64,000 bases of DNA. Origin: Candidatus Igneacidithiobacillus taupoensis (lineage in GTDB: Bacteria > Pseudomonadota > Gammaproteobacteria > Acidithiobacillales > Acidithiobacillaceae). Both the position numbers and the translations under genes were made by a program. The DNA lies in assembly GCA_021375695.1 (NCBI GenBank), contig JAEPKX010000001.1, positions 124,001 to 188,000 of the forward strand, in the 5' to 3' direction. Under the pieces are notes generated by a model, which was given only the letters and a program-made list of their open reading frames with translations, was not told the DNA's origin and made no database searches. Each line of letters begins with the position of its first letter. Position 1 is the stretch's first letter. Shown one piece after another: positions 1 to 64,000 of the stretch.

Positions 1-201
1 CATGGGGGCCTCGTCCTTTTCTCCCTCACCAATGACCACCATACCGCGCATGGGCACCTGGGCGATGGCAGCCCGCATGGCATCCACCGCGGCGCCATCC
101 CCAAGCTCTTTCTCACCACGCCCAATCCAGGCGCTGGCTGCCCTTGCGGCAGCTTCAGTTACAGGAAGAAGGGAAAGCGCCAGATTACGGATGGTGGCCA
201 T
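1..201 (-). CDS. glpX: Fructose-1,6-bisphosphatase class II (GlpX), N-terminal part, cut by window edge
   Basis: The minus-strand frame from an ATG at 201 is open to the window edge and encodes the first 67 residues. They match the start of class II fructose bisphosphatases: a helix with VTEAAA, then WIGRGEK, then DGAAVDAMR, and the metal/substrate loop [11 protein letters not shown]. The enzyme removes the 1-phosphate of fructose 1,6-bisphosphate in the cytoplasm, for gluconeogenesis and the Calvin cycle; in autotrophs this class can also act on sedoheptulose bisphosphate. An AAAGGAA ribosome site lies just upstream of the ATG. The inositol-phosphatase-like gene ends 48 nt upstream on the same strand, so the two are probably cotranscribed. 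The rest of the gene lies outside the window. Confidence 0.9.
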
Positions 202-249
202 GTACGAAAATTCCTTTAGCTAGGCGATTGAAATGCCTTTTAGCATAAA

Positions 250-1065
250 TCAACACTGCGACTTTGGGAACTCGCGATCAATCCAGGTCAACCATTGCTC
301 ATGTAAATGGGGGTCCAGGGTGGCCAGTACCGAGCACTTGACGAGGGCATTGGCATGCAGCGCTTCGCCGGTCAGGGTGCTGAGCCTGCCGCCTGCCTCC
401 TGCAAGAACAATCCACCCGCAGCCCAATCCCACAGTTGTTGGGCACCATGCAGGTAAAAATGATAACGACCTGCCGCCAGCCAACTCCACTCCAACACAC
501 AACTGCCGAAATTGCGCTGGCTATGAAAGGGTTGCCGAGTTACCAGGCGGATGGCCATTTCTGGATGCAGGCGCTTGTAATCCACGACCCCCACACTCTG
601 CTGCAGGGCAGGGGCCTGGCGATAGGCCAAGCGGTCGCCATTACAGAAAGCCCCAGCCCGCCGTGCCGCCCAGAAGAGATCCCTGCGCATGGGGTCATAG
701 ACCCAACCCTGCCGTGCCCCGTGGGCATCCAAAAGGGCAAGACTGATCCCAAAAATTGGCACACCGGCAGCAAAATTGCTGGTTCCATCCAAGGGATCCA
801 GGCACCAGAGGAGCTCAACGGACTGCATCAACTGTCCCTGTTCGGCAGCGGTCATTTCTTCACCGAGCAAAGGGATTTGCGGATAACGGCGGGCCAATGC
901 CTCCTGCAAAAAATCCTGACTTTCCAGATCGGCACTGGTAACGATACTTCCATCGGGTTTGGGTGTGGCCGTAACCCGGTGATAAGCAGGCAGCAGAAAA
1001 CGCTCCGCACTCTCGCGCAAGAGCGCTCCTACCCACTGCACATCGACAGCAAAGTCCGACATCAT
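250..1065 (-). CDS. Inositol monophosphatase family protein
   Basis: This 271-residue protein has the Mg2+-dependent phosphatase motifs of the IMPase/CysQ family: GEE near residues 68-70, DPLDGTSNF near 90-98 and WDWAAG near 212-217, which together bind the metals and phosphate. Members hydrolyse inositol phosphates, 3'-phosphoadenosine 5'-phosphate or sugar phosphates; the sequence alone does not say which. It precedes glpX on the same strand, and a sugar bisphosphate is a possible substrate by context only. The ATG at 1065 (followed by ATG 1062) was preferred over the GTG at 1071; none has a strong ribosome site. It is divergent from rsmE. Confidence 0.88.
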   Translation of the reverse strand: MMSDFAVDVQWVGALLRESAERFLLPAYHRVTATPKPDGSIVTSADLESQDFLQEALARRYPQIPLLGEEMTAAEQGQLMQSVELLWCLDPLDGTSNFAAGVPIFGISLALLDAHGARQGWVYDPMRRDLFWAARRAGAFCNGDRLAYRQAPALQQSVGVVDYKRLHPEMAIRLVTRQPFHSQRNFGSCVLEWSWLAAGRYHFYLHGAQQLWDWAAGGLFLQEAGGRLSTLTGEALHANALVKCSVLATLDPHLHEQWLTWIDREFPKSQC

Positions 1066-1128
1066 GTGCACAAGAATAGACTAGAGCAGCCCAAGGGTCA
1101 TCCCTGTTCTTTTCTTTTGCGTTGACCC

Positions 1129-1134
1129 TATGAT
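1129..1134 (+). promoter_or_regulatory. Candidate -10 element of rsmE
   Basis: TATGAT lies 5 nt upstream of the ATG at 1140. If used as a -10 box, transcription would begin at or next to the start codon, giving a leaderless or nearly leaderless mRNA. No Shine-Dalgarno sequence precedes either possible ATG (1140 or 1146). No convincing -35 hexamer is visible at the expected distance. Confidence 0.3.
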
Positions 1135-1139
1135 CCAAT

Positions 1140-1877
1140 ATGGGCATGCCGCGCATTCATCTATATCTGCCTGATCCTATTCCCATCGGGCCAATGCTAC
1201 TGCCAGCGGCAGCCAGCCATCATCTCTTGCGGGTGCTCCGCGCCCGGCGGGGGCAAGCATTGACCCTCTTTTGCGGTGACGGCTTGGAGTACCCCGCCGA
1301 ACTCATCGGAGTAGAGGGGCACCTGGCCCTGGTGGAAATCTCCAAGCCCAGTCGCCGGGATACGGCCAGTCCCCTGGGGGTGATTCTGGCACTGCCACTG
1401 CTCAAAGGAGATCGATGGGATTGGGTACTGCAAAAGGCTTGCGAATTGGGCGTAGCCGAGATCCAGCCCCTCCATAGCCGGTACAGCCAGGTTTCCCTCA
1501 CCGAAGCGCGTTCGGAACGTCGCCATCAACGCTGGCAAGAAATCCTCATCCACGCAGCTGAACAAAGCCAAGCCACGCGTCTGCCACTGTTGGCCAAGGT
1601 CCTGCCCCTGAAGGAATTCCTGCAAAGTCCGCCAAGAGGTCTGGCCCTGGTGTTGGACCCTGGCTTCCCAGCGCAGTTGTCTTCCCTACCTGATAGTCCC
1701 CCTACCTGGGTTACGGTCCTGACGGGACCTGAGGGTGGACTCGCTCCGGAGGAGTTACAGTCTGCGGCAGGGGCCGGATGGAAGGGGCTGCGGCTAGGTC
1801 CACGGATCCTGCGGGCGGAAACCGCGCCCATCGCCATGCTCGCATACTTGCAAGGGCGCTATGGCGACCTCGGTTGA
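1140..1877 (+). CDS. rsmE: 16S rRNA (uracil(1498)-N(3))-methyltransferase RsmE
   Basis: This 245-residue cytoplasmic SPOUT-class methyltransferase methylates N3 of U1498 in 16S rRNA. The N-terminal PUA-like part (residues ~1-75) is followed by the knotted domain with LPLLKGDRWDWVLQKACELG, then LTGPEGGL near residue 200 and LRLGPRILRAETA near 220, the SAM-binding knot typical of RsmE. Length is normal for the family. The ATG at 1140 or the one at 1146 could be the start; neither has a ribosome site. ispH follows 53 nt downstream on the same strand. Confidence 0.95.
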   Translation: MGMPRIHLYLPDPIPIGPMLLPAAASHHLLRVLRARRGQALTLFCGDGLEYPAELIGVEGHLALVEISKPSRRDTASPLGVILALPLLKGDRWDWVLQKACELGVAEIQPLHSRYSQVSLTEARSERRHQRWQEILIHAAEQSQATRLPLLAKVLPLKEFLQSPPRGLALVLDPGFPAQLSSLPDSPPTWVTVLTGPEGGLAPEELQSAAGAGWKGLRLGPRILRAETAPIAMLAYLQGRYGDLG

Positions 1878-1930
1878 CAGCAACCCAGGAGAACGGGACC
1901 ATAGTCTAAATCTTTTGGAACGGATGCCCC

Positions 1931-2887
1931 ATGGATATCCTGCTTGCCAACCCGCGCGGCTTTTGTGCCGGCGTCAACCGTGCCATTCAGATCGTGGAAA
2001 GAGCCTTGGAGCTCTTCGGCGCGCCCATCTACGTCCGACATGAGGTGGTACACAACCGACATGTGGTGGAAGACCTTCGGAATCGGGGGGCCATTTTTGT
2101 GGAGGAACTCGACGAGATTCCCGACGGTGCTACCGTCATTTTCAGTGCCCACGGGGTCCCCCTGGCGGTGCGTCAACGCGCCAAGGAGCGAGGTCTGACG
2201 GTCTTTGATGCCACCTGTCCACTGGTGACCAAGGTCCACATGGAAGTCAAAAAATACAGTCGGGAAAACATGGAAATGGTCCTCATTGGCCATGCCGGTC
2301 ATCCGGAGGTAGAAGGGACCATGGGCCAGGTGGAGGCGGGCATGATGTATTTGGTTTCTGATGTGGGTGACGTGGCCAAACTGCAGCCCCGCCACCCCGA
2401 GCGCCTTGCCTACATTACCCAAACCACCTTGAGCATGGATGATACCGCCGAGGTCATCAACGCCCTTCGCGCTCGCTTTCCAAGCATTCAGGGTCCCAAG
2501 AAAGACGATATCTGCTACGCCACCCAAAACCGTCAGGATGCCGTCAAGAAGTTGGTTCCTGCCGTAGATATCCTCCTCATTGTCGGTGCCCCCAGCAGTT
2601 CCAACTCCAGTCGCCTGGCGGAACTGGGTCAGCGTTTGGGTACCAGCACCTACTTGATCGAAGACGCGGGGCAGCTCCGACGCGAATGGTTTACGGGTCG
2701 GCAGCGCATCGGCATCAGTGCTGGCGCCTCAGCACCTGAGCGTTTGGTACAAGAAATCATCGAGACCCTGCAAGGCTGGGGAGCAGGACAGCCAGAAGAA
2801 CTCTCTGGTGTCGAAGAGAAAGTGATCTTCAGCCTTCCTCTGGCCCTGACCAATGCCCAGGAGCATCGGGAGACGATCCCCTCCTGA
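1931..2887 (+). CDS. ispH: 4-hydroxy-3-methylbut-2-enyl diphosphate reductase (IspH/LytB)
   Basis: This is the last enzyme of the MEP isoprenoid pathway, a 4Fe-4S reductase making IPP and DMAPP from HMBPP. The 318-residue protein has the three cluster cysteines in their family contexts: PRGFCAG at the N-terminus (Cys12), [11 protein letters not shown] in the middle, and [10 protein letters not shown] about two thirds along. The substrate-binding [10 protein letters not shown] and SSNSSRL motifs are also present. Its last 59 nt overlap the 3' end of the convergent rmuC gene, which is unusually long for a convergent overlap. Confidence 0.97.
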
Positions 2888-4361
2888 TTGCCGGGCGCAA
2901 CTCCCGAACTTGCATGTCTACGGGTTCGGGCTCCGTCAACTCCCGATCGCTACTGGTAGCCCCCAGTTCGGGAAAGCGCCGGGCGGTAACCAGGACCCGA
3001 CTTTCCAGCGAGGAGGTTGCCTGGTTATAAGCGCTCACGGCGCCATGCAGTTGGCGCCCCAACTTGGCCCAGTGGCCAGTGAGCGTACCCAGTCGTTCAT
3101 AGAGTTCCCTGCCCAACGCACTGATGGCCTGGGCATTGGCAGCTACCGCTTCTTGCCGCCAGCCATAGGCGGCTGCCCGTAACAAAGCGATCAGGGTGGT
3201 GGGCGTTGCTACCAACACCTTCTGCTCGACGCCAAACTCGATGAGTCCTGGATCCATCTGCAAAGCAGCGCTAAAAAAATCCTCTCCGGGCAGAAAGAGC
3301 ACTACAAATTCCGGACTCGGCACGGCTTCCCAGTAGGATTTCCGCCCCAACTGCTGGAGGTGGGTGCGCAATTCAGCGGCGTGCTTGCGAAGCCATTGCT
3401 GCCGGTCTTCGTCGGACTCTGCCTCGATGGCATGCAGATACGCATTGAGAGGAGCCTTGGCATCGACGACGATCTCTTTTCCCCCGGGCAGATGCACCAA
3501 CAAATCCGGCCGCTGCTGTCCCTGCTCCGATTGCATGCTTGCCTGCTCGACAAAATCACAGTGATCGAGCATGCCGGCCATTTCCACCACTCTCCGTAAC
3601 TGCATTTCTCCCCAACGGCCGCGGGCAGCCGGCTGGCGCAGGGCTTTGACCAGCGCCGCGGTTTCTCGATGCAGGCGCGGCAAATGATCCTGGACCAAGC
3701 CCCGCAATTGTTCGCTCAGGGCGCTATAGGCTCCGGTTCGCACCTGTTCCAATGCATCCAGACGCTCGTTCATTTTCTGGAGGGATTCGCGGACAGGGTC
3801 CACCATCTGGCCAAAACCTTGTTGCCGATTTTCCAGGTCCTGTTGAGCTTGTGCCAGGAACTGGCCCAACTTTTCCTGGGCCATACGGAGAAAATCCTCA
3901 TTGTTACGGCGCAGGGCCTCGGCCGAAAGGACGGTAAAGGCTTGTTGCAGTCGCTCTTGTGCTGCCAGCAGCAGGGCTTGTTTTTCTTCTGCCTGTCGCG
4001 ATTCTTGCAGCAGGCGTTCCTGGTACTCTGCCAACCGTCGATCTTGTTCCCGGCTTTGGGTTTGCAGGGCAAGATAATCCCTTTGCAGGGACTCCCATTC
4101 TTCCAGTTTGGGCCGTAGACCTGCCAGTTGGATTTGGGTGCTTTGCAGCTCTCTTTGCATGCGCTCCTTTTCCTGTTGCTCCGCCACCAATCGTTCCCGC
4201 TCCTGGCCTAGGGCCTCGCGCAACTCAGCGATTACCTGCTCCCCCTGTTGGAGGGCCAGACGAAGACGGTCCTGGCCAGCTCGTGACCATAACCAATACC
4301 AAAAAGCTCCCAGCACGCCCCCGATCAGGGATGCCAGGACAATCCAAACCAAGCCGATCAA
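2829..4361 (-). CDS. rmuC: DNA recombination protein RmuC
   Basis: The 510-residue protein starts with one transmembrane helix (residues ~3-22), followed by a long Gln/Glu-rich coiled coil (~25-220), and then the RmuC nuclease-like domain (about 225-430) with [18 protein letters not shown] and [11 protein letters not shown]. RmuC limits DNA inversions between short repeats; its biochemical activity is not firmly established. It lies 12 nt downstream of mscL on the same strand. The C-terminal tail (about 80 residues) is low-complexity, and its coding sequence overlaps the end of ispH. Confidence 0.93.
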
Positions 4362-4373
4362 GATTTGGTGAAT

Positions 4374-4832
4374 TCAGTGACTGTCGCTCAATTGCGAAGT
4401 GCAATTGGGACAGCGGGTGGCAGCCAAGGGAATGGATGTCAGACAGTAGGGGCAATCTTTGGTGGTAACGGGCGCACTGGGCTTGGGATAGAGGCGGTTG
4501 ACCATTCGCACCATGCTGAAGATTACCAAGGCAATGATGAAAAAACTCACCAATGCCATGATAAAAAGGCCGTAATTCCAGGTTACCGCCCCCGCTTTCT
4601 CGACAGCAGCCAAGGTCAGATACGGCTCTGGCGTTTTTCCCTGGTGCAAAACCACAAAGAGGTTACTGAAGTCCATTTTACCCAACAAAAGGCCAATGGG
4701 AGGCATGATGATATCTTTGACCAGGGCCGTGACCACAGCCGAAAAGGCCGTACCGATCACAAAGGCTACGGCCAGATCAATACCATTTCCTCGTAGCAGA
4801 AATGTTTTGAAATCTTCCACAAAACGACTCAT
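4374..4832 (-). CDS. mscL: Large-conductance mechanosensitive channel MscL with C-terminal zinc ribbon
   Basis: This inner-membrane channel releases solutes on hypo-osmotic shock. The 152 residues comprise the N-terminal amphipathic helix (MSRFVEDFKTFLLRGN), TM1 with the gate (DLAVAFVIGTAF), a short periplasmic loop, TM2 and a charged tail. After TM2 come two CxxC pairs (CPYC and CPNC), a small zinc ribbon present in only a subset of MscL proteins. An in-frame TTG at 4868 would add 12 residues, but the ATG at 4832 has the AGGGAG ribosome site and matches the family start. It is cotranscribed with rmuC. Confidence 0.95.
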   Translation of the reverse strand: MSRFVEDFKTFLLRGNGIDLAVAFVIGTAFSAVVTALVKDIIMPPIGLLLGKMDFSNLFVVLHQGKTPEPYLTLAAVEKAGAVTWNYGLFIMALVSFFIIALVIFSMVRMVNRLYPKPSAPVTTKDCPYCLTSIPLAATRCPNCTSQLSDSH

Positions 4833-4913
4833 TTCCTCTCCCTTGGGTCCTAATTTTTTAGCAACCAATGATCCTTACAGAAATGCCCTGCAAAGGCATT
4901 ACAAAAATATCCA

Positions 4914-5444
4914 TCAATGGCTGGCCGGCAGACTGGTACAGAAACGATTCACACTTTCTTTCTCCGCTTGCATGGGAAATCTTTGCGCTGCCTGTAGACA
5001 GTTCTCGGTACTATCACGACAGGTCAGGGCCCATCGGGCAGTATCGCGAAAGAAGTTTTCGGCAGCTAGGCTCGGCTCGGCGTAGGGGCTACCCTGAAAG
5101 AAACGTCCCAAAGCCGAATAATAGTCCCCCTTGGCCGCAGCCCAGCGAGAAACCGCATCCCAGCAGGTAGATTGGCTGGCGCCTGGGCCCTGGACACAAC
5201 CCACTGCGTCTCGCCGTACCAGCCCCAAGGACTCCTGCCAGTCGGGGCAGAACTTTTGTTCCGCGGCATGTCGTTGGGCAGTGATGGCCGCCAGCCGCTC
5301 CTCTGCCAGCTGCGCGGTGTTTTGTGCCGCCTCCGAGCGTGCTGTGGCAATGGCTGCACCGGTGGAAACAGTAGGAGGAGGCAGTTGCGCACAGGCCCCC
5401 AGGAAAAATGGTAGCAAGAATAAAATGGTTGACTCTTTGCGCAT
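4914..5444 (-). CDS. Cysteine-rich outer-envelope lipoprotein, paralogue of 36700-37353
   Basis: I do not recognise a described family. The 176-residue protein has a lipoprotein signal (positive start, hydrophobic stretch, lipobox FLGAC with Cys18), a short Pro/Thr linker and a helical periplasmic domain. The mature part has six further cysteines (66, 83, 94, 142, 149, 169). Four of them, in the contexts GC, STCW and C-x6-CL, align with the lipoprotein at 36700-37353; the NFF-x3-AR segment before the third is also shared. Two disulfides are therefore likely. It lies 72 nt downstream of the RND permease gene on the same strand; a TATAAC in that gap could be a separate -10 box. Confidence 0.75.
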   Translation of the reverse strand: MRKESTILFLLPFFLGACAQLPPPTVSTGAAIATARSEAAQNTAQLAEERLAAITAQRHAAEQKFCPDWQESLGLVRRDAVGCVQGPGASQSTCWDAVSRWAAAKGDYYSALGRFFQGSPYAEPSLAAENFFRDTARWALTCRDSTENCLQAAQRFPMQAEKESVNRFCTSLPASH

Positions 5445-5516
5445 AACTTCCCCAGCAACTTTTTATTTAAGAAGTTATAGCACAAACGGTTACCCATTGG
5501 GCAATCAGGCAACGGC

Positions 5517-8500
5517 CTATGCCCGCTGCTTTCGCCCCAAACGTTCTTTCAAGCCCTCAAAAAGGACATAAAATGCGGGGGTAATAAATAAAGTCAGAAA
5601 TTGAGAAACCACGATCCCACCCGCCACGGCCACCCCCAGGGGTACCCGCGACTCCGCTCCCGCCCCAACACCAATGGCAATGGGGAGAATCCCCAGAATA
5701 GCCGCCAGATTGGTCATCATAATGGGCCGAAAGCGGATCACACAGGCATCGACAATGGCCTCCATAGCCGTTGCTCCCTGGCGACGTCGATGGATGGCAA
5801 AATCCACCATGATAATGCCGTTTTTCTTCACCAGCCCCACCAACATAATAATTCCCACAAAGCTGAAAAGATCCAATTCCTGCCCGAAGATCCAGAGGGC
5901 GAGCAGGGCACCAAAACCTGCCAATGGCAATGCCGTGAGGATGGTAAGGGGATGGATAAAATCTTCATAGAGAATGGCGAGGATGGCATAGATCAAGGCA
6001 ACGGTGGCCAATAGCAACAAGGGCAAAGTCGAGTTGGACTGCTGAAAGGCCGCCGCCGTGCCGCCAAAACTTCCTTGGACCTGCGTCGGCAAGAGTGCTG
6101 CACCCAGCGCTTGCACCTTTTGCGTTGCCGTACCAATGGCCACCCCAGGCGCCAAATTGAAGGAAACGGTGACACTTGGGATACCGTTATAATGCTCGAT
6201 GCTCAATGGACCAACCCCGTAGCTAAAATTCGCCACGGCGGACAGGGGTACCAGCCCTGCCGTTCCTGGCAAAGTGATGGCCGCAAGGGCAGCGATGTTT
6301 GTCTGGAATTGCCGGGCCAGGTCCAGAATGACCTCATATTGATTGGTCGCGGCATAGATGGTCCCGACCTGGGTACCCCCAAAGGCAAAATTCAACGCCT
6401 GCTCAATGGCCTGGGGGGTAACGCCCAGGGCCGCCGCACGCTGGTTGGCAATGTGCACATTGACTTCGGGATTGGCCACCTGCAAGGAGCTATTCACCGC
6501 CTGAAAACCGGGGGTCTTGCGCAGGGCCTCCACAAATTTGGGAACTGCGGCATCCAGCGCCTCTTGATCTTCACTTTGGAGGACATACTGATAATTGGAC
6601 TGGGAGGAGATGGGCCCTATCTGGATGGCGGGAGGCAGCATAAAGCTTGCCTCAACGCCAGCAAAGTGAGCCACCGATCGGCGCAGCTGGGCAATGACCA
6701 TATCCCCGCTGGGTCTTTGGCTGGCGGCCTTGAGCCGGATCATCAGTCGCCCAGAATTACTGGAACCAAACGCCCCAGCCCCCTGTCCTGCACTGGATAA
6801 AACGGACTGCACTGCCCCATTGCGGGCCACCATGGCTGCGATCTGTTGCTGCTCTGCTGCCAGTTTTGCAAAGGATATTCCCTGCGGATACTGGAGATTG
6901 GCCATGATCAGACCGCTGTCTTCACTCGGAATAAAGCCCTTGGGTAGCACCAGGAAGAGCCCAAGCATGGCAAGAAAACTCAAACCCGCCGCAAGGTAGA
7001 TCCATGCCCGATGCGCAAGACTCTTGCGCAAGGCGCGTTCATACCAACTGCGCAAGCGGACAAACCAGCGCTCAAAGGCGCTGGGATCGCCGTGCTTTAC
7101 CTTTAGGTAGCGGGCACAGAGCATGGGCGTGAGGGTCAGCGAAACCAATCCAGAGAGAAGGATTACCACCGCAATGGTGACCCCAAATTCGCGAAAGAGC
7201 CGACCGATGATCCCACCTAAAATCAAAAAGGGCAGAAATACCACTGCCAGGGACAGGGTCATGGACAAGACGGTAAAGCCAATCTCCGCACTGCCTTTAT
7301 AGGCAGCCTCCTCTGGCTCCTCGCCCTGCTCCTCATGACGGGCGATATTTTCCAGCATCACCACCGCATCATCCACCACAAAGCCCACTGCAAGGGTCAG
7401 GGCCAATAATGTCAAGGTATTCAGGCTAAAACCCAGCACCGAGATAATGGCAAAGGTGCCCAGAATGGAGGTTGGGATGGCCAAAGCCCCAATGAGGGTC
7501 GGGCTGCCCCGGCGCAAAAAAAGCCAGAGCACGCCAGCCACCAGGACCGAGGCCAGGAGTAAAGTGAATTCCACCTCCATAACGGCGGCACGAATATAGC
7601 TGGCCTTGTCGTAGACCACCTGCATACGCGCACCACTGGGCAAGCCGGCATTGAGGGCAGGCAAGCGCTTGGCAATGGCATCGGAAATGGCCACCGTATC
7701 GGAACCCGGTTGACGGACCACAGCCAGGATCAAGGCCCGATCCTTGCCAATCCAACTCGCAATCTGATCATTATCGACGCCATTCTCCACCGTCGCCACA
7801 TCGGCAAGGGGAACCACCGTCGTTCCCTTTTCCAGTACCGGCATCCGGGCAAAGGCTTCAGCATCGTGTAGTTGTCCGTGGACGTTGACCGCATAGTTGC
7901 GCGCCGTACCCAAAAGGGTCCCCTGGGGAAGATTTACATTGTGACTGGCGATGGCCGCATCCAGGGCCTGCAGCGAAATACCCCGGGCTTGGAGGGCAAA
8001 GGGATTGGCATGGATCCGGACCGCATAGTTCTGCTCGCCAAAAATCTCCACCTGCGCCACGCCAGCAATCCCCGAGAGGGCTGGCACGACCCGATCGACC
8101 GCATATTCATTGAGCTTGTAGATCGGCATGTTGGGCGCCGAGAGGGCAATAAACGCAATAGGAGCAGCCGAAGGATTCAGTTGCTTGACAAAGGGGAGAC
8201 TCGGCATGCCCGGCGGCAGCAAATGCTGCGCCTGGGTCACCGCGTTTTCCACATTTTGGGTGGCAACGTCAATATTCTGGCTCAGGTTGAATTGTAAGAT
8301 GATTCGCGTCGAGCCCTGACTACTGGTGGAGCTCATGGCAGACAGGCCAGGAATGGCTTGAAATTGCTTCTCCAAGGGCGTTGCCACCGCACTGGCCATG
8401 GTTTGTGGGCTTGCCCCTGGCAGGCTGGCCGAAACCAGCACCGTCGGGAAATCCACACTGGGCAGCAAGGCCACGGGCAAATACCAGAACGCAAAGATCC

Positions 8501-8573
8501 CGTAGCTGACCATCCCTAGGGTGAAGATCATGGTCATCACCCGCCGCCGGATGAAAAGTGCCGAGATGTTCAC
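5517..8573 (-). CDS. RND efflux permease (AcrB/MdtB-like inner-membrane pump)
   Basis: A complete 1018-residue RND transporter that exchanges protons for drugs or other amphiphiles and feeds an outer-membrane channel. The N-terminal cytoplasmic stub and TM1 (MNISALFIRRRVMTMIF) precede a large periplasmic loop. The proton-relay aspartate pair is in TM4 (GFVVDDAVVMLENI), then comes a second large loop and a TM7-12 half ending with NGIIMVDFA and the RPIMMT motif. It resembles the MdtB/MdtC/MuxB group most. The GTG start overlaps the stop codon of the adaptor gene (GTGA), so the three pump genes are translationally coupled. The substrate cannot be told from sequence. Confidence 0.95.
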   Translation of the reverse strand: MNISALFIRRRVMTMIFTLGMVSYGIFAFWYLPVALLPSVDFPTVLVSASLPGASPQTMASAVATPLEKQFQAIPGLSAMSSTSSQGSTRIILQFNLSQNIDVATQNVENAVTQAQHLLPPGMPSLPFVKQLNPSAAPIAFIALSAPNMPIYKLNEYAVDRVVPALSGIAGVAQVEIFGEQNYAVRIHANPFALQARGISLQALDAAIASHNVNLPQGTLLGTARNYAVNVHGQLHDAEAFARMPVLEKGTTVVPLADVATVENGVDNDQIASWIGKDRALILAVVRQPGSDTVAISDAIAKRLPALNAGLPSGARMQVVYDKASYIRAAVMEVEFTLLLASVLVAGVLWLFLRRGSPTLIGALAIPTSILGTFAIISVLGFSLNTLTLLALTLAVGFVVDDAVVMLENIARHEEQGEEPEEAAYKGSAEIGFTVLSMTLSLAVVFLPFLILGGIIGRLFREFGVTIAVVILLSGLVSLTLTPMLCARYLKVKHGDPSAFERWFVRLRSWYERALRKSLAHRAWIYLAAGLSFLAMLGLFLVLPKGFIPSEDSGLIMANLQYPQGISFAKLAAEQQQIAAMVARNGAVQSVLSSAGQGAGAFGSSNSGRLMIRLKAASQRPSGDMVIAQLRRSVAHFAGVEASFMLPPAIQIGPISSQSNYQYVLQSEDQEALDAAVPKFVEALRKTPGFQAVNSSLQVANPEVNVHIANQRAAALGVTPQAIEQALNFAFGGTQVGTIYAATNQYEVILDLARQFQTNIAALAAITLPGTAGLVPLSAVANFSYGVGPLSIEHYNGIPSVTVSFNLAPGVAIGTATQKVQALGAALLPTQVQGSFGGTAAAFQQSNSTLPLLLLATVALIYAILAILYEDFIHPLTILTALPLAGFGALLALWIFGQELDLFSFVGIIMLVGLVKKNGIIMVDFAIHRRRQGATAMEAIVDACVIRFRPIMMTNLAAILGILPIAIGVGAGAESRVPLGVAVAGGIVVSQFLTLFITPAFYVLFEGLKERLGRKQRA

Positions 8574-9745
8574 TGGGCCCTGCTCCCGTGCTGGTAGCGA
8601 TCACTGTGGGCGGAACCCTCCCCTGCAGAAAACTGCTTGCCAGGGAGCAAGACCTTGACCCCCGGATAGATCCGCGCTGGAACCGGATAGATCACTTGCG
8701 TATCCCGGGTGAGACCAGCAATGACAGCCGATTGCCCATCTTCCCACAACACTTTGACTGGCTGGCTCTGGACCACTCCCTTGGGTGCCACATACACAAA
8801 ATTGCCGGAGCTACCCTGCATGACCGCGCCAACAGGCAAGGTCATGGCACTTTGCAATTGGGCGACCGGCATTTGTACCTGGACGAACTGCCCGGGCCAG
8901 AGGCGATTCTGCCCATTGGGGCTCTGGGCCTGGACACTTACCGTAGCCGTCGTTGCACTTACGGTGTTGTCGATAATCTGGATCGTGCCGCGATCCAGGA
9001 GCTCGGCACCTTGTTCGTTTTGGATCAGGATCTGCCAGGCCTTCTCCCTGGCCTCCCTCGCACTCTGCAGCAGTTGTTGGGGTACCTGGAAATCAATGCC
9101 AATGGGACTGGTCTGGTTGATGGTAGCAAGCTCAGTCACGTTGGCAACCAGCAGATTACCGGGCTTCACCATCGCCATACCGATGCGTCCACTAATGGGA
9201 GCCGTAATCCGTGTGTAACCGAGATTCAGGCGGGCCTGCTGTACTGCCGCCAGATCGGCCTGCACCTGTGCAGCCGCCGCCTGTGCCTGGGACCGTGCTT
9301 GTTCGTAACTTTGTCGGGTAATGAAATCTTTTTCTACCAATGGCTTGTCCTGGGCCAGCACGGTTGCATTGTATCGGGCAGTGGCCTGGGCAGAGGCCAG
9401 ATTGGCCTTGGCCTGGGCGAGACTCACCAAAGCTTGGGCAGGGTCAATCTGGAATAGCAACTGACCCTTCTCTACCAGGCCCCCCTGCTGAAAAGAATAA
9501 TGCTGCAACACCCCGGAAATCTGGGGGACCAGGGTCACGGTCTGCAATGGGGTCACGGTCCCTAGAAAGGTCTGATAGTGAACCATGGGCCGGATTGCTG
9601 GAGTGACCAATTGAACTTGGGTCGGTGCAAACCCATGTCCAAACTTTCCCCTTCCTCCATGACCAGACTGCCCCTGAGAACATGCTCCCAGGGCAAGGGT
9701 CAAAGCGCCCAGGGTGCCAAGGCGAAGGTATTTACCAAAACTCAT
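8570..9745 (-). CDS. RND efflux periplasmic adaptor (MdtA-like lipoprotein)
   Basis: The 391-residue membrane-fusion protein links the RND permease to the outer-membrane channel. It has a lipoprotein signal with lipobox ALGAC near residue 22 and a Gly/His-rich linker, followed by the barrel-lipoyl-hairpin architecture: VTPLQTVTLVPQISGVL, the coiled-coil hairpin of Ala/Gln-rich repeats (about residues 95-165), then LGYTRITAPISGRIG, the second lipoyl half. The start codon overlaps the tolC-like stop (ATGA) and the stop overlaps the permease start. Confidence 0.94.
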   Translation of the reverse strand: MSFGKYLRLGTLGALTLALGACSQGQSGHGGRGKFGHGFAPTQVQLVTPAIRPMVHYQTFLGTVTPLQTVTLVPQISGVLQHYSFQQGGLVEKGQLLFQIDPAQALVSLAQAKANLASAQATARYNATVLAQDKPLVEKDFITRQSYEQARSQAQAAAAQVQADLAAVQQARLNLGYTRITAPISGRIGMAMVKPGNLLVANVTELATINQTSPIGIDFQVPQQLLQSAREAREKAWQILIQNEQGAELLDRGTIQIIDNTVSATTATVSVQAQSPNGQNRLWPGQFVQVQMPVAQLQSAMTLPVGAVMQGSSGNFVYVAPKGVVQSQPVKVLWEDGQSAVIAGLTRDTQVIYPVPARIYPGVKVLLPGKQFSAGEGSAHSDRYQHGSRAQ

Positions 9746-11169
9746 GGTTGCGCGTCTCCCAATGGCATTCCAACAGCCTGACTCAGTTGCGCCAGACCCA
9801 CATAACTTTTCACCAAATTGTCAATGAGGGTGTATCGCGCCTGGGACAAGGTGGATTCGGCCTGGAGAACATCCTGAATCGTAGCCTGGCCCACCTTGTA
9901 CTGGGCCAATACTACCTCCAGGGCCTTGCGGGCATTGGCAAGGCTTGCCACAGCGCCGGGATAGGCAGCCACATTTCCCTGGAAAGTATGGTAATCCTGC
10001 CAGACCGTACTCAAGGTATTGAGGCGGGTATTGGCCAGATTGGCGGCGTCCTGACGGGCCAGGGCCTCCGTTTGCCGAACATCATAATGATTGTTGAAAC
10101 CGGTAAAGAGCGGCACGGTAAGACTCAAACCAAGGCTCCAGGTATCACCCGGCTGAAAGCCTCCCTGGAATTGGTACCCATAGGTACCCGTGAATCCAAT
10201 GCTGGGAAGACCGCTGGCACGGGCACTACGAACATTGGCCTGGGCTGCGGCCAACTGCGCCCGGGCTGCCAACAGGGCGGGATTGGCCTCTTCGGCCGCT
10301 TGCAAAAGTTCCGCCACCGCCTGGCGCAGATGGGGCGGGCGCTGCTCCTCCCATTGCAGCTGGGCAATCTGGATCGAGCTATTGGGAGGAATGCCAATGG
10401 CCGCCGCCAACGCACCGAGCCCTGCCGCAACCGTCTGCTGCTGGGAGGCTAGGGTCGATCGCGCCTGTGCCAAGGAGGCGCGGGCCTGATAGAGATCACC
10501 AATGGTGGCCTGACCAGCTCGGTGCAGAACCTCGGCAGCCTCCATGGCCTTCTCATTCTCGGCCAGACTCCGTTCATCGGCATGCAGGAGAGCCTGATTC
10601 CCCAAGAGATTGTAATAGGCTTGGGTAACATTGAAGATGACAGTTTGGAGAGTCTGGTTCTGCGTATATCCTGCCACCCATTCCTGGGCCTTGGCCGCGT
10701 CCACCTTGGCGCGGCGCAGGCCAAACTCCCAGAGGGTATAACTTAGGGTAAAACTCGGATTGACAATATTGCGTGCAGGCACACTGAAACCAGCAGTCGC
10801 CACCGCCTGGGACCGTCGGGCTCCGGTGCTCAGGGTAAGACTGGGTAGCCATGCACTTTCCGCCATTCCCAACGCCGCTGCCTGGGCACGCAAGGCCTCC
10901 CAGGAGGCTGCAGTTTGCGGATTATGGGCCAGGGCAAAGGCCGTCAGCTCCGGCAGGGTCCAGACCTTTTGGGCATCGGCAGCGGTCCACGTCGCCAAGG
11001 GTTGCAAGGCCGGCAGGGAAGGTGTTCCCTTCCATGCCTGGGCCGGCATGCTAGGCAAGCCCGCATCGGTCCCCAACGGGTCCCCAACGATCATCCCTAG
11101 ACCGGCATAGGCAGGGGTACAGGCGAGGCATAACGGCCAGATCATCCACAACCAGCGCATGGGTTCCAT
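9742..11169 (-). CDS. TolC-family outer-membrane efflux channel
   Basis: This is the first gene of the pump operon and encodes the outer-membrane channel. The ~475-residue precursor has a signal peptide ending in TPAYA|G and two TolC/OEP repeats of long helices with strand hairpins (for example SFTLSYTLWEFG and TWSLGLSLTVPLFTGFN). The frame is open to 11331, but upstream starts lack a ribosome site and would disrupt the signal peptide. An AAGGG lies immediately before the ATG at 11169 and 10 nt before the ATG at 11160; I chose 11169, and 11160 is equally possible. The gene is divergent from the Spy-like gene, with a 190-nt shared control region. Confidence 0.92.
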   Translation of the reverse strand: MEPMRWLWMIWPLCLACTPAYAGLGMIVGDPLGTDAGLPSMPAQAWKGTPSLPALQPLATWTAADAQKVWTLPELTAFALAHNPQTAASWEALRAQAAALGMAESAWLPSLTLSTGARRSQAVATAGFSVPARNIVNPSFTLSYTLWEFGLRRAKVDAAKAQEWVAGYTQNQTLQTVIFNVTQAYYNLLGNQALLHADERSLAENEKAMEAAEVLHRAGQATIGDLYQARASLAQARSTLASQQQTVAAGLGALAAAIGIPPNSSIQIAQLQWEEQRPPHLRQAVAELLQAAEEANPALLAARAQLAAAQANVRSARASGLPSIGFTGTYGYQFQGGFQPGDTWSLGLSLTVPLFTGFNNHYDVRQTEALARQDAANLANTRLNTLSTVWQDYHTFQGNVAAYPGAVASLANARKALEVVLAQYKVGQATIQDVLQAESTLSQARYTLIDNLVKSYVGLAQLSQAVGMPLGDAQP

Positions 11170-11232
11170 TTCCCTTTTCCAAGCCAGCGCCATTGTCATG
11201 GAAAAACGGCCAGGGAGGTAGCCCCCATGGAC

Positions 11233-11248
11233 TGCCAAACTGTTGGCA
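11233..11248. promoter_or_regulatory. Inverted repeat (TGCCAA-N4-TTGGCA), candidate operator
   Basis: A perfect 6-bp dyad, TGCCAA and TTGGCA separated by ACTG, lies in the 190-nt region between the divergent tolC-like gene and the Spy-like/ompR/envZ operon. Its position fits an operator that could control either direction. The regulator is unknown. Confidence 0.35.
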
Positions 11249-11252
11249 AATG

Positions 11253-11279
11253 TGAAAGAGTTTGTTGACTTTTGAAAGA
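11253..11279. promoter_or_regulatory. TGAAAGA direct repeat with 20-bp period, candidate OmpR site
   Basis: TGAAAGA occurs at 11253 and again at 11273, exactly 20 bp (two helical turns) apart, in an A/T-rich stretch next to the dyad at 11233. OmpR-class regulators bind tandem half-sites on one DNA face, and ompR is encoded just downstream, so autoregulation and control of the divergent pump are plausible. This is inference from spacing only. Confidence 0.3.
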
Positions 11280-11360
11280 TATTTTTGCTGGCGATCCAGA
11301 GGTCGAAGTCCGTAAGCTTTGACCCGAGCAATGCAGCTCGTTCGGCAGGAGAATTTTGTT

Positions 11361-11888
11361 ATGCGCAAATCGGTTCTTTCCCTTGTTTTGCTTTCCAGCT
11401 TGCTGGGTTTTTACCGCGTCAGCTTGGCGGCTGATATGACCCCACCCCCTGGGGGCCCGATGATGCAGCATCCTCAAGGTCCCAGGATGCAGGGTCATCC
11501 AAGGCCCTGGATGGCCAATGCCCCCGTCCCCATGCTCATGCCCATTGTTTGGCGAAATGCCGTTACACTGCAGCTGACCCCAAGCCAGGAAAAACAGTTG
11601 GAGAACTGGCGCCAGCAGCAAAGGAGTCAGTGGCAAAGCCGACGCACCCAAGTGCAGGAACACAATCGGGCCCTGCGCGAGGCGCTGCTCCGTGGCGAGA
11701 CCGGGAGCGCGTTGCAGCCTTTGCAGGCTGCGGTAGTGCGAGATCATGAAGCCATGCTGCAAGAGGGTATCGCCCAAGTGGAATTTCTCCACCAGTTGCT
11801 TACCCCGGAACAATGGCAGAAAGTAACCGGCATGTATGCCAAGATGTCCCAATGGCAGCCCGGCAAGGAGGGATGGAAAAAACCGTGA
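11361..11888 (+). CDS. Spy/CpxP-like periplasmic protein
   Basis: The ~175-residue protein has an N-terminal signal sequence (MRKSVLSLVLLSSLLG, cleavage near SLAAD) and a Met/Pro/Gly/His-rich stretch. A long charged helical region follows, with two LTPxQ motifs (LTPSQ and LTPEQ), the signature of the Spy/CpxP/ZraP family of periplasmic chaperones or two-component inhibitors. The ATG at 11361 has an AGGAGA ribosome site; the upstream ATG at 11319 would mask the signal peptide. Its end overlaps the ompR start, so it is the first gene of an operon with ompR-envZ. A CpxP-like brake on the neighbouring sensor kinase is a reasonable inference. The His/Met-rich segment may bind metal. Confidence 0.75.
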   Translation: MRKSVLSLVLLSSLLGFYRVSLAADMTPPPGGPMMQHPQGPRMQGHPRPWMANAPVPMLMPIVWRNAVTLQLTPSQEKQLENWRQQQRSQWQSRRTQVQEHNRALREALLRGETGSALQPLQAAVVRDHEAMLQEGIAQVEFLHQLLTPEQWQKVTGMYAKMSQWQPGKEGWKKP

Positions 11889-12613
11889 CAACGACTGCCC
11901 GCATCCTGTTGGTGGATGATGACGCCAAACTGCGCAGCATCCTGATGAGGTACCTGGAATCGCGGGGCTATACGGTCCACAGCGCTGCTTCTGGCGCGCA
12001 AATGGACCGACTGCTGGAGCGGGAGCACTACGATCTCCTGCTCCTGGATGTCATGATGCCCGGCGAAGATGGTTTCCAAATCTGCCAACGACTTCGGCAA
12101 CAAGAATCCCTCTTGCCCATTATCATGCTCACTGCCCGTGGTGACCTGGATGATCGGATCCAAGGCTTGTCCATTGGCGCCGATGATTATGTCCCCAAAC
12201 CCTTTGAGCCCGAAGAACTACTCGCCCGCATTGGCGCGGTCTTACGCCGCAGCCAGGATGCGAGCAAAGTGGAGCCAAGCCCAGGGGCCATCGACTTTGG
12301 TCCCTTCCATCTCGCCCTCGACTACCGCCGTCTCTACCGAAATGGTCAGGAAATCGCCATTACCGAAACGGAATTTGCGCTGTTGCGGGCCTTGGCCGAA
12401 CATCCCTGGCAAACCCTGTCCCGCGACAAACTGCTGGGGATGATCCATGGCCACGACGATGACATACCTGGCCCCCGTGGCATCGATGTCTTCATTTCCC
12501 GACTGCGACGACTCATCGAAGAGGACCCGACCCGGCCTCGCTATCTGCAAACCGTCTGGGGACGGGGCTATGTCTTTGTTCCCGATGCCGGGACTTTGGA
12601 TCAACGCCCTTGA
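11873..12613 (+). CDS. ompR: OmpR-type response regulator
   Basis: The 246-residue cytoplasmic transcription regulator has an N-terminal receiver domain (VDDDAKLR acidic pocket, phosphoacceptor Asp in LLLDVMMPGEDG, Lys in DDYVPKPFEP) and a C-terminal winged helix ending in TVWGRGYVFVPDAG. Motifs such as MDRLLERE, MMPGEDG and GRGYVFVPD are close to enterobacterial OmpR rather than to PhoB or CpxR. The start is either ATG 11873, right behind AAGGAGGG, or GTG 11885, which overlaps the preceding stop codon. The envZ start codon overlaps the stop (TTGA). Confidence 0.9.
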   Translation: MEKTVTTTARILLVDDDAKLRSILMRYLESRGYTVHSAASGAQMDRLLEREHYDLLLLDVMMPGEDGFQICQRLRQQESLLPIIMLTARGDLDDRIQGLSIGADDYVPKPFEPEELLARIGAVLRRSQDASKVEPSPGAIDFGPFHLALDYRRLYRNGQEIAITETEFALLRALAEHPWQTLSRDKLLGMIHGHDDDIPGPRGIDVFISRLRRLIEEDPTRPRYLQTVWGRGYVFVPDAGTLDQRP

Positions 12614-13884
12614 ATTTCCGCCGCTTTTGGTCCGATAGCCTGTTTGGTCGGATCTTTTTGCTGATTGGTGCCCTGCTGCTCGCCAGTCAACTCGCAGTCT
12701 ACTGGTACTTCAATCTCTATCTGGGCAATCCCCAAGCCCGGCATTTGGCCCAAGGCTGGGCACAGATTCTCACCCTCAGCAGTGCCCTGGATGTAGGCGA
12801 AGCCGAGTGGCTGGCCCCACGTCTGTCCCGGATTGGCATTGCCTTCTATCCCGTAGAGCGCATGCAGGGCCAGCCGCCCCACAATCCCATGCTCGCCAAC
12901 GCCGTCCAACTCCTCCATGGCCTGGGTTGGCCCGATGCCCAGGTCCGCATCGATCGGCGCCAGGGAATATTGTGGCTGGATCCCAACCAGAGAAGTCGGG
13001 TGGTCGTCGCCATCCCCATGCCCAAAGCACCTCCGGGACCTTCCCCGCAGTGGTTCAAACTGAGTGCGATTCTCCTATTGTCCTTGCTCGGGGCCTTCCT
13101 TATCGTCCATCAGATCACCGCACCGCTACGCCGGCTGGTCCAGGCTTTGCAGGTCAATCGCAATGGCGAGGGTCCACCGGAATTACCGGTTGCAGGACCC
13201 ATGGATATTCGGGAATTGGCCACGGAACTCAATGCTGCTTTGCGGGAGCGCTATTTGCTGACGGAGGAGAGAGAGATGGTGCTCCTGGGGGTATCCCACG
13301 ACCTGCGCACGCCCCTGACCCGAATGCGGATGCTGGCCGAATTTCTTCCCAAGGAGGCTGCCGAGATCCAACAGGAATTGGTGGACAATCTCTGGGAAAT
13401 GGATGAAACCTTGCATCAGTTCCTGGACTATGTCCGCAGTGGTCATGAGGAACTGGCCGAAGAAATTGATCTGGGGGCCTTTCTCCAAAATTTTGTGCAC
13501 GACAGCCCCTATTCCGAAATTCACCTGGAAGAGCTTCCGGCCCAAGCTCTCTACGTACATATCCCCCCGGTGGCTCTCAAGCGGGTGCTGCGCAACCTGG
13601 TGGAGAATGCCCGCCGTCACGCCCGCCCACCCATTACCCTTCGTTTGCTACCCTTGGGTACAGCCGTGGAGATTCAGGTGCGCGATCATGGCAACGGCAT
13701 CAGCGAAGAGAAGCGGGAGCTCCTAGGCAAACCCTTTGCCTTGGCCGGCAGAGGAGGTGGAACGGGACTCGGTATTGCCATCATTCATCGCATTCTCCAC
13801 CGGCTGGGCGGGAGCTTATCCATGGAAAACGCCAAAGACGGCGGCCTGCTGGTTCGCGTCCAGCTCCCTTTGCACACCAACTAG
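12610..13884 (+). CDS. envZ: EnvZ-type sensor histidine kinase
   Basis: This 424-residue inner-membrane kinase phosphorylates the adjacent OmpR. TM1 lies near residues 12-34. A ~120-residue periplasmic sensor contains the EnvZ-like WPDAQVRIDRRQGILWLDP, then TM2 (~145-165) and HAMP. The HisKA motif GVSHDLRTPLTRMRMLAEF is nearly identical to that of EnvZ, and the HATPase has NLVENARRHA, DHGNGI and GGGTGLGIAI. Translation starts at a TTG that overlaps the ompR stop, implying coupled synthesis. Confidence 0.9.
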   Translation: MNFRRFWSDSLFGRIFLLIGALLLASQLAVYWYFNLYLGNPQARHLAQGWAQILTLSSALDVGEAEWLAPRLSRIGIAFYPVERMQGQPPHNPMLANAVQLLHGLGWPDAQVRIDRRQGILWLDPNQRSRVVVAIPMPKAPPGPSPQWFKLSAILLLSLLGAFLIVHQITAPLRRLVQALQVNRNGEGPPELPVAGPMDIRELATELNAALRERYLLTEEREMVLLGVSHDLRTPLTRMRMLAEFLPKEAAEIQQELVDNLWEMDETLHQFLDYVRSGHEELAEEIDLGAFLQNFVHDSPYSEIHLEELPAQALYVHIPPVALKRVLRNLVENARRHARPPITLRLLPLGTAVEIQVRDHGNGISEEKRELLGKPFALAGRGGGTGLGIAIIHRILHRLGGSLSMENAKDGGLLVRVQLPLHTN

Positions 13885-13891
13885 GATACCG

Positions 13892-14218
13892 CTATCTTGC
13901 TGCCGGCGCCTCTTTGGGACAGAGTTTGCGCAATTGGGCCAGCTCCTTGGGTGAGAGGTCCTGCCAGGCAATATTCCCACAGCGACCGCTGATCTTGCCT
14001 TCCAGGGTCCCTTTCTGGGATACCCCGGGACCTACGGCAAAATCCGGCACCGACTGGCTCGAGATGAGTACGGCGGTATTACTCGACGCCCTGCTCCCGG
14101 ACGTGCTGGGCGTTGCTCCCTGGGGTTGCAACCACAGATAAAAAAACCCGATCAAGACCAGCAGGGTCAAAACCACAATAATCGCCGCCAACCATGATGA
14201 CTTGCTTTCTCGAACCAT
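13892..14218 (-). CDS. Small membrane-anchored protein, unknown function
   Basis: The 108-residue protein has a short charged N-terminus, one transmembrane helix (residues ~9-30, rich in Leu/Val/Ile), a Ser/Thr/Ala-rich linker and a small extracytoplasmic domain with two cysteines (GRCGN and KLCPKE) that could form a disulfide. I do not recognise a family. The ATG at 14218 has a GGAGGGG ribosome site 8 nt upstream; the ATG at 14233 does not. It is convergent with envZ (7-nt gap) and lies 24 nt downstream of uvrD on the same strand. Confidence 0.6.
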   Translation of the reverse strand: MVRESKSSWLAAIIVVLTLLVLIGFFYLWLQPQGATPSTSGSRASSNTAVLISSQSVPDFAVGPGVSQKGTLEGKISGRCGNIAWQDLSPKELAQLRKLCPKEAPAAR

Positions 14219-14242
14219 GGGCAACCCCTCCATACGATAGGT

Positions 14243-16369
14243 TCAGGATAGACGTTCCAGGGCAACGATGCCGAGGGCCAGCCACTTGCTTCCCGACGTA
14301 AACTGGACCTGGATCCGGCCCTGTCGACCACCACCCTCGTAGTCCAATACGGTCCCCTCTCCAAAGACCGGGTGGCGAATGCGGGCCCCCAAGGGAAAGG
14401 GACTCGCAGGATGAGCTGAAGACGATGCGGACAGGCCCGTCGACAAAACTGGGCGGCGGACCTGGGCTCGGGGACGTAACTCTTCCAGATGTTCTGCCGG
14501 AAGCTCCCGCAAAAAACGCGACGGCAGGGCCGGACGTTCACTGCCATGGATACGGCGGCTCTCGGCATGACACAAAACCAATTGGGTCATGGCTCTGGTC
14601 ATGCCCACGTAACATAAGCGCCGTTCCTCCGCGAGGCCCTGGGGATCCTCCAGATTGCGCAGATGGGGAAAGAGCCCTTCTTCCATCCCCACCAAAAAAA
14701 CCAGAGGAAATTCCAGCCCCTTGGCGCTGTGCAAGCTCATCAATTGGACGGCGTCCTGCCAACCCTCAGCCCCTGCTTCGCCAGCCTCCAGCGCAGCATG
14801 GGTCAAAAACTCACTGAGCAGATCTCCAGGAACAGGACTCAATTCCCGTAGACCCGCAGAGCTTTCTACCAAGGCAAAGGTACGGGCAGCATTGAGGAGC
14901 TCGTCCAGATTCTCCAGGCGACTTTCGCCGCGATCACCCTCACGGGCATACCATTCCCGCAAAGGAATGTGCTCCCACACCAGTCGCACCTGCTCCTCCA
15001 GACTACGTTCGGCACAAGCCTCGGCCAACTGATCAATGCTGGTCAAAAAGGCGTTCACCCTGGCCTGCCCAAGTTCACCGGCCGCTTGCCAGTAGGAGAT
15101 CCCCCGCTCCAGGCTATGTTGTCGTAAGCGCTCTACGGTGACGGCACCGATGCCCCGCGCGGGGACATTGATGACCCGTTCAAAAGCGGCATCATCGTGT
15201 CGATTCAGCACCAGTCGCAGATAGGCGAGGGTGTCTTTGATTTCCGCGCGCTCAAAGAAGCGTAAGCCGCCATAGACCCGATAAGGAATCCCTTCCCGTA
15301 CCAAATGCTCTTCAAAGGGTCGGGATTGGGCGTTGGAACGGTAAAGAATGGCACAATCAGCCCGCTTCCCTCCCGCCGCCACCCACTGGACGACTCGCGC
15401 CACCACAAAGCGGGCCTCGTCCTCTTCGTTGTAGGCTCGATAGAGTTGCACGGGAGCTCCGCCCGTCTGGGCTGTCCACAGGGTCTTGCCTAGGCGTTCC
15501 GGATTGCGGGCGATGACCTGGTTGGCCACCGCCAAAATGGGCGCGGTGGACCGGTAGTTTTGTTCTAGACGAACGAGTCGGGCACCAGGAAAGTCCTGAC
15601 TGAAGCGAAAAATATTTTCCACCTCGGCTCCACGCCAACCATAGATGGACTGATCGTCGTCCCCCACCACAAAGATCTGCCCGTGGGCGGCGAGCTTGCG
15701 CAGCCACTGATACTGCACTGCATTGGTATCTTGAAACTCATCCACAAGGACATGCTGAAAGCGCTCCTGATACTGGGCCAGGAGTGCCTCGTCCTGCCAC
15801 AGGCGCAAGGCATAGAGAAGCAGATCGGCAAAATCCACCCCACCGGCACGCTCCTTCAGTTCTTCATAGCGCCGATAGGTAGCTAACACTGGCTCAGGAA
15901 CACTGGGATCTTGCCGCAAATCCAGGGGCCCGATGCCACCATCTTTCCAACGCCCAATGCGGGCAGCTATCTGCTTGGGATTCCAGTGCTTGTCCTCCAG
16001 ACCCAGATCCTTGAGCGCCCGGCGGACCAGGCGTTGACTATCATCGGCATCAAGAACCGGAAACTGGGCCGGCAAAGAGAGTACCCCGTGGTGCAGGCGT
16101 AACAGGCGATGGGCAATACCGTGAAAGGTTCCCATCCACAGGCCCCGCAGATCTTCCTGGACGAGTTGGTTAAGACGGGCACGCATGGACTGGGCGGCCT
16201 TGTTGGTGAAGGTGACCGCCAGAATTTGCCCCGGGGAAATTCCCTCTTCGAGCAGGTGGACGATTCGACTGGTGAGTACCCGCGTCTTGCCCGATCCGGC
16301 CCCCGCCAGGACCAGTACGGGACCAGGGGGCAAAGTCACGGCCTCCTGCTGCCGTTCGTTTAATTCCAT
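14243..16369 (-). CDS. uvrD: DNA helicase II (UvrD)
   Basis: The 708-residue superfamily 1A 3'-5' helicase acts in nucleotide-excision and mismatch repair. Visible motifs, in order: QxxAV Q-motif near the N-terminus, Walker A AGAGSGKT, TFTNKAA, VDEFQDTN (Walker B), GDDDQSIYGWRGAEVENI, LEQNYRS, and VGMTRAMTQLVL near the end. WMGTFHGIAHRLLR and the KxWNPKQ region fit UvrD better than Rep. The C-terminal ~60 residues form a Tudor-like domain (ARIRHPVFGEGTVLDYEG). ATG 16369 was preferred to a TTG further upstream. It is divergent from cbpA. Confidence 0.96.
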   Translation of the reverse strand: MELNERQQEAVTLPPGPVLVLAGAGSGKTRVLTSRIVHLLEEGISPGQILAVTFTNKAAQSMRARLNQLVQEDLRGLWMGTFHGIAHRLLRLHHGVLSLPAQFPVLDADDSQRLVRRALKDLGLEDKHWNPKQIAARIGRWKDGGIGPLDLRQDPSVPEPVLATYRRYEELKERAGGVDFADLLLYALRLWQDEALLAQYQERFQHVLVDEFQDTNAVQYQWLRKLAAHGQIFVVGDDDQSIYGWRGAEVENIFRFSQDFPGARLVRLEQNYRSTAPILAVANQVIARNPERLGKTLWTAQTGGAPVQLYRAYNEEDEARFVVARVVQWVAAGGKRADCAILYRSNAQSRPFEEHLVREGIPYRVYGGLRFFERAEIKDTLAYLRLVLNRHDDAAFERVINVPARGIGAVTVERLRQHSLERGISYWQAAGELGQARVNAFLTSIDQLAEACAERSLEEQVRLVWEHIPLREWYAREGDRGESRLENLDELLNAARTFALVESSAGLRELSPVPGDLLSEFLTHAALEAGEAGAEGWQDAVQLMSLHSAKGLEFPLVFLVGMEEGLFPHLRNLEDPQGLAEERRLCYVGMTRAMTQLVLCHAESRRIHGSERPALPSRFLRELPAEHLEELRPRAQVRRPVLSTGLSASSSAHPASPFPLGARIRHPVFGEGTVLDYEGGGRQGRIQVQFTSGSKWLALGIVALERLS

Positions 16370-16464
16370 GTTGGTACGCCAGGCCCCTTGCAATTTCGCG
16401 CAAATGCCCCCATTTTCGCCACAGGTTTCTTCATGTCCATGGCGGCATGATACGGAGGGTTTCC

Positions 16465-17403
16465 TTGGAATACAAAGACTACTATCAAATTCTTGGGGTA
16501 GCGCGCAACGCCGATGCCGATGCCATCAAGGCGGCCTACCGGAAAATGGCACGCAAATATCACCCGGATGTCAGTAAGGAACATAACGCCGAGGAACGTT
16601 TCAAGGAGGTGCAAGAAGCCTATGAAGTCCTCAAGGACCCCGAGAAACGGCGCGCCTACGACCAGCTAGGCAGCAACTGGCGTGCTGGTCAGGAGTTTCG
16701 TCCTCCACCTGGTTGGGAGAATTTTTACGGCGGCTTCCATGGGGGCAGTACGGCGGGTCCAGATCTTGGCGGATTCAGTGATTTCTTCGAAGAACTTTTC
16801 GCCCGTCGTGGACAGGCCGGAGGCGCCAGCAGCTTTCGGATGCGTGGCGAAGATACGGAGGCCGAGCTCAGCATTCGCCTGGAAGACGTTGTGCACGGTG
16901 CGCAGCGAGAAATCAGTCTGGAAGTCCCCGTTGTCGGTCCCGATGGACGCATCCGGCGGGAGCGGAAACAGCTCTCGGTAAAAATCCCGGCGGGCATTGC
17001 CCCAGGCCAACGCCTGCGCATTGCTGGGCAAGGTCAACCTGGCAGAGCTGGAGGCGCCAATGGGGATCTCTATCTTCGCATCAGCTACGCGCCACATCCG
17101 AAGTTTCGCTGGGAGGGACGGGATCTATACTATGATCTTCCCATCAGCCCCTGGGAAGCGGCCTTGGGGGCGAGCGTGCAAGTCCCCACCCTCGATGGTG
17201 TCGTCCGTGCCAAAGTCCCAGCCGGGAGTAGTTGTGGTCAGCGCCTGCGGCTACGAGGCAAAGGCTTACCCGACACCCAGGGCAAGTCGACAGGGGATCT
17301 CTATGCCGTACTGCAGATCGTCGTTCCCAAGCAGCTCAACGAGGAGGAAAAGGCCCTCTGGGAGCAGCTTGCTGCCAAGAGTCGCTTTCATGCCAGAAGC
17401 TAG
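16465..17403 (+). CDS. cbpA: Curved DNA-binding protein / DnaJ-class co-chaperone (CbpA)
   Basis: The ~312-residue protein has an N-terminal J domain with the HPD motif (KYHPDVSK) and a Gly/Phe-rich linker (~70-130). The zinc fingers of DnaJ are absent; two C-terminal beta-sandwich domains (RLEDVVHGAQREI, then DLYYDLPISPWEAALGASV) follow, which is the CbpA/DjlA-type layout. It stimulates DnaK and can bind DNA. I chose the TTG at 16465 because GGAGGG lies 5 nt upstream and the product then begins MEYKDYYQILGV, as in CbpA; an ATG at 16447 is the alternative. It ends one base from the convergent HDOD-GGDEF gene. Confidence 0.9.
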   Translation: MEYKDYYQILGVARNADADAIKAAYRKMARKYHPDVSKEHNAEERFKEVQEAYEVLKDPEKRRAYDQLGSNWRAGQEFRPPPGWENFYGGFHGGSTAGPDLGGFSDFFEELFARRGQAGGASSFRMRGEDTEAELSIRLEDVVHGAQREISLEVPVVGPDGRIRRERKQLSVKIPAGIAPGQRLRIAGQGQPGRAGGANGDLYLRISYAPHPKFRWEGRDLYYDLPISPWEAALGASVQVPTLDGVVRAKVPAGSSCGQRLRLRGKGLPDTQGKSTGDLYAVLQIVVPKQLNEEEKALWEQLAAKSRFHARS

Positions 17404-17404
17404 A

Positions 17405-19300
17405 TCAATAGCTACTGACTACCTGATTACGCCCTTTCTGCTTGGCTGCAAACAGGGCCTGGTCTGCAGCTTTGATCAATTCCCGGGGATCTTCCATGTC
17501 TTCCCTCCGGCAGGCCACACCGATACTGACAGAAATGGAAAGCGGTAGGTCCTGCCAGGTTTCTGCAGCGGACAAGCGTTCGCAAATCCGATTGGCGAGC
17601 GCTTCCAGCCCGCTCAACTCCGTTTCTGGACAGAGGACGAGAAACTCATCTCCGCCCATTCGACAGACGACGTCCTGTTGTCGGATCAACTCTTCGAGGA
17701 TACGCGCCACCCGGTGCAAGACCCCATCGCCCCCATCATGACCCAAGGAATCGTTGATTTCCTTGAAGTTGTCTAGATCCAGGAGCATAACTCCAAGGGC
17801 AGTTTGCCGATGCTTGCTGACGGCCCATTCCTGCGCAAAACGATCTTCGGCATAACGTCGATTGCGCAGCTTCGTCAGGGGATCGGTCAAAGCCGCCTGC
17901 CGCAAATCCCGGTTTACCTCCACCAGGGAGCCTGCCAAACGCTGCATTCGCTGTTGTCGCAGGGAATACTTACGACGTGCCTCCTGCCGTCGCATGGCAA
18001 ATTGCAAGTGTTTTAGCAATTGTTCATCGGTCAACGGTAGAGTTTCGTAGGCGTCTACCGCCGTGCGGTACAGCAAGAGTTCTGCCACCGGCGAGAGCGG
18101 AGGGCCAAAGACCAGCAGGTAGGGTCCCAAAATGGGATCAAGCCCTGCCAGAAGTCGCTCTAGCTCCGCATCATGCACCGAGTCCTTGATCACTATCAGC
18201 AGATCCCAGTTGGCAGAACTCAATGTCAGGGGATCCACACTCCTGGGGAGCTTTTGCGGACAAAGTCCCATGCGCTGCAGCATTGCGCTACAGGCACTAC
18301 CATTGGCCGATGTGTCGTCCCCGATACAAGCTATCTGTAGACCTGCACCAATGGGCGGCTCTACTTCTTCTGCAGTCTCACCATCTTCCCAACCCGTAAC
18401 GGTACTACGGATTTCCTCCGCCTCCTGTAGCAGATCACGCCAGCCCGGCCAGGAGCGAAGGAGATGCTCCAAAACTCCATTGACCGTCTCCTGACTCAAT
18501 CCCAGAAATTCTGTCTCCTTGCGTAGTTTCGCCGCATCCTCTTGCCAGGAAGGGTTTCTTTGGAGGCAAATGGCTGCCATGGAATTGCCAAAACGCAATA
18601 AGTGGGCAAGAAAAATACAACGTGCCGAGTCCGGGGTTCCCAGGAGTTCTTCCGGACAGCCTTGGTGCAAAACCGCCTCGACATAGATGGAGGGTAGACC
18701 CCAGTCTTCCAGCAGGAGCGCAGAGAGTTCGTCTTGATCCACATCAAAGCGTCGACGTTCCTCCAGCCGGCACTCTACTTCGTTTTTACCGACACACCAG
18801 GTGAGAAGCTCTCCATAGCTTTCTGGAAACAGACTTGCCAATGCCAATCGGCCCACCTTGGAGAGAAGTGTCACGACAAAGATTTCATCGGCATTCACTC
18901 GCCCAAGCCAGGCGGTTGCATGCTGAGTCGCCAGGCCAGCGAGTAAAGAACGTGTCCAAAACCCCGAATAATCAAAGTCAGGAACCCGGGGAGCAGTGCT
19001 TTGGATTAACGCCAAGGCCAGCACCAAACGCTTGATCTGGGCTTGACCAAGAACCAATATTGCGTCATTTACCGCCACGATGGGGCGGGAACGATAGTGT
19101 AGAGAGACATTGGCAAGCTGTAAAAGTCTGGCATTGGTGGCCGGATCCGATTGCAAGACACGGCCCAACTCTCTACTGTCGATATCCTCCTGCTCCAATA
19201 AGCGCAAGGCCTCTAGAAAGATTCCGCGGGGCGAAGGCAACTGACCACCGCTTCGATACCGGGTAAGCCATTCGGCACTGCTTACGGCAACCATTTTCAT
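17405..19300 (-). CDS. HDOD domain - GGDEF diguanylate cyclase fusion
   Basis: This 631-residue cytoplasmic signalling protein has two parts. The N-terminal half (about residues 15-215) is an HDOD domain (LPSPRGIFLEALRLLEQED, SDPATNARLLQLAN), a signalling module related to but catalytically distinct from HD hydrolases. A middle linker of ~200 residues resembles a degenerate receiver (DLLIVIKDS). The C-terminal GGDEF domain (~460-631) has DPLTKLRNRRY, the intact active site GGDEF, and an RQQD inhibitory site exactly five residues upstream. It is therefore predicted to make cyclic di-GMP with product inhibition. Start ATG 19300 (or 19294, with better ribosome-site spacing). Confidence 0.88.
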   Translation of the reverse strand: MKMVAVSSAEWLTRYRSGGQLPSPRGIFLEALRLLEQEDIDSRELGRVLQSDPATNARLLQLANVSLHYRSRPIVAVNDAILVLGQAQIKRLVLALALIQSTAPRVPDFDYSGFWTRSLLAGLATQHATAWLGRVNADEIFVVTLLSKVGRLALASLFPESYGELLTWCVGKNEVECRLEERRRFDVDQDELSALLLEDWGLPSIYVEAVLHQGCPEELLGTPDSARCIFLAHLLRFGNSMAAICLQRNPSWQEDAAKLRKETEFLGLSQETVNGVLEHLLRSWPGWRDLLQEAEEIRSTVTGWEDGETAEEVEPPIGAGLQIACIGDDTSANGSACSAMLQRMGLCPQKLPRSVDPLTLSSANWDLLIVIKDSVHDAELERLLAGLDPILGPYLLVFGPPLSPVAELLLYRTAVDAYETLPLTDEQLLKHLQFAMRRQEARRKYSLRQQRMQRLAGSLVEVNRDLRQAALTDPLTKLRNRRYAEDRFAQEWAVSKHRQTALGVMLLDLDNFKEINDSLGHDGGDGVLHRVARILEELIRQQDVVCRMGGDEFLVLCPETELSGLEALANRICERLSAAETWQDLPLSISVSIGVACRREDMEDPRELIKAADQALFAAKQKGRNQVVSSY

Positions 19301-19337
19301 CCCCAGCGGTTCTTGCTAGACCTTAGTTATCTTTAGG

Positions 19338-20015
19338 CTATTTTTGGCAAAATGCCAATCCCTCCAAGGGAATGTACCAACGACTTTCCATTTGTCCAGA
19401 GGCTACCGGTGCGGGAACCGTACGCACCATCGCCTGAGCCAGCAAGGCTGGGGTGGTCTGTTGCGAAGGGGACTGCAGCTTCACCTGGAGCACTCCTCCC
19501 CAGGACATCCCCAGATCCCGGCAGGCCGACTGGGCATCGTGCAAAAACCTCTGTAGCAACACCCTTTGTGCCTTTCCCGCAGCTTCTTGCAGGCTGGCCG
19601 CCGAGGGCTGGGCTTGCAAGGACTGTAATTGCAGTCGGGACTGCAGGGTGGCCAACTGCACCAGCAGCACCGAGGGTGCTGCCCGCAGGATCAACTCTCC
19701 CTTGAGCTGCCAACCCTTGTCATCGGCCATTTGCTGGCTTTGATAATTGCCAAGCCTCCAGTGAATCTGTGGAATCTTGTCCAGCTGCTCCTGCGCCCAG
19801 CGGAGATCGTCATTGACAAGAACGGCAGCCTTGGCGGGATCCTGATTTTGTGCCTCGGCGACCAGGTGTGCGGTCAACTCATCATCGGGGACGGTAAAGT
19901 CCTCGCGCAATGAAAGATCAATGCGAGTGGGACCCATGGGGGTCGGTGCCGCTTGCGCAAACGCCGGGGCACAAGCTAAAAAACCCGAAAGCAACAAGAG
20001 AAATGTTCGCTTCAA
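19338..20015 (-). CDS. SIMPL-like (DUF541) periplasmic protein
   Basis: The ~225-residue protein has a clear signal peptide (KRTFLLLLSGFLACAPAFA|Q) and a mature domain with alternating strands and helices. A helix-rich EAAGKAQRVLLQRFLHDA segment resembles the Ala-rich helix of SIMPL/YggE proteins; assignment to that family is tentative. The frame is open to a TTG at 20048 that would overlap glmS. The TTG at 20015, with GGAG upstream, gives the natural signal peptide. It is 25 nt downstream of glmS. Function unknown; YggE-type proteins have been linked to oxidative stress. Confidence 0.6.
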   Translation of the reverse strand: MKRTFLLLLSGFLACAPAFAQAAPTPMGPTRIDLSLREDFTVPDDELTAHLVAEAQNQDPAKAAVLVNDDLRWAQEQLDKIPQIHWRLGNYQSQQMADDKGWQLKGELILRAAPSVLLVQLATLQSRLQLQSLQAQPSAASLQEAAGKAQRVLLQRFLHDAQSACRDLGMSWGGVLQVKLQSPSQQTTPALLAQAMVRTVPAPVASGQMESRWYIPLEGLAFCQK

Positions 20016-20040
20016 GGAATGAATCTCCAGGGGGTACCAT

Positions 20041-21876
20041 TTACTCAACCGTCACCGCCTTGGCCAGATTGCGCGGGCGATCCACATCGGTACCCTTGAC
20101 CAACGCGGCGTGATAGGCCAGCAGTTGGACGGGGATGGCATGAATGATGGGCGAAAGGAGTCCGGCATGCCGAGGTAGACGAATGACATGGACCCCTTCT
20201 CCGGCTTCATAATGACTGTCCAGATCCGTAAAGACGTAGAGCTGACCGCCCCGGGCATGGACCTCTTGCATATTGGCCGCCAGCTTTTCCAGCAGCTGGT
20301 CGTTGGGCGCGATGACCACGACCGGCATGTGGGCGTCCACCAAGGCCAGGGGTCCGTGTTTCAACTCCCCAGCCGGATAAGCCTCGGCATGAATATAGGA
20401 AATTTCCTTGAGCTTCAGGGCACCCTCCAGGGCAATGGGATAGTGAAGACCCCGCCCCAAAAAGAGGGCATGTTCCTTGTTGGCAAAATGCCTTGCCCAA
20501 AGCTGGATCTGGGGCTCGAGCTGGAGGGCTTGTTGAATGCTGCCGGGCAGCTGTCGCAAGGCCAGCAAATGGCCTGCTAACGCCTCTTCGTCGATCCTCC
20601 CCCGCAGCACACCCAAGGAGATTGCCAGCAGATACAAGGCCACCAGCTGGGTAGTAAAGGCCTTGGTGGAGGCCACCCCGATCTCGGGGCCCGCCCGGGT
20701 CAGGAATTGCAGGGACGACGCTCGTGGAATGGCACTCTCGGCTACATTACATATGGATAGGCTCAGCGGCTGACCCAAGGCCTTGGCATGGCGCAGGGCC
20801 TCGAAGGTATCCAGCGTCTCTCCCGATTGGGAGAGGGTGACGATCAGTCGACTCCGCTTTGGGATACTGTCCCGATAGCGATACTCATGGCCCAGTTCCG
20901 CATAGGCGGGGATACCGGCAATACTTTCCAGCCACTGCCGGCCCACCAGGCTTGCGTAGTGACTGGTCCCCGATGCCAGCAGGAGGACCTCATCAATTTT
21001 TGCAAATTGGTCCGCCGCCCCCGCGCCCCAGATCTGGTCAATGGAAAAATGCCCCTGGAGGGCCCCCTCCATGGTATCGGCCACCGCCCGCGCCTGTTCG
21101 TGGATCTCTTTCTGCATGAAATGACGATAGGGGCCCAAATCCATGGCCGCGCTGCTTGATTGGCTCCAATGCTGTTCCCGCAGCACTGGCTCCCCTTGCT
21201 GATCCACCATTACCACGGCATCCCTGCGCAGACTGGCAAAGTCGCCATCCTCGAGATAGATCACCCGCCGGGTAACCGGCAGCAGGGCGGCAACGTCCGA
21301 CGCAAAATAATTACCATCACTGGCAAGACCCAGGAGCAAGGGACAACCCATCCGGGCTATCACCAATTGTCCTGCGTCGTGACGACTGAGCACGGCAAAG
21401 GCATAGGCCCCCTGCAATTCCCGACAGGCAGCCCGCACCGCCGACAGGAGATCATCCATTTGGCTGCGATACCAATGGATCAAATGGGCAATGACCTCGG
21501 TATCCGTCTCGGAGACAAAGTCATAACCCACCCCCCGCAAGCGCTCCCGCAAACTCTGGAAATTTTCGATGATGCCGTTGTGCACCACCGCCAGTTCGTC
21601 CCTGGAGAAAAGCGGATGGGCATTGCGCTCGGCTATACCCCCATGGGTAGCCCAACGGGTATGACCAATCCCGAGTCCACTAACCAACCCTTCGCTTTCC
21701 ATGGTAGCTGCCAAATCCGCCACCCGACCCACACTGCGCCGCCGTTGCAATTCCCCCTGGTCATCCAGGATCGCCAAGCCAGCCGAGTCATAGCCCCGGT
21801 ATTCCAATCGCCGCAGCCCTTCCAAAATGACCGGAACGATATCCCTCTGGCCGACGCCACCAACAATTCCACACAT
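20041..21876 (-). CDS. glmS: Glutamine-fructose-6-phosphate aminotransferase (GlmS)
   Basis: This enzyme makes glucosamine 6-phosphate from fructose 6-phosphate and glutamine, the first step to UDP-GlcNAc for peptidoglycan and lipopolysaccharide. The 611 residues comprise the N-terminal glutamine amidotransferase domain with catalytic Cys2 (MCGIVGG) and GHTRWATHG, then two SIS sugar-isomerase domains ([11 protein letters not shown] and ALFLGRG), and the conserved C-terminus [14 protein letters not shown]. It lies 22 nt downstream of glmU, so the two genes of the hexosamine pathway are cotranscribed. Confidence 0.98.
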
Positions 21877-21898
21877 TCTGATCTACCTTTTCTGGGAC

Positions 21899-23278
21899 TC
21901 AGCCTTTGTTCGCTTGCCTGGGTCCGTGCCAATGGGGAATGGATTTCTGGGGACTCCGACTCAAGGTAAGCCCACCGGCGGGGACGTCACGGGTAATGGT
22001 GCTCCCGGCGCCGATGGTCGCCCCAGCCCCCACCCGAACCGGTGCCACGAGTTGGGTATCGGAGCCCACAAAGACACCATCGCCAATCTCGGTTTTATGT
22101 TTCTCTACCCCGTCATAATTGCAGGTAATGACACCAGCGCCAATGTTCACCTGCGCACCGATCTCGGCATCGCCCAGATAGCTCAGATGGTTGGCCTTGC
22201 TTCCCGCACCCAGCCGCAGTTTCTTGGTTTCCACAAAATTTCCCACGTGGGCATTGGCACCAATTTCCGAACCTGGGCGAATCCTCGCAAAAGGGCCAAT
22301 GCGTGCTCCGTGGTCGATTTTGCACCCTTCCAGCAGCGAGTAGGGGAGAATTTCCACATCGTTCCCAATACATGCGTCCCGCAAGATCGCGCCAGCCCCG
22401 ATCCGTACCCTGGCGCCCAACTCAATCCGCCCCTCCAGGATCACATTGGGCTCCAGGTAGCAGTCGGGACCAAACTCCAGACTGCCCCGCAGATCTACCC
22501 GAGCAGGATCGGCACAACGCAGCCCCGCTTGTTGCAATGTTCGGATCTGTCGGGCTTGCAAGAGTCGTTCAGCTTGGGAGAGCTGTTCAGCATCATTTAC
22601 CCCCAGCGCTTCGCGGGGATCCGCCAGACGATAGGCAATGGTTTTGATCCCGTCCTGGGCGGCTAGGGAAACCAGGTCCGTAAGATAGTATTCCCCTTGG
22701 GAATTGTTGGGTGCCAATGCCCCTAGCCAATTTTCCAAACGGTTTGCAGGAAGGACCAGGATCCCCAGATTCACCTCGCGAATCTCTCTTTCCCGGGGCG
22801 AGCAGTCGCGCTCTTCCTGGATCCCCGCCACGGTACCATCTTCCTGACGCAGGATCCGACCGTAGCCCGAGGGATCCGGCAGTTCCCCGCTGCAAAGACC
22901 CACACAATCGTCGGGAACATGCTGCAGAAATGCTTGCAGTGTCTGGGCCTGCAGCAGTGGCACGTCACCGTAGAGCACCAGGACCCGGCCTTCCTTAGCG
23001 AGGCCTGGCAAGGCGCAGCGCAGGGCATCGCCGGTACCACGTTGCGGCTCTTGATAGTGAAAAACCAGGCCAGGGACAGATCCCAAAGATGCCTGGAGGA
23101 GCTCAGCGCCGTGCCCAACCACCAGATGGACAGGCTCCTGGTCTGCGACCTGTTGTGCTGTGTGCAGCACATGATGCAACAAGGGTTTCCCGGCCAATAG
23201 CTGCAAAACTTTCGGCTGGGCAGAGCGCATTCGCGTTCCCTTGCCAGCCGCCAAAATGACAACTTGTACCCGAGCCAT
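21899..23278 (-). CDS. glmU: Bifunctional N-acetylglucosamine-1-phosphate uridyltransferase / acetyltransferase (GlmU)
   Basis: The 459-residue enzyme makes UDP-GlcNAc by acetylating GlcN-1-P and transferring UMP. The N-terminal pyrophosphorylase has LAAGKGTRM and YGDVPLL; the C-terminal left-handed beta helix has hexapeptide repeats and the acetyltransferase signature (HVGNFVETKK, SKANHLSYLGDAEIG, NIGAGVITCNYDG). The ATG at 23278 has a GAGGG site; an in-frame start at 23293 is less likely. It begins just after the atp-operon terminator and forms an operon with glmS. Confidence 0.98.
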   Translation of the reverse strand: MARVQVVILAAGKGTRMRSAQPKVLQLLAGKPLLHHVLHTAQQVADQEPVHLVVGHGAELLQASLGSVPGLVFHYQEPQRGTGDALRCALPGLAKEGRVLVLYGDVPLLQAQTLQAFLQHVPDDCVGLCSGELPDPSGYGRILRQEDGTVAGIQEERDCSPREREIREVNLGILVLPANRLENWLGALAPNNSQGEYYLTDLVSLAAQDGIKTIAYRLADPREALGVNDAEQLSQAERLLQARQIRTLQQAGLRCADPARVDLRGSLEFGPDCYLEPNVILEGRIELGARVRIGAGAILRDACIGNDVEILPYSLLEGCKIDHGARIGPFARIRPGSEIGANAHVGNFVETKKLRLGAGSKANHLSYLGDAEIGAQVNIGAGVITCNYDGVEKHKTEIGDGVFVGSDTQLVAPVRVGAGATIGAGSTITRDVPAGGLTLSRSPQKSIPHWHGPRQANKG

Positions 23279-23295
23279 GACACCCTCTTTCACCC

Positions 23296-23329
23296 AAGAA
23301 GAAACCCCAAGGTAAGATCTCCTTGGGGT
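23296..23329 (-). terminator. Rho-independent terminator of the atp operon
   Basis: A perfect 9-bp stem, ACCCCAAGG (23304-23312) and CCTTGGGGT (23321-23329) with an 8-nt loop, lies 46 nt beyond the atpC stop. On the minus strand it is followed by a T-rich run (TTCTTCTT). It separates atpC from glmU on the same strand. Confidence 0.8.
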
Positions 23330-23374
23330 CTTGCTTGCAGAACATCAACCTTCTCTTCCGTACCTCGTTTGGAA

Positions 23375-23800
23375 TCAGCGTAGTATTCCTTGCTCCCGCA
23401 AGCGTTGCAAGGTACGTAGTCGCGCCACTTGTTCGAGCAACTCGGCCTGGGCGGCCGCATAATCCAGATCGTCTGTACGATTGGCCAGGCGTGCCTCAGC
23501 GGCATCCCGGGCGGCTTTTGCTTTCGCCTCGTCAATATCCATGGCCCGTTCTACCGAATCAGCCAAAACCGTTACGCAATCGGGCTGGATTTCGAGCATA
23601 CCGCCATTAACAAATAGATACTCGATCTCATTGCCGTTCTTGATGCGCAGTTCTCCAGGACGCAGACCCGTCAGCAATGGGGCATGCCTTGGTAAAATCC
23701 CCAATTCCCCCATTTGCCCGGGCGCCACCACCATTTCCGCTTCGCCTTCGAAAATGCTGCCTTCTGCACTCACCACCCGTACTGCAATGGTCATGGCCAT
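23375..23800 (-). CDS. atpC: ATP synthase F1 epsilon subunit
   Basis: The 141-residue epsilon subunit sits in the F1 central stalk and regulates ATP hydrolysis. The N-terminal beta sandwich carries GELGILPRHAPLLTGL and FVNGGMLEIQPD; the C-terminal helical hairpin is Ala/Arg-rich. It starts 5 nt after atpD and is the last gene of the atp operon, followed by the terminator. An alternative ATG two codons downstream (23794) is possible. Confidence 0.97.
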   Translation of the reverse strand: MAMTIAVRVVSAEGSIFEGEAEMVVAPGQMGELGILPRHAPLLTGLRPGELRIKNGNEIEYLFVNGGMLEIQPDCVTVLADSVERAMDIDEAKAKAARDAAEARLANRTDDLDYAAAQAELLEQVARLRTLQRLREQGILR

Positions 23801-23805
23801 GATGC

Positions 23806-26110
<2,305 letters not shown>

Positions 26111-26119
26111 AGCGGTTCC

Positions 26120-27664
26120 TCAGTAGCTTCCCGTTGCCTTGAATTGTTGTACCGCTTCCTGCAAACGTCCCTTGATATCATCGGTCAGCTCCTTCTTTGC
26201 CTCCAGATCATCCATAAGATCCTGGTGGCTGGAATGGAGATACGCTAACAGGGCCTTTTCGAAGGATCGTACTTTCCCCACCTCCACATCATCCAGGGCA
26301 CCGCTGCTGGCAGCAAATAAGGAAACTGACTGTTCGGCCACCGACATGGGCGAATACTGATCCTGTTTGAGCAATTCCGTTACCCGCTTACCACGCTCGA
26401 TCTGCTTGCGGGTAATTTCATCCAAATCCGATGCGAACTGGGCAAAGGCTGCCAATTCCCGGTATTGGGCCAGATCCAGGCGGATACCACCACCCAACTT
26501 TTTGATGATCTTGGTCTGGGCAGCTCCCCCCACTCGGGAGACCGATAGACCCGCATTGATGGCAGGACGAACCCCTGAGTTAAACAGATCAGATTCCAAG
26601 TAGATCTGCCCATCGGTAATGGAGATTACGTTGGTTGGCACGAAAGCGGAGACATCGCCGGCCTGGGTCTCGATGATGGGCAATGCCGTCAAGGATCCAG
26701 TTTTACCTTGCACCGCACCATTGGTTTTCTTTGCGACAAAATCTGCATTGACCCGTGCTGCCCGCTCCAGGAGGCGAGAGTGCAAGTAGAAGACATCACC
26801 GGGATAGGCTTCCCGGCCTGGAGGACGACGCAGTAATAAGGAGATTTGGCGATAGGCCCATGCCTGCTTGCTCAGATCATCATAAACGATCAAGGCATCC
26901 ATGCCACGATCGCGGAAATACTCGCCCATGGTGCAGCCTGCGTAGGGGGCCAGATACTGCATCGCTGCAGAGTCAGAGGCATTGGCAGCCACCACCGTGG
27001 TGTACTCCATGGCCCCGTATTCTTCCAGCTTGCGAACCACACCAGCGACCGTTGAGGCCTTTTGGCCAACAGCCACATAGATGCAGTACACATTCTTGCC
27101 TTTTTGGTTGATGATGGCATCCACGGCAACAGCAGTTTTGCCCGTCTGGCGATCGCCAATGATCAACTCCCGTTGTCCCCTACCAATGGGAACCATGGCA
27201 TCAATGGCCTTGATTCCGGTCTGCATGGGTTCATCCACACTTTGGCGTTCAACCACGCCTGGAGCGATCTTTTCCAGCACATCGTACTCATCTGCAGCGA
27301 TCGGACCCTTTCCATCCAGAGGCTGGCCCAGGGAATTCACCACCCGCCCCAGCAAGGATTTGCCAATGGGGACCTGCATGACCTTACCCGTACATTGGAC
27401 GGTGTCGCCCTCTTGCAGACCAGAAAATTCTCCCAACACCACCGCACCAACGTTATCTCGCTCCAGATTCATTGCCAGCGCAAATTTGCCACCGGGAAGT
27501 TCCAGCATTTCGCCATACATAACGTCGTCCAGCCCATGAATCCGGAGAATTCCGTCGTTCAAGCTGGTAATGGTGCCCTGCGAGCGGGTTTCTACCTTAC
27601 TGGTAAAACCACTTATCCGCGCGCGGATCAGTTCACTGATTTCCGAAGGATTCAGTTGTTGCAT
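26120..27664 (-). CDS. atpA: ATP synthase F1 alpha subunit
   Basis: The 514-residue non-catalytic nucleotide-binding subunit has Walker [19 protein letters not shown], and the arginine-finger region [18 protein letters not shown]-terminal residues include the delta-binding helix ([11 protein letters not shown]). It lies 13 nt after atpH in the canonical order. Confidence 0.98.
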
Positions 27665-27677
27665 GCCAATTCCTCAA

Positions 27678-28217
27678 TTAAATGCGAAGACTCTGGGCCA
27701 GCTGAGTAAGCTGACCACGCACGGAAGCATCGATAATCTCATCCCCGACCTGAACAATCACCCCTCCTAGGAGGGAGGGATCCAGCTCTTCCCGGAGGGC
27801 AACCTTTTTACCAGGATGCCGGCGCTCCAGCGCGGCAGTTACCACAGCACGCTGCTCTTCGAGCAAGGGATACGAGCTACGAACCACCGCATCCAGCTCA
27901 CCACGGACCTGATGCAGGGATTGTTCAAACAGATCGGCAATTTCTGCAACCACCTGCCAACGATCATTCTCGATGAGCAAGGACACAAAGCGCTGCCAAT
28001 CCTGCAGATCCACGGCCACAGGTATTGAGCCCAAGAAAGCGACCTTATCGGCATCGGAACGCTCGGGGTTGGCCAAAAACTTTCTTGCCTCATCCTGAGA
28101 GACCCAAAGGGCCAGACTCTGCAGGGCTTCCAACCAGTCATTACCAGCATCTGGTGATGGAAGCATCTGGAAGATTGCCTCTGCGTAGGGTCGCGCCAGC
28201 GTAATGGAATCTGCCAT
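27678..28217 (-). CDS. atpH: ATP synthase F1 delta subunit
   Basis: The 179-residue peripheral-stalk subunit has the helical N-terminal domain (ITLARPYAEAIFQML) that caps F1, and the conserved C-terminal LLGGVIVQVGDEIIDASVRGQLTQL. It is located between atpF and atpA with short gaps of 12-13 nt. Confidence 0.97.
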   Translation of the reverse strand: MADSITLARPYAEAIFQMLPSPDAGNDWLEALQSLALWVSQDEARKFLANPERSDADKVAFLGSIPVAVDLQDWQRFVSLLIENDRWQVVAEIADLFEQSLHQVRGELDAVVRSSYPLLEEQRAVVTAALERRHPGKKVALREELDPSLLGGVIVQVGDEIIDASVRGQLTQLAQSLRI

Positions 28218-28229
28218 ATCTGGACCCCT

Positions 28230-28709
28230 TTAGAGTTGTGCGACCAGCCGATCGGTGATCTCGCGATGATTCTCGGGATTGATTTCGCGCTGCAAAATCT
28301 TTTCAGAGCCCTCGATCACCAAATGGATCAACTCGCCACGCAACTGCTCGCGAGCACGATTTTCTTCCACTTCTATCTCCGCTCGTGCACCGGCAATGAT
28401 CCGGTCTGCCTCTTCCCGTGCCTTGATTTGAGCCTCTTCCCGCATCTCGATACCGCGCCGTTCGGCTTGGGCAATGATCTCGGAAGCCTTTTCTTTGGCC
28501 TCCCGGAGAATCTCGGCCGCCCGCTTCTGCGCCAGCTCCAATTCTTCCTTGCCCCTTTCTGCCGCAGCCAATCCATCGGCAATCCTGGCGGATCGATCAT
28601 TCATGATCCGCCGTAACGGACCATACAAGTACTTATACAGCAACACCACCAGGATCGCGAAGACCAGGATCTGGACGAGCAGGGTGCCATTGATACTTAC
28701 AGGATTCAT
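28230..28709 (-). CDS. atpF: ATP synthase F0 b subunit
   Basis: The 159-residue stator stalk subunit has one N-terminal transmembrane helix (residues ~8-27) followed by a long charged helix (Ala/Glu/Arg heptads, about 30-140) that dimerises. Length is normal. It lies between atpE and atpH. Confidence 0.97.
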
Positions 28710-28749
28710 GATTTCCTCACTGAAGCCAGCCTGAAATATAGGCTACTAC

Positions 28750-29004
28750 TCAGCCTAGAAAGGGATTGGCGAAGAGGAACCAGAAACCAAAGGCCAGGAT
28801 GATGAAGGGAAAGGATTCCATCAAGCCAGCAAAAATGAAGGTATTGACTAGCAGCTGTGGTCGCATTTCTGGCTGACGGGTGATTCCTTCGATGGTTTTG
28901 GAGGTAATGAGCCCCCAGCCAATGGCGGAGCCAAGGCCTGCGGCACCAAAGATGATTCCAACGGCAATGGCTGTCGCCGCAATGATGATGGTGTGTGCGT
29001 CCAT
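28750..29004 (-). CDS. atpE: ATP synthase F0 c subunit
   Basis: The 84-residue proteolipid has two transmembrane helices around the polar loop RQPE. Helix 2 carries the ion-binding Glu in GLMESFPF. Helix 1 has the Gly/Ala packing repeat (GAAGLGSAIGWG). The glutamine needed for Na+ coordination in Na+-type rings is replaced by a hydrophobic residue here, so the enzyme is predicted to be proton-driven. Confidence 0.97.
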   Translation of the reverse strand: MDAHTIIIAATAIAVGIIFGAAGLGSAIGWGLITSKTIEGITRQPEMRPQLLVNTFIFAGLMESFPFIILAFGFWFLFANPFLG

Positions 29005-29047
29005 GTTGCAACTCCTTCAGGAGAAAATGTTAAGGAAAAATAAAAGC

Positions 29048-29797
29048 TTAATGATCTTGCATGTTGGCCATACCGAGGTAGACCACCGTCAACACCGTGA
29101 AAATAAATGCCTGGAGCATGACGATCAAGGACTCAAAGCCTGACCAGACCACTCCCAACACGATGTTTCCCCACCAGGGCAAGAGGGCCAGGAGCAGAAA
29201 GACCAGTTCACCCGCGAACATATTACCAAAGAGTCGCAGCGCCAGACTCAAGGGCTTGGTAATCTCTTCGATGGCAGTCATCACCATGTTGACGGGGAAT
29301 AGATACTTTCCGAAAGGGTGGACCAGATAGGTGCGAAAATAGGCAAAGCCTTTGACCCGCAAGCTGGTAAACAATGTGAGCAGAAACACCACGATTGCCA
29401 CCGCAAAGGTGGTATTCAGGTTGACTGTTGGGGTTACGCGAAAGTCTTTCACGCCAAACCAGGCCGCAACCACCCCCGGCAAATAGGCCGGAATCAGGTC
29501 CATACTGTTCATGAGCAAAATCCACAGAAAGACCGTCAACGCAACCGGGGCAATCAAGGGATCGCGAACCGGAAAGCTATCGGTAACTAGTTTATCGATA
29601 AACTCTACGGTTCCTTCCAGCCAGGCCTGCATTCCATGGGGGGCTCCCGCTTCCAGTCGACGACCCACCAGCATAGCGGTCCCCACCAGCAGCGCGGCCA
29701 GGATCAATCCCATGAGAATGGTGTCTATATCAAAGGTCCAAAAGCCTTGCCCGACAGTCCAGTTGGTCAGGTGATGGGCTATGTCGCCAGATGCCAC
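29048..29797 (-). CDS. atpB: ATP synthase F0 a subunit
   Basis: The 249-residue polytopic membrane subunit forms the proton half-channels. The essential arginine is in the helix ITKPLSLALRLFGNMFAGELV, and PTVNLNTTFA is also conserved. It starts 3 nt after the atpI stop and is followed by atpE. Confidence 0.97.
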   Translation of the reverse strand: MASGDIAHHLTNWTVGQGFWTFDIDTILMGLILAALLVGTAMLVGRRLEAGAPHGMQAWLEGTVEFIDKLVTDSFPVRDPLIAPVALTVFLWILLMNSMDLIPAYLPGVVAAWFGVKDFRVTPTVNLNTTFAVAIVVFLLTLFTSLRVKGFAYFRTYLVHPFGKYLFPVNMVMTAIEEITKPLSLALRLFGNMFAGELVFLLLALLPWWGNIVLGVVWSGFESLIVMLQAFIFTVLTVVYLGMANMQDH

Positions 29798-29800
29798 GTT

Positions 29801-30199
29801 TCAACTCCTTTTCCTGCTGCGTTCCCACAGCATGAAGCCTAGATAAATAGCGTGTGCAAGCAAAAAACCGCCAACAATCCCTATTATGGGCAAGCGCAGC
29901 CAAAAAATCGCCAGGATCAATCCCACTATGGTGAAGACCCAGCGCTGCAACACCGCCCACCCCAAGCTGCGGGCTGCCGCAGAGGGCGAAGCGGGGAGCG
30001 CGGAAAGGCGGCCTCCCAAAATGAGCATATTGACGACGCTCAATGCTGTGGCGAAGAGCATACTTTCTGCCTGACCCACTGATCCAGCCGACCATAACAC
30101 AGCTGCAACCAGGAGAGAGGCCAGTATGATCCACGCGGCGATCTTTCCTACATAGAAAGAAAACACCCAGGAGGCCGTTGTTTCTTGTTTTTCCGCCAT
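29801..30199 (-). CDS. atpI: AtpI-type F0 assembly protein
   Basis: The ~132-residue membrane protein has four predicted transmembrane helices (for example IAAWIILASLLVAAVLW and GIVGGFLLAHAIYLGFML) and sits at the head of the atp genes, as AtpI does. AtpI helps assemble the c ring but is usually dispensable. The ATG at 30199 has a GAGG ribosome site; three more codons upstream are open. It lies 49 nt downstream of parB on the same strand. Confidence 0.85.
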   Translation of the reverse strand: MAEKQETTASWVFSFYVGKIAAWIILASLLVAAVLWSAGSVGQAESMLFATALSVVNMLILGGRLSALPASPSAAARSLGWAVLQRWVFTIVGLILAIFWLRLPIIGIVGGFLLAHAIYLGFMLWERSRKRS

Positions 30200-30248
30200 C
30201 GACCTCACCGCAAATTGTGGGAAAGTCTAATCAGGCGTACCAACAAGG

Positions 30249-31100
30249 TCAAGAAAAATTCTCCTCCTCTTGCGGTAGACCCAAGCGCTTCCACAACTCT
30301 GCCGCTTCGCCAGCATTCTTCCAACAGATCCGCAGCTCCCCACCTGCCCCCCGAGCATATAATTTAACCCGCATACCCAGGTGATTTTGCAGTCGCAATA
30401 CAGCACTGGTGAGATTTGGGTCCGGCATGGGACGAATACGCTCTTTCTTTTGCCACTGTTGGGCCAGCCGTTCGGTCTGGCGAACATTAAGCCGACGTGC
30501 CAGTACCTGCGCCGCAACCTGCCGTTGTTGCTGCGGGGAGAGGGACAGAAGGGCACGGGCATGTCCCGCGCTTAAGCGGCCGTCGGCAAGCATTGGTGCC
30601 AGCTCTGGATCCAGTCTAAGCAAGCGAAGTTGGTTGCTGATTGCGGCCCGGGAGCGCCCCAATGCCGCCGCCAAGGCTTCGTGGCTCAGCGAAAACTCCG
30701 TAAGCAGGCGTTGCAAGGCTGCAGCCTCCTCCAAAGGGTCCAAATCCTCACGCTGGATATTTTCGATGATACCAATGGCCAAGGCTTGCTGATCGCTGGC
30801 TTCGCGTACCAAGGCAGGAATTTCGGTCAAACCCACCATCTGTGCAGCCCGCCAGCGTCGTTCCCCAGCCAATATTTCATATCGGCCATCAGCGATTGCG
30901 CGGACCAAAATGGGCTGCAAGACCCCTTCGGCACGGACGGAATCTGCCAACTCCGCCAGCGATTGTTCGTCAAAACGACGTCGGGGCTGGTACCTTCCAC
31001 GTTGTATTAAATCAAGAGGTATCTGGCGAAGGCTGCCCGTTTCACGGGCCTCGGAGAAAAGAGCGTCCAGTCCGCGACCCAAAGCCACACGTTTGCTCAT
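30249..31100 (-). CDS. parB: Chromosome partitioning protein ParB (Spo0J)
   Basis: The 283-residue DNA-binding CTPase clamps onto parS and spreads along DNA to segregate the chromosome. It has an N-terminal ParA-activating tail (LGRGLDALF), the CTP-binding domain with GERRWRAAQ and IENIQREDLDPLEEA, a central helix-turn-helix (SHEALAAALGRSRAAISNQLRLLRL) and a C-terminal dimerisation domain (residues ~225-283). The start ATG shares one base with the parA stop. A near-consensus parS site is present at 51321-51336. Confidence 0.97.
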   Translation of the reverse strand: MSKRVALGRGLDALFSEARETGSLRQIPLDLIQRGRYQPRRRFDEQSLAELADSVRAEGVLQPILVRAIADGRYEILAGERRWRAAQMVGLTEIPALVREASDQQALAIGIIENIQREDLDPLEEAAALQRLLTEFSLSHEALAAALGRSRAAISNQLRLLRLDPELAPMLADGRLSAGHARALLSLSPQQQRQVAAQVLARRLNVRQTERLAQQWQKKERIRPMPDPNLTSAVLRLQNHLGMRVKLYARGAGGELRICWKNAGEAAELWKRLGLPQEEENFS

Positions 31101-31852
31101 CACCCTTGCTCCCGTTCCAAAAATTCAATCGCCAATTGCCCATAGGCCTGGGCACCGGAACAATGGGGATCGTATTCCGTTATGGGTCGACCGTGACTGG
31201 GTGCCTCCGCCAGCCGGATGTTTCGTGGGATAAGCACACGATAGAGTCGTTCGGGGAAGTGGCGCTCGAGCTCCGCACTGACTTCCGCTGCCAGGCGATT
31301 GCGGGAATCGAACATGGTCCGCAATAGGGCCGTCACTTCCAGACCAGGGTTGAGCTGGACCCGAACCCGACGAAGGCTATCCAAAAGTTGGGTCAATCCT
31401 TCCAGGGCAAAGTATTCACACTGCATGGGAATCAGGACACGCTGAGCGGCTACCAGGGCATTAATGGTAAGCAAGCCCAGGGATGGTGGACAATCGAGGA
31501 AAACAAAATCCCAGTCCTGATACTTTTGCAGAGCTTGCCGAAGACGGGTCTCCCTACCCGGGCTTGCCGCTAGTTCCACTTCAAGAGCGGCCAGATCCGG
31601 ACTCGCCGGCACTACGGACAATTGGCCTCGAATCTGGATGGCCGCCAGCAGGTCTGCCTCTTGTAGGAGTACATGATAGATACTGGGCCAGCGGCTTCGA
31701 TCGGCGCCAAGGCCCGTACTGGCATTTCCCTGGGGATCCATATCGACCACCAGCGTGCGGTGACCCTTTTGGGCCAGGGCGGCGGCAAGGTTGATGGCCG
31801 TCGTCGTCTTTCCTACCCCTCCCTTTTGATTGGCTACGGCCACAATCCGCAC
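31100..31852 (-). CDS. parA: Chromosome partitioning ATPase ParA (Soj)
   Basis: The ~250-residue deviant-Walker ATPase works with ParB. It has Walker A KGGVGKTTTAINLAAALA, DMDPQGNASTGLG and VFLDCPPSLGLLT. The GTG at 31852 (product MRIVAVANQKGG) has GAGG 6 nt upstream and gives the standard Soj start; an ATG at 31879 would add nine residues and lacks a ribosome site. It follows rsmG by 49 nt and overlaps parB by 1 nt. Confidence 0.96.
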   Translation of the reverse strand: MRIVAVANQKGGVGKTTTAINLAAALAQKGHRTLVVDMDPQGNASTGLGADRSRWPSIYHVLLQEADLLAAIQIRGQLSVVPASPDLAALEVELAASPGRETRLRQALQKYQDWDFVFLDCPPSLGLLTINALVAAQRVLIPMQCEYFALEGLTQLLDSLRRVRVQLNPGLEVTALLRTMFDSRNRLAAEVSAELERHFPERLYRVLIPRNIRLAEAPSHGRPITEYDPHCSGAQAYGQLAIEFLEREQG

Positions 31853-31901
31853 GGTTACCTCACTCCTCTTAGCATGCATCCAAGCATACCCAATTGCTGG
31901 G

Positions 31902-32576
31902 TCATGGGACCAGGGCTTGCCGGTCGGGCCGTTGACCTATTCGCCGATGGAGCAGCACACGCTGGCCTCCATCGAGCTCCGGCAAGGGCACAAGCTCCCA
32001 GCCTTCCTGCCATTGTCGGGGGCAACGCTCCAGCTCGACAGCCCAACGCGGGCCCTTGGCCAAAAGAATCTCTCGTCCGGGTTCTAGCAAGTGTTGGGTC
32101 ATCTGCAGGAAATCTGCGACTTCCGCCGTCGCACGACTGATCAAAACCGCCCCCCCATCAAATTGCAGATCCTCGACCCGATACGGAGCAACCTGGACAT
32201 TGGTCAAGGAGAGCCGACCCAGCACATGCCGCAAAAAAGCGACCTTTTTTACCGCCGGCTCTACCAATACCACCGTTTGCGCGGGGCGAAGCATCGCCAA
32301 TGGAATACCGGGCAACCCGGCACCCGAACCAATATCCAGGATTGCCACCTCATCAGGGAGTTTCTGCACAAACGTCAGGCTGTCCAGAAGATGACGGGAA
32401 ACCATCTGGAACCGATCGCGCACCGCAGTCAGGTTATGAGTCCGGTTCCATCGTTCCAATTCTTCTACATATAGTAGTAAATTGGAGCGGGTGGCTTCCG
32501 GTACTTGCTCTGCCAGGCCGAGCCGTTGCAGACCCGCATCCAGAAGTGTTCGCAGCGATTCCCATTGGCTGTCCAT
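31902..32576 (-). CDS. rsmG: 16S rRNA (guanine(527)-N(7))-methyltransferase RsmG (GidB)
   Basis: The 224-residue SAM methyltransferase modifies G527 of 16S rRNA. It has the SAM-binding motif ILDIGSGAGLPGIPLAML, substrate region WNRTHNLTAVRD and VLISRATAEVADFL. The ATG at 32576 shares one base with the mnmG stop, the usual gidA-gidB arrangement near the replication origin. Confidence 0.97.
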   Translation of the reverse strand: MDSQWESLRTLLDAGLQRLGLAEQVPEATRSNLLLYVEELERWNRTHNLTAVRDRFQMVSRHLLDSLTFVQKLPDEVAILDIGSGAGLPGIPLAMLRPAQTVVLVEPAVKKVAFLRHVLGRLSLTNVQVAPYRVEDLQFDGGAVLISRATAEVADFLQMTQHLLEPGREILLAKGPRWAVELERCPRQWQEGWELVPLPELDGGQRVLLHRRIGQRPDRQALVP

Positions 32577-34453
32577 CAACTTGCGGACAATAGTTGCTGT
32601 CGTTTCACGTAAATCAGCAATAAGGATACGGCAGCCGGTGTCACTCCGGGTATTCGGCTGGCCTCGCCGAGGCTCTGGGGGCGTTGCCCATGGAGCCGCT
32701 GCCGCACCTCGGCCGAGAGACCTGCGATCTTGCTGTAGTCCAGCTCTGCGGGTATGGGCAGTTCTTCCCAGCGACGATTGCGTTCTACTTCCTCTTCCTG
32801 ACGCTGAACATAGCCAGCATATTTACACTCGATTTCCAATACCTCAGCCCAGCGTCCGGGCAAGCCAGTCTGCTGCTGAGCGAGTTCCAGGAGTTGCTCA
32901 TAGCCAAACTCCGGACGCCGAAGCAATTCCCAGAGGCTCTGATCACGCCGCAACGGCTGCCCAAGAACGGCGGCCAAAGCCATCGCCTGGGGGGAGTCTG
33001 GAGCAATTCGCAGCTCCTGCAAACGATGCTGTTCTCGTTGCAGGGCCTGTTCCTTTTGGGTAAAGGCATGCCAGCGTAGCTCTCCCACCAGACCCAACTC
33101 CCTTCCCAACGGGGTTAGCCGCCGATCGGCATTGTCTTCCCGCAAACGGAGCCGATACTCGGCACGGCTGGTAAACATCCGATAAGGCTCATCGAGCCCC
33201 CGGGTCACCAAATCATCTACCATGACCCCAAGGTAGGCCTCATGTCGACCAGGGCACCAGCCCTCTTCCCCGCGCACCCAGCGAGCCGCGTTGATTCCAG
33301 CCAGAAGACCTTGTGCCGCAGCCTCCTCATAGCCGGTGGTGCCATTGATCTGTCCGGCACAAAAAAGCCCCGGCAGCAGTTGGCTTTGGAGAAAAGGGGT
33401 CAAGGCACGTGGATCCAGGTAATCATATTCAATGGCATATCCGGGGCGAAGAAGTACCGCATTTTCCAGCCCCCGCATACTCCGTACCAGGGCTTCCTGT
33501 ACGGTAAACGGCAAACTTGTGGAAATTCCATTGGGGTAGACTTCCTGGGTTCTAAGACCCTCTGGCTCCAAAAAGATCTGATGGCTTTCCTTATCGGCAA
33601 AGCGGACGATCTTGTCTTCGATGGAGGGACAATAACGCGGGCCTTTGCTTTGGATATGGCCGCCATAGAGGGCGGAATATTGCAAATTCTCGGCAATGAT
33701 CCGATGGGTTTTGGCGTTGGTCTGGGTGATAAAGCAGGGACGTTGCTCCACCTCGATCCGTTCGGTCAGAAAGGAAAAGGGTGGGGCAGGATCATCCCCC
33801 TCCTGTCGCTCCAATACCTGATAGTTGATGCTGCGCCCATCAATACGCGGAGGGGTTCCGGTTTTCAGACGCCCAACCGGAAAGTTCATGGCTCGCAGTC
33901 GAGCCGCCAAGGCATTGGCTGGCGGATCACCGGCGCGGCCAGCGGGAATCTGTTGATCACCGATATGGATACGACCACCGAGAAAGGTACCCGTGGTCAA
34001 GACCACGGCAGCAGCGCGAAATTCCTGCCCATTTTCCAGGCGAACCCCAGCCACCCGTCCGCGCTCCACCAACAAGTCGCCGACCATGCCCTGAAAGATC
34101 TCCAGTAACGGTTCTGCCTCCAACAATTCCCGAATCGCGAGCTTGTACAAGGTGCGATCTGCCTGGGCACGCGTGGCACGAACCGCCGGGCCCTTCCTCG
34201 AATTCAGAGTGCGAAACTGGATTCCTGCCCGATCAATGGCGCGCCCCATGATCCCGTCCAAGGCGTCGATTTCCTTGACCAGATGACCCTTGCCAATGCC
34301 ACCAATGGCAGGATTGCAGGACATCTGCCCAATGGTATCCAGATTTTGGGTCAACAGCAGGCAGGGGCTACCGCTCCGGGCTACGGCCGCCGCCGCCTCA
34401 ATCCCAGCATGCCCAGCCCCTACCACAATGACTGCGAAAGATTTTTTTTCCAT
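32576..34453 (-). CDS. mnmG: tRNA uridine 5-carboxymethylaminomethyl modification enzyme MnmG (GidA)
   Basis: The 625-residue FAD-dependent enzyme works with MnmE to modify the wobble uridine of several tRNAs. The N-terminal Rossmann motif is [12 protein letters not shown]; it also has [42 protein letters not shown] with the conserved cysteine-containing PCFITQTN, and the C-terminal YAGYVQRQ and IPGVTPAA regions. It is the first gene of the rsmG-parAB-atp block; no strong ribosome site is seen. Confidence 0.98.
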
Positions 34454-34544
34454 AACGGCATTATGGTGCCCGTGTCCGCAAGGAGCAAGATATCCAGCCC
34501 AAGCCGATGAAGAGCGAGTCCCGAAACAACAAAGGACCTAGACG

Positions 34545-35786
34545 CTACCGTGGGTGACCACACTCACCACAAAACCGGTCTTCCTCCGACAGTGCCGCCC
34601 CGCAGTTTGTACAAAATATGCTTTTGTCTTGCGCAGGCACGGAAGGTGCATGCTCCGAAGATCGGGAACAGGCAGTGGCGCGTTGTAGCAGTTCGCGGGT
34701 TTGCTGGGCAGCCGTTGCCGCGCTACGACGTGTTGCTTCTGCCGCAGCACTGAATTTCTCCATGACGCCACTCATCACCGCAGCCCCTGCCTCGGTATCA
34801 ACGAGTCGAGCGCTATCGTGATAGAGATAGGCTAACCCTAACTGCAACACCGTATTAGGAATCGCCACAACTACCACCCCCAAAGCTGCAAAGGCGATCA
34901 AGAACGAGTAAACATACAGACGATCATTGATGGAAATGTGGGCAAAAGCATAGGACAGGTACGTCGGGAATCCGGCACCAACTCCGCCGCCAAAACCTGC
35001 CAGGGGGGCCTGAAAAAGGCTTGAGAAAGAAAATAAAGATGCCAGGGTTTCCTGCACGGCACTGCCCATGGCCCCCACGATGAGAGATTGGGAGAGCATC
35101 CCCGCGTAGAGAGCGATTACCGCCAGGGCTCCTGCCACCAGGAGATACATTAAAAACAGCATTAACATCACAAAAATTGTCGGGCCCGGCCGAGAACGTG
35201 CGACCGCAATGACATGACCGAACGCATGGCGTATGGTCTCCCCAAACCAAAGTGCCGGGCCACTCAAATTGAAGACCACAAAAGCTATCGCCGTAAGCGC
35301 AATGTTGAAGAGAAACAGTGCCGGAAAAACTGCCAGGGAGAGGATTCCCCCAAGAACGGGAATACGACAGATTTCGATGACGATCACTTCGACTAGCAGT
35401 AGTCCAAGAAGTGTAAGCAACTCAATGGCAAGCAGGCCGACGAGTCTTGGCAGCGTTATCAAGCCAAACAAGAGGCTCGCACCAATACCTGGAATCCCCC
35501 GTTCCTGAACAGTTGCTGCAAGACTGAATCCCGCACCAAGATAGCCGGCCCCGGCAAATGCCAGATCAATGATCCCACCTAGGAAAGCAAAGAGCAGCGC
35601 CGCAAGGCCGCCTAAGCTGGAACCGAGGCGAACCAGCACCAGCATGGCCGCGAAACCAAGGAAGAGGGAAATCACCAGGATCGCCATGGGTCGCCACAGG
35701 GTAAGACCACGAAGGGATTTGAGGAGAATCCCCAGGTCTAGCTCCGGTTGTTCATGAACAGCAGTTGCAGCAGCAGGAATCATCAT
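34545..35786 (-). CDS. Polytopic membrane protein with C-terminal zinc ribbon, unknown function
   Basis: I do not recognise the family. The 413-residue protein has a short cytoplasmic N-terminus (with PELDLGILLKSLRGLTLWRP) and about eight hydrophobic segments rich in Gly/Ala/Leu between residues ~33 and 325. A helical Ala/Thr/Arg linker then leads to a C-terminal zinc ribbon (CTNCG and CGECG, 11 residues between pairs). The ribbon resembles that of the next gene upstream and the four in the protein at 37379-38578. Start ATG 35786 (or 35783) has GGGGG upstream. It is last in a four-gene minus-strand cluster and lies 91 nt before mnmG. Confidence 0.7.
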   Translation of the reverse strand: MMIPAAATAVHEQPELDLGILLKSLRGLTLWRPMAILVISLFLGFAAMLVLVRLGSSLGGLAALLFAFLGGIIDLAFAGAGYLGAGFSLAATVQERGIPGIGASLLFGLITLPRLVGLLAIELLTLLGLLLVEVIVIEICRIPVLGGILSLAVFPALFLFNIALTAIAFVVFNLSGPALWFGETIRHAFGHVIAVARSRPGPTIFVMLMLFLMYLLVAGALAVIALYAGMLSQSLIVGAMGSAVQETLASLFSFSSLFQAPLAGFGGGVGAGFPTYLSYAFAHISINDRLYVYSFLIAFAALGVVVVAIPNTVLQLGLAYLYHDSARLVDTEAGAAVMSGVMEKFSAAAEATRRSAATAAQQTRELLQRATACSRSSEHAPSVPAQDKSIFCTNCGAALSEEDRFCGECGHPR

Positions 35787-35824
35787 TGGAAACCCCCAGG
35801 ACGTAGCAGGAATGCAAAGGAAAC

Positions 35825-36628
35825 CTAGCGTAGATCGGCACCGCAACTACCACAGAAAAGATCTCCGGGCGAAATGGGTGCGCGACACTGGGGACAAAGA
35901 GCTGCGGCTTGTTGGGCTGATTCATGTAGACTAGCCGCTTCGGACGCAGCGGCTGGGGCTATATTACCAGGCAGCGAGATTCCTCGGGTATTTTTTTCGA
36001 TCTGCACCAGCACGGGAAGAATCATGGTAAGAATGAAAATAATCATGGCCGAGATGATCAGGCTAAAGATCACCAGTCTTTCGATTTTGGATTTTGTTTT
36101 TTCTGCATTTGCTGCTTCTACGGCGGAGGAGAACTCATTTATATATTGCTGGGTAAGCATATCTGCGGTGCCTGGTGTGCCATCGCTATTACCAATTGCC
36201 TGGTACACTCCAGTTTTTTTGGCGTAAGCCAACCCTTCCTGCAAATAGGTGCGCCACCCCGAGATAAAATCCTCCCGATATCTCTCTGGCAGCTGCATGA
36301 GGATTTTGATGATCGCTGCCGTTTTCACGTCCTGAATACCATATTTGGAAATAATGGAGATAATTTTATCTCCATATTCCGCGTTTAGTTTCACCTGCTC
36401 TTTTTGCTGGGCAATATTGCTCTGTTGTTCGGACATATTACTGATCATCGTTTGCCGTGCCTGTGCATCGAAGCTCGGCACCTTGAAAGCGGAACCCAGT
36501 GATAGCATATAAACCACACCAAAAACGATAGCAATCAGGGCAAGAAGAGCAAAAAACAGGGAAAACCATTTGCCGATGGCAAACAGTTTCCCAGTAATAC
36601 CCCCGCTGACGGATTTGTTGTGCGACAT
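35825..36628 (-). CDS. Two-TM membrane protein with C-terminal zinc ribbon, unknown function
   Basis: I do not recognise the family. The 267-residue protein has TM1 near residues 22-44, a ~140-residue probably periplasmic helical domain (Gln/Lys/Ile-rich, with IISKYGIQDVKTAAIIKILMQ), TM2 near 185-208, an Ala-rich linker and a C-terminal zinc ribbon with Cys 245, 248, 259 and 262 (CPQC, CGSC). With both termini inside, the ribbon is cytoplasmic. A strong AAAGGAG ribosome site precedes ATG 36628. It is separated from the upstream lipoprotein gene by a hairpin-rich spacer. Confidence 0.72.
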   Translation of the reverse strand: MSHNKSVSGGITGKLFAIGKWFSLFFALLALIAIVFGVVYMLSLGSAFKVPSFDAQARQTMISNMSEQQSNIAQQKEQVKLNAEYGDKIISIISKYGIQDVKTAAIIKILMQLPERYREDFISGWRTYLQEGLAYAKKTGVYQAIGNSDGTPGTADMLTQQYINEFSSAVEAANAEKTKSKIERLVIFSLIISAMIIFILTMILPVLVQIEKNTRGISLPGNIAPAAASEAASLHESAQQAAALCPQCRAPISPGDLFCGSCGADLR

Positions 36629-36664
36629 TTCAAGAGCTCCTTTGGGAAGGAATGGTTATGGTGA

Positions 36665-36709
36665 TGGGGGATGTTACCCCCACCTGTAGGTGTTGATTCC
36701 TATTGAATC
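36665..36709. repeat. Cluster of three small inverted repeats between lipoprotein and zinc-ribbon genes
   Basis: Three adjacent inverted repeats lie at the lipoprotein stop codon: TGGGGG/CCCCCA (36665-36682, 6-nt loop), CACCT/AGGTG (36681-36692, 2-nt loop) and GATTC/GAATC (36695-36709, around the stop). There is no T run on either strand, so an intrinsic terminator is unlikely. An mRNA-stabilising or processing element inside the operon is more plausible. Confidence 0.45.
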
Positions 36710-37353
36710 GCTGGCTGATTATCGGCTGGGGGAACCATAGTTGGGTTACGCAATGCTTCCAAATCATTGTTCACCGCCTGATTTTCATAACCCAGGGCAC
36801 CACTGGTACTGCTTGGTACAATCCGGGTGCCCATCAGATAACTGTCTACGGACTTTCGTTCGCTGTCCATCTCCCTTCTCAATGCACTTTGTCGCAAACA
36901 GTTCTGGGTACTGACTGCGCAGGCCGTGGCATAGCGCGCAGAAAAATGGAAAAAATTGATGGCGGCATCTTTCGCCAGCGTAAATCTGCGGCTTTGTTCC
37001 GGCGTCAAACCAGAAACCGTCATCCCGGCAAATTGATTGGCATAATTCAGCGACTGCTCTTGGAGATGTTGCCAGCAGGCCTGGTGACTACCATATCCTG
37101 CGCTTGCCGAAAGCGAACACTGCTCCAGGTCATTTTTCATGGTGCCCTTGGCAGCTTCCCAGTCGCTTACAAATTGTCGACTAACGTTGATGCCAGCCTG
37201 TTTGATATTGGCCTGGGCTTGGGCCTGATCCAGGGAAATCGGCAGGGGAGGAGCGACTGTGCCATATTTGTTGGAACATCCGGCCAACTCCATCACCGTA
37301 ACCAAGGCGGTGGCAATCATCATGAATTGTCGTGGTGTATTTCGCAGCTTCAT
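36700..37353 (-). CDS. Cysteine-rich lipoprotein, paralogue of 4914-5444
   Basis: No described family is recognised. The 217-residue precursor has a signal with lipobox MELAGC (Cys26), a Pro-rich linker, then a helical periplasmic domain with Cys 79, 93, 145 and 152. The motifs ACWQ, AAINFF-x3-AR, and C-x6-CL followed by an acidic-basic helix with SV align with the lipoprotein at 4914-5444, which keeps the same four cysteines. The ~45-residue C-terminal extension rich in Asn/Pro/Gln is unique to this copy. The ATG at 37353 has AAGGAG 6 nt upstream. It is embedded in the zinc-ribbon cluster. Confidence 0.75.
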   Translation of the reverse strand: MKLRNTPRQFMMIATALVTVMELAGCSNKYGTVAPPLPISLDQAQAQANIKQAGINVSRQFVSDWEAAKGTMKNDLEQCSLSASAGYGSHQACWQHLQEQSLNYANQFAGMTVSGLTPEQSRRFTLAKDAAINFFHFSARYATACAVSTQNCLRQSALRREMDSERKSVDSYLMGTRIVPSSTSGALGYENQAVNNDLEALRNPTMVPPADNQPAIQ

Positions 37354-37378
37354 CGCAGACTCCTTTGCAGAAAACAGG

Positions 37379-38578
37379 TTAATTGGTACCGCCAAAAGGG
37401 GAGAGAATCTTTTGCATTTGTTCCTTGGTGGAGGACTCTGTACTGGGTGCAGACTTTGAAATAGCAGCCTGTTCTGCCACTTCTGGGCGCACGCCAGGGG
37501 CCACCGGCCGTAGCGGTGGATGAGTTATCGCTGCGGCTTTGGCAATGGGCGAATGTGTTTCCACCACGTTGGGGGTCTTTTTTTCCACCGGTTGTACGGC
37601 GGCACTGGAAGCACTTTGCGGGGCTACCGAAGCGCCTTGGGCAGTCTGTGCCGAAGTTGGATTCGTGACAGACGGGCTTGTCGTAGTAGTAGCCTTAGCA
37701 GTGGTTCCAATGACTGGGCTTTTGCTGACTGCATTGACCGTAACGGCTTGCGAGGACAAGGGCTTTGTCCAGTACTCATAAGCAAAATACCCACCCACAG
37801 CGCAGATTGCCAGCAAAGATATAGCCAGAATTATCCAGATCAATCTTTTCGTTGACGGTTGGGGCAATGCCTGGCCGTCAGCACCCTTGGCAACCGGTCG
37901 ATTCTCCGCCCCGCATTGTGGACAAAAGCGCTTCCCTCCCAACGCTGCGCCACAACTCTTGCAAAATTCAGCCTGTGTAGACACCGGGATCATTTTTTCA
38001 GGGTGGGGAAGATCGGGAGTGTCCATCCCCGTATGTCCTGACACTGGTGATGGTGGCAGCGACTCTGGTGGAGCAGGGCTGGCGGCTGGATGCCCCGTTG
38101 CCAACAACGGCTCTGATGGTGGAACCGTCTCCAATTCCAGGGAGCCAGAAGATGCTGGGCCATCACCCGGTGTCGTGGTAACCGAAAGCTCTTCCTGGGC
38201 TTGTTTTTCCTGACTGTCCGCCCCACAGGAAGGACAGAAACGCTTCCCTTTGCGGTTCGCCCCACAAAGCTTGCAGAAACTTTCCGGGGCAGCTTCCATG
38301 GACGCAGCAGGAACGACTGGCTCTGTGCACTTTGTTTCCGGCGGCAAGGAACGCTCCAACAAGGCAGGGGATTTCTGCAGCTCTGGCGCTACCGTGACCA
38401 CTGGATTCAGGTTATCAGCGCCACAGGCGGGGCAGAAACGCTTCCCTTTGCAGTCCGCTCCACAACGTATACAGGGAACTACAGCTGGATTTTTCTCTAA
38501 GCCGTATAATGGTTTTCCACAGTGAGAACAAAAATTTCGATTCGGAGAATTTTCTGACTGACAAGCATCACAGCGCAC
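37379..38578 (-). CDS. Membrane protein with four N-terminal zinc ribbons, unknown function
   Basis: The 399-residue protein has four zinc ribbons of the CxxC...CxxCG type at residues 3-20, 36-52, 102-118 and 206-222. Three of them share a GKRFCPxCGA core. Pro/Ser/Glu-rich linkers separate the last two. One transmembrane helix (~246-265) is followed by a ~130-residue Ser/Thr/Ala/Pro-rich extracytoplasmic tail. By the positive-inside rule (TKR before the helix) the ribbons are cytoplasmic. I chose GTG 38578, which has AAAGGA 8 nt upstream and starts directly at the first ribbon; the open frame reaches ATG 38671, which lacks a ribosome site. It is first in the four-gene cluster. Function unknown. 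Confidence 0.72.
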   Translation of the reverse strand: MRCDACQSENSPNRNFCSHCGKPLYGLEKNPAVVPCIRCGADCKGKRFCPACGADNLNPVVTVAPELQKSPALLERSLPPETKCTEPVVPAASMEAAPESFCKLCGANRKGKRFCPSCGADSQEKQAQEELSVTTTPGDGPASSGSLELETVPPSEPLLATGHPAASPAPPESLPPSPVSGHTGMDTPDLPHPEKMIPVSTQAEFCKSCGAALGGKRFCPQCGAENRPVAKGADGQALPQPSTKRLIWIILAISLLAICAVGGYFAYEYWTKPLSSQAVTVNAVSKSPVIGTTAKATTTTSPSVTNPTSAQTAQGASVAPQSASSAAVQPVEKKTPNVVETHSPIAKAAAITHPPLRPVAPGVRPEVAEQAAISKSAPSTESSTKEQMQKILSPFGGTN

Positions 38579-38670
38579 AAAGGGTTCCTTTAATGGCCAG
38601 GAAGAACAAGATACTACGGATATCTCCGCAGCAAGCTTGCGTAAACCCTCCAGACACCCCCTAGGGGACA

Positions 38671-38693
38671 TTACTAATTGCTTGTGTTAGTAA
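38671..38693. promoter_or_regulatory. Inverted repeat TTACTAA-N9-TTAGTAA at predicted start of transcription
   Basis: A perfect 7-bp dyad (38671-38677 and 38687-38693) lies immediately downstream of the candidate -10 box of the zinc-ribbon operon, so it would cover the transcription start. That is a typical place for a repressor operator. The cognate regulator is unknown. Confidence 0.4.
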
Positions 38694-38694
38694 A

Positions 38695-38722
38695 TATATA
38701 GCAATGCCAAGAAAGAGGGCAA
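38695..38722 (-). promoter_or_regulatory. Candidate sigma-70 promoter of the zinc-ribbon cluster
   Basis: Read on the minus strand, TTGCCC (38722-38717) and TATATA (38700-38695) are separated by 16 nt, fitting a -35/-10 pair (four and five of six consensus bases). The -35 overlaps one arm of a 9-bp inverted repeat (GAAAGAGGG 38711-38719, CCCTCTTTC 38730-38738). The start codon at 38578 would lie about 110 nt downstream of the transcription start. Confidence 0.45.
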
Positions 38723-39003
38723 GATCTCCCCCTCTTTCCTGCGGGTAAAGAATCCCCCATAGAATCTCCATAAAGAGCTGGAGTATGGTGAATTTATGTT
38801 TTCACTCTACGTAAGTCCCAAACCACAATGCATCCAGAAAAAGCATTGGAAGAAGATCTACCCGATGTTCGTGGTGGCTGATCCTGCTGGATATCGAAAG
38901 CCATTTGCTGGGATTAAGAGGGTTGCACCTGGGCAGTAACGAGCGCCAGCAAATTGCTAAGTATTTCCCTGAGCTTGTTGCGTGTGATTGCCTGGCAGCG
39001 TAA

Positions 39004-39525
39004 TTACGACTCACCGCGAATCCGGGGCAACAACTGATTGAGGTTACAAGGGCGATGGCGATTATCCAGCTGCGGAATGATAAGTTGGACGATAGCAGTG
39101 CGCACGGCGCCCGTGGATCCTGGCAGGAGAAAAAACAAGGTTCCCGAGCACACCGCCGCTTGCGCACGGGATTGGAGGCTGCTGGTACCAATTTCTTGAT
39201 AGGACAGATACCGAAACAGCTCGCCAAAACCGGGGATCGGCTTACTGACCAGGGGCGCCATGGCCTCGGGACAAACATCGCGACCCGTCAGACCCGTACC
39301 CCCCGTGCTGACGACCACATCGATTCGGGGATCGGCAATCCAGTGTTCCATCTGGGCACGCAAGGCCAGGAGGTCGTCGGGGAGGATGCTGCGCTCGATA
39401 ATTTGGTGTCCGGCCTCCCGTAAGAGCGAAGCTGCCAGATCACCGGAGGTATCAGTCAGCGGGCTGCGGGTATCGGATGCAGTGAGAATGGCGATACCCA
39501 AAGCGTGCAAGGTTGGTTCCTCCAT
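39004..39525 (-). CDS. moaB: Molybdenum cofactor biosynthesis protein MoaB
   Basis: The 173-residue protein has the MoaB/MogA fold with [18 protein letters not shown] near the N-terminus, the molybdopterin-binding [11 protein letters not shown] in the middle and [11 protein letters not shown] near the end. It adenylylates molybdopterin, or assists in that step, in cofactor synthesis. The ATG shares one base with the ntrX stop, so it is the last gene of the def-fmt-rsmB-ntrY-ntrX operon. No other molybdenum gene is in the window, so the position is unusual. Confidence 0.92.
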
Positions 39526-40919
39526 CAATCCTCCAATTCACCATCACCCCGACGGTCGGTGCGCAGGGCGATGCCAAGGCTTTTCAATTTTCGGTACAAG
39601 TGGGTGCGTTCCAGACCTACCATTTCGGCCGTACGCGCAATATTCCAGTCGTTACGGGCCAGATGATACTCCAAAAAGGCCCGCTCGAAGCGTTCCCGTG
39701 CCCGTTTGAGGGTACCACCAAAATCTTCTTCGGAAACAGAATGCATGAGGCTCAGACGCTGATCCAGACCAAGGGCACCCTCCACCTCTTCGGCAGTGAC
39801 CTGGGGACCTTCACTCAGAATCAATAAACGTTCCACCAGGTTTTGCAGCTCACGCACATTTCCTGGCCAGGGATAATGGCGCAGGACCTCCAGGGCCTCG
39901 GGGAGAAATTCGCGACGCGCCAAGCCCTCGCGAAGGCTATGCCCGACCATGAATTCCTCCACCAAGGTAGGGATATCTTCCACCCGTTGGGCAAGGGTGG
40001 GCAGCCGCAGGGGCAGGGCATTGAGGCGATAAAAAAGATCCTGGCGAAACTGGCCTTGGGCCACGGCTTGCTGCAAGTCCCGGGCACTGGCAGCAATGAC
40101 CCGGACATCCACGGCCACTGGAGTGGTTCCACCAATCCGGAGAATCCGTCGTTCCTGTAACGCAGAAATCAGGCGGGCCTGGCTTTCCAGATTCATGTCG
40201 GCAATTTCATCGATAAAGAGGGTACCGCGATGGGCCATCTCCAGTCGTCCCCGCACCACCCGTCCCTCCTGCTCAGAACCAAAGAGTTCGACGGTGACGT
40301 TGGGCTGGGCAATGGCCGCGGCGCGCAAATCCACAAAGGGTCCTTGGGAGCGACGACTCTGTCCATGTAAGTACCGTGCCGCCACTTCCTTGCCCGTACC
40401 AGGCTCGCCTAGCAATAACGCCCAGGAATCCACAGCAGCCACTTTTTTGAGCTGATCGCGAAGTTGTACGATGACGGAACTATTGCCGCTGGGACGTTGG
40501 ACAACCCCGCTGTGCTCTCGCAGTTGGCGATTTTCCCGCTGCAGACGAAAAGCCTCCAGGGCATGGCTCACGCTCAATAGGGTCTTGTCGAGAGAAAGGG
40601 GTTTCTCAATAAAATCATAGGCCCCCAATTTGGTAGCTTGTACCGCCGCCTCAATACTGCCATGGCCGGACATCATCAGGACCGGTTGCTCCAGACCGGA
40701 CTGCGCCAAGCGCTGCAAAAACTGCAGACCATCCTCTCCCGGCATCCAGATATCCAGCAGGATCAGATCAAAAACGTCATTTTGCAAGAGCCGTTCCGCT
40801 TCTTCGGCACTTGCCGCCTGGCCGACACCGTACCCTTCATCATCGAGGATATCTGCCAGCGTACTGCGGATATCGGGCTCATCATCAACCACCAGAATCT
40901 GCAAGCCTTTGGCATTCAT
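39525..40919 (-). CDS. ntrX: NtrX-type response regulator of the AAA+ sigma-54 activator class, without GAFTGA loop
   Basis: The 464-residue regulator has a receiver domain (VVDDEPDIR, phosphoacceptor in [13 protein letters not shown]), an AAA+ ATPase (Walker [16 protein letters not shown], Walker [20 protein letters not shown]) and a C-terminal Fis-type helix-turn-helix ([21 protein letters not shown]). The sigma-54 contacting GAFTGA loop is replaced by a segment reading [19 protein letters not shown], so it probably does not remodel sigma-54 holoenzyme in the standard way. Similar loss occurs in other NtrX proteins. It is coupled to ntrY upstream and moaB downstream. Confidence 0.9.
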
Positions 40920-43147
40920 CAATGATCCTCCAGGGTATGGGGTGCCAGGGGAAAACGCATCCGAATTCTTGCTCCACCACCGGGACCCAGGTTACTGGCC
41001 TCGATCTGTCCACCATGCTCTTCGACAATGCGGCGAACAATGGCCAATCCCAAACCGGATCCCTTGGGCTTACTGGTAACATAGGGCTCAAAAACTCGCG
41101 CGAGGAGCTCCGCCGGAAATCCCGGTCCATCATCCTCCACCACCCATTCTAGCATCGGTGGCTGCATGCTGACATCCAGGCTCGTGCGAATCCAGATCTG
41201 GTGGTGCGCATTGCCAGCCTGCTCCTCCGCACCAAGGGCATCCAAACCGTTACGGAGCAAGTTGTTCAGAATCTGGCGGAAGCGATTGCTGTCAGCTCGC
41301 ATCATGGGTAACTGGGGACTCAGGTCGCAGTGAATCTGAACACCCCCGCCTTGTCCCCGATAGAGCTCGACCACATCCATGATCAAGACATTGAGGTCCA
41401 GCGGCCGCAGTTCCAGTCTGGGATTGCGGGCATAGTCGGAAAAAGCATCCACCAAAACCCGTAATGCCTCTACTTGATGGATGATGGTTCGGGTTGCCCG
41501 GTCCAGGGTTTCGCCCTCTCCCCCCAGCTGTTCCAGATATTTTCGGCGTAGGCGCTCGGCCGAAAGCTGGATAGGTGTCAGCGGGTTTTTGATTTCATGG
41601 GCCAGGCGACGCGCCACCTCGCCCCATGCTGCACTCCGTTGGGCCGCAACCAGGGGGCTGAGATCGTCAACGACCAGGACAAAGCCCGATTTTCCACTGT
41701 CTTCCCGAAACGATGCGCCATGCAGGAAAAGGGTCTGGGTTCCATCACTGCGTTCGACCAGAAATTCTCGCTGCATCTCTGTGCGGGGCTGGTGAATCCA
41801 TTCCTGGATCTCGGCCCAGAGTTCCGCCAATTCCGAAGAAACGCCGAGGTCGGGGAGCTCCCCATCGGGCAAGCGAAGGATATGCCGAGCCGCCTGATTG
41901 ATTTCGGAAACCGCTCCGGTATTGTCAAAAATCACGATACCACTCGATATTTGCGCCAGGATAGTCTCCAAATAATAACGTCGCTGTTCTGCCTCTTCCT
42001 GGGCACGGGCTGCCAGCTGTTTGGCGCGGGCTAATTGTCGGGTCATGTTATTGAAAGAGTGCAGCAGGACACCCAGCTCGTCATTGCTCGGGATGATCTG
42101 CAGCGGGATGAATTCTCCCCGGGCCACGGCCTGGGTCCCGGCCGCCAGACGGGCGATGGGGGCGGTGAGCCGCCGCGCCAACAGCAAGGCGATCCACACC
42201 GCGGACAAGACCGTGAGCAACAAGGCCACGGCCAGATTGAGCTGAAAAGCAGTCTTCATGGGAGCGCGCATGAGGGTGAGCTGACGGTAGCGATCAGCGG
42301 CGTTCTGGACAGCCCTTGCCGAGCGAGCAAATTGCTCCGGAATGATCTGCTCCACATAGAGTAAACGGTTGCCATGACCAAATTGTGGACTCATCACCGG
42401 GATCAGCACCCGCACCAATAGCTGCCCATCGGCATCGACCAATTTCACTACGGGATGATTACCCTGGATCGTCAGGAGTTCTTGCCGTGGCAGGCGGGGC
42501 ACCAGGGTAAGACTGTCGCTACTGGTGGCAATGATTCGATTGTTGCTCGAAAAAAGGGTGACGCTGCTCAGTCGAAACTGATCCCGCATTTGAATGACCG
42601 TGAGCACGGCGCTGCGGTCCGAGGCGCCGACCAGGGCCTGGGCAATGCTCTCTGCCGCCAGGAGGGTACTGCTTTGGTAGCGATGGATGCCCGCCTTGGC
42701 AACATCCACCGCCTGCTCCAGGGCGCTTTGCACGGCGCTATTGAGCCAGGAGTCGATCCCTTGATTGAGATAACGCCAGGAAAAGCCAAAAACCACTACG
42801 GCCGGCATCAGACTCAGGATGGTGATAATCACCACCATGCGTGTGGCCAGTTGACTCCCAACCTCCCCCCGTCGAATCTGCAGCAAAAGCCTGCCCAGGG
42901 CGATGAGCACGAGAATCAGCAACAGCAGCAGGATGGCCCCGGAACTCACCAGCATGGGGATAAACAAAGGGCTCAGCGGTCCCTGGATGCTGACAAAGAA
43001 GGTAAACAGCAAAAAGCCCAGGATCGCGACCACCAACAGCACTGCCCACCAGCGCGGGAAGACGCGATCGCTGGTTTCCCCGTTGCTTTGTCGTAACGCC
43101 TGCAGCCAGCGGCGTTGGGGGGAGGAATCTGCTTGTCGTTCGCTCAC
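40919..43147 (-). CDS. ntrY: NtrY-type sensor histidine kinase
   Basis: The 742-residue inner-membrane kinase pairs with NtrX. It has several N-terminal transmembrane helices (~35-130), a periplasmic sensor of about 160 residues, another helix near 290, HAMP (RRLTAPIARLAAGTQAVARGE), a PAS domain, and the HisKA motif RLAHEIKNPLTPIQLSAERLRRKY. The HATPase has LLRNGLDAL, DDGPGFP and GSGLGLAIV. GTG 43147 overlaps the rsmB stop (GTGA), so the 27 extra codons of the open frame upstream were excluded. NtrYX is linked to nitrogen, redox or envelope sensing in other proteobacteria; the signal here is unknown. Confidence 0.92.
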   Translation of the reverse strand: MSERQADSSPQRRWLQALRQSNGETSDRVFPRWWAVLLVVAILGFLLFTFFVSIQGPLSPLFIPMLVSSGAILLLLLILVLIALGRLLLQIRRGEVGSQLATRMVVIITILSLMPAVVVFGFSWRYLNQGIDSWLNSAVQSALEQAVDVAKAGIHRYQSSTLLAAESIAQALVGASDRSAVLTVIQMRDQFRLSSVTLFSSNNRIIATSSDSLTLVPRLPRQELLTIQGNHPVVKLVDADGQLLVRVLIPVMSPQFGHGNRLLYVEQIIPEQFARSARAVQNAADRYRQLTLMRAPMKTAFQLNLAVALLLTVLSAVWIALLLARRLTAPIARLAAGTQAVARGEFIPLQIIPSNDELGVLLHSFNNMTRQLARAKQLAARAQEEAEQRRYYLETILAQISSGIVIFDNTGAVSEINQAARHILRLPDGELPDLGVSSELAELWAEIQEWIHQPRTEMQREFLVERSDGTQTLFLHGASFREDSGKSGFVLVVDDLSPLVAAQRSAAWGEVARRLAHEIKNPLTPIQLSAERLRRKYLEQLGGEGETLDRATRTIIHQVEALRVLVDAFSDYARNPRLELRPLDLNVLIMDVVELYRGQGGGVQIHCDLSPQLPMMRADSNRFRQILNNLLRNGLDALGAEEQAGNAHHQIWIRTSLDVSMQPPMLEWVVEDDGPGFPAELLARVFEPYVTSKPKGSGLGLAIVRRIVEEHGGQIEASNLGPGGGARIRMRFPLAPHTLEDH

Positions 43148-44409
43148 CGACCCGGATCCCCTGCCTTTCGTATCAGGGCATAGTAGAAACCATCCATCCC
43201 GTCTTCTCCGGGAAGTCGTTGCCGACATCGGGGATCGGCAACGGGCAGCGCATCTTCATGACGGGCCAGAAAGGATCTTGTTTGCTCGGTATTTTCTTCT
43301 GGCAGCACCGAGCAGGTGCAGTACAGCAAGCGCCCACCAGGCCGCAGGAGGGGCCATAATGCCTCGAGCAATTGCGCCTGCTCTTGGGTCAAGGTGGGCA
43401 AATCGGGTTGCCGATGGAGGATATCCGGGTGGCGCCGGACGATGCCGCTAGCACTACAGGGAGCATCCAGGAGGATGGCATCAAAAGGGATTCCATCCCA
43501 ATACTCCTCTGGCCTTGCCGCATCGGCATGCAGGATCCGGGGCTGCTTCCGCAGACGCCGCAGGGCATCCTCCATGCGGGCCAGACGTGGTGCCGAGCGA
43601 TCCAGGGCGAGCAGATCCCGAGCCCCCCGGGCGAGCAGATGGGCGGTCTTGCCCCCAGGGGCAGCACAGGCATCCAGGATTCTTTCGCCCGGTTGCGGCG
43701 CCAAAAGCTCTGCGGCAAACTGCGCGGCGCCATCCTGGACCGTCACCCACCCTTCTTCCCATCCCGGCAAATCCCGAACGGGGATACTTCTGGGCAGTTG
43801 CAAGGCATCGGGCAAATCCGGAAAGGTGTCCGCCGCTATCCCCTGCTCCTGCAGCAGTTGCTGATAGTCTGTAGTCGCTACCCGCTCAGGATTGACCCGC
43901 AACCAGAGCGGGGGCTCTTGCAGATTGGCCTGGACAATGGCCGGCCACTGTTGTGGATAGGCCTGCTGCAGGCGCTGCAAGAGCCAGTCGGGATGACTGG
44001 CAGCCCAATCTGGTGCTGCAGTTTCCGGCTCTTCGCGGAGATAGCGGCGAAGTACCGCATTGACCAGACCCTTGGCCCAGGGTTTGTGTAACAACAGACT
44101 CGCATTGACCCAGTCATCGACCACGGCAAAGGATGGACGATGCCCATGACGTAATTCAAAGAGCGCCAATTGCAGCAGCGCAAGGACCTGGGGATCCTGG
44201 CGCCCCGCCCGCAGATAGCGGCGCAAAATTTCCTGCAAGTGCTGGCTCTCCCGAAGAGTACCACTGAGCAGCCACTGTAAGCTTGCCCGCTCGGCCCCCG
44301 TAAGCTGCGAGCGTTCCAAGCAAAAATCCAGACGTTCGCCGGCGAGCAGGCCCGGAAGAGCCAGCATGGCCGCCCGTCGCAGCCGTTCGCCCTGTACCCC
44401 GACGGTCAA
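43144..44409 (-). CDS. rsmB: 16S rRNA (cytosine(967)-C(5))-methyltransferase RsmB
   Basis: The 421-residue methyltransferase has an N-terminal NusB-like RNA-binding domain (residues ~5-140, with LLQLALFELRHG and VNAVLRRYLRE) and a Rossmann catalytic domain with LDACAAPGGKTAHLLA, LLDAPCSASGIVRRHPD and the catalytic-cysteine motif LLYCTCSVLPEEN. The start is a TTG overlapping the fmt stop (TTGA). It belongs to the def-fmt-rsmB operon. Confidence 0.96.
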   Translation of the reverse strand: MTVGVQGERLRRAAMLALPGLLAGERLDFCLERSQLTGAERASLQWLLSGTLRESQHLQEILRRYLRAGRQDPQVLALLQLALFELRHGHRPSFAVVDDWVNASLLLHKPWAKGLVNAVLRRYLREEPETAAPDWAASHPDWLLQRLQQAYPQQWPAIVQANLQEPPLWLRVNPERVATTDYQQLLQEQGIAADTFPDLPDALQLPRSIPVRDLPGWEEGWVTVQDGAAQFAAELLAPQPGERILDACAAPGGKTAHLLARGARDLLALDRSAPRLARMEDALRRLRKQPRILHADAARPEEYWDGIPFDAILLDAPCSASGIVRRHPDILHRQPDLPTLTQEQAQLLEALWPLLRPGGRLLYCTCSVLPEENTEQTRSFLARHEDALPVADPRCRQRLPGEDGMDGFYYALIRKAGDPGR

Positions 44410-45353
44410 GTCAGAACCTCGCCCACCTCCAGGCGATACCCGTGCAGGAATTCCGTACCCGAGATGCGACCTTTACCCGCCGGCTGGACCTCGGTCAAGA
44501 GCAGGCATCCCTGACCGCAGGCAATGATGGGTCCTTGGGCAGATAATTCCTGTACCTGCCCAGGTACCGTGGTGGCACTTTGGGCAAGGGCCTGGGCCGC
44601 CCAAATCCGCAATCCCTGTCCCCGAAACTGTGCATGGGCTACCGGATAGGGCACGAAGGCGCGAATCTTGCGCGCGATGGTGTTGGCATCCTCCTGCCAG
44701 GACAAGCGCGCCTCTTCCTTGCGGAGCTTTTTGGCATAGGTGGCGCGACCATGATCCTGGGGAATGGCCTCGATTGTTCCTTGCCAGAGGCGTTCCAATG
44801 CCTCGCCCAGGGCTTCCGCTCCCAGGATGGCGAGGCGATCATGAAGACTCTGCCCCGTATCATCGGGCAAGATGGGGGTTTTTCGAGTCCACAGTACGGG
44901 TCCCGAATCAAGCCCGGCTTCCATCTGCATGATGCTGATGCCGGTTTCGGTATCGCCGGCTGCCAGGGCTCTAACGATGGGTGCCGCCCCCCGCCAAGCC
45001 GGCAAGAGACTGGCGTGGACATTGATGGCCCCCAGGCGTGGCGTGTCGAGAATGCTTTGGGGGAGCAGCTGACCAAAGGCCACGACAATCAACAAATCGG
45101 GGTGGAGATCCTGGAGCCAGCGCAGGGTGTGCGGATCCCGGCAACTTTCCGGCTGCAGGATGGGCAGGGCCAGTTGCTGCGCCCGCTCCTTTACCGGGCT
45201 GGCTTGCAGCTTGCGTCCACGACCTGCGGGCCGATCGGGCTGCGTCATGATCCCGACCAGGTTCTCCCCTCGTTGCACGAGACCTTCGAGTACCACTCTG
45301 GCAAATTCCGGGGTACCCGCATAGACGATACGTCGCCCCTCAGACACGATCAC
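44406..45353 (-). CDS. fmt: Methionyl-tRNA formyltransferase (Fmt)
   Basis: The 315-residue enzyme formylates initiator Met-tRNA. It has VYAGTPEFA at the N-terminus, [28 protein letters not shown] (catalytic region) and [11 protein letters not shown], followed by the C-terminal OB-fold. The start is GTG 45353 or GTG 45347, both overlapping the end of def. It is coupled to rsmB downstream. Confidence 0.97.
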
Positions 45354-45843
45354 GCCGGCGCTTCTCGCTCTTGCGTCGAATCAAACCTTGCTTGAGGCGG
45401 GATAGATGGTCCACAAAAAGTATTCCATTGAGGTGATCGATCTCATGTTGCAAACAAACGGCCAAAAGCCCATCGGCCTCCAGCTCCAGGGTCCTGCCCA
45501 ACAGGTCCTGCGCCCTGACCTTGACCCGCTCCGCCCGTCGCACCGTTTCCAGAACACCCGGCACGGACAGGCAACCTTCCTTCATTTCTTCTTCACCCGA
45601 GCTCGCAATGATTTCCGGATTGACCAGGGTGAGCAGCTCATTGCGGTTTTCCGAAATATCAACGACGATGACCCGATGTGCAGCCGCCACCTGGGGCGCC
45701 GCCAGACCGATACCTGGGGCATCATACATGGTTTCGGCCATATCATCGGCCAATTTTTGAATTTCCCGGTCAATGCGGGATACCGGCTGGGCCAGATTCT
45801 TCAGGCGCGGATCCGGATACTCAACGATCTGCAACAGAGCCAT
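45340..45843 (-). CDS. def: Peptide deformylase (Def)
   Basis: The 167-residue metalloenzyme removes the N-formyl group from nascent proteins. Its three motifs are [16 protein letters not shown] (metal Cys) and QHEIDHLNG (metal His pair and catalytic Glu). The frame is open to 45930, but [14 protein letters not shown] from ATG 45843 is the family start. It is divergent from the LysM gene, with a 75-nt intergenic region. Confidence 0.97.
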
Positions 45844-45918
45844 GGCATCACCATTCTCGCAAAAAAGTCTATCTTGTACTAATACTATGGGGCGCGGAAG
45901 CCCTTTGGAGAAGAAATA

Positions 45919-46974
45919 ATGAGCAAACACCCAGCCCCCCTGGCTGCAGCCTTACTCCTGCTTGGTACCCTGATCCCGGCCATCAGCCAGGCGGCCCCCG
46001 ATACCAGCTCCCAAAGTGTTGCAAGCTATCTGGTTCGACCGGGGGATACCCTCTGGGGAATTGCGGCACGCTTCCTGAAAAATCCATGGGAGTGGCCCAG
46101 GCTCTGGCAGGCCAATCCACAAATCCATAACCCCAATCTCATTTATCCCGGGGATCAGATCCAGTTCTACCGGCTTGCCAATGGTACGCCCGCGGTGCGC
46201 GTCCTCTATCAGCTCGAACCCGCCCTGTCGGTGCATGCCATCCCCAGCTATCATCCAGGGGTGATCATGCCTTTTCTCCAGAGTCCTGCCGTCATTGCCA
46301 ATCCCCAAGCCTACGCAAAGCTACCTTATCTCGCGGAAGCCAGGGAGCACCGTCCCGTCTATACGGCCGATGATCGCCTCTATACCAGCGGCCTGGCTGG
46401 TGCTGCGCCTGGCACCCGCTATCACATTGTTCGCTTGGGTACGCCACTATACCGTTTGGGAGATTCCAGGCTCCTGGGTTATACCCTGCAGAACCTGGGG
46501 ACCGCCAAAATCGTTCGTGCGGGCAAAGAAGCCGAAGTGCAGATTACTTCGGCTCGCCGGGAAATCAGCCTGGGGGATCGTTTGGTTCCTGTCACCCAGG
46601 CCGCGACACCGCACTATTTTCCGAGCGCCCCAGAGCAGGCGGTAGCTGCGCGCATCGTTGCCAAAATGAATAACGCCGAGGAACTCACCGTTGGCCAGGT
46701 GGTCGTTCTGGATCAAGGTGCCAATGCCAAATTACAGCCGGGCAATGTGTTGGAGATCTATGATTCGGCGGAAATGGGCAAAAACGCGGTTACGGGCAAG
46801 AATTTTCCGTTGCCTCCTCGTAAAATTGGTACCTTGATGGTGTTTCGCGTATTTCCTGAGGTTTCCTATGCCGTCATCACCGCTGCCCAACGCGGCATTA
46901 CCCTGGGTGCAGACGTATACTATCCCGTGGCGGGACCGGCCGAACTTCGTGAAGAGGCCCAATTGACCCCGTGA
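45919..46974 (+). CDS. LysM domain envelope protein
   Basis: The 351-residue exported protein has a signal peptide ([19 protein letters not shown]), one LysM peptidoglycan-binding domain (about residues 37-84: [32 protein letters not shown]) and a long C-terminal beta-rich region of unknown function. This lysM gene next to dprA and divergent from def is a conserved arrangement in beta/gammaproteobacteria. A GGAGAAG ribosome site precedes the ATG. Its stop overlaps the dprA GTG. Confidence 0.9.
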
Positions 46975-48053
46975 GCATCGTTCCGTGGCTTGCGCTGGCA
47001 CGTTGTCCGGGTCTTGGACCGCGCCGGCAGCGTCTTCTTTTGGAATATTTTGGTACGGCCCTGGCCTGTTTTGGGGCAGCCATACCCAGCCATATCGACG
47101 TGCCTGGCGAAAGTCGGGAGTGGCTACAACGGGACCCTGAGCTTTGTCTGCAGGAAGCCGATCGGCGTTGGCTACAGACTCCAGATCATGACCTTTGTAC
47201 TTGGTTGGATAGCGATTATCCCTCGCTGCTTCGACGGATTGATGATCCCCCCATGCTGCTTTTCCTTCGTGGTCAGCGGGCACGTCTGCAGGATCCTATG
47301 CTTGCCGTGGTTGGCAGTCGGCGGCCCACTCCCGTGGGCAGCGCTACGGCGCAGGCTTTTGCCGAAGAGCTCGGTAAGCAAGGGCTGGTCATAAGTAGCG
47401 GCCTAGCCCTGGGGATTGATGCCAGCGCGCATCAAGGAGCCTTGGCGACGGGGACTGTGGCCGTCCTGGGCACGGGCATCGACCTCATCTACCCGCGGGA
47501 AAATCTCCCCCTTGCCCGGCAAATTGTCCATCAGGGATTGATTCTCTCTGAACAGCTTCCCGGAACGCGTGCCCATCCGGGGTTATTCCCGCGTCGTAAT
47601 CGCATCATCAGCGGCATGAGCCTAGGCGTGCTGGTGGTGGAGGCATCGGAAAACAGTGGCTCCTTGATCACCGCCCGGCTGGCACTGGAACAGGGCAGAG
47701 AGGTTTTTGCCATCCCCGGATCGATTCATAGCCCCCTCTCCCGAGGACCCCACCACCTGATTCGCCAGGGGGCAAAACTGGTCGAGACAGCCCGCGATAT
47801 CCTGGAAGAACTGGGTCCACTGTTTGCTGCCAGCCAGCCCCCACAACGAGTCAGCCCAGTGGCCGCGCAGGACCCAAACGAGGAGCTCGTATTACGGGCC
47901 CTTGGCCACGAAACCTTGAGCAGCGACGAAATCGCCAGGCGGACCGGATTGACGCTTTCCGCGCTTTCGTCCATCCTCCTTGCCATGGAAATCCAAGGAT
48001 CTCTCGCCTCTTGTCCGGGGGGGCGCTTCTGCCGCCTGCCCAATTCCTGCTAG
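46971..48053 (+). CDS. dprA: DNA processing protein DprA (Smf)
   Basis: The 360-residue protein loads RecA on incoming single-stranded DNA during natural transformation. The Rossmann-like domain has AVVGSRRPTPVGS, SSGLALGIDASAH, TGIDLIYPREN and FPRRNRIISGMS; a C-terminal winged helix (EIARRTGLTLSALSSILLAMEIQG) follows. GTG 46971 overlaps the LysM gene stop. Its presence hints at, but does not prove, competence. Confidence 0.96.
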   Translation: MSIVPWLALARCPGLGPRRQRLLLEYFGTALACFGAAIPSHIDVPGESREWLQRDPELCLQEADRRWLQTPDHDLCTWLDSDYPSLLRRIDDPPMLLFLRGQRARLQDPMLAVVGSRRPTPVGSATAQAFAEELGKQGLVISSGLALGIDASAHQGALATGTVAVLGTGIDLIYPRENLPLARQIVHQGLILSEQLPGTRAHPGLFPRRNRIISGMSLGVLVVEASENSGSLITARLALEQGREVFAIPGSIHSPLSRGPHHLIRQGAKLVETARDILEELGPLFAASQPPQRVSPVAAQDPNEELVLRALGHETLSSDEIARRTGLTLSALSSILLAMEIQGSLASCPGGRFCRLPNSC

Positions 48054-48065
48054 GAGGTTCTCGCC

Positions 48066-48512
48066 ATGGAAGACGTCATCGACATCATCAGTTACCTGCT
48101 CGAGCATCTCGACGAGGATGACGGGGGGCAAGACCTGGAGATTGAAGATCAGCTGCGCGCGGCTGGTTACCCGGAGGAAGGTATCCAACGCGCTTTAGAC
48201 TGGATGGATGGTTTTGAAGAAGACGGAAGCCTGGCCAATAGTCAGTTTGCCTTGCGCAGCTATCATCCCCGGGAAACCCAGCGCTTGTCCGTAGCTACCC
48301 GCGGTCAGCTCAATGAGTGGGAACGCCTGGGGGTCATCAGTAGCACCATGCGGGAACGAATCATCGATCGACTCTTTGCTTTGGAACTGGACGATGCCGA
48401 CCTGGAGACCCTGGATTGGGTCGCTTTCCTGGTCATGGTCAATGAGGAGGGCCCCGAAAGTCAGTGGATGGACCATCTTCTCAATGCGGATGGTCAGCGG
48501 ATCCTGCACTGA
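48066..48512 (+). CDS. smg: Smg family protein (DUF494)
   Basis: The 148-residue acidic protein has the Smg signature: MEDVIDIISYLLEHL at the start, ALDWMDGF in the middle, and RLFALELDDADLETLDWVAFLVM near the end. Its function is unknown; the dprA-smg-topA order is widely conserved. A GGAGG site precedes the ATG and topA follows after 3 nt. Confidence 0.95.
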   Translation: MEDVIDIISYLLEHLDEDDGGQDLEIEDQLRAAGYPEEGIQRALDWMDGFEEDGSLANSQFALRSYHPRETQRLSVATRGQLNEWERLGVISSTMRERIIDRLFALELDDADLETLDWVAFLVMVNEEGPESQWMDHLLNADGQRILH

Positions 48513-48515
48513 CCC

Positions 48516-50981
48516 ATGACCCAGCAGCTATTGATCGTAGAATCGCCGGCCAAGGCCAAAACCATTCAGAAATATCTGGGCCCTGAATTTACGGTCCTGG
48601 CTTCCTACGGTCATGTGCGAGACCTGGTTCCCAAAGAGGGCGCCGTTGATCCCGGCCAAAATTTTGCCATGCACTATGCGGAGATCGCGCGCAATGCCAA
48701 ACACGTTGAGGCCATCGCCAGCGCCCTACGCAAGGCCAAAGGCCTTTGGCTCGCCACCGACCCCGATCGCGAGGGTGAGGCCATTTCCTGGCACTTGCTC
48801 GAACTTCTCCAGCAACGAAAGCTCCTGCAAGGGAAAACCGTTCAGCGGGTGGTCTTTCATGAGATCACCCCCAAGGCAGTGCAGGAAGCGGTCGCTCATC
48901 CCCGCCAGATTGCCATGGACCTGGTCAATGCCCAACAAGCCCGAAGGGCCCTGGATTATCTGGTAGGGTTCAATCTCTCCCCTTTGCTTTGGCGCAAGGT
49001 ACGCCCAGGACTGTCAGCAGGGCGGGTCCAAAGCGCAGCCCTTCGCCTCATCTGCGAACGGGAAAATGAAATTCGCAATTTTGTTCCCCGTGAATACTGG
49101 ACCATCGTTGCCCAGTTATTGCACAACGAAAAATCTTTCCCAGCCAAACTCCAGCAATGGCAGGGCAAGAAACTGGAACAATTCGATATCGTCAACACCG
49201 AGCAAGCAGAAGCCATTCGCCGGGAAATCCTTGCTGAATTATCCATGGCTCCCCTGCTGGTTCGGCAGGTGGAGCGCAAGCACCGGCAACGGCAACCTGC
49301 CGCACCTTTCACCACCTCCACCCTGCAGCAAGAGGCCTCGCGCAAACTGGGCTTCAACGCTAGCCGGACCATGCGGGTCGCCCAACAGCTCTATGAAGGG
49401 GTGAATTTGGGGATGGAAAGCGTAGGTCTCATTACCTACATGCGGACGGACGCCGTCAATCTTTCCGAAGACGCCCTCCAGAATCTCCGCTTCTTTATTG
49501 GCGAGCATTTTGGTAAGGAGTATTTGCCAGCCAAAGCACGGCTGTTCAAAACCAAGGCCAAAAACGCCCAGGAGGCCCACGAGGCCATTCGCCCAACCGA
49601 TATCCTCCGCACCCCGGAGCAGCTCGCAAGCAAGCTTGACCGCGATCAGTTCCGGCTCTATGAGCTGATCTGGAAGCGGACGGTAGCCTGCCAAATGGCA
49701 GCCGCCCAGCTAGAACTGGTCGCGGTGGATCTGGGCACGACCACGAGCCACTGGCACTTTCGCGCCACTGGCTCCACAATAATCTTTCCGGGCTTTCTTG
49801 CCCTCTACCAGGAGGGAAAAGATGATTCCGAGGAAGAAGAGGAACAACGACTCCTACCGAACCTGCTTGCAGGAGATCAACCCGAGCTCGAAAGACTCGA
49901 TGCCAACCAGCATTTCACTGAAGCGCCAACGCGCTATAACGATGCCACCCTGGTAAAAACCCTGGAGGCATACGGTATTGGCCGCCCCTCCACCTATGCC
50001 AGCATCATCCAAACCCTCCAGAACCGGGAGTATGTGGCCCTGGAACACCGGCGCTTTGTACCCACGGATCTTGGGGAAGTGGTCAATCAATTCCTGGTAC
50101 AACATTTTGATCGCTATGTAGATTATGGATTCACCGCCAGCCTGGAAGATGAACTTGATGCTATCTCTCGCGGTGAAAAACAGTGGCAACCGGTGCTTGC
50201 CGAATTCTGGGGCCCATTTCAGGAACGCCTGGAGGAAAAAGCCCATGTCAGTCGCGCTGAGGCAACCAGTGAAGCCCTGGACGAAAATTGTCCCCAATGT
50301 GGCAAGCCTCTGCGCCTGAAACTTGGTCGTTATGGGCGCTTCGTTGCCTGTAGCGGCTACCCCGACTGTAACTATTCCCGACCCCTGGAAGGGGAACGAG
50401 AGGCACCGGAACCTGTGGGTCGTGATTGTCCGCAGTGTGGCAAAGCTCTCGTCTATCGACAGGGTCGCTACGGTCGGTTCATCTCCTGTAGCGGCTACCC
50501 CGACTGCAAATATCTGGAAAGCCTGCAGCCCAGCAAAGGAACGGGAATCACCTGTCCCCAATGTCAACAAGGGGAGCTCATCGAAAAACGCAGCCGCTAT
50601 GGTAAGATTTTTTATTCTTGCAATACCTATCCCAGGTGCAACTATGCGGTGTGGGGCGAACCTGTGGAACAGCCTTGTCCGCGTTGCCGTTGGCCGGTGC
50701 TCTACAAAAAAACGACCAAACGGCGCGGAGAAGAGTTGGTCTGTCCTCAGGAAGATTGCGGCTTTCACTTTCCCACAACCGCAAGCTCCACGGAAATCGA
50801 GCAGCTCCTGGCAGCCCATGTGGTGCCAACACCCAGGCCCAAAAAAGAAATGTCTTCTCCCCCAAAAAATGCCAGGCCCGCAAGGCAAGCACCAGCCAAG
50901 CCTACTACCGGCACCAAGCGTACTCGCAAAAAAACCGTTTCCACCAGGAAATCCCCTCTCCCCACTGCTGAAACTGCCTGA
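48516..50981 (+). CDS. topA: DNA topoisomerase I (TopA)
   Basis: The 821-residue type IA topoisomerase relaxes negative supercoils. The Toprim domain has [18 protein letters not shown] and [15 protein letters not shown]; the active-site tyrosine lies in [15 protein letters not shown]-terminal repeats comprise four Cys4 zinc ribbons between about residues 590 and 750 (two of them GRYGRF-CSGYPDC type), and the protein ends in a Lys/Thr/Pro-rich tail of ~50 residues. It overlaps nothing; fdxA follows 4 nt after the stop. Confidence 0.97.
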
Positions 50982-50985
50982 ACAG

Positions 50986-51312
50986 ATGACCTACGTCGTT
51001 ACCGAAAATTGCATTGAATGTAAGTACACGGACTGTGCCGAGGTATGCCCGGTGGAGTGTTTTCACGAAGGGCCCAACTTTTTGGTCATTGACCCGGTGG
51101 AGTGCATTGATTGTGCGGCATGTGTCCCCGAGTGCCCTGCAGACGCCATATTTGCCGAGGATGAAGTCCCTGCCGATCAGCGGGAGTTCATTGAGCTCAA
51201 TGCCAGGTTAACCCCCCATTGGCCTGTTATCCTGCGCAAAAAACCCCCACTTCCCCAAGCGGAAGAGTTCAATGGCAAACCCAACAAACTTTCCCTCTTG
51301 CGCCGGGAATGA
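50986..51312 (+). CDS. fdxA: Ferredoxin FdxA (3Fe-4S/4Fe-4S type)
   Basis: The 108-residue ferredoxin is of the Azotobacter FdI type. It has [18 protein letters not shown] (the first cluster region, with the altered spacing of a 7Fe ferredoxin), [16 protein letters not shown], then a conserved C-terminal extension with [12 protein letters not shown]. It carries electrons in the cytoplasm and may have a role in oxidative stress. The ATG lies 4 nt after the topA stop. Confidence 0.95.
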
Positions 51313-51320
51313 CCCCTCCC

Positions 51321-51336
51321 GGTTTCACGTGAAACA
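51321..51336. promoter_or_regulatory. parS: Near-consensus parS site overlapping the minC start
   Basis: GGTTTCACGTGAAACA differs at one position (first base) from the consensus ParB-binding palindrome TGTTTCACGTGAAACA. Its last base is the A of the minC ATG and it occupies the place where a ribosome site would be. parB (30249-31100) is about 20 kb away in the same window, which matches the usual location of parS near parAB and the origin. Confidence 0.85.
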
Positions 51337-52034
51337 TGGCCAGGCAAGCTGATAGCAATTCACTCCGACTGAGCGGTGGGGTCTTTACCCTGACGGTTTT
51401 GCGCCTGCAAAGCCTGGACCCTGATCCGCTCGAACAACAATGGCAGGAACAGTCGGCGGCGCTCGGCATTCTCCAGGGTGCGCCCGTAGTGATCGATCTG
51501 GCAGACTGCAAAGAGCAAGAAATTAGCCAGGAACTGCCCAAGATCATCCAGATACTGCGGCAACGCGGCTGCACTCCGGTGGGAATACGCAACGCTACAC
51601 CGGCCCAGCAGGCTGCCGCAGACCAGTTAGGTCTTGCGCAGCTGCGGGGCATGGAAAGCTCCCCCCAAAGCATGAAAAAAAACCACCAACGACCCGAACT
51701 CACCCCGGCCAGCCCACCACTGGAACATCCCTTGCGAAGCGGTCAACGGCATTATGCGAGAGGTCAGGATCTGATTTGTCTGGCTACCGTCAATGCTGGT
51801 GCAGAAGTCCTTGCCGATGGTCACATCCATATCTATGGGCCGCTTCGGGGACGGGCCTTGGCGGGTGTCCAAGGAGACGAAACGGCGCAAATCTTTTGCC
51901 AGCGTCTCGAAGCAGAATTAATTGCCATTGCCGGAATCTATCAGACCCTGGACCCCCAGCATCCTCTCTGGGGGCGCGCCGCCCGGATTTTCCTTGACGG
52001 CGAGCAGATGGCTATAATGCCCCTGGAAAAATAA
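51336..52034 (+). CDS. minC: Septum site-determining protein MinC
   Basis: The 232-residue FtsZ inhibitor prevents septation at the cell poles. The N-terminal domain (LRLSGGVFTLTVLRL, residues ~1-105) contacts FtsZ. After a Pro/Ser linker, the C-terminal beta-helical domain has RSGQRHYARGQDLICLATVNAGAEV and GHIHIYGPLRGRALAG, which bind MinD. No ribosome site is present: a parS palindrome ends at the start codon. It is the first gene of minCDE. Confidence 0.94.
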   Translation: MARQADSNSLRLSGGVFTLTVLRLQSLDPDPLEQQWQEQSAALGILQGAPVVIDLADCKEQEISQELPKIIQILRQRGCTPVGIRNATPAQQAAADQLGLAQLRGMESSPQSMKKNHQRPELTPASPPLEHPLRSGQRHYARGQDLICLATVNAGAEVLADGHIHIYGPLRGRALAGVQGDETAQIFCQRLEAELIAIAGIYQTLDPQHPLWGRAARIFLDGEQMAIMPLEK

Positions 52035-52052
52035 AGCAAGGAGATTCTATCT

Positions 52053-52862
52053 GTGGCCCAGACCATCGTCGTAACTTCCGGTAAGGGAGGGGTTGGCAAG
52101 ACCACCACCAGTGCAGCTTTTGCCAGTGGACTTGCGCTTAGGGGTCATCGAACGGTGGTGATAGATTTCGACGTGGGTCTTCGAAATCTGGATCTGGTCA
52201 TGGGCTGCGAACGGCGTGTGGTCTATGATTTCATCAATGTTATCCACGGGGAAGCGCGCCTGCAACAAGCCCTGATCCGCGACCGGACCCTTGATAACCT
52301 CTATATCCTCCCGACCTCCCAGACCCGTGACAAAGAGGCACTGAGCGCTGAGGGAGTTGCCAGGGTAATGGCGGAACTCCAACAAGAGTTCGATTACATC
52401 GTCTGCGACTCTCCGGCAGGAATTGAAACGGGAGCCCTTCGCGCCCTGTATCATGCCGATGCCGCCATTGTGGTGACCAATCCCGAAGTTTCCTCGGTAC
52501 GTGATTCCGATCGCATTCTGGGAATCCTGGCCGCGCGCTCGAAACGGGCTGAGGAGGGCCGGGAGCCCGTACAGGAACACCTGCTCCTGACGCGCTATTC
52601 TCCCAAAAGGGTCCAGGAAGGGGAGATGCTTTCCTTGGAGGACGTCAAGGAACTCCTTCGGGTACCACTGTTGGGTGTCATTCCCGAGTCGCCGGTCATC
52701 CTCCAGGCTTCCAACCAGGGAATCCCGGCCATCCATATGAAAGGGAGCGATGTGGCCCAGGCTTATGAGGATACCGTGGCCCGCTTTTTGGGCGAGGAGC
52801 GGCCCCTGCGCTTTGTCCAGCAGGAAAAGAGCAGCTTCTTTAAACGACTCTTTGGGGGCTAG
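52053..52862 (+). CDS. minD: Septum site-determining ATPase MinD
   Basis: The 269-residue deviant-Walker ATPase oscillates on the membrane with MinE and recruits MinC. It has the Walker A lysines in GKGGVGKTTTSAAF, DFDVGLRNLDLVMG, CDSPAGIETGAL, and the C-terminal amphipathic membrane-targeting helix (SSFFKRLFGG). The start is GTG 52053 with AAGGAG upstream. minE begins 2 nt after the stop. Confidence 0.97.
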   Translation: MAQTIVVTSGKGGVGKTTTSAAFASGLALRGHRTVVIDFDVGLRNLDLVMGCERRVVYDFINVIHGEARLQQALIRDRTLDNLYILPTSQTRDKEALSAEGVARVMAELQQEFDYIVCDSPAGIETGALRALYHADAAIVVTNPEVSSVRDSDRILGILAARSKRAEEGREPVQEHLLLTRYSPKRVQEGEMLSLEDVKELLRVPLLGVIPESPVILQASNQGIPAIHMKGSDVAQAYEDTVARFLGEERPLRFVQQEKSSFFKRLFGG

Positions 52863-52864
52863 GC

Positions 52865-53116
52865 ATGTCCTTTCTCGATTATTTTTTGGGTACTCGCAAA
52901 AAAACGGCGAGTGTCGCCAAGGATCGCCTCAAACTCATCCTTGCCCATGAGCGCAGCGATGGTACCCCGGACTTTCTGCCGGCGCTCCAGGCCGAACTCA
53001 TGGCCGTGATCAGCAAATATATCCCCGTAGAAAAAGAGCAAATCTCCGTCCATATGGAACGTCGGGGAGATTTTGAAGTGCTGGAACTCAACGTCCTCTT
53101 CCCAGATCAACGCTAG
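52865..53116 (+). CDS. minE: Cell division topological specificity factor MinE
   Basis: The 83-residue protein stimulates MinD ATPase. It has the N-terminal membrane-binding segment (SFLDYFLG), the anti-MinCD helix (AKDRLKLILAHERS) and the dimerisation domain with AVISKYIPVEKEQISVHMER. Standard length and position as the last min gene. Confidence 0.97.
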   Translation: MSFLDYFLGTRKKTASVAKDRLKLILAHERSDGTPDFLPALQAELMAVISKYIPVEKEQISVHMERRGDFEVLELNVLFPDQR

Positions 53117-53170
53117 CCTTTCGTACCATCCTTCCCAAGGAACCAGGCAATCCTCTGCGGGGTAGAGTGC

Positions 53171-54133
53171 ATGCACATTATGCGTAACGTGACGTTTCGG
53201 CAACTGCAGATCTTTGCAGCCGTGGTACGCCAACGAAGCTTTTCCAGGGCGGCCGATGAACTCTTCCTGGCGCAACCAACCATCTCGCTGCAAATCAAAA
53301 AATTGACAGAAACCATTGGTCTGCCCTTGCTGGAGCAGATCGGACGAGAGCTTCGCCCAACCGATGCGGGCCTGGATCTTTATCTCACCTGCAAAGACCT
53401 CTTTCAGAGTTTCGAGAATCTGGAAACACAAATTGCCGCCCACAAAGGTCTCCAACGGGGCAAACTACGACTGGGAGTAGTTACGACGGCCAAATATATA
53501 GCTCCAGAGTTACTGGCCGCATTTGGTCAACGCCATCCTGGCATCGAGTTTTCCATGCAAGTCAGTAACCGGGACGAAATCATCCAGCGCATTCTCCAGC
53601 ATGAGGATGATCTCTACATCATGGGGCAGGTTCCCGATGAGGATGTGGATGTGGAAGCGGTCCCGTTTGCCCTCAATCCAATAACCGTTATGGTACCAAG
53701 GGATCACATTCTCACCCGGCAAGAGGGGCCATTACCCCTTGCTGCCATTGCCAGGCACCCTTTTTTGATCCGCGAGCCAGGCTCTGGCACACGCAATGCG
53801 TATCTGCGCCTTTTCGAAGAAAGGGGATTGAAACCCAACGTATTGATGGAACTCAGCAGTAATGAAGCCATCAAACATGCGGTTGCCAGCGGCCTGGGGA
53901 TCTCCATCTTATCCATCCACTCCCTGGCTTTGGAAGGAACCCATGGCGCCATTCAAATCCTCGACACCGAAAGCTTTCCTATTCTGCGCAAATGGTATCT
54001 CGTCTATCCCAAGGCCCGGCGCTTGCCCCTGCTTGCCGCAGAGTTCCTCCAATTTTGTCAGACCCAGGAGGAATTCATCACCCAACGATTGATTGCCCTC
54101 TGGCCAGACCTTTCCCGCTACCTCTCCCCATAA
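53171..54133 (+). CDS. LysR-type transcriptional regulator, CbbR-like
   Basis: The 320-residue regulator has an N-terminal winged helix-turn-helix (VTFRQLQIFAAVVRQRSFSRAADELFLAQPTISLQIKKL) and a two-lobed effector domain (~95-305, LRLGVVTTAKYIAPELL, GSGTRNAYLRLFEERG, SGLGISILS). The N-terminus and effector domain resemble CbbR, which controls carbon-fixation genes. It lies 111 nt upstream of dabB in the same orientation and is the natural candidate regulator of dabBA. ATG 53171 or 53180. Confidence 0.88.
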   Translation: MHIMRNVTFRQLQIFAAVVRQRSFSRAADELFLAQPTISLQIKKLTETIGLPLLEQIGRELRPTDAGLDLYLTCKDLFQSFENLETQIAAHKGLQRGKLRLGVVTTAKYIAPELLAAFGQRHPGIEFSMQVSNRDEIIQRILQHEDDLYIMGQVPDEDVDVEAVPFALNPITVMVPRDHILTRQEGPLPLAAIARHPFLIREPGSGTRNAYLRLFEERGLKPNVLMELSSNEAIKHAVASGLGISILSIHSLALEGTHGAIQILDTESFPILRKWYLVYPKARRLPLLAAEFLQFCQTQEEFITQRLIALWPDLSRYLSP

Positions 54134-54244
54134 GAAGGAATATAAATTTATTATTGTAAATACATAATATTGATATTATCAATTTGAATAAATATCTCAT
54201 TCTTCTTACCTTCTCTCCTTAGGTATTCACTTTGGGAGAATGCA
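54134..54244 (+). promoter_or_regulatory. AT-rich control region of dabBA with LysR-type dyads
   Basis: This gap is sharply AT-rich against its surroundings. It holds two dyads: ATTAT-N9-ATAAT at 54150-54168, and a perfect 7-1-7 palindrome ATTGATATTATCAAT at 54169-54183. Interrupted dyads of this kind are what LysR regulators recognise, and the CbbR-like gene ends just upstream. GGGAG before ATG 54245 is the dabB ribosome site. The exact promoter hexamers could not be fixed. Confidence 0.55.
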
Positions 54245-55939
54245 ATGGGAGAACTCACCCATGTTCCATGGAGTAGCGGTGTTGCCTTGTTGGCAATGCC
54301 CCTCATCCTCCTCCTCACCGCGCTGCCGCCGACCCAAAAGCATCGGCTAGGGGCCATCAGTGCCCGCAGCCGGGTACGATGGGGAGCGCTGCTCGCCTTA
54401 CTCGCGGCCTTGATTGCCAACGCTTCCTATCTGTTGGGTGCACGGGAAGGACTCAATCTTTTTGAACTGCCCCTCCCGGGCCTTTCCTTCCCGTTACCTT
54501 TTTCCATTGCCGTAAACGGCATCAGCCTGGTGCTGGCAACGTTGGTTGCCTTTGTTCTGTTGATCATCGCCCAGTACAGCATCCAGTATCTAGATGGAGA
54601 TCCGCAGCAGGCCCGATTCTCCCGGCTGCTGGCCTTTACGGGGGGGTTTTTCCTCCTGGTGGTGATTGCCGGGAACATCGGGCTCTTTACCCTGGCCATC
54701 TTTGCCACGGGCTTTGGTCTGCATCAACTCCTGCAGTTTTATGGAGATCGTCCCAAGGCCATCATGGCGGCCCATAAGAAGTCCCTCTTCAGTCGCCTGG
54801 CAGATCTGTTGCTTCTGGTGGCAACGATCCAGGTGGGGCAAGGCCTTGGGACCTTACAGTTTTCCGCCATCGGGCAGCTCATGGAGAACGCTAGGGCCCT
54901 CCCCCTTTCCTTGCAACTGGCGGCCTGGTGCATCGTGGGGGCGGTGATCCTCAAGAGTGCCCACTTCCCCTTCCAGGGCTGGCTGATTCAGGTCATGGAA
55001 GCGCCGACGCCGGTCTCGGCCCTGATGCACGCCGGGGTCGTCTATAGCGGCGCCATCATTGCGCTACGCATGAGCACGCTCTTGGTACGGGTACCCGATG
55101 CGCTCCTGTTTCTGGGATTCATGGGCTTGCTGACGGTCTTCCTGGCCTCGTTGGTAATGACCACCCAGACCGCGGTCAAGTCGATGTTGGCCTGGTCTAC
55201 CACGGCCCAATTGGGGTTCATGTCCCTGGAGTTGGGTTTGGGATTATTCCCACTTGCCCTGCTCCACTTGGTCGGTCATTCGTTGTACAAGGCCCATTCG
55301 TTTTTGGCTTCGGGCAGCGTTACGGACCAGTTGCGACAAGTTCCTCCAGGGGGCAAAAAGGCCCCGGGACAGTCTACCTGGACCCTGGGAATTGTGCTTG
55401 CATTGCTGATCTCGGGCCTGGGTGCCTGGATCTTTGGGGAAAATCCGCTGCAAAGCCCCCTCTGGATGGCTTTGGTGTGGATCATTGCCGTGGCGATCGC
55501 ACAGATTCTCATCAAGGGGTTCCTCTTTGATTCGCTGCAGGATCGGGTCGCGGCAGTGGGGATTGCTTTTGCCATGGGCGGCATCTATTACCTGCTCCAT
55601 GAACTCTTTGTCTTGGGATTTTCGCGATATTTGGCTGTATTCCCCAATGCCCATGGGCGGGCTTATCTCCTGCTCCTTGGATGCACCGCCGCCAGTTTCT
55701 TGCTCCTGAGCTGGTTGCAAGGACCAGGAAGATCCCTCTTACCCCAGCGCCTGCAACTGGCACTGTATACCCATCTCTATAACGGCTTGTATGTGGACTA
55801 TTGGGTAGATCTCTTTTCCCACCGCTTCTGGTCCGAAAAGGTTGGCGTCGAGGTTCCCCGTCGCAATCTGGCCCTGGAGTCCCTGGAGGTATTGGCGCAA
55901 AACCAGGAAGTGTCGAATTCTGCTGGAGGTTCGCAGTGA
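54245..55939 (+). CDS. dabB: Inorganic carbon transporter subunit DabB (NuoL/MrpA-like membrane protein)
   Basis: The 564-residue polytopic protein is related to proton-pumping subunits of complex I. Key motifs are in the channel-like core: KSAHFPFQGWLIQVMEAPTP (conserved Lys and Glu), SALMHAGVVYSG, TAVKSMLAWSTTAQLGFM and HLVGHSLYKAHSFLASGSV. In DAB systems this subunit couples an ion gradient to the DabA partner, which lies directly downstream with a 4-nt overlap. The pair is a bicarbonate-accumulating pump rather than a true NADH dehydrogenase. Confidence 0.92.
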   Translation: MGELTHVPWSSGVALLAMPLILLLTALPPTQKHRLGAISARSRVRWGALLALLAALIANASYLLGAREGLNLFELPLPGLSFPLPFSIAVNGISLVLATLVAFVLLIIAQYSIQYLDGDPQQARFSRLLAFTGGFFLLVVIAGNIGLFTLAIFATGFGLHQLLQFYGDRPKAIMAAHKKSLFSRLADLLLLVATIQVGQGLGTLQFSAIGQLMENARALPLSLQLAAWCIVGAVILKSAHFPFQGWLIQVMEAPTPVSALMHAGVVYSGAIIALRMSTLLVRVPDALLFLGFMGLLTVFLASLVMTTQTAVKSMLAWSTTAQLGFMSLELGLGLFPLALLHLVGHSLYKAHSFLASGSVTDQLRQVPPGGKKAPGQSTWTLGIVLALLISGLGAWIFGENPLQSPLWMALVWIIAVAIAQILIKGFLFDSLQDRVAAVGIAFAMGGIYYLLHELFVLGFSRYLAVFPNAHGRAYLLLLGCTAASFLLLSWLQGPGRSLLPQRLQLALYTHLYNGLYVDYWVDLFSHRFWSEKVGVEVPRRNLALESLEVLAQNQEVSNSAGGSQ

Positions 55940-58341
55940 ACAAGGAAACCGCATCAATCGTTTTTGATAGAGTCATTCGTCGCATTGCCCCCGTCTGGCC
56001 CCTAGACAGCTTTGTCGCCGTCAATCCCTACTGGGGTTTTACCGAGATGAGTTTTCCTGCGGTTGCCGCACTGTTGCAAGACAGCACGGGGGAGCATCTC
56101 TATATGGATCGCCGCTGGTATGCCGAACAACTGCAGCCAGGCAAACTCGCCATGAAGGATATTCTCCAGGCAGCAGAGGATCTGGGCTTTGGTGCCGACG
56201 AGGAGGAATGGCGGGAATATCTGCGCAAAAGCCCGGAGCCACCCTTGCGCCTTCTTACGTTGCCAGAACTTCTGGATCGCCAGGGCCGGCCCTCCATCTC
56301 GCAGTTTGTGGTAGAACAGATCAGTCGCTTCCTCGCGGCCTTCTATGATCGTGGTCAAGCCTTGTGGCCTTTCCCCAAGGCAGAGGGTTGGGGGCTCTAC
56401 GCCACGTGGCGGCAATACACCCTCCGGGATCGCAGCTTTGCCCCCATGGGCCTCAAGGGCTTTCGACAAAGATTGTTGGCTCTACCCGACGATCCCAAAG
56501 CAGCACGGCGATGGGCCAGGAAGACCCTGGATCTCCCAGGCGCAGCAGAGGAAACCTATGGGCTGGTCTTGCTCAAGTCCATTGGGGGCTGGGCAAGCTG
56601 GTGCCGGTATTTGCTCTGGCAGGCGGAGATGCAGGGCAAGACCCATGCCGATCTGCTGGATCTGCTGACCATCCGCCTGGTCTGGGAAGCGCAACTGCGA
56701 GAATTGGGTCGCGCCCAGGATGTGGAGCGCTGGCGGCGTCAGCTGCGCGGCTGGACCTTGATCGACAAAGAGGCCGATCGGGAAGAGGCCCAGCGGGCAG
56801 AGGTACTGTTGCGTGCTGCGGAGATTGCCTTCCGTCGACAGATCATTTCCAGAATCCGTTCCCAGCCCGTCCGCCGCCGTGGCGCAGCAGCAACCCCCAG
56901 GGTACAGGCGGCCTTTTGTATCGATGTCCGTTCCGAAGTCTATCGCAGGCACTTGGAGAGCATCATGCCCGGCTGCGAGACCATTGGTTTTGCCGGCTTC
57001 TTTGGGGTTTTACTGGATTATCGGCGGCAAGGGGACGCAAGCCCTCGAACCCAGTCTCCGGTCCTGCTCAATCCAGCGGTACATGCAGAAGAAAAGTTGC
57101 CGGAAACGGTGATTCAGTCGCGATTTCGAAAATTGCGCCAGGGCGCAGAATGGAAATCCTTCAAACTCTCTGCTGCTTCCTGCTTTTCCTTTGTGGAAAC
57201 GGCGGGCCTGTCCTATCTGGGGCGTTTGTTGGCCGACAGCCTGGGCTGGCATCAGCCCTCCATACCACCCGATGATGCCGGGTTGACACCAGCCCAACGG
57301 GCGCAGCTGGAATGTGCTCTCCCTTCCACCATGGGGCTTTCCGAACGGGTGCGACTGGCAGAGTTCATCCTCAACGGCCTGGGTCTCCAGCACCAGGTGG
57401 CTCCCATCGTGGTGCTGGTTGGTCATGGTAGCACCACGACCAACAATCCCCATCGGGCAGGACTGGATTGTGGTGCCTGCGCTGGGCAGACGGGGGAAGT
57501 AAATGCCCGGGCGGCAGCATCCTTGCTCAATGATCCGCAAGTTCGGCAAGGGTTGCTGGCCAAGGGCTGGGATCTCGATCCGCAGACCCGTTTTCTGCCA
57601 GCCCTGCACGATACCACCACCGATCAGGTACAAATCCTGGCCGGATGGGAAGACCCGCAACTGGATGCGGAAATTCTGGCCGAGTTGCGGCAGGCCCTGG
57701 AGCAAGCCAGCAACCTGACGCGACTAGAGCGGATGCTGCGGCTCGAAAATGACCTCCGGGATCCGCAGGCCGTGGCCAGAAATACCGTCCTGCGCGGACG
57801 CGACTGGTCCCAGGTACGTCCGGAATGGGCATTGGCTGGCAATGGGGCCTTTATCGCCGCACCCCGTTGGCGGACCAGGGAAATGAACCTGGCGGGCCGG
57901 GCCTTTTTGCATGATTACGATGCGAGCAAGGATCCAGATTTTTCCCTGCTCACCTTGATCATGACCGCGCCCTTGATCGTTGCTAACTGGATCAACCTGC
58001 AATACTACGCTTCCACCGTGGATAACCAGCGGCAGGGCTGCGGCAACAAGGTCCTGCACAATGTAGTGGGGGGGACCATTGGGGTTTTGGAGGGAAATGG
58101 AGGGGACTTGCGCGTTGGCCTTTCCGAACAGTCCTTGCGTGACAGCAATGGGGCACTGCAACACGAGCCCTTGCGCTTGTCGGCCTTCATCGAAGCTCCC
58201 CAGGAGGCGATGGACCGCATCATTGCCGGCCAGGAAACCCTCCGACAATTGGTCGACAATCGCTGGCTCAGCATTCTCCAGATCGACACCGATGGCAAGG
58301 TCTATGAGCGTCGTGCCCAGGGCAGATGGGAGGCAGCGTAA
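55936..58341 (+). CDS. dabA: Inorganic carbon transporter subunit DabA (DUF2309, beta-carbonic-anhydrase-like)
   Basis: The 801-residue protein is the energy-coupled carbonic-anhydrase-like partner of DabB. The predicted zinc ligands have the spacing of characterised DabA: Cys328 and Asp330 in FCIDVRSEVYRRHLE, and His497 and Cys512 in GHGSTTTNNPHRAGLDCGAC. It converts CO2 to bicarbonate vectorially, aided by the ion gradient coupled through DabB. The start is GTG 55936 with GGAGG 7 nt upstream, overlapping the dabB stop (GTGA); the open frame extends further upstream but in dabB. In an autotroph it would feed Rubisco. Confidence 0.94.
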   Translation: MNKETASIVFDRVIRRIAPVWPLDSFVAVNPYWGFTEMSFPAVAALLQDSTGEHLYMDRRWYAEQLQPGKLAMKDILQAAEDLGFGADEEEWREYLRKSPEPPLRLLTLPELLDRQGRPSISQFVVEQISRFLAAFYDRGQALWPFPKAEGWGLYATWRQYTLRDRSFAPMGLKGFRQRLLALPDDPKAARRWARKTLDLPGAAEETYGLVLLKSIGGWASWCRYLLWQAEMQGKTHADLLDLLTIRLVWEAQLRELGRAQDVERWRRQLRGWTLIDKEADREEAQRAEVLLRAAEIAFRRQIISRIRSQPVRRRGAAATPRVQAAFCIDVRSEVYRRHLESIMPGCETIGFAGFFGVLLDYRRQGDASPRTQSPVLLNPAVHAEEKLPETVIQSRFRKLRQGAEWKSFKLSAASCFSFVETAGLSYLGRLLADSLGWHQPSIPPDDAGLTPAQRAQLECALPSTMGLSERVRLAEFILNGLGLQHQVAPIVVLVGHGSTTTNNPHRAGLDCGACAGQTGEVNARAAASLLNDPQVRQGLLAKGWDLDPQTRFLPALHDTTTDQVQILAGWEDPQLDAEILAELRQALEQASNLTRLERMLRLENDLRDPQAVARNTVLRGRDWSQVRPEWALAGNGAFIAAPRWRTREMNLAGRAFLHDYDASKDPDFSLLTLIMTAPLIVANWINLQYYASTVDNQRQGCGNKVLHNVVGGTIGVLEGNGGDLRVGLSEQSLRDSNGALQHEPLRLSAFIEAPQEAMDRIIAGQETLRQLVDNRWLSILQIDTDGKVYERRAQGRWEAA

Positions 58342-58491
58342 GGATTGCAGATGGTGCCTGAGCGCCAGCACCCGGGAAGCACGGCTCATCCGGGACCCTA
58401 ACTCTCAGCTAATTTTGCCGGTGTAGAGTGTCGGACAAGGTGCAGCAAGGGGCTGGCACCGAAACGCAACATCCAGGCAAGGAGTATCCCC

Positions 58492-58803
58492 ATGAAAAGA
58501 TCGATTCGTCTTACCAGTGGCCTGCTCGTGGCGATCTTGGCCACCGCATCCCTCAGTGCCTACGCTTTTACGGGGCAAAATCTGTCAAAACATGCCAAGC
58601 TGAGCTTGGAAGAGGCACGGAAGATCGCCTTGCAAGCCTTCCCCGGCACCATCGTGAAAGAAGAACTGGAGCAGGAGCACGGCGGGAGTGGATATCGTTA
58701 TTCCTTTGATATCCAACAGGGTAAGGTAACCCATGAGCTTGGTGTGGATGCCAACACGGGTACGGTTCTGGAAAATTCCCTGGAGGGCCCCGATTCCGAT
58801 TGA
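58492..58803 (+). CDS. Small PepSY-domain periplasmic protein
   Basis: The 103-residue protein has an N-terminal signal sequence (KRSIRLTSGLLVAILATASLS, cleavage near AYA|F) and one PepSY domain (KLSLEEARKIALQAFPG, then YSFDI-x4-GKVTHELGVDANTG). PepSY proteins are often periplasmic inhibitors or ligand modules near two-component systems. It is the first of a run of plus-strand genes leading to the second RND pump; AAGGAG precedes the ATG. Confidence 0.88.
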   Translation: MKRSIRLTSGLLVAILATASLSAYAFTGQNLSKHAKLSLEEARKIALQAFPGTIVKEELEQEHGGSGYRYSFDIQQGKVTHELGVDANTGTVLENSLEGPDSD

Positions 58804-58806
58804 CGA

Positions 58807-58835
58807 AAAGGGGTTATCATAACCCTATCCCCTTT
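58807..58835. promoter_or_regulatory. Nested palindromes between PepSY gene and response regulator gene
   Basis: Immediately after the PepSY stop there is a perfect 7-1-7 palindrome, GGGTTAT-C-ATAACCC (58811-58825). An overlapping alternative hairpin has AAAGGGG (58807-58813) pairing with CCCCTTT (58829-58835). No T run follows, so it is more likely an operator or attenuator than a terminator. Confidence 0.4.
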
Positions 58836-58885
58836 GCCAGCTTCTGGCGTCGATGGATGATACCTGCGATACCGAGGAACTTCCG

Positions 58886-59548
58886 ATGCGAATCCTTCTG
58901 GTAGAAGACGATCCCATGATTGGCGAAGCGCTCTCGGTGGCGTTGCAAGATGCCGCCTATGCCGTGGACTGGGTTCGGGATGGGGAAAGTGGGTGGCATG
59001 CCGTGGCAGCCCAGGAGCACCAGCTGATCTTGCTGGACCTGGGCCTGCCCAAGCTGGATGGCCGCGAACTGCTCCGGAAACTCCGGGCCGCGGACCATAC
59101 CCTACCCATTATCATCCTCAGTGCCCGAGATGCACTGACAGACCGGATCGATGGTCTGGACCTTGGTGCCGATGACTACCTGCTCAAGCCCTTTGCCATG
59201 GAGGAATTGCTGGCCCGCTTACGGGCCGTCATCCGCCGTCAGGGGGGACAGGCTGCGCCAGAACTCAGTAATGGCATACTACATCTCCACTTGCGCACCC
59301 ATGAAGTGCGCTATGGCAATCGGGAGGTTTTGCTGACTGCCAAAGAATTTGCCTTGCTGCAAGCCCTTCTCCTGCGCCCTGGGACCATTCTCAGCCGCTC
59401 GCAACTGGAAGAGCACCTCTACGGCTGGAACGAATCCGTAGAGAGCAACACCGTTGATTTCCTCATCCATGGTATTCGCAAAAAACTCGGTGCGGAAGTG
59501 ATTAAAAATGTCCGTGGCGCCGGCTGGATGGTGGCCCGCCCATCATGA
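58886..59548 (+). CDS. OmpR-family response regulator, QseB/PmrA-like
   Basis: The 220-residue regulator has a receiver domain (MRILLVEDDPMIGEAL, phosphoacceptor in LILLDLGLPKLDG, Lys in DDYLLKPFAMEELLARL) and a winged helix (LLTAKEFALLQALLLRPG, VDFLIHGIRKKLG, VRGAGWMVA). These are features of the QseB/PmrA/TctD group. The ATG at 58886 has GAGGAA upstream; the open frame begins 33 nt earlier. The stop overlaps the kinase start (ATGA). Confidence 0.92.
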   Translation: MRILLVEDDPMIGEALSVALQDAAYAVDWVRDGESGWHAVAAQEHQLILLDLGLPKLDGRELLRKLRAADHTLPIIILSARDALTDRIDGLDLGADDYLLKPFAMEELLARLRAVIRRQGGQAAPELSNGILHLHLRTHEVRYGNREVLLTAKEFALLQALLLRPGTILSRSQLEEHLYGWNESVESNTVDFLIHGIRKKLGAEVIKNVRGAGWMVARPS

Positions 59549-60858
59549 GCAACTCCCTGCAACACCGCCTGTTTTTTGCTTTGAGCATGGCCATCGTTGG
59601 GGTGGGATTGCTGGCCAGTCTCGCATCCTTCTGGCTTGCCATGGGCGAAGCCCAGGAATACCAGGATGCGTCCTTGCGCCAGATCGCTGCCCTGATCCCA
59701 CAGGAATCACGGCATAGCCCCACCCAGACCGTTGCCCCGCCAACCGATGAGGATCCCGACGCGCGCATTCTAGTGCAAGCCTTATCAGGCACTGCAAACG
59801 CCCACACTCCGGTACTCAGGCTCCCGATGGCCTTGACCCCTGGCTTTCATACCGTCCCTGTGGACGGTCAGAACTGGCGGGTCTTTGTCCGTTCCCTGGG
59901 GCCAGGGGAAAAAATCGCAGTTGCCCAGTCTACCGATGTCCGCAGTGATGCCGCCCTGGATAGCGCCTTGCGAACCCTGATACCGCTCCTTCTCCTCGTG
60001 CCCATTCTGCTGCTCATCGCCCGTTACCTGATCCAGCGAAGCTTGACCCCGGTTCACACCCTGGCAACGGCGGCCGATGCGCAGCGCGCCGAATCTCCCG
60101 AACCCTTACCCATCCATGGGGTGCCAGGGGAAATTGTCCCTTTTCTGCGTGCCATCAACCGCCTGCTAGAGCGGGTCAGGGAAATGATGAAGCACCAACG
60201 TCGTTTCGTGGCCGATGCTGCCCATGAACTGCGCACTCCCTTGACGGCTCTCTCCTTGCAGGTGCAAAACCTGGAGCGGGCCGCAACCCTTGCCGAGTGC
60301 AAGGAACGGCTGGTCCCCCTCCAAAACGGCTTGGCCCGCGCACAGCAACTACTGGAACAATTGCTGGGCCTGGCCCGCCAACAGGCAGCCGGCCCTGCGC
60401 GCAATCCGGTGAATCTGGGCCAGGTGGCGCGTCTGGTTACCGAAAACCTCATTCCCCTGGCGGAGCAAAAACAACAGGATTTTGGCCTGGAGCTCCATGG
60501 GGAAGTATGGGTGGAGGGAAGCGAGGAGGCTTTGTATAGCCTGGTGCGCAATGCCGTGGACAATGCCCTGCGCTACAGTCCGGCACATGGAGAGATCACG
60601 CTCCGGCTGCGTCAGGAAGACACTAGCGCCGTAGTCGAGATCATGGATAGTGGACCGGGGATACCACCGGCAGCCCTAGAGCGGGTATTCGATCCCTTTT
60701 ATCGCCTGCCCGACAGCCCAGCAGGTGGCAGTGGACTGGGTCTGACCATTGCGCGGCAGATTGCCGAACAACTGGGTGGGGAAATCACCTTGTCTCCCCG
60801 TAAGGATCGGCAAGGTCTGGTTTTTAGCTATCGCCAGGCGCTTGCAAGGAAGCAATGA
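59545..60858 (+). CDS. Sensor histidine kinase, QseC-like
   Basis: The 437-residue inner-membrane kinase has TM1 near residues 10-32, a ~120-residue periplasmic sensor, TM2 near 145-165, HAMP (RYLIQRSLTPVHTLATAADAQ), and HisKA with FVADAAHELRTPLTALSLQVQNLERA. The HATPase has NAVDNALRY, DSGPGIP and GGSGLGLTIA. It is the partner of the preceding regulator. The stop overlaps the TolC-like gene (ATGA), so sensing and pump synthesis are coupled. Confidence 0.93.
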   Translation: MSNSLQHRLFFALSMAIVGVGLLASLASFWLAMGEAQEYQDASLRQIAALIPQESRHSPTQTVAPPTDEDPDARILVQALSGTANAHTPVLRLPMALTPGFHTVPVDGQNWRVFVRSLGPGEKIAVAQSTDVRSDAALDSALRTLIPLLLLVPILLLIARYLIQRSLTPVHTLATAADAQRAESPEPLPIHGVPGEIVPFLRAINRLLERVREMMKHQRRFVADAAHELRTPLTALSLQVQNLERAATLAECKERLVPLQNGLARAQQLLEQLLGLARQQAAGPARNPVNLGQVARLVTENLIPLAEQKQQDFGLELHGEVWVEGSEEALYSLVRNAVDNALRYSPAHGEITLRLRQEDTSAVVEIMDSGPGIPPAALERVFDPFYRLPDSPAGGSGLGLTIARQIAEQLGGEITLSPRKDRQGLVFSYRQALARKQ

Positions 60859-62285
60859 CCATGGAAAAGGTGGCGACCAGGATCTTTCCACAAAGCCAGG
60901 GTTGGCTCGCTTGGCCCGCAGGGCTTTCCCTGGGGCGGCGCTTGCTGTGCCTTCCGGCTGGTCTTGTCCTGCCGCTGTGCTTGCTGGCGGGCTGTGCCAG
61001 CTATCACCCACTCCCCTTGCGGGATCATTTGCCAGCCATGGCCAAAGTCCAGAAGGAAATGGCCGCTGTTCTCCGCCAGGAAGATCCCGTCGGCGCCCGG
61101 CCCGTGGATCTGCAAGCGCCACTGTCCGGAGCGGATCTGGGGGTAATTGCCGTATTGCTCAATCCGGATCTGCGGGCACTGCGGGCGGAAATCGGCGTTG
61201 CCCAAGCGCAGGTCTTTGCAGCGGGCCTGCTGCCCGACCCACAACTTTCCCTGAGCGCCGATCTCCCGAGCAACGTCGGCGCTGGTTATACCAACGCCTA
61301 CAATCTGGGCCTGAGCTGGAGTCTGGCCAGCCTGTTCACTCGCTCTGCCGATCTGCATCTTGCCCGGGCCCATGCACAAGCGGTGCAGTATCAGGTAGCC
61401 TGGCAGGAGTGGATGGTGGCCAACCAAACACGCATGCTGGCTCGACAGCTCTACTATCTGCAAAAACAGGAAGAGGTGGCGCAGCAGGCGGCAGCGTCGG
61501 CGCAGAAACTGTACCAGACCTCCCTCCAGAATCTCCGTCAGGGAGAGTCCACCCGCACCACAACAGCAGCGCAGCAAGTGGCCTGGCTGGACAGCCAGGA
61601 TCAGGAGCTTGTCCTCCGCCGGCAAGTAACCAGGATCCGCCAGGAATTAAACAAGACCCTGGGCATTCCCCCGGAGATGGAGCTTTCCCTGGCAGCTCCC
61701 CGCCTGGCCCGGAAAATTCCCGGGGGGGTGGACCAACTGGTCCAGCTGGCCCTAACCCACCGACTGGATTTACTGGCTTTGCGAGCAGGTTATCAAGCCC
61801 AGGAGGCGCAGGTACGCAGAGCCATCCTCGGTCAGTACCCAGGATTCAGCATCGGCATTAGCAAAGCCGCCGATACTTCCAATATCCAGACTCTGGGTCC
61901 GAGTGTCAGTCTCCATCTCCCGCTATGGAATCGCAATCGTGGGGCCATTGCCGAGGCCAAGGCTACCCGCGCACAACTGCACGCCGCCTATAGTGCCCGC
62001 CTTTTTCAGACCCGTGCCGAGATCAGTGCCCTAGTCGCCGATCTGCAGCGCTTGCAACAAGCCATTGCGGCCTTGGAGCAGCAGGTCCCGCAATTGCAAG
62101 ACACCGAGCAGCGACTGCGGGCGGCCCTGGCAAAGCATGAGCTGACCATACTCGAGTATGAGAGCGTGCACCGTCAGAACCTTGCCAAAAGACTGCAATT
62201 ACTGGCTCTGCAACAAACCTATGCCGAACAACAGGCGGCTTTAGAAATGGCGGTGGGCGTGCCCTGGCAAGAGTGGAGAAAGTAG
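60855..62285 (+). CDS. TolC-family outer-membrane lipoprotein of second RND pump
   Basis: The 476-residue outer-membrane efflux channel has an N-terminal leader with lipobox LLAGC (near residue 47) and the OEP domain of long alpha-helical repeats (AEIGVAQAQVFAAGLLPDPQLS, then HRLDLLALRAGYQAQEAQVRRAILGQYPGFS). The leader is unusually long if ATG 60855 is used; ATG 60861 is two codons later. It lies between the kinase gene and the adaptor gene and is probably cotranscribed with both. Confidence 0.9.
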   Translation: MTMEKVATRIFPQSQGWLAWPAGLSLGRRLLCLPAGLVLPLCLLAGCASYHPLPLRDHLPAMAKVQKEMAAVLRQEDPVGARPVDLQAPLSGADLGVIAVLLNPDLRALRAEIGVAQAQVFAAGLLPDPQLSLSADLPSNVGAGYTNAYNLGLSWSLASLFTRSADLHLARAHAQAVQYQVAWQEWMVANQTRMLARQLYYLQKQEEVAQQAAASAQKLYQTSLQNLRQGESTRTTTAAQQVAWLDSQDQELVLRRQVTRIRQELNKTLGIPPEMELSLAAPRLARKIPGGVDQLVQLALTHRLDLLALRAGYQAQEAQVRRAILGQYPGFSIGISKAADTSNIQTLGPSVSLHLPLWNRNRGAIAEAKATRAQLHAAYSARLFQTRAEISALVADLQRLQQAIAALEQQVPQLQDTEQRLRAALAKHELTILEYESVHRQNLAKRLQLLALQQTYAEQQAALEMAVGVPWQEWRK

Positions 62286-62287
62286 CG

Positions 62288-63325
62288 ATGCAGCAATCAT
62301 TACGACGCTGGCTGTGGATGGGATTGGGACTCGGGCTTGCTATCCTGCCCCTACCCTTAGTTGCCGGGGTGTCAGCCTTGGTCCAGCTGACACCCGCACG
62401 GGTGATGCCCCTTGCAGAGCATTTACAGGTCTATGGTACGGTGGAATTTTCGCCGGAGGGAGGGCGGAATCTTACTCTTCCCGCCGAGAGCGAAATAACC
62501 CAGGTCCTGGTGGCCAATGGCCAGCGCATCCAGCGCGGGCAACTGCTGGTACGGGTACGGTCGACTGCCAATGACCAGCTGCAAATCCAGCAGGCACAGA
62601 TTGGCGTACACTTTGCCAGACAGGATCTGGACCGCCTCCTTGGTCTGCGCCACCAGCAACTGGCAACCAATGCAGAGGTAGCGGTCGCACAACAAAATCT
62701 GGCCAAGGCCCAGGCCATCCTCCAGGATCTCCAAACCCGTCTGCAGACCCTGCAAGGGGGTGCGGTACGGGCGCCCATCGATGGCGTCGTCGAAAACGTT
62801 TCCGTGCACCAGGGAGACCTGGTTCCCGCCGGGCAACCCTTGCTACGCCTGAGCCCTGAGCGCGCCCTGCGCATCGTGCTTGGGGTCGAGCCGGAGGACC
62901 TGGCACGGGTCAAGGTGGGCGACACCGTAGAAATCCGGCCGCTGGCCGGTACGCAAGGACGTTTTTACGGCAAGATCCAGCAAATCTACTGGCAAGTTGA
63001 TCCCAAAACCCGCCTGGCCCAGGTGGTGGTTCCCATAGCCGCTTCCAAAAGCCTCCTCCCTGGGAGCATGGTCCGCGCCCGAATCATCCTCAACCGGCAG
63101 AATTCTCTGGTAATCCCTGACAGTGCAGTCTTGCAGCAGAATGGTCGTTCCTACTGTTTCGTGGATGTGCAGGGGAAGGCACAGCGACGCTGGATTGAAA
63201 CCGGCTGGCGCAATGGTGACTGGATTGCTGTGCGCAAAGGGGTACAGGCCGGCGAGGCCGTGGTCAGCCTTGGCAACTATGAACTGCAGGATGGCATGGC
63301 GCTGCGGGTGGCGGGTACATCCTGA
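62288..63325 (+). CDS. RND efflux periplasmic adaptor of second pump
   Basis: The ~345-residue membrane-fusion protein has an N-terminal hydrophobic anchor or signal (LRRWLWMGLGLGLAILPLPLVAG), the lipoyl half ESEITQVLVANGQRIQRGQLLVRV, a hairpin helix region (~85-150), the second lipoyl half RAPIDGVVENVSVHQGDLVPAGQPLL, and a C-terminal barrel. The ATG at 62288 has GGAG upstream; an in-frame ATG 15 nt earlier lies inside the previous gene. Its stop overlaps the permease ATG. Confidence 0.92.
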   Translation: MQQSLRRWLWMGLGLGLAILPLPLVAGVSALVQLTPARVMPLAEHLQVYGTVEFSPEGGRNLTLPAESEITQVLVANGQRIQRGQLLVRVRSTANDQLQIQQAQIGVHFARQDLDRLLGLRHQQLATNAEVAVAQQNLAKAQAILQDLQTRLQTLQGGAVRAPIDGVVENVSVHQGDLVPAGQPLLRLSPERALRIVLGVEPEDLARVKVGDTVEIRPLAGTQGRFYGKIQQIYWQVDPKTRLAQVVVPIAASKSLLPGSMVRARIILNRQNSLVIPDSAVLQQNGRSYCFVDVQGKAQRRWIETGWRNGDWIAVRKGVQAGEAVVSLGNYELQDGMALRVAGTS

Positions 63326-64000
63326 TGGGTGACTGGCTGCAACGACACCGTCGTTCCCTGCTGTTTCTCTTGCTGGTATTCGTTCTGGCAGGCTTGCTAG
63401 TAGCCTTGCGAATGCCCGTGGCCCTCTTCCCCAACATTACCTTTCCGCGCATCGTCGTATCGGCAGACGCGGGCAATATGCCCATCGCCCAGACCCAGAT
63501 CGCCGTCACCCGCCCGCTGGAGCAGGCCTTGCGCGCCGTACCGGGCGTAGAGCGGATTCGTTCCACCACGGCCAGGGGGGCGGCGGAGATCTCAGTGCAG
63601 TTCGCCTGGGGTAGCAATATGTACGCTGCCTTGCTGCAGGCCGAGGCAGCTATCAACCAGGTACTTCCGGAACTCCCGGCCAATACCCGCTTTCGTGCCC
63701 AGCGGATGGATCCGACGGTATTCCCCGTTCTTGGTCTATCCCTTACCGCCCACTCTCTGGACCCCGTCGCCCTCCGGCATTATGCCGAATATGATCTGCG
63801 ACCGCTGCTGCTCGCAGTCCCCGGGGTGGCTCAGGTGGATATTCAGGGGGGGGAACAGGCGGAATACCAGGTGATCGTCGATCCCATGCGGCTGCAAAGC
63901 TATGGGCTCAGCCTCGGCGACGTAGAATCTGCCCTCGCCAACAGCAATGTCATCACCGCCGTGGGGCAACTGGAGCGTCATTATCGGCTCTACCAGATTC
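63325..64000 (+). CDS. RND efflux permease, N-terminal part, cut by window edge
   Basis: The frame from ATG 63325 (sharing one base with the preceding stop) is open to the end of the window, encoding 225 residues. They form the N-terminal stub and TM1 (LLFLLLVFVLAGLLVALRMPVALFPNI) and the start of the first periplasmic loop with VTRPLEQALRAVPGVERIRST and LPANTRF, typical of RND pumps. Family placement (drug or metal) needs the missing part. It completes a second tripartite pump with the two preceding genes. Confidence 0.92.
   Translation, partial: MGDWLQRHRRSLLFLLLVFVLAGLLVALRMPVALFPNITFPRIVVSADAGNMPIAQTQIAVTRPLEQALRAVPGVERIRSTTARGAAEISVQFAWGSNMYAALLQAEAAINQVLPELPANTRFRAQRMDPTVFPVLGLSLTAHSLDPVALRHYAEYDLRPLLLAVPGVAQVDIQGGEQAEYQVIVDPMRLQSYGLSLGDVESALANSNVITAVGQLERHYRLYQI

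Follow-up and report, generated by a model that had tools for sequence, protein, structure and literature searches.

Membrane proteins with mini zinc ribbons (PF13240, PF13248 and PF12773) are among the described groups closest to the locus reported here. Three proteins encoded at this locus, which we call ZR, P3 and P4, carry ribbons of this kind. The family names, however, cover only a small generic domain, and the remainder of P3 and P4 has no family match. To our knowledge, no described system combines three ribbon membrane proteins with a lipoprotein, and literature searches on ribbon/LemA/TcaA/Acidithiobacillus combinations returned nothing relevant.

Three further families touch on the locus. 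TraT is an outer-membrane surface-exclusion protein. This lipoprotein is known from the F plasmid and from chromosomal homologues across several phyla, including one in A. caldus, and both its role and its neighbours on these chromosomes are reported as unknown (PMC11733297). TraT co-occurs with the locus, but the lipoprotein encoded there (LP) differs from it, being a predicted helical bundle without a PF05818 match. A member of the LemA family (PF04011) takes the position of P3 in a variant locus, whereas P3 itself has a second transmembrane helix (TM) and a ribbon. The superinfection immunity protein PF14373, encoded on another contig of the same genome, is likewise a small membrane protein with a ribbon at its C-terminus; it is unlinked to the locus, and its similarity to P3 and P4 is limited to the ribbon. 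The parts are thus familiar in kind, whereas their combination is undescribed in the literature that we found.

Here we analyse a stretch of 64,000 nucleotides (the window) from Candidatus Igneacidithiobacillus taupoensis. It lies on contig C28 of a genome of 1.73 Mb with 98% completeness. A contig from a genome of this family matches Acidithiobacillus plasmids, in accord with Acidithiobacillaceae. The four genes very probably build one undescribed envelope-spanning structure.

Organization of the cassette

The cassette consists of four minus-strand genes in the order ZR, LP, P3 and P4. All four open reading frames of the preliminary description were found again, and their coordinates are collected in Table 1. 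The GTG start of ZR at 38578 (protein beginning MRC) aligns with the start in relatives, and an upstream ATG at 38671 is a possible alternative. In two close pairs of relatives, dN/dS ranges from 0.05 to 0.61 and stays below 1 in 8/8 comparisons, therefore supporting all four as real genes. LP has the lowest values of the four (0.05–0.10) and is the most constrained. A consensus scan for promoters yielded sites no more numerous than in shuffled sequences.

Table 1 Features of the cassette and a related gene in the window
Feature	Position	Strand	Basis or remark
ZR, 399 aa: cytoplasmic part with four mini zinc ribbons, single TM, disordered tail in the periplasm	37379..38578	-	start GTG at 38578
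ZR transmembrane helix, residues 246-264	37787..37843	-	
ZR conserved C-terminal peptide EQMQK[IL]LSPFGGx[ND], proposed docking motif	37382..37423	-	conservation among relatives
LP, lipoprotein with its lipobox Cys at residue 26, another four invariant Cys and a predicted four-helix bundle (41-174)	36700..37353	-	
P3: two TM, all-helical periplasmic domain, C-terminal zinc ribbon	35825..36628	-	
P3 zinc ribbon (PF13240)	35831..35896	-	whole-genome PF13240 scan
P4: polytopic, ~6 hydrophobic segments, C-terminal zinc ribbon	34545..35786	-	start probably ATG 35786 or 35783
P4 zinc ribbon (PF13240)	34551..34616	-	whole-genome PF13240 scan
Short distant LP paralog, lipoprotein with common W/C pattern, outside the cassette	4914..5444	-	

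The ribbons of ZR follow the pattern CxxC-x(8-14)-CxxC and are located at residues 3, 36, 102 and 206. Its tail contains a linker of 121 residues rich in A/S/T/P, followed by 14 final residues. Majority identity is about 87% over these last 14 residues vs 49% over the preceding linker. A tail that varies except at its conserved end suggests docking, and the C-terminal peptide is therefore predicted to be a probable docking site. In P3, the TMs lie near residues 24-42 and 185-203, followed by the ribbon at about residues 245-266. The ribbon of P4 occupies residues 389-410 of the 411-residue translation used.

LP had been described as a cysteine-rich lipoprotein, and its lipobox (LAGC) together with four more invariant cysteines bears this out. 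Its location needs refinement. Under the usual Lol rule, Ser or Ala as the +2 residue favours the outer membrane. LP, placed earlier simply on the periplasmic side, has Ser/Ala at +2 and would thus probably be anchored in the outer membrane. The short LP paralog in the window adjoins mscL (4374-4868). In other genomes, similar weak LP paralogs have carAB-like genes as neighbours (L068-L071, L073); the one of G007 (L072) is flanked by an RND pump gene and mscL.

Zinc ribbons are concentrated in the cassette

ZR, P4 and P3 score 51.8, 31.1 and 27.8 bits against PF13240, all above the curated cut-off of 25, in line with the earlier observation that three of the four proteins share one ribbon type. 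A whole-genome scan finds PF13240 in only four proteins, three of which are ZR, P3 and P4, and this clustering exceeds chance. The fourth protein (G000:C45:15953-16060; L034:6945-7328) is a membrane protein of 127 aa that combines the superinfection-immunity domain PF14373 with a C-terminal ribbon.

Related ribbons were observed elsewhere. A phage-type integrase in G013 (L032:6639-7841) has a C-terminal mini zinc ribbon. In G251, a Lipoprotein_16/SHOCT lipoprotein adjoins a zinc-ribbon RDD membrane protein (L140:6601-7996), forming a further pair of ribbon protein and lipoprotein.

Conservation and mobility of the gene order

P4 with a ribbon is encoded in 9/29 genomes of the family, and in 9/9 of these LP and ZR are contiguous with it and in the same order. 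P3 accompanies them in 8/9, being missing in G010, which has the order ZR-LP-P4. The full order ZR-LP-P3-P4 is found in G026, G021, G015, G007, G003, G001 and G013. In G013, it is split by two identical IS1595-type transposase genes (308 aa each; L030:9804-10730 and 13368-14294), which interrupt P4 and ZR. LP is found in 10/29 genomes, with nine strong matches and one divergent match (G008). The preliminary description proposed a single system; the genes prove to be contiguous and ordered in other genomes, in differing neighbourhoods, so that the proposal withstands its own check of co-occurrence.

In the window, the cassette lies between mnmG and moaB/ntrX, an interval that lacks it in G004, G003, G007 and G010. 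In G021 and G010 it adjoins genes for cytochrome c assembly and for an MFS protein, in G007, G003 and G001 traT and a fructose-bisphosphatase gene, and in G026 a different traT. A single clade for the genus of the window is rejected by the LP and P3 trees (AU 1e-6 and 4e-9); P4, taken alone, is compatible with one (p 0.12). MnmG, by contrast, goes with the genus (83% against 72%). Moreover, GC3 is 0.50–0.55 in the cassette vs 0.60–0.66 in the flanking genes, and the lower value fits acquisition. The interpretation that the four genes are a single system that moves horizontally as one unit is well supported, because their order is kept while their sites vary, the LP and P3 trees conflict with MnmG, and GC3 is lower.

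Most genomes of the family encode a P4 paralog that lacks the ribbon. Duplication followed by acquisition of a ribbon may thus have given rise to the P4 of the cassette. The reverse order, in which ribbon loss gave the paralog, may also apply, because G252, a genome from another family, likewise has a ribboned P4.

Variant loci point to a smaller core

P3 is also missing from two divergent loci. The first, in G008 (L067:4043-6870), occupies the cytochrome c assembly/MFS site and encodes a ribbon-less ZR-like protein, an LP homologue, a LemA-family protein (PF04011, E 5e-32) at the P3 position and, in addition, a small membrane protein that weakly matches TctB. The ZR-like protein has modest profile similarity to ZR over the TM region (probability 70%) and ends in LNQLMSPLG, an echo of the C-terminal motif of ZR. 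Because G008 keeps LP together with this protein, ribbons would not be strictly needed for the ZR/LP part. Particularly, the joint persistence of LP and a related motif makes LP the likeliest docking partner for the ZR peptide.

The second locus, in G252 (L137:9036-12241), belongs to a different family of the class (f108). It encodes a ZR with two ribbons, a TM and a tail ending in SLDDLLD, a lipoprotein that shows no detectable similarity to LP, and a ribboned P4 that matches the P4 profile at a probability of 99.9%. Because this genome from outside the family has ZR, an unrelated lipoprotein and ribboned P4, the core probably consists of the ribbon scaffold, some lipoprotein and P4 with its ribbon, while the presence of P3 and the kind of lipoprotein differ between loci.

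Association with TraT

The host genome encodes TraT on the same contig as the cassette (G000:C28:90349-90981, E 3e-77). TraT is present in 10/10 genomes with LP vs intact in 4/19 without LP (Fisher p 5e-5); p is about 1e-3 when fragments are included or the comparison is restricted to the more complete genomes. Correction for relatedness leaves 2-4 concordant pairs and none opposed, with p at least 0.125, so that the link is only suggestive and TraT is a candidate partner only.

The traT gene adjoins the cassette in G026, G007, G003 and G001 and lies elsewhere in 6/10 LP genomes. The adjacent TraT of G026 belongs to a separate lineage from the other adjacent TraT proteins (AU 2e-60), and adjacency therefore arose at least twice. 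The TraT of G007 has matches to TraT chains of solved structure (E 4e-47). A second traT of G026 (L116:1-6801), sister of its cassette-adjacent traT, stands behind genes that by eye resemble type IV secretion genes. Inspection of parts of the window revealed no tra operon, and a simple ORF and motif scan of eight other genomes of the class found no ribbon neighbours of the cassette type among the TraT loci of other families listed.

Sequence and structure searches

The preliminary description matched the proteins to no known pathway, and profile searches agree, with only the generic ribbons hitting known families. LP has no Pfam family at E<=1, including the TraT profile PF05818. No significant hit came from PDB sequence searches with profiles of LP, P3 and P4, and Foldseek comparisons of the P3 and LP models with PDB structures yielded none at E<=0.001. 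The AlphaFold models of P3 and LP are only moderate (pLDDT 70); in the LP model, the core is a four-helix bundle.

Over 369 genomes of the class, the LP profile is found in this family only. Over 398 genomes of the phylum, matches to the P3 profile outside the family mostly cover only the ribbon. A scan of genome contigs with P4 produced only a match in a Chloroflexi MAG, which likewise covers just the ribbon and was judged spurious.

Proposed assembly and alternative explanations

We tentatively propose, with a probability of roughly 0.45, that the genes form a mobile cassette for one multi-protein envelope complex acting with TraT at the outer membrane. Within the inner membrane, the mini zinc ribbons on the cytoplasmic side would bring ZR, P3 and P4 together; the scaffold would be ZR, the sole multi-ribbon protein, and the membrane core P4, related to the ribbon-less housekeeping paralog. 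The long flexible tail of ZR would cross the periplasm, and its conserved C-terminal peptide would dock on LP, a putatively disulfide-stabilised bundle, while the helical periplasmic domain of P3 would brace the assembly. In the weakest step, the complex and TraT would modify the cell surface barrier at the outer membrane, excluding conjugation, phage or solutes. An envelope-spanning complex is consistent with the predicted topologies. In addition, it is plausible that the ribbons serve as assembly tags for inner-membrane proteins, because they are common to the three such proteins and absent from the P4 paralog. We regard as rather unlikely a new class of modular envelope-spanning machine in which housekeeping membrane proteins are recruited once they gain a ribbon tail as an interchangeable tag, and the scaffold tethers them by a flexible arm to a replaceable lipoprotein, together constituting the hitherto missing partner of chromosomal TraT in the inner membrane.

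An accessory system for exclusion or against mobile elements, in which the cassette aids TraT in blocking plasmid or phage entry, would suit the mobile and patchy cassette, the TraT gene in every LP genome, the sister relation in G026 between the adjacent TraT and the one behind type IV secretion-like genes, and the superinfection-immunity domain on the genome's one further PF13240 protein. The searches speak against it and leave it doubtful. PADLOC defence models gave no match of note among the window proteins, the marginal KwaA match of P3 (E 0.012) beginning in a TM segment. PHROGs were informative for none of the proteins outside the ribbons; ZR alone matched, over ribbon or TM stretches (best E 3e-8), to entries of unknown function. 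LP was not found in plasmid and viral collections, nor were the lipoprotein and P4 of G252 in plasmid searches. TraT, moreover, is also chromosomal across several phyla, without a known role there (PMC11733297).

The ribbons might instead sense zinc or thiol oxidation, or relay a periplasmic signal from LP and P3, with P4 as the output of an envelope stress or redox/zinc sensor. The four invariant cysteines of LP and the position of the cassette near ntrX/ntrY in the window are in keeping with such a role, as is the four-helix bundle, whose weak and non-significant PDB matches (E 0.1-1) include periplasmic sensor domains and ligand domains of chemoreceptors. A sensor is nevertheless also doubtful: the ntrXY-side location is not common to the relatives inspected, G008 retains the ZR-like/LP pair without ribbons, and in profile searches none of the four proteins showed a DNA-binding, kinase or sigma/anti-sigma domain.

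That P3 substitutes functionally for LemA in a membrane-maintenance module, with a part in general envelope shaping, is suggested by the LemA protein of G008. This is a single case, the function of LemA is itself unclear, and P3 matches neither the PF04011 profile nor its G008 counterpart (probability 0.5%), which makes such a module very improbable. The notion of four unrelated membrane genes that gained ribbons independently and are neighbours by chance could appeal to the frequency of mini zinc ribbons on unrelated proteins, such as the integrase and RDD protein mentioned above, but it is effectively refuted by co-occurrence, the same contiguous order at several sites, block horizontal transfer and the presence of 3/4 of the genome's ribbon proteins in the cassette.

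Implications

Membrane proteins with ribbon tails are widespread, yet there is hardly any explanation for them. A mobile cassette with three ribbon proteins and a lipoprotein, together with a P4 paralog lacking the ribbon, allows a direct test of the idea that ribbons are assembly tags. Through its association with TraT, the cassette also offers a first candidate partner for the chromosomal form of that protein.
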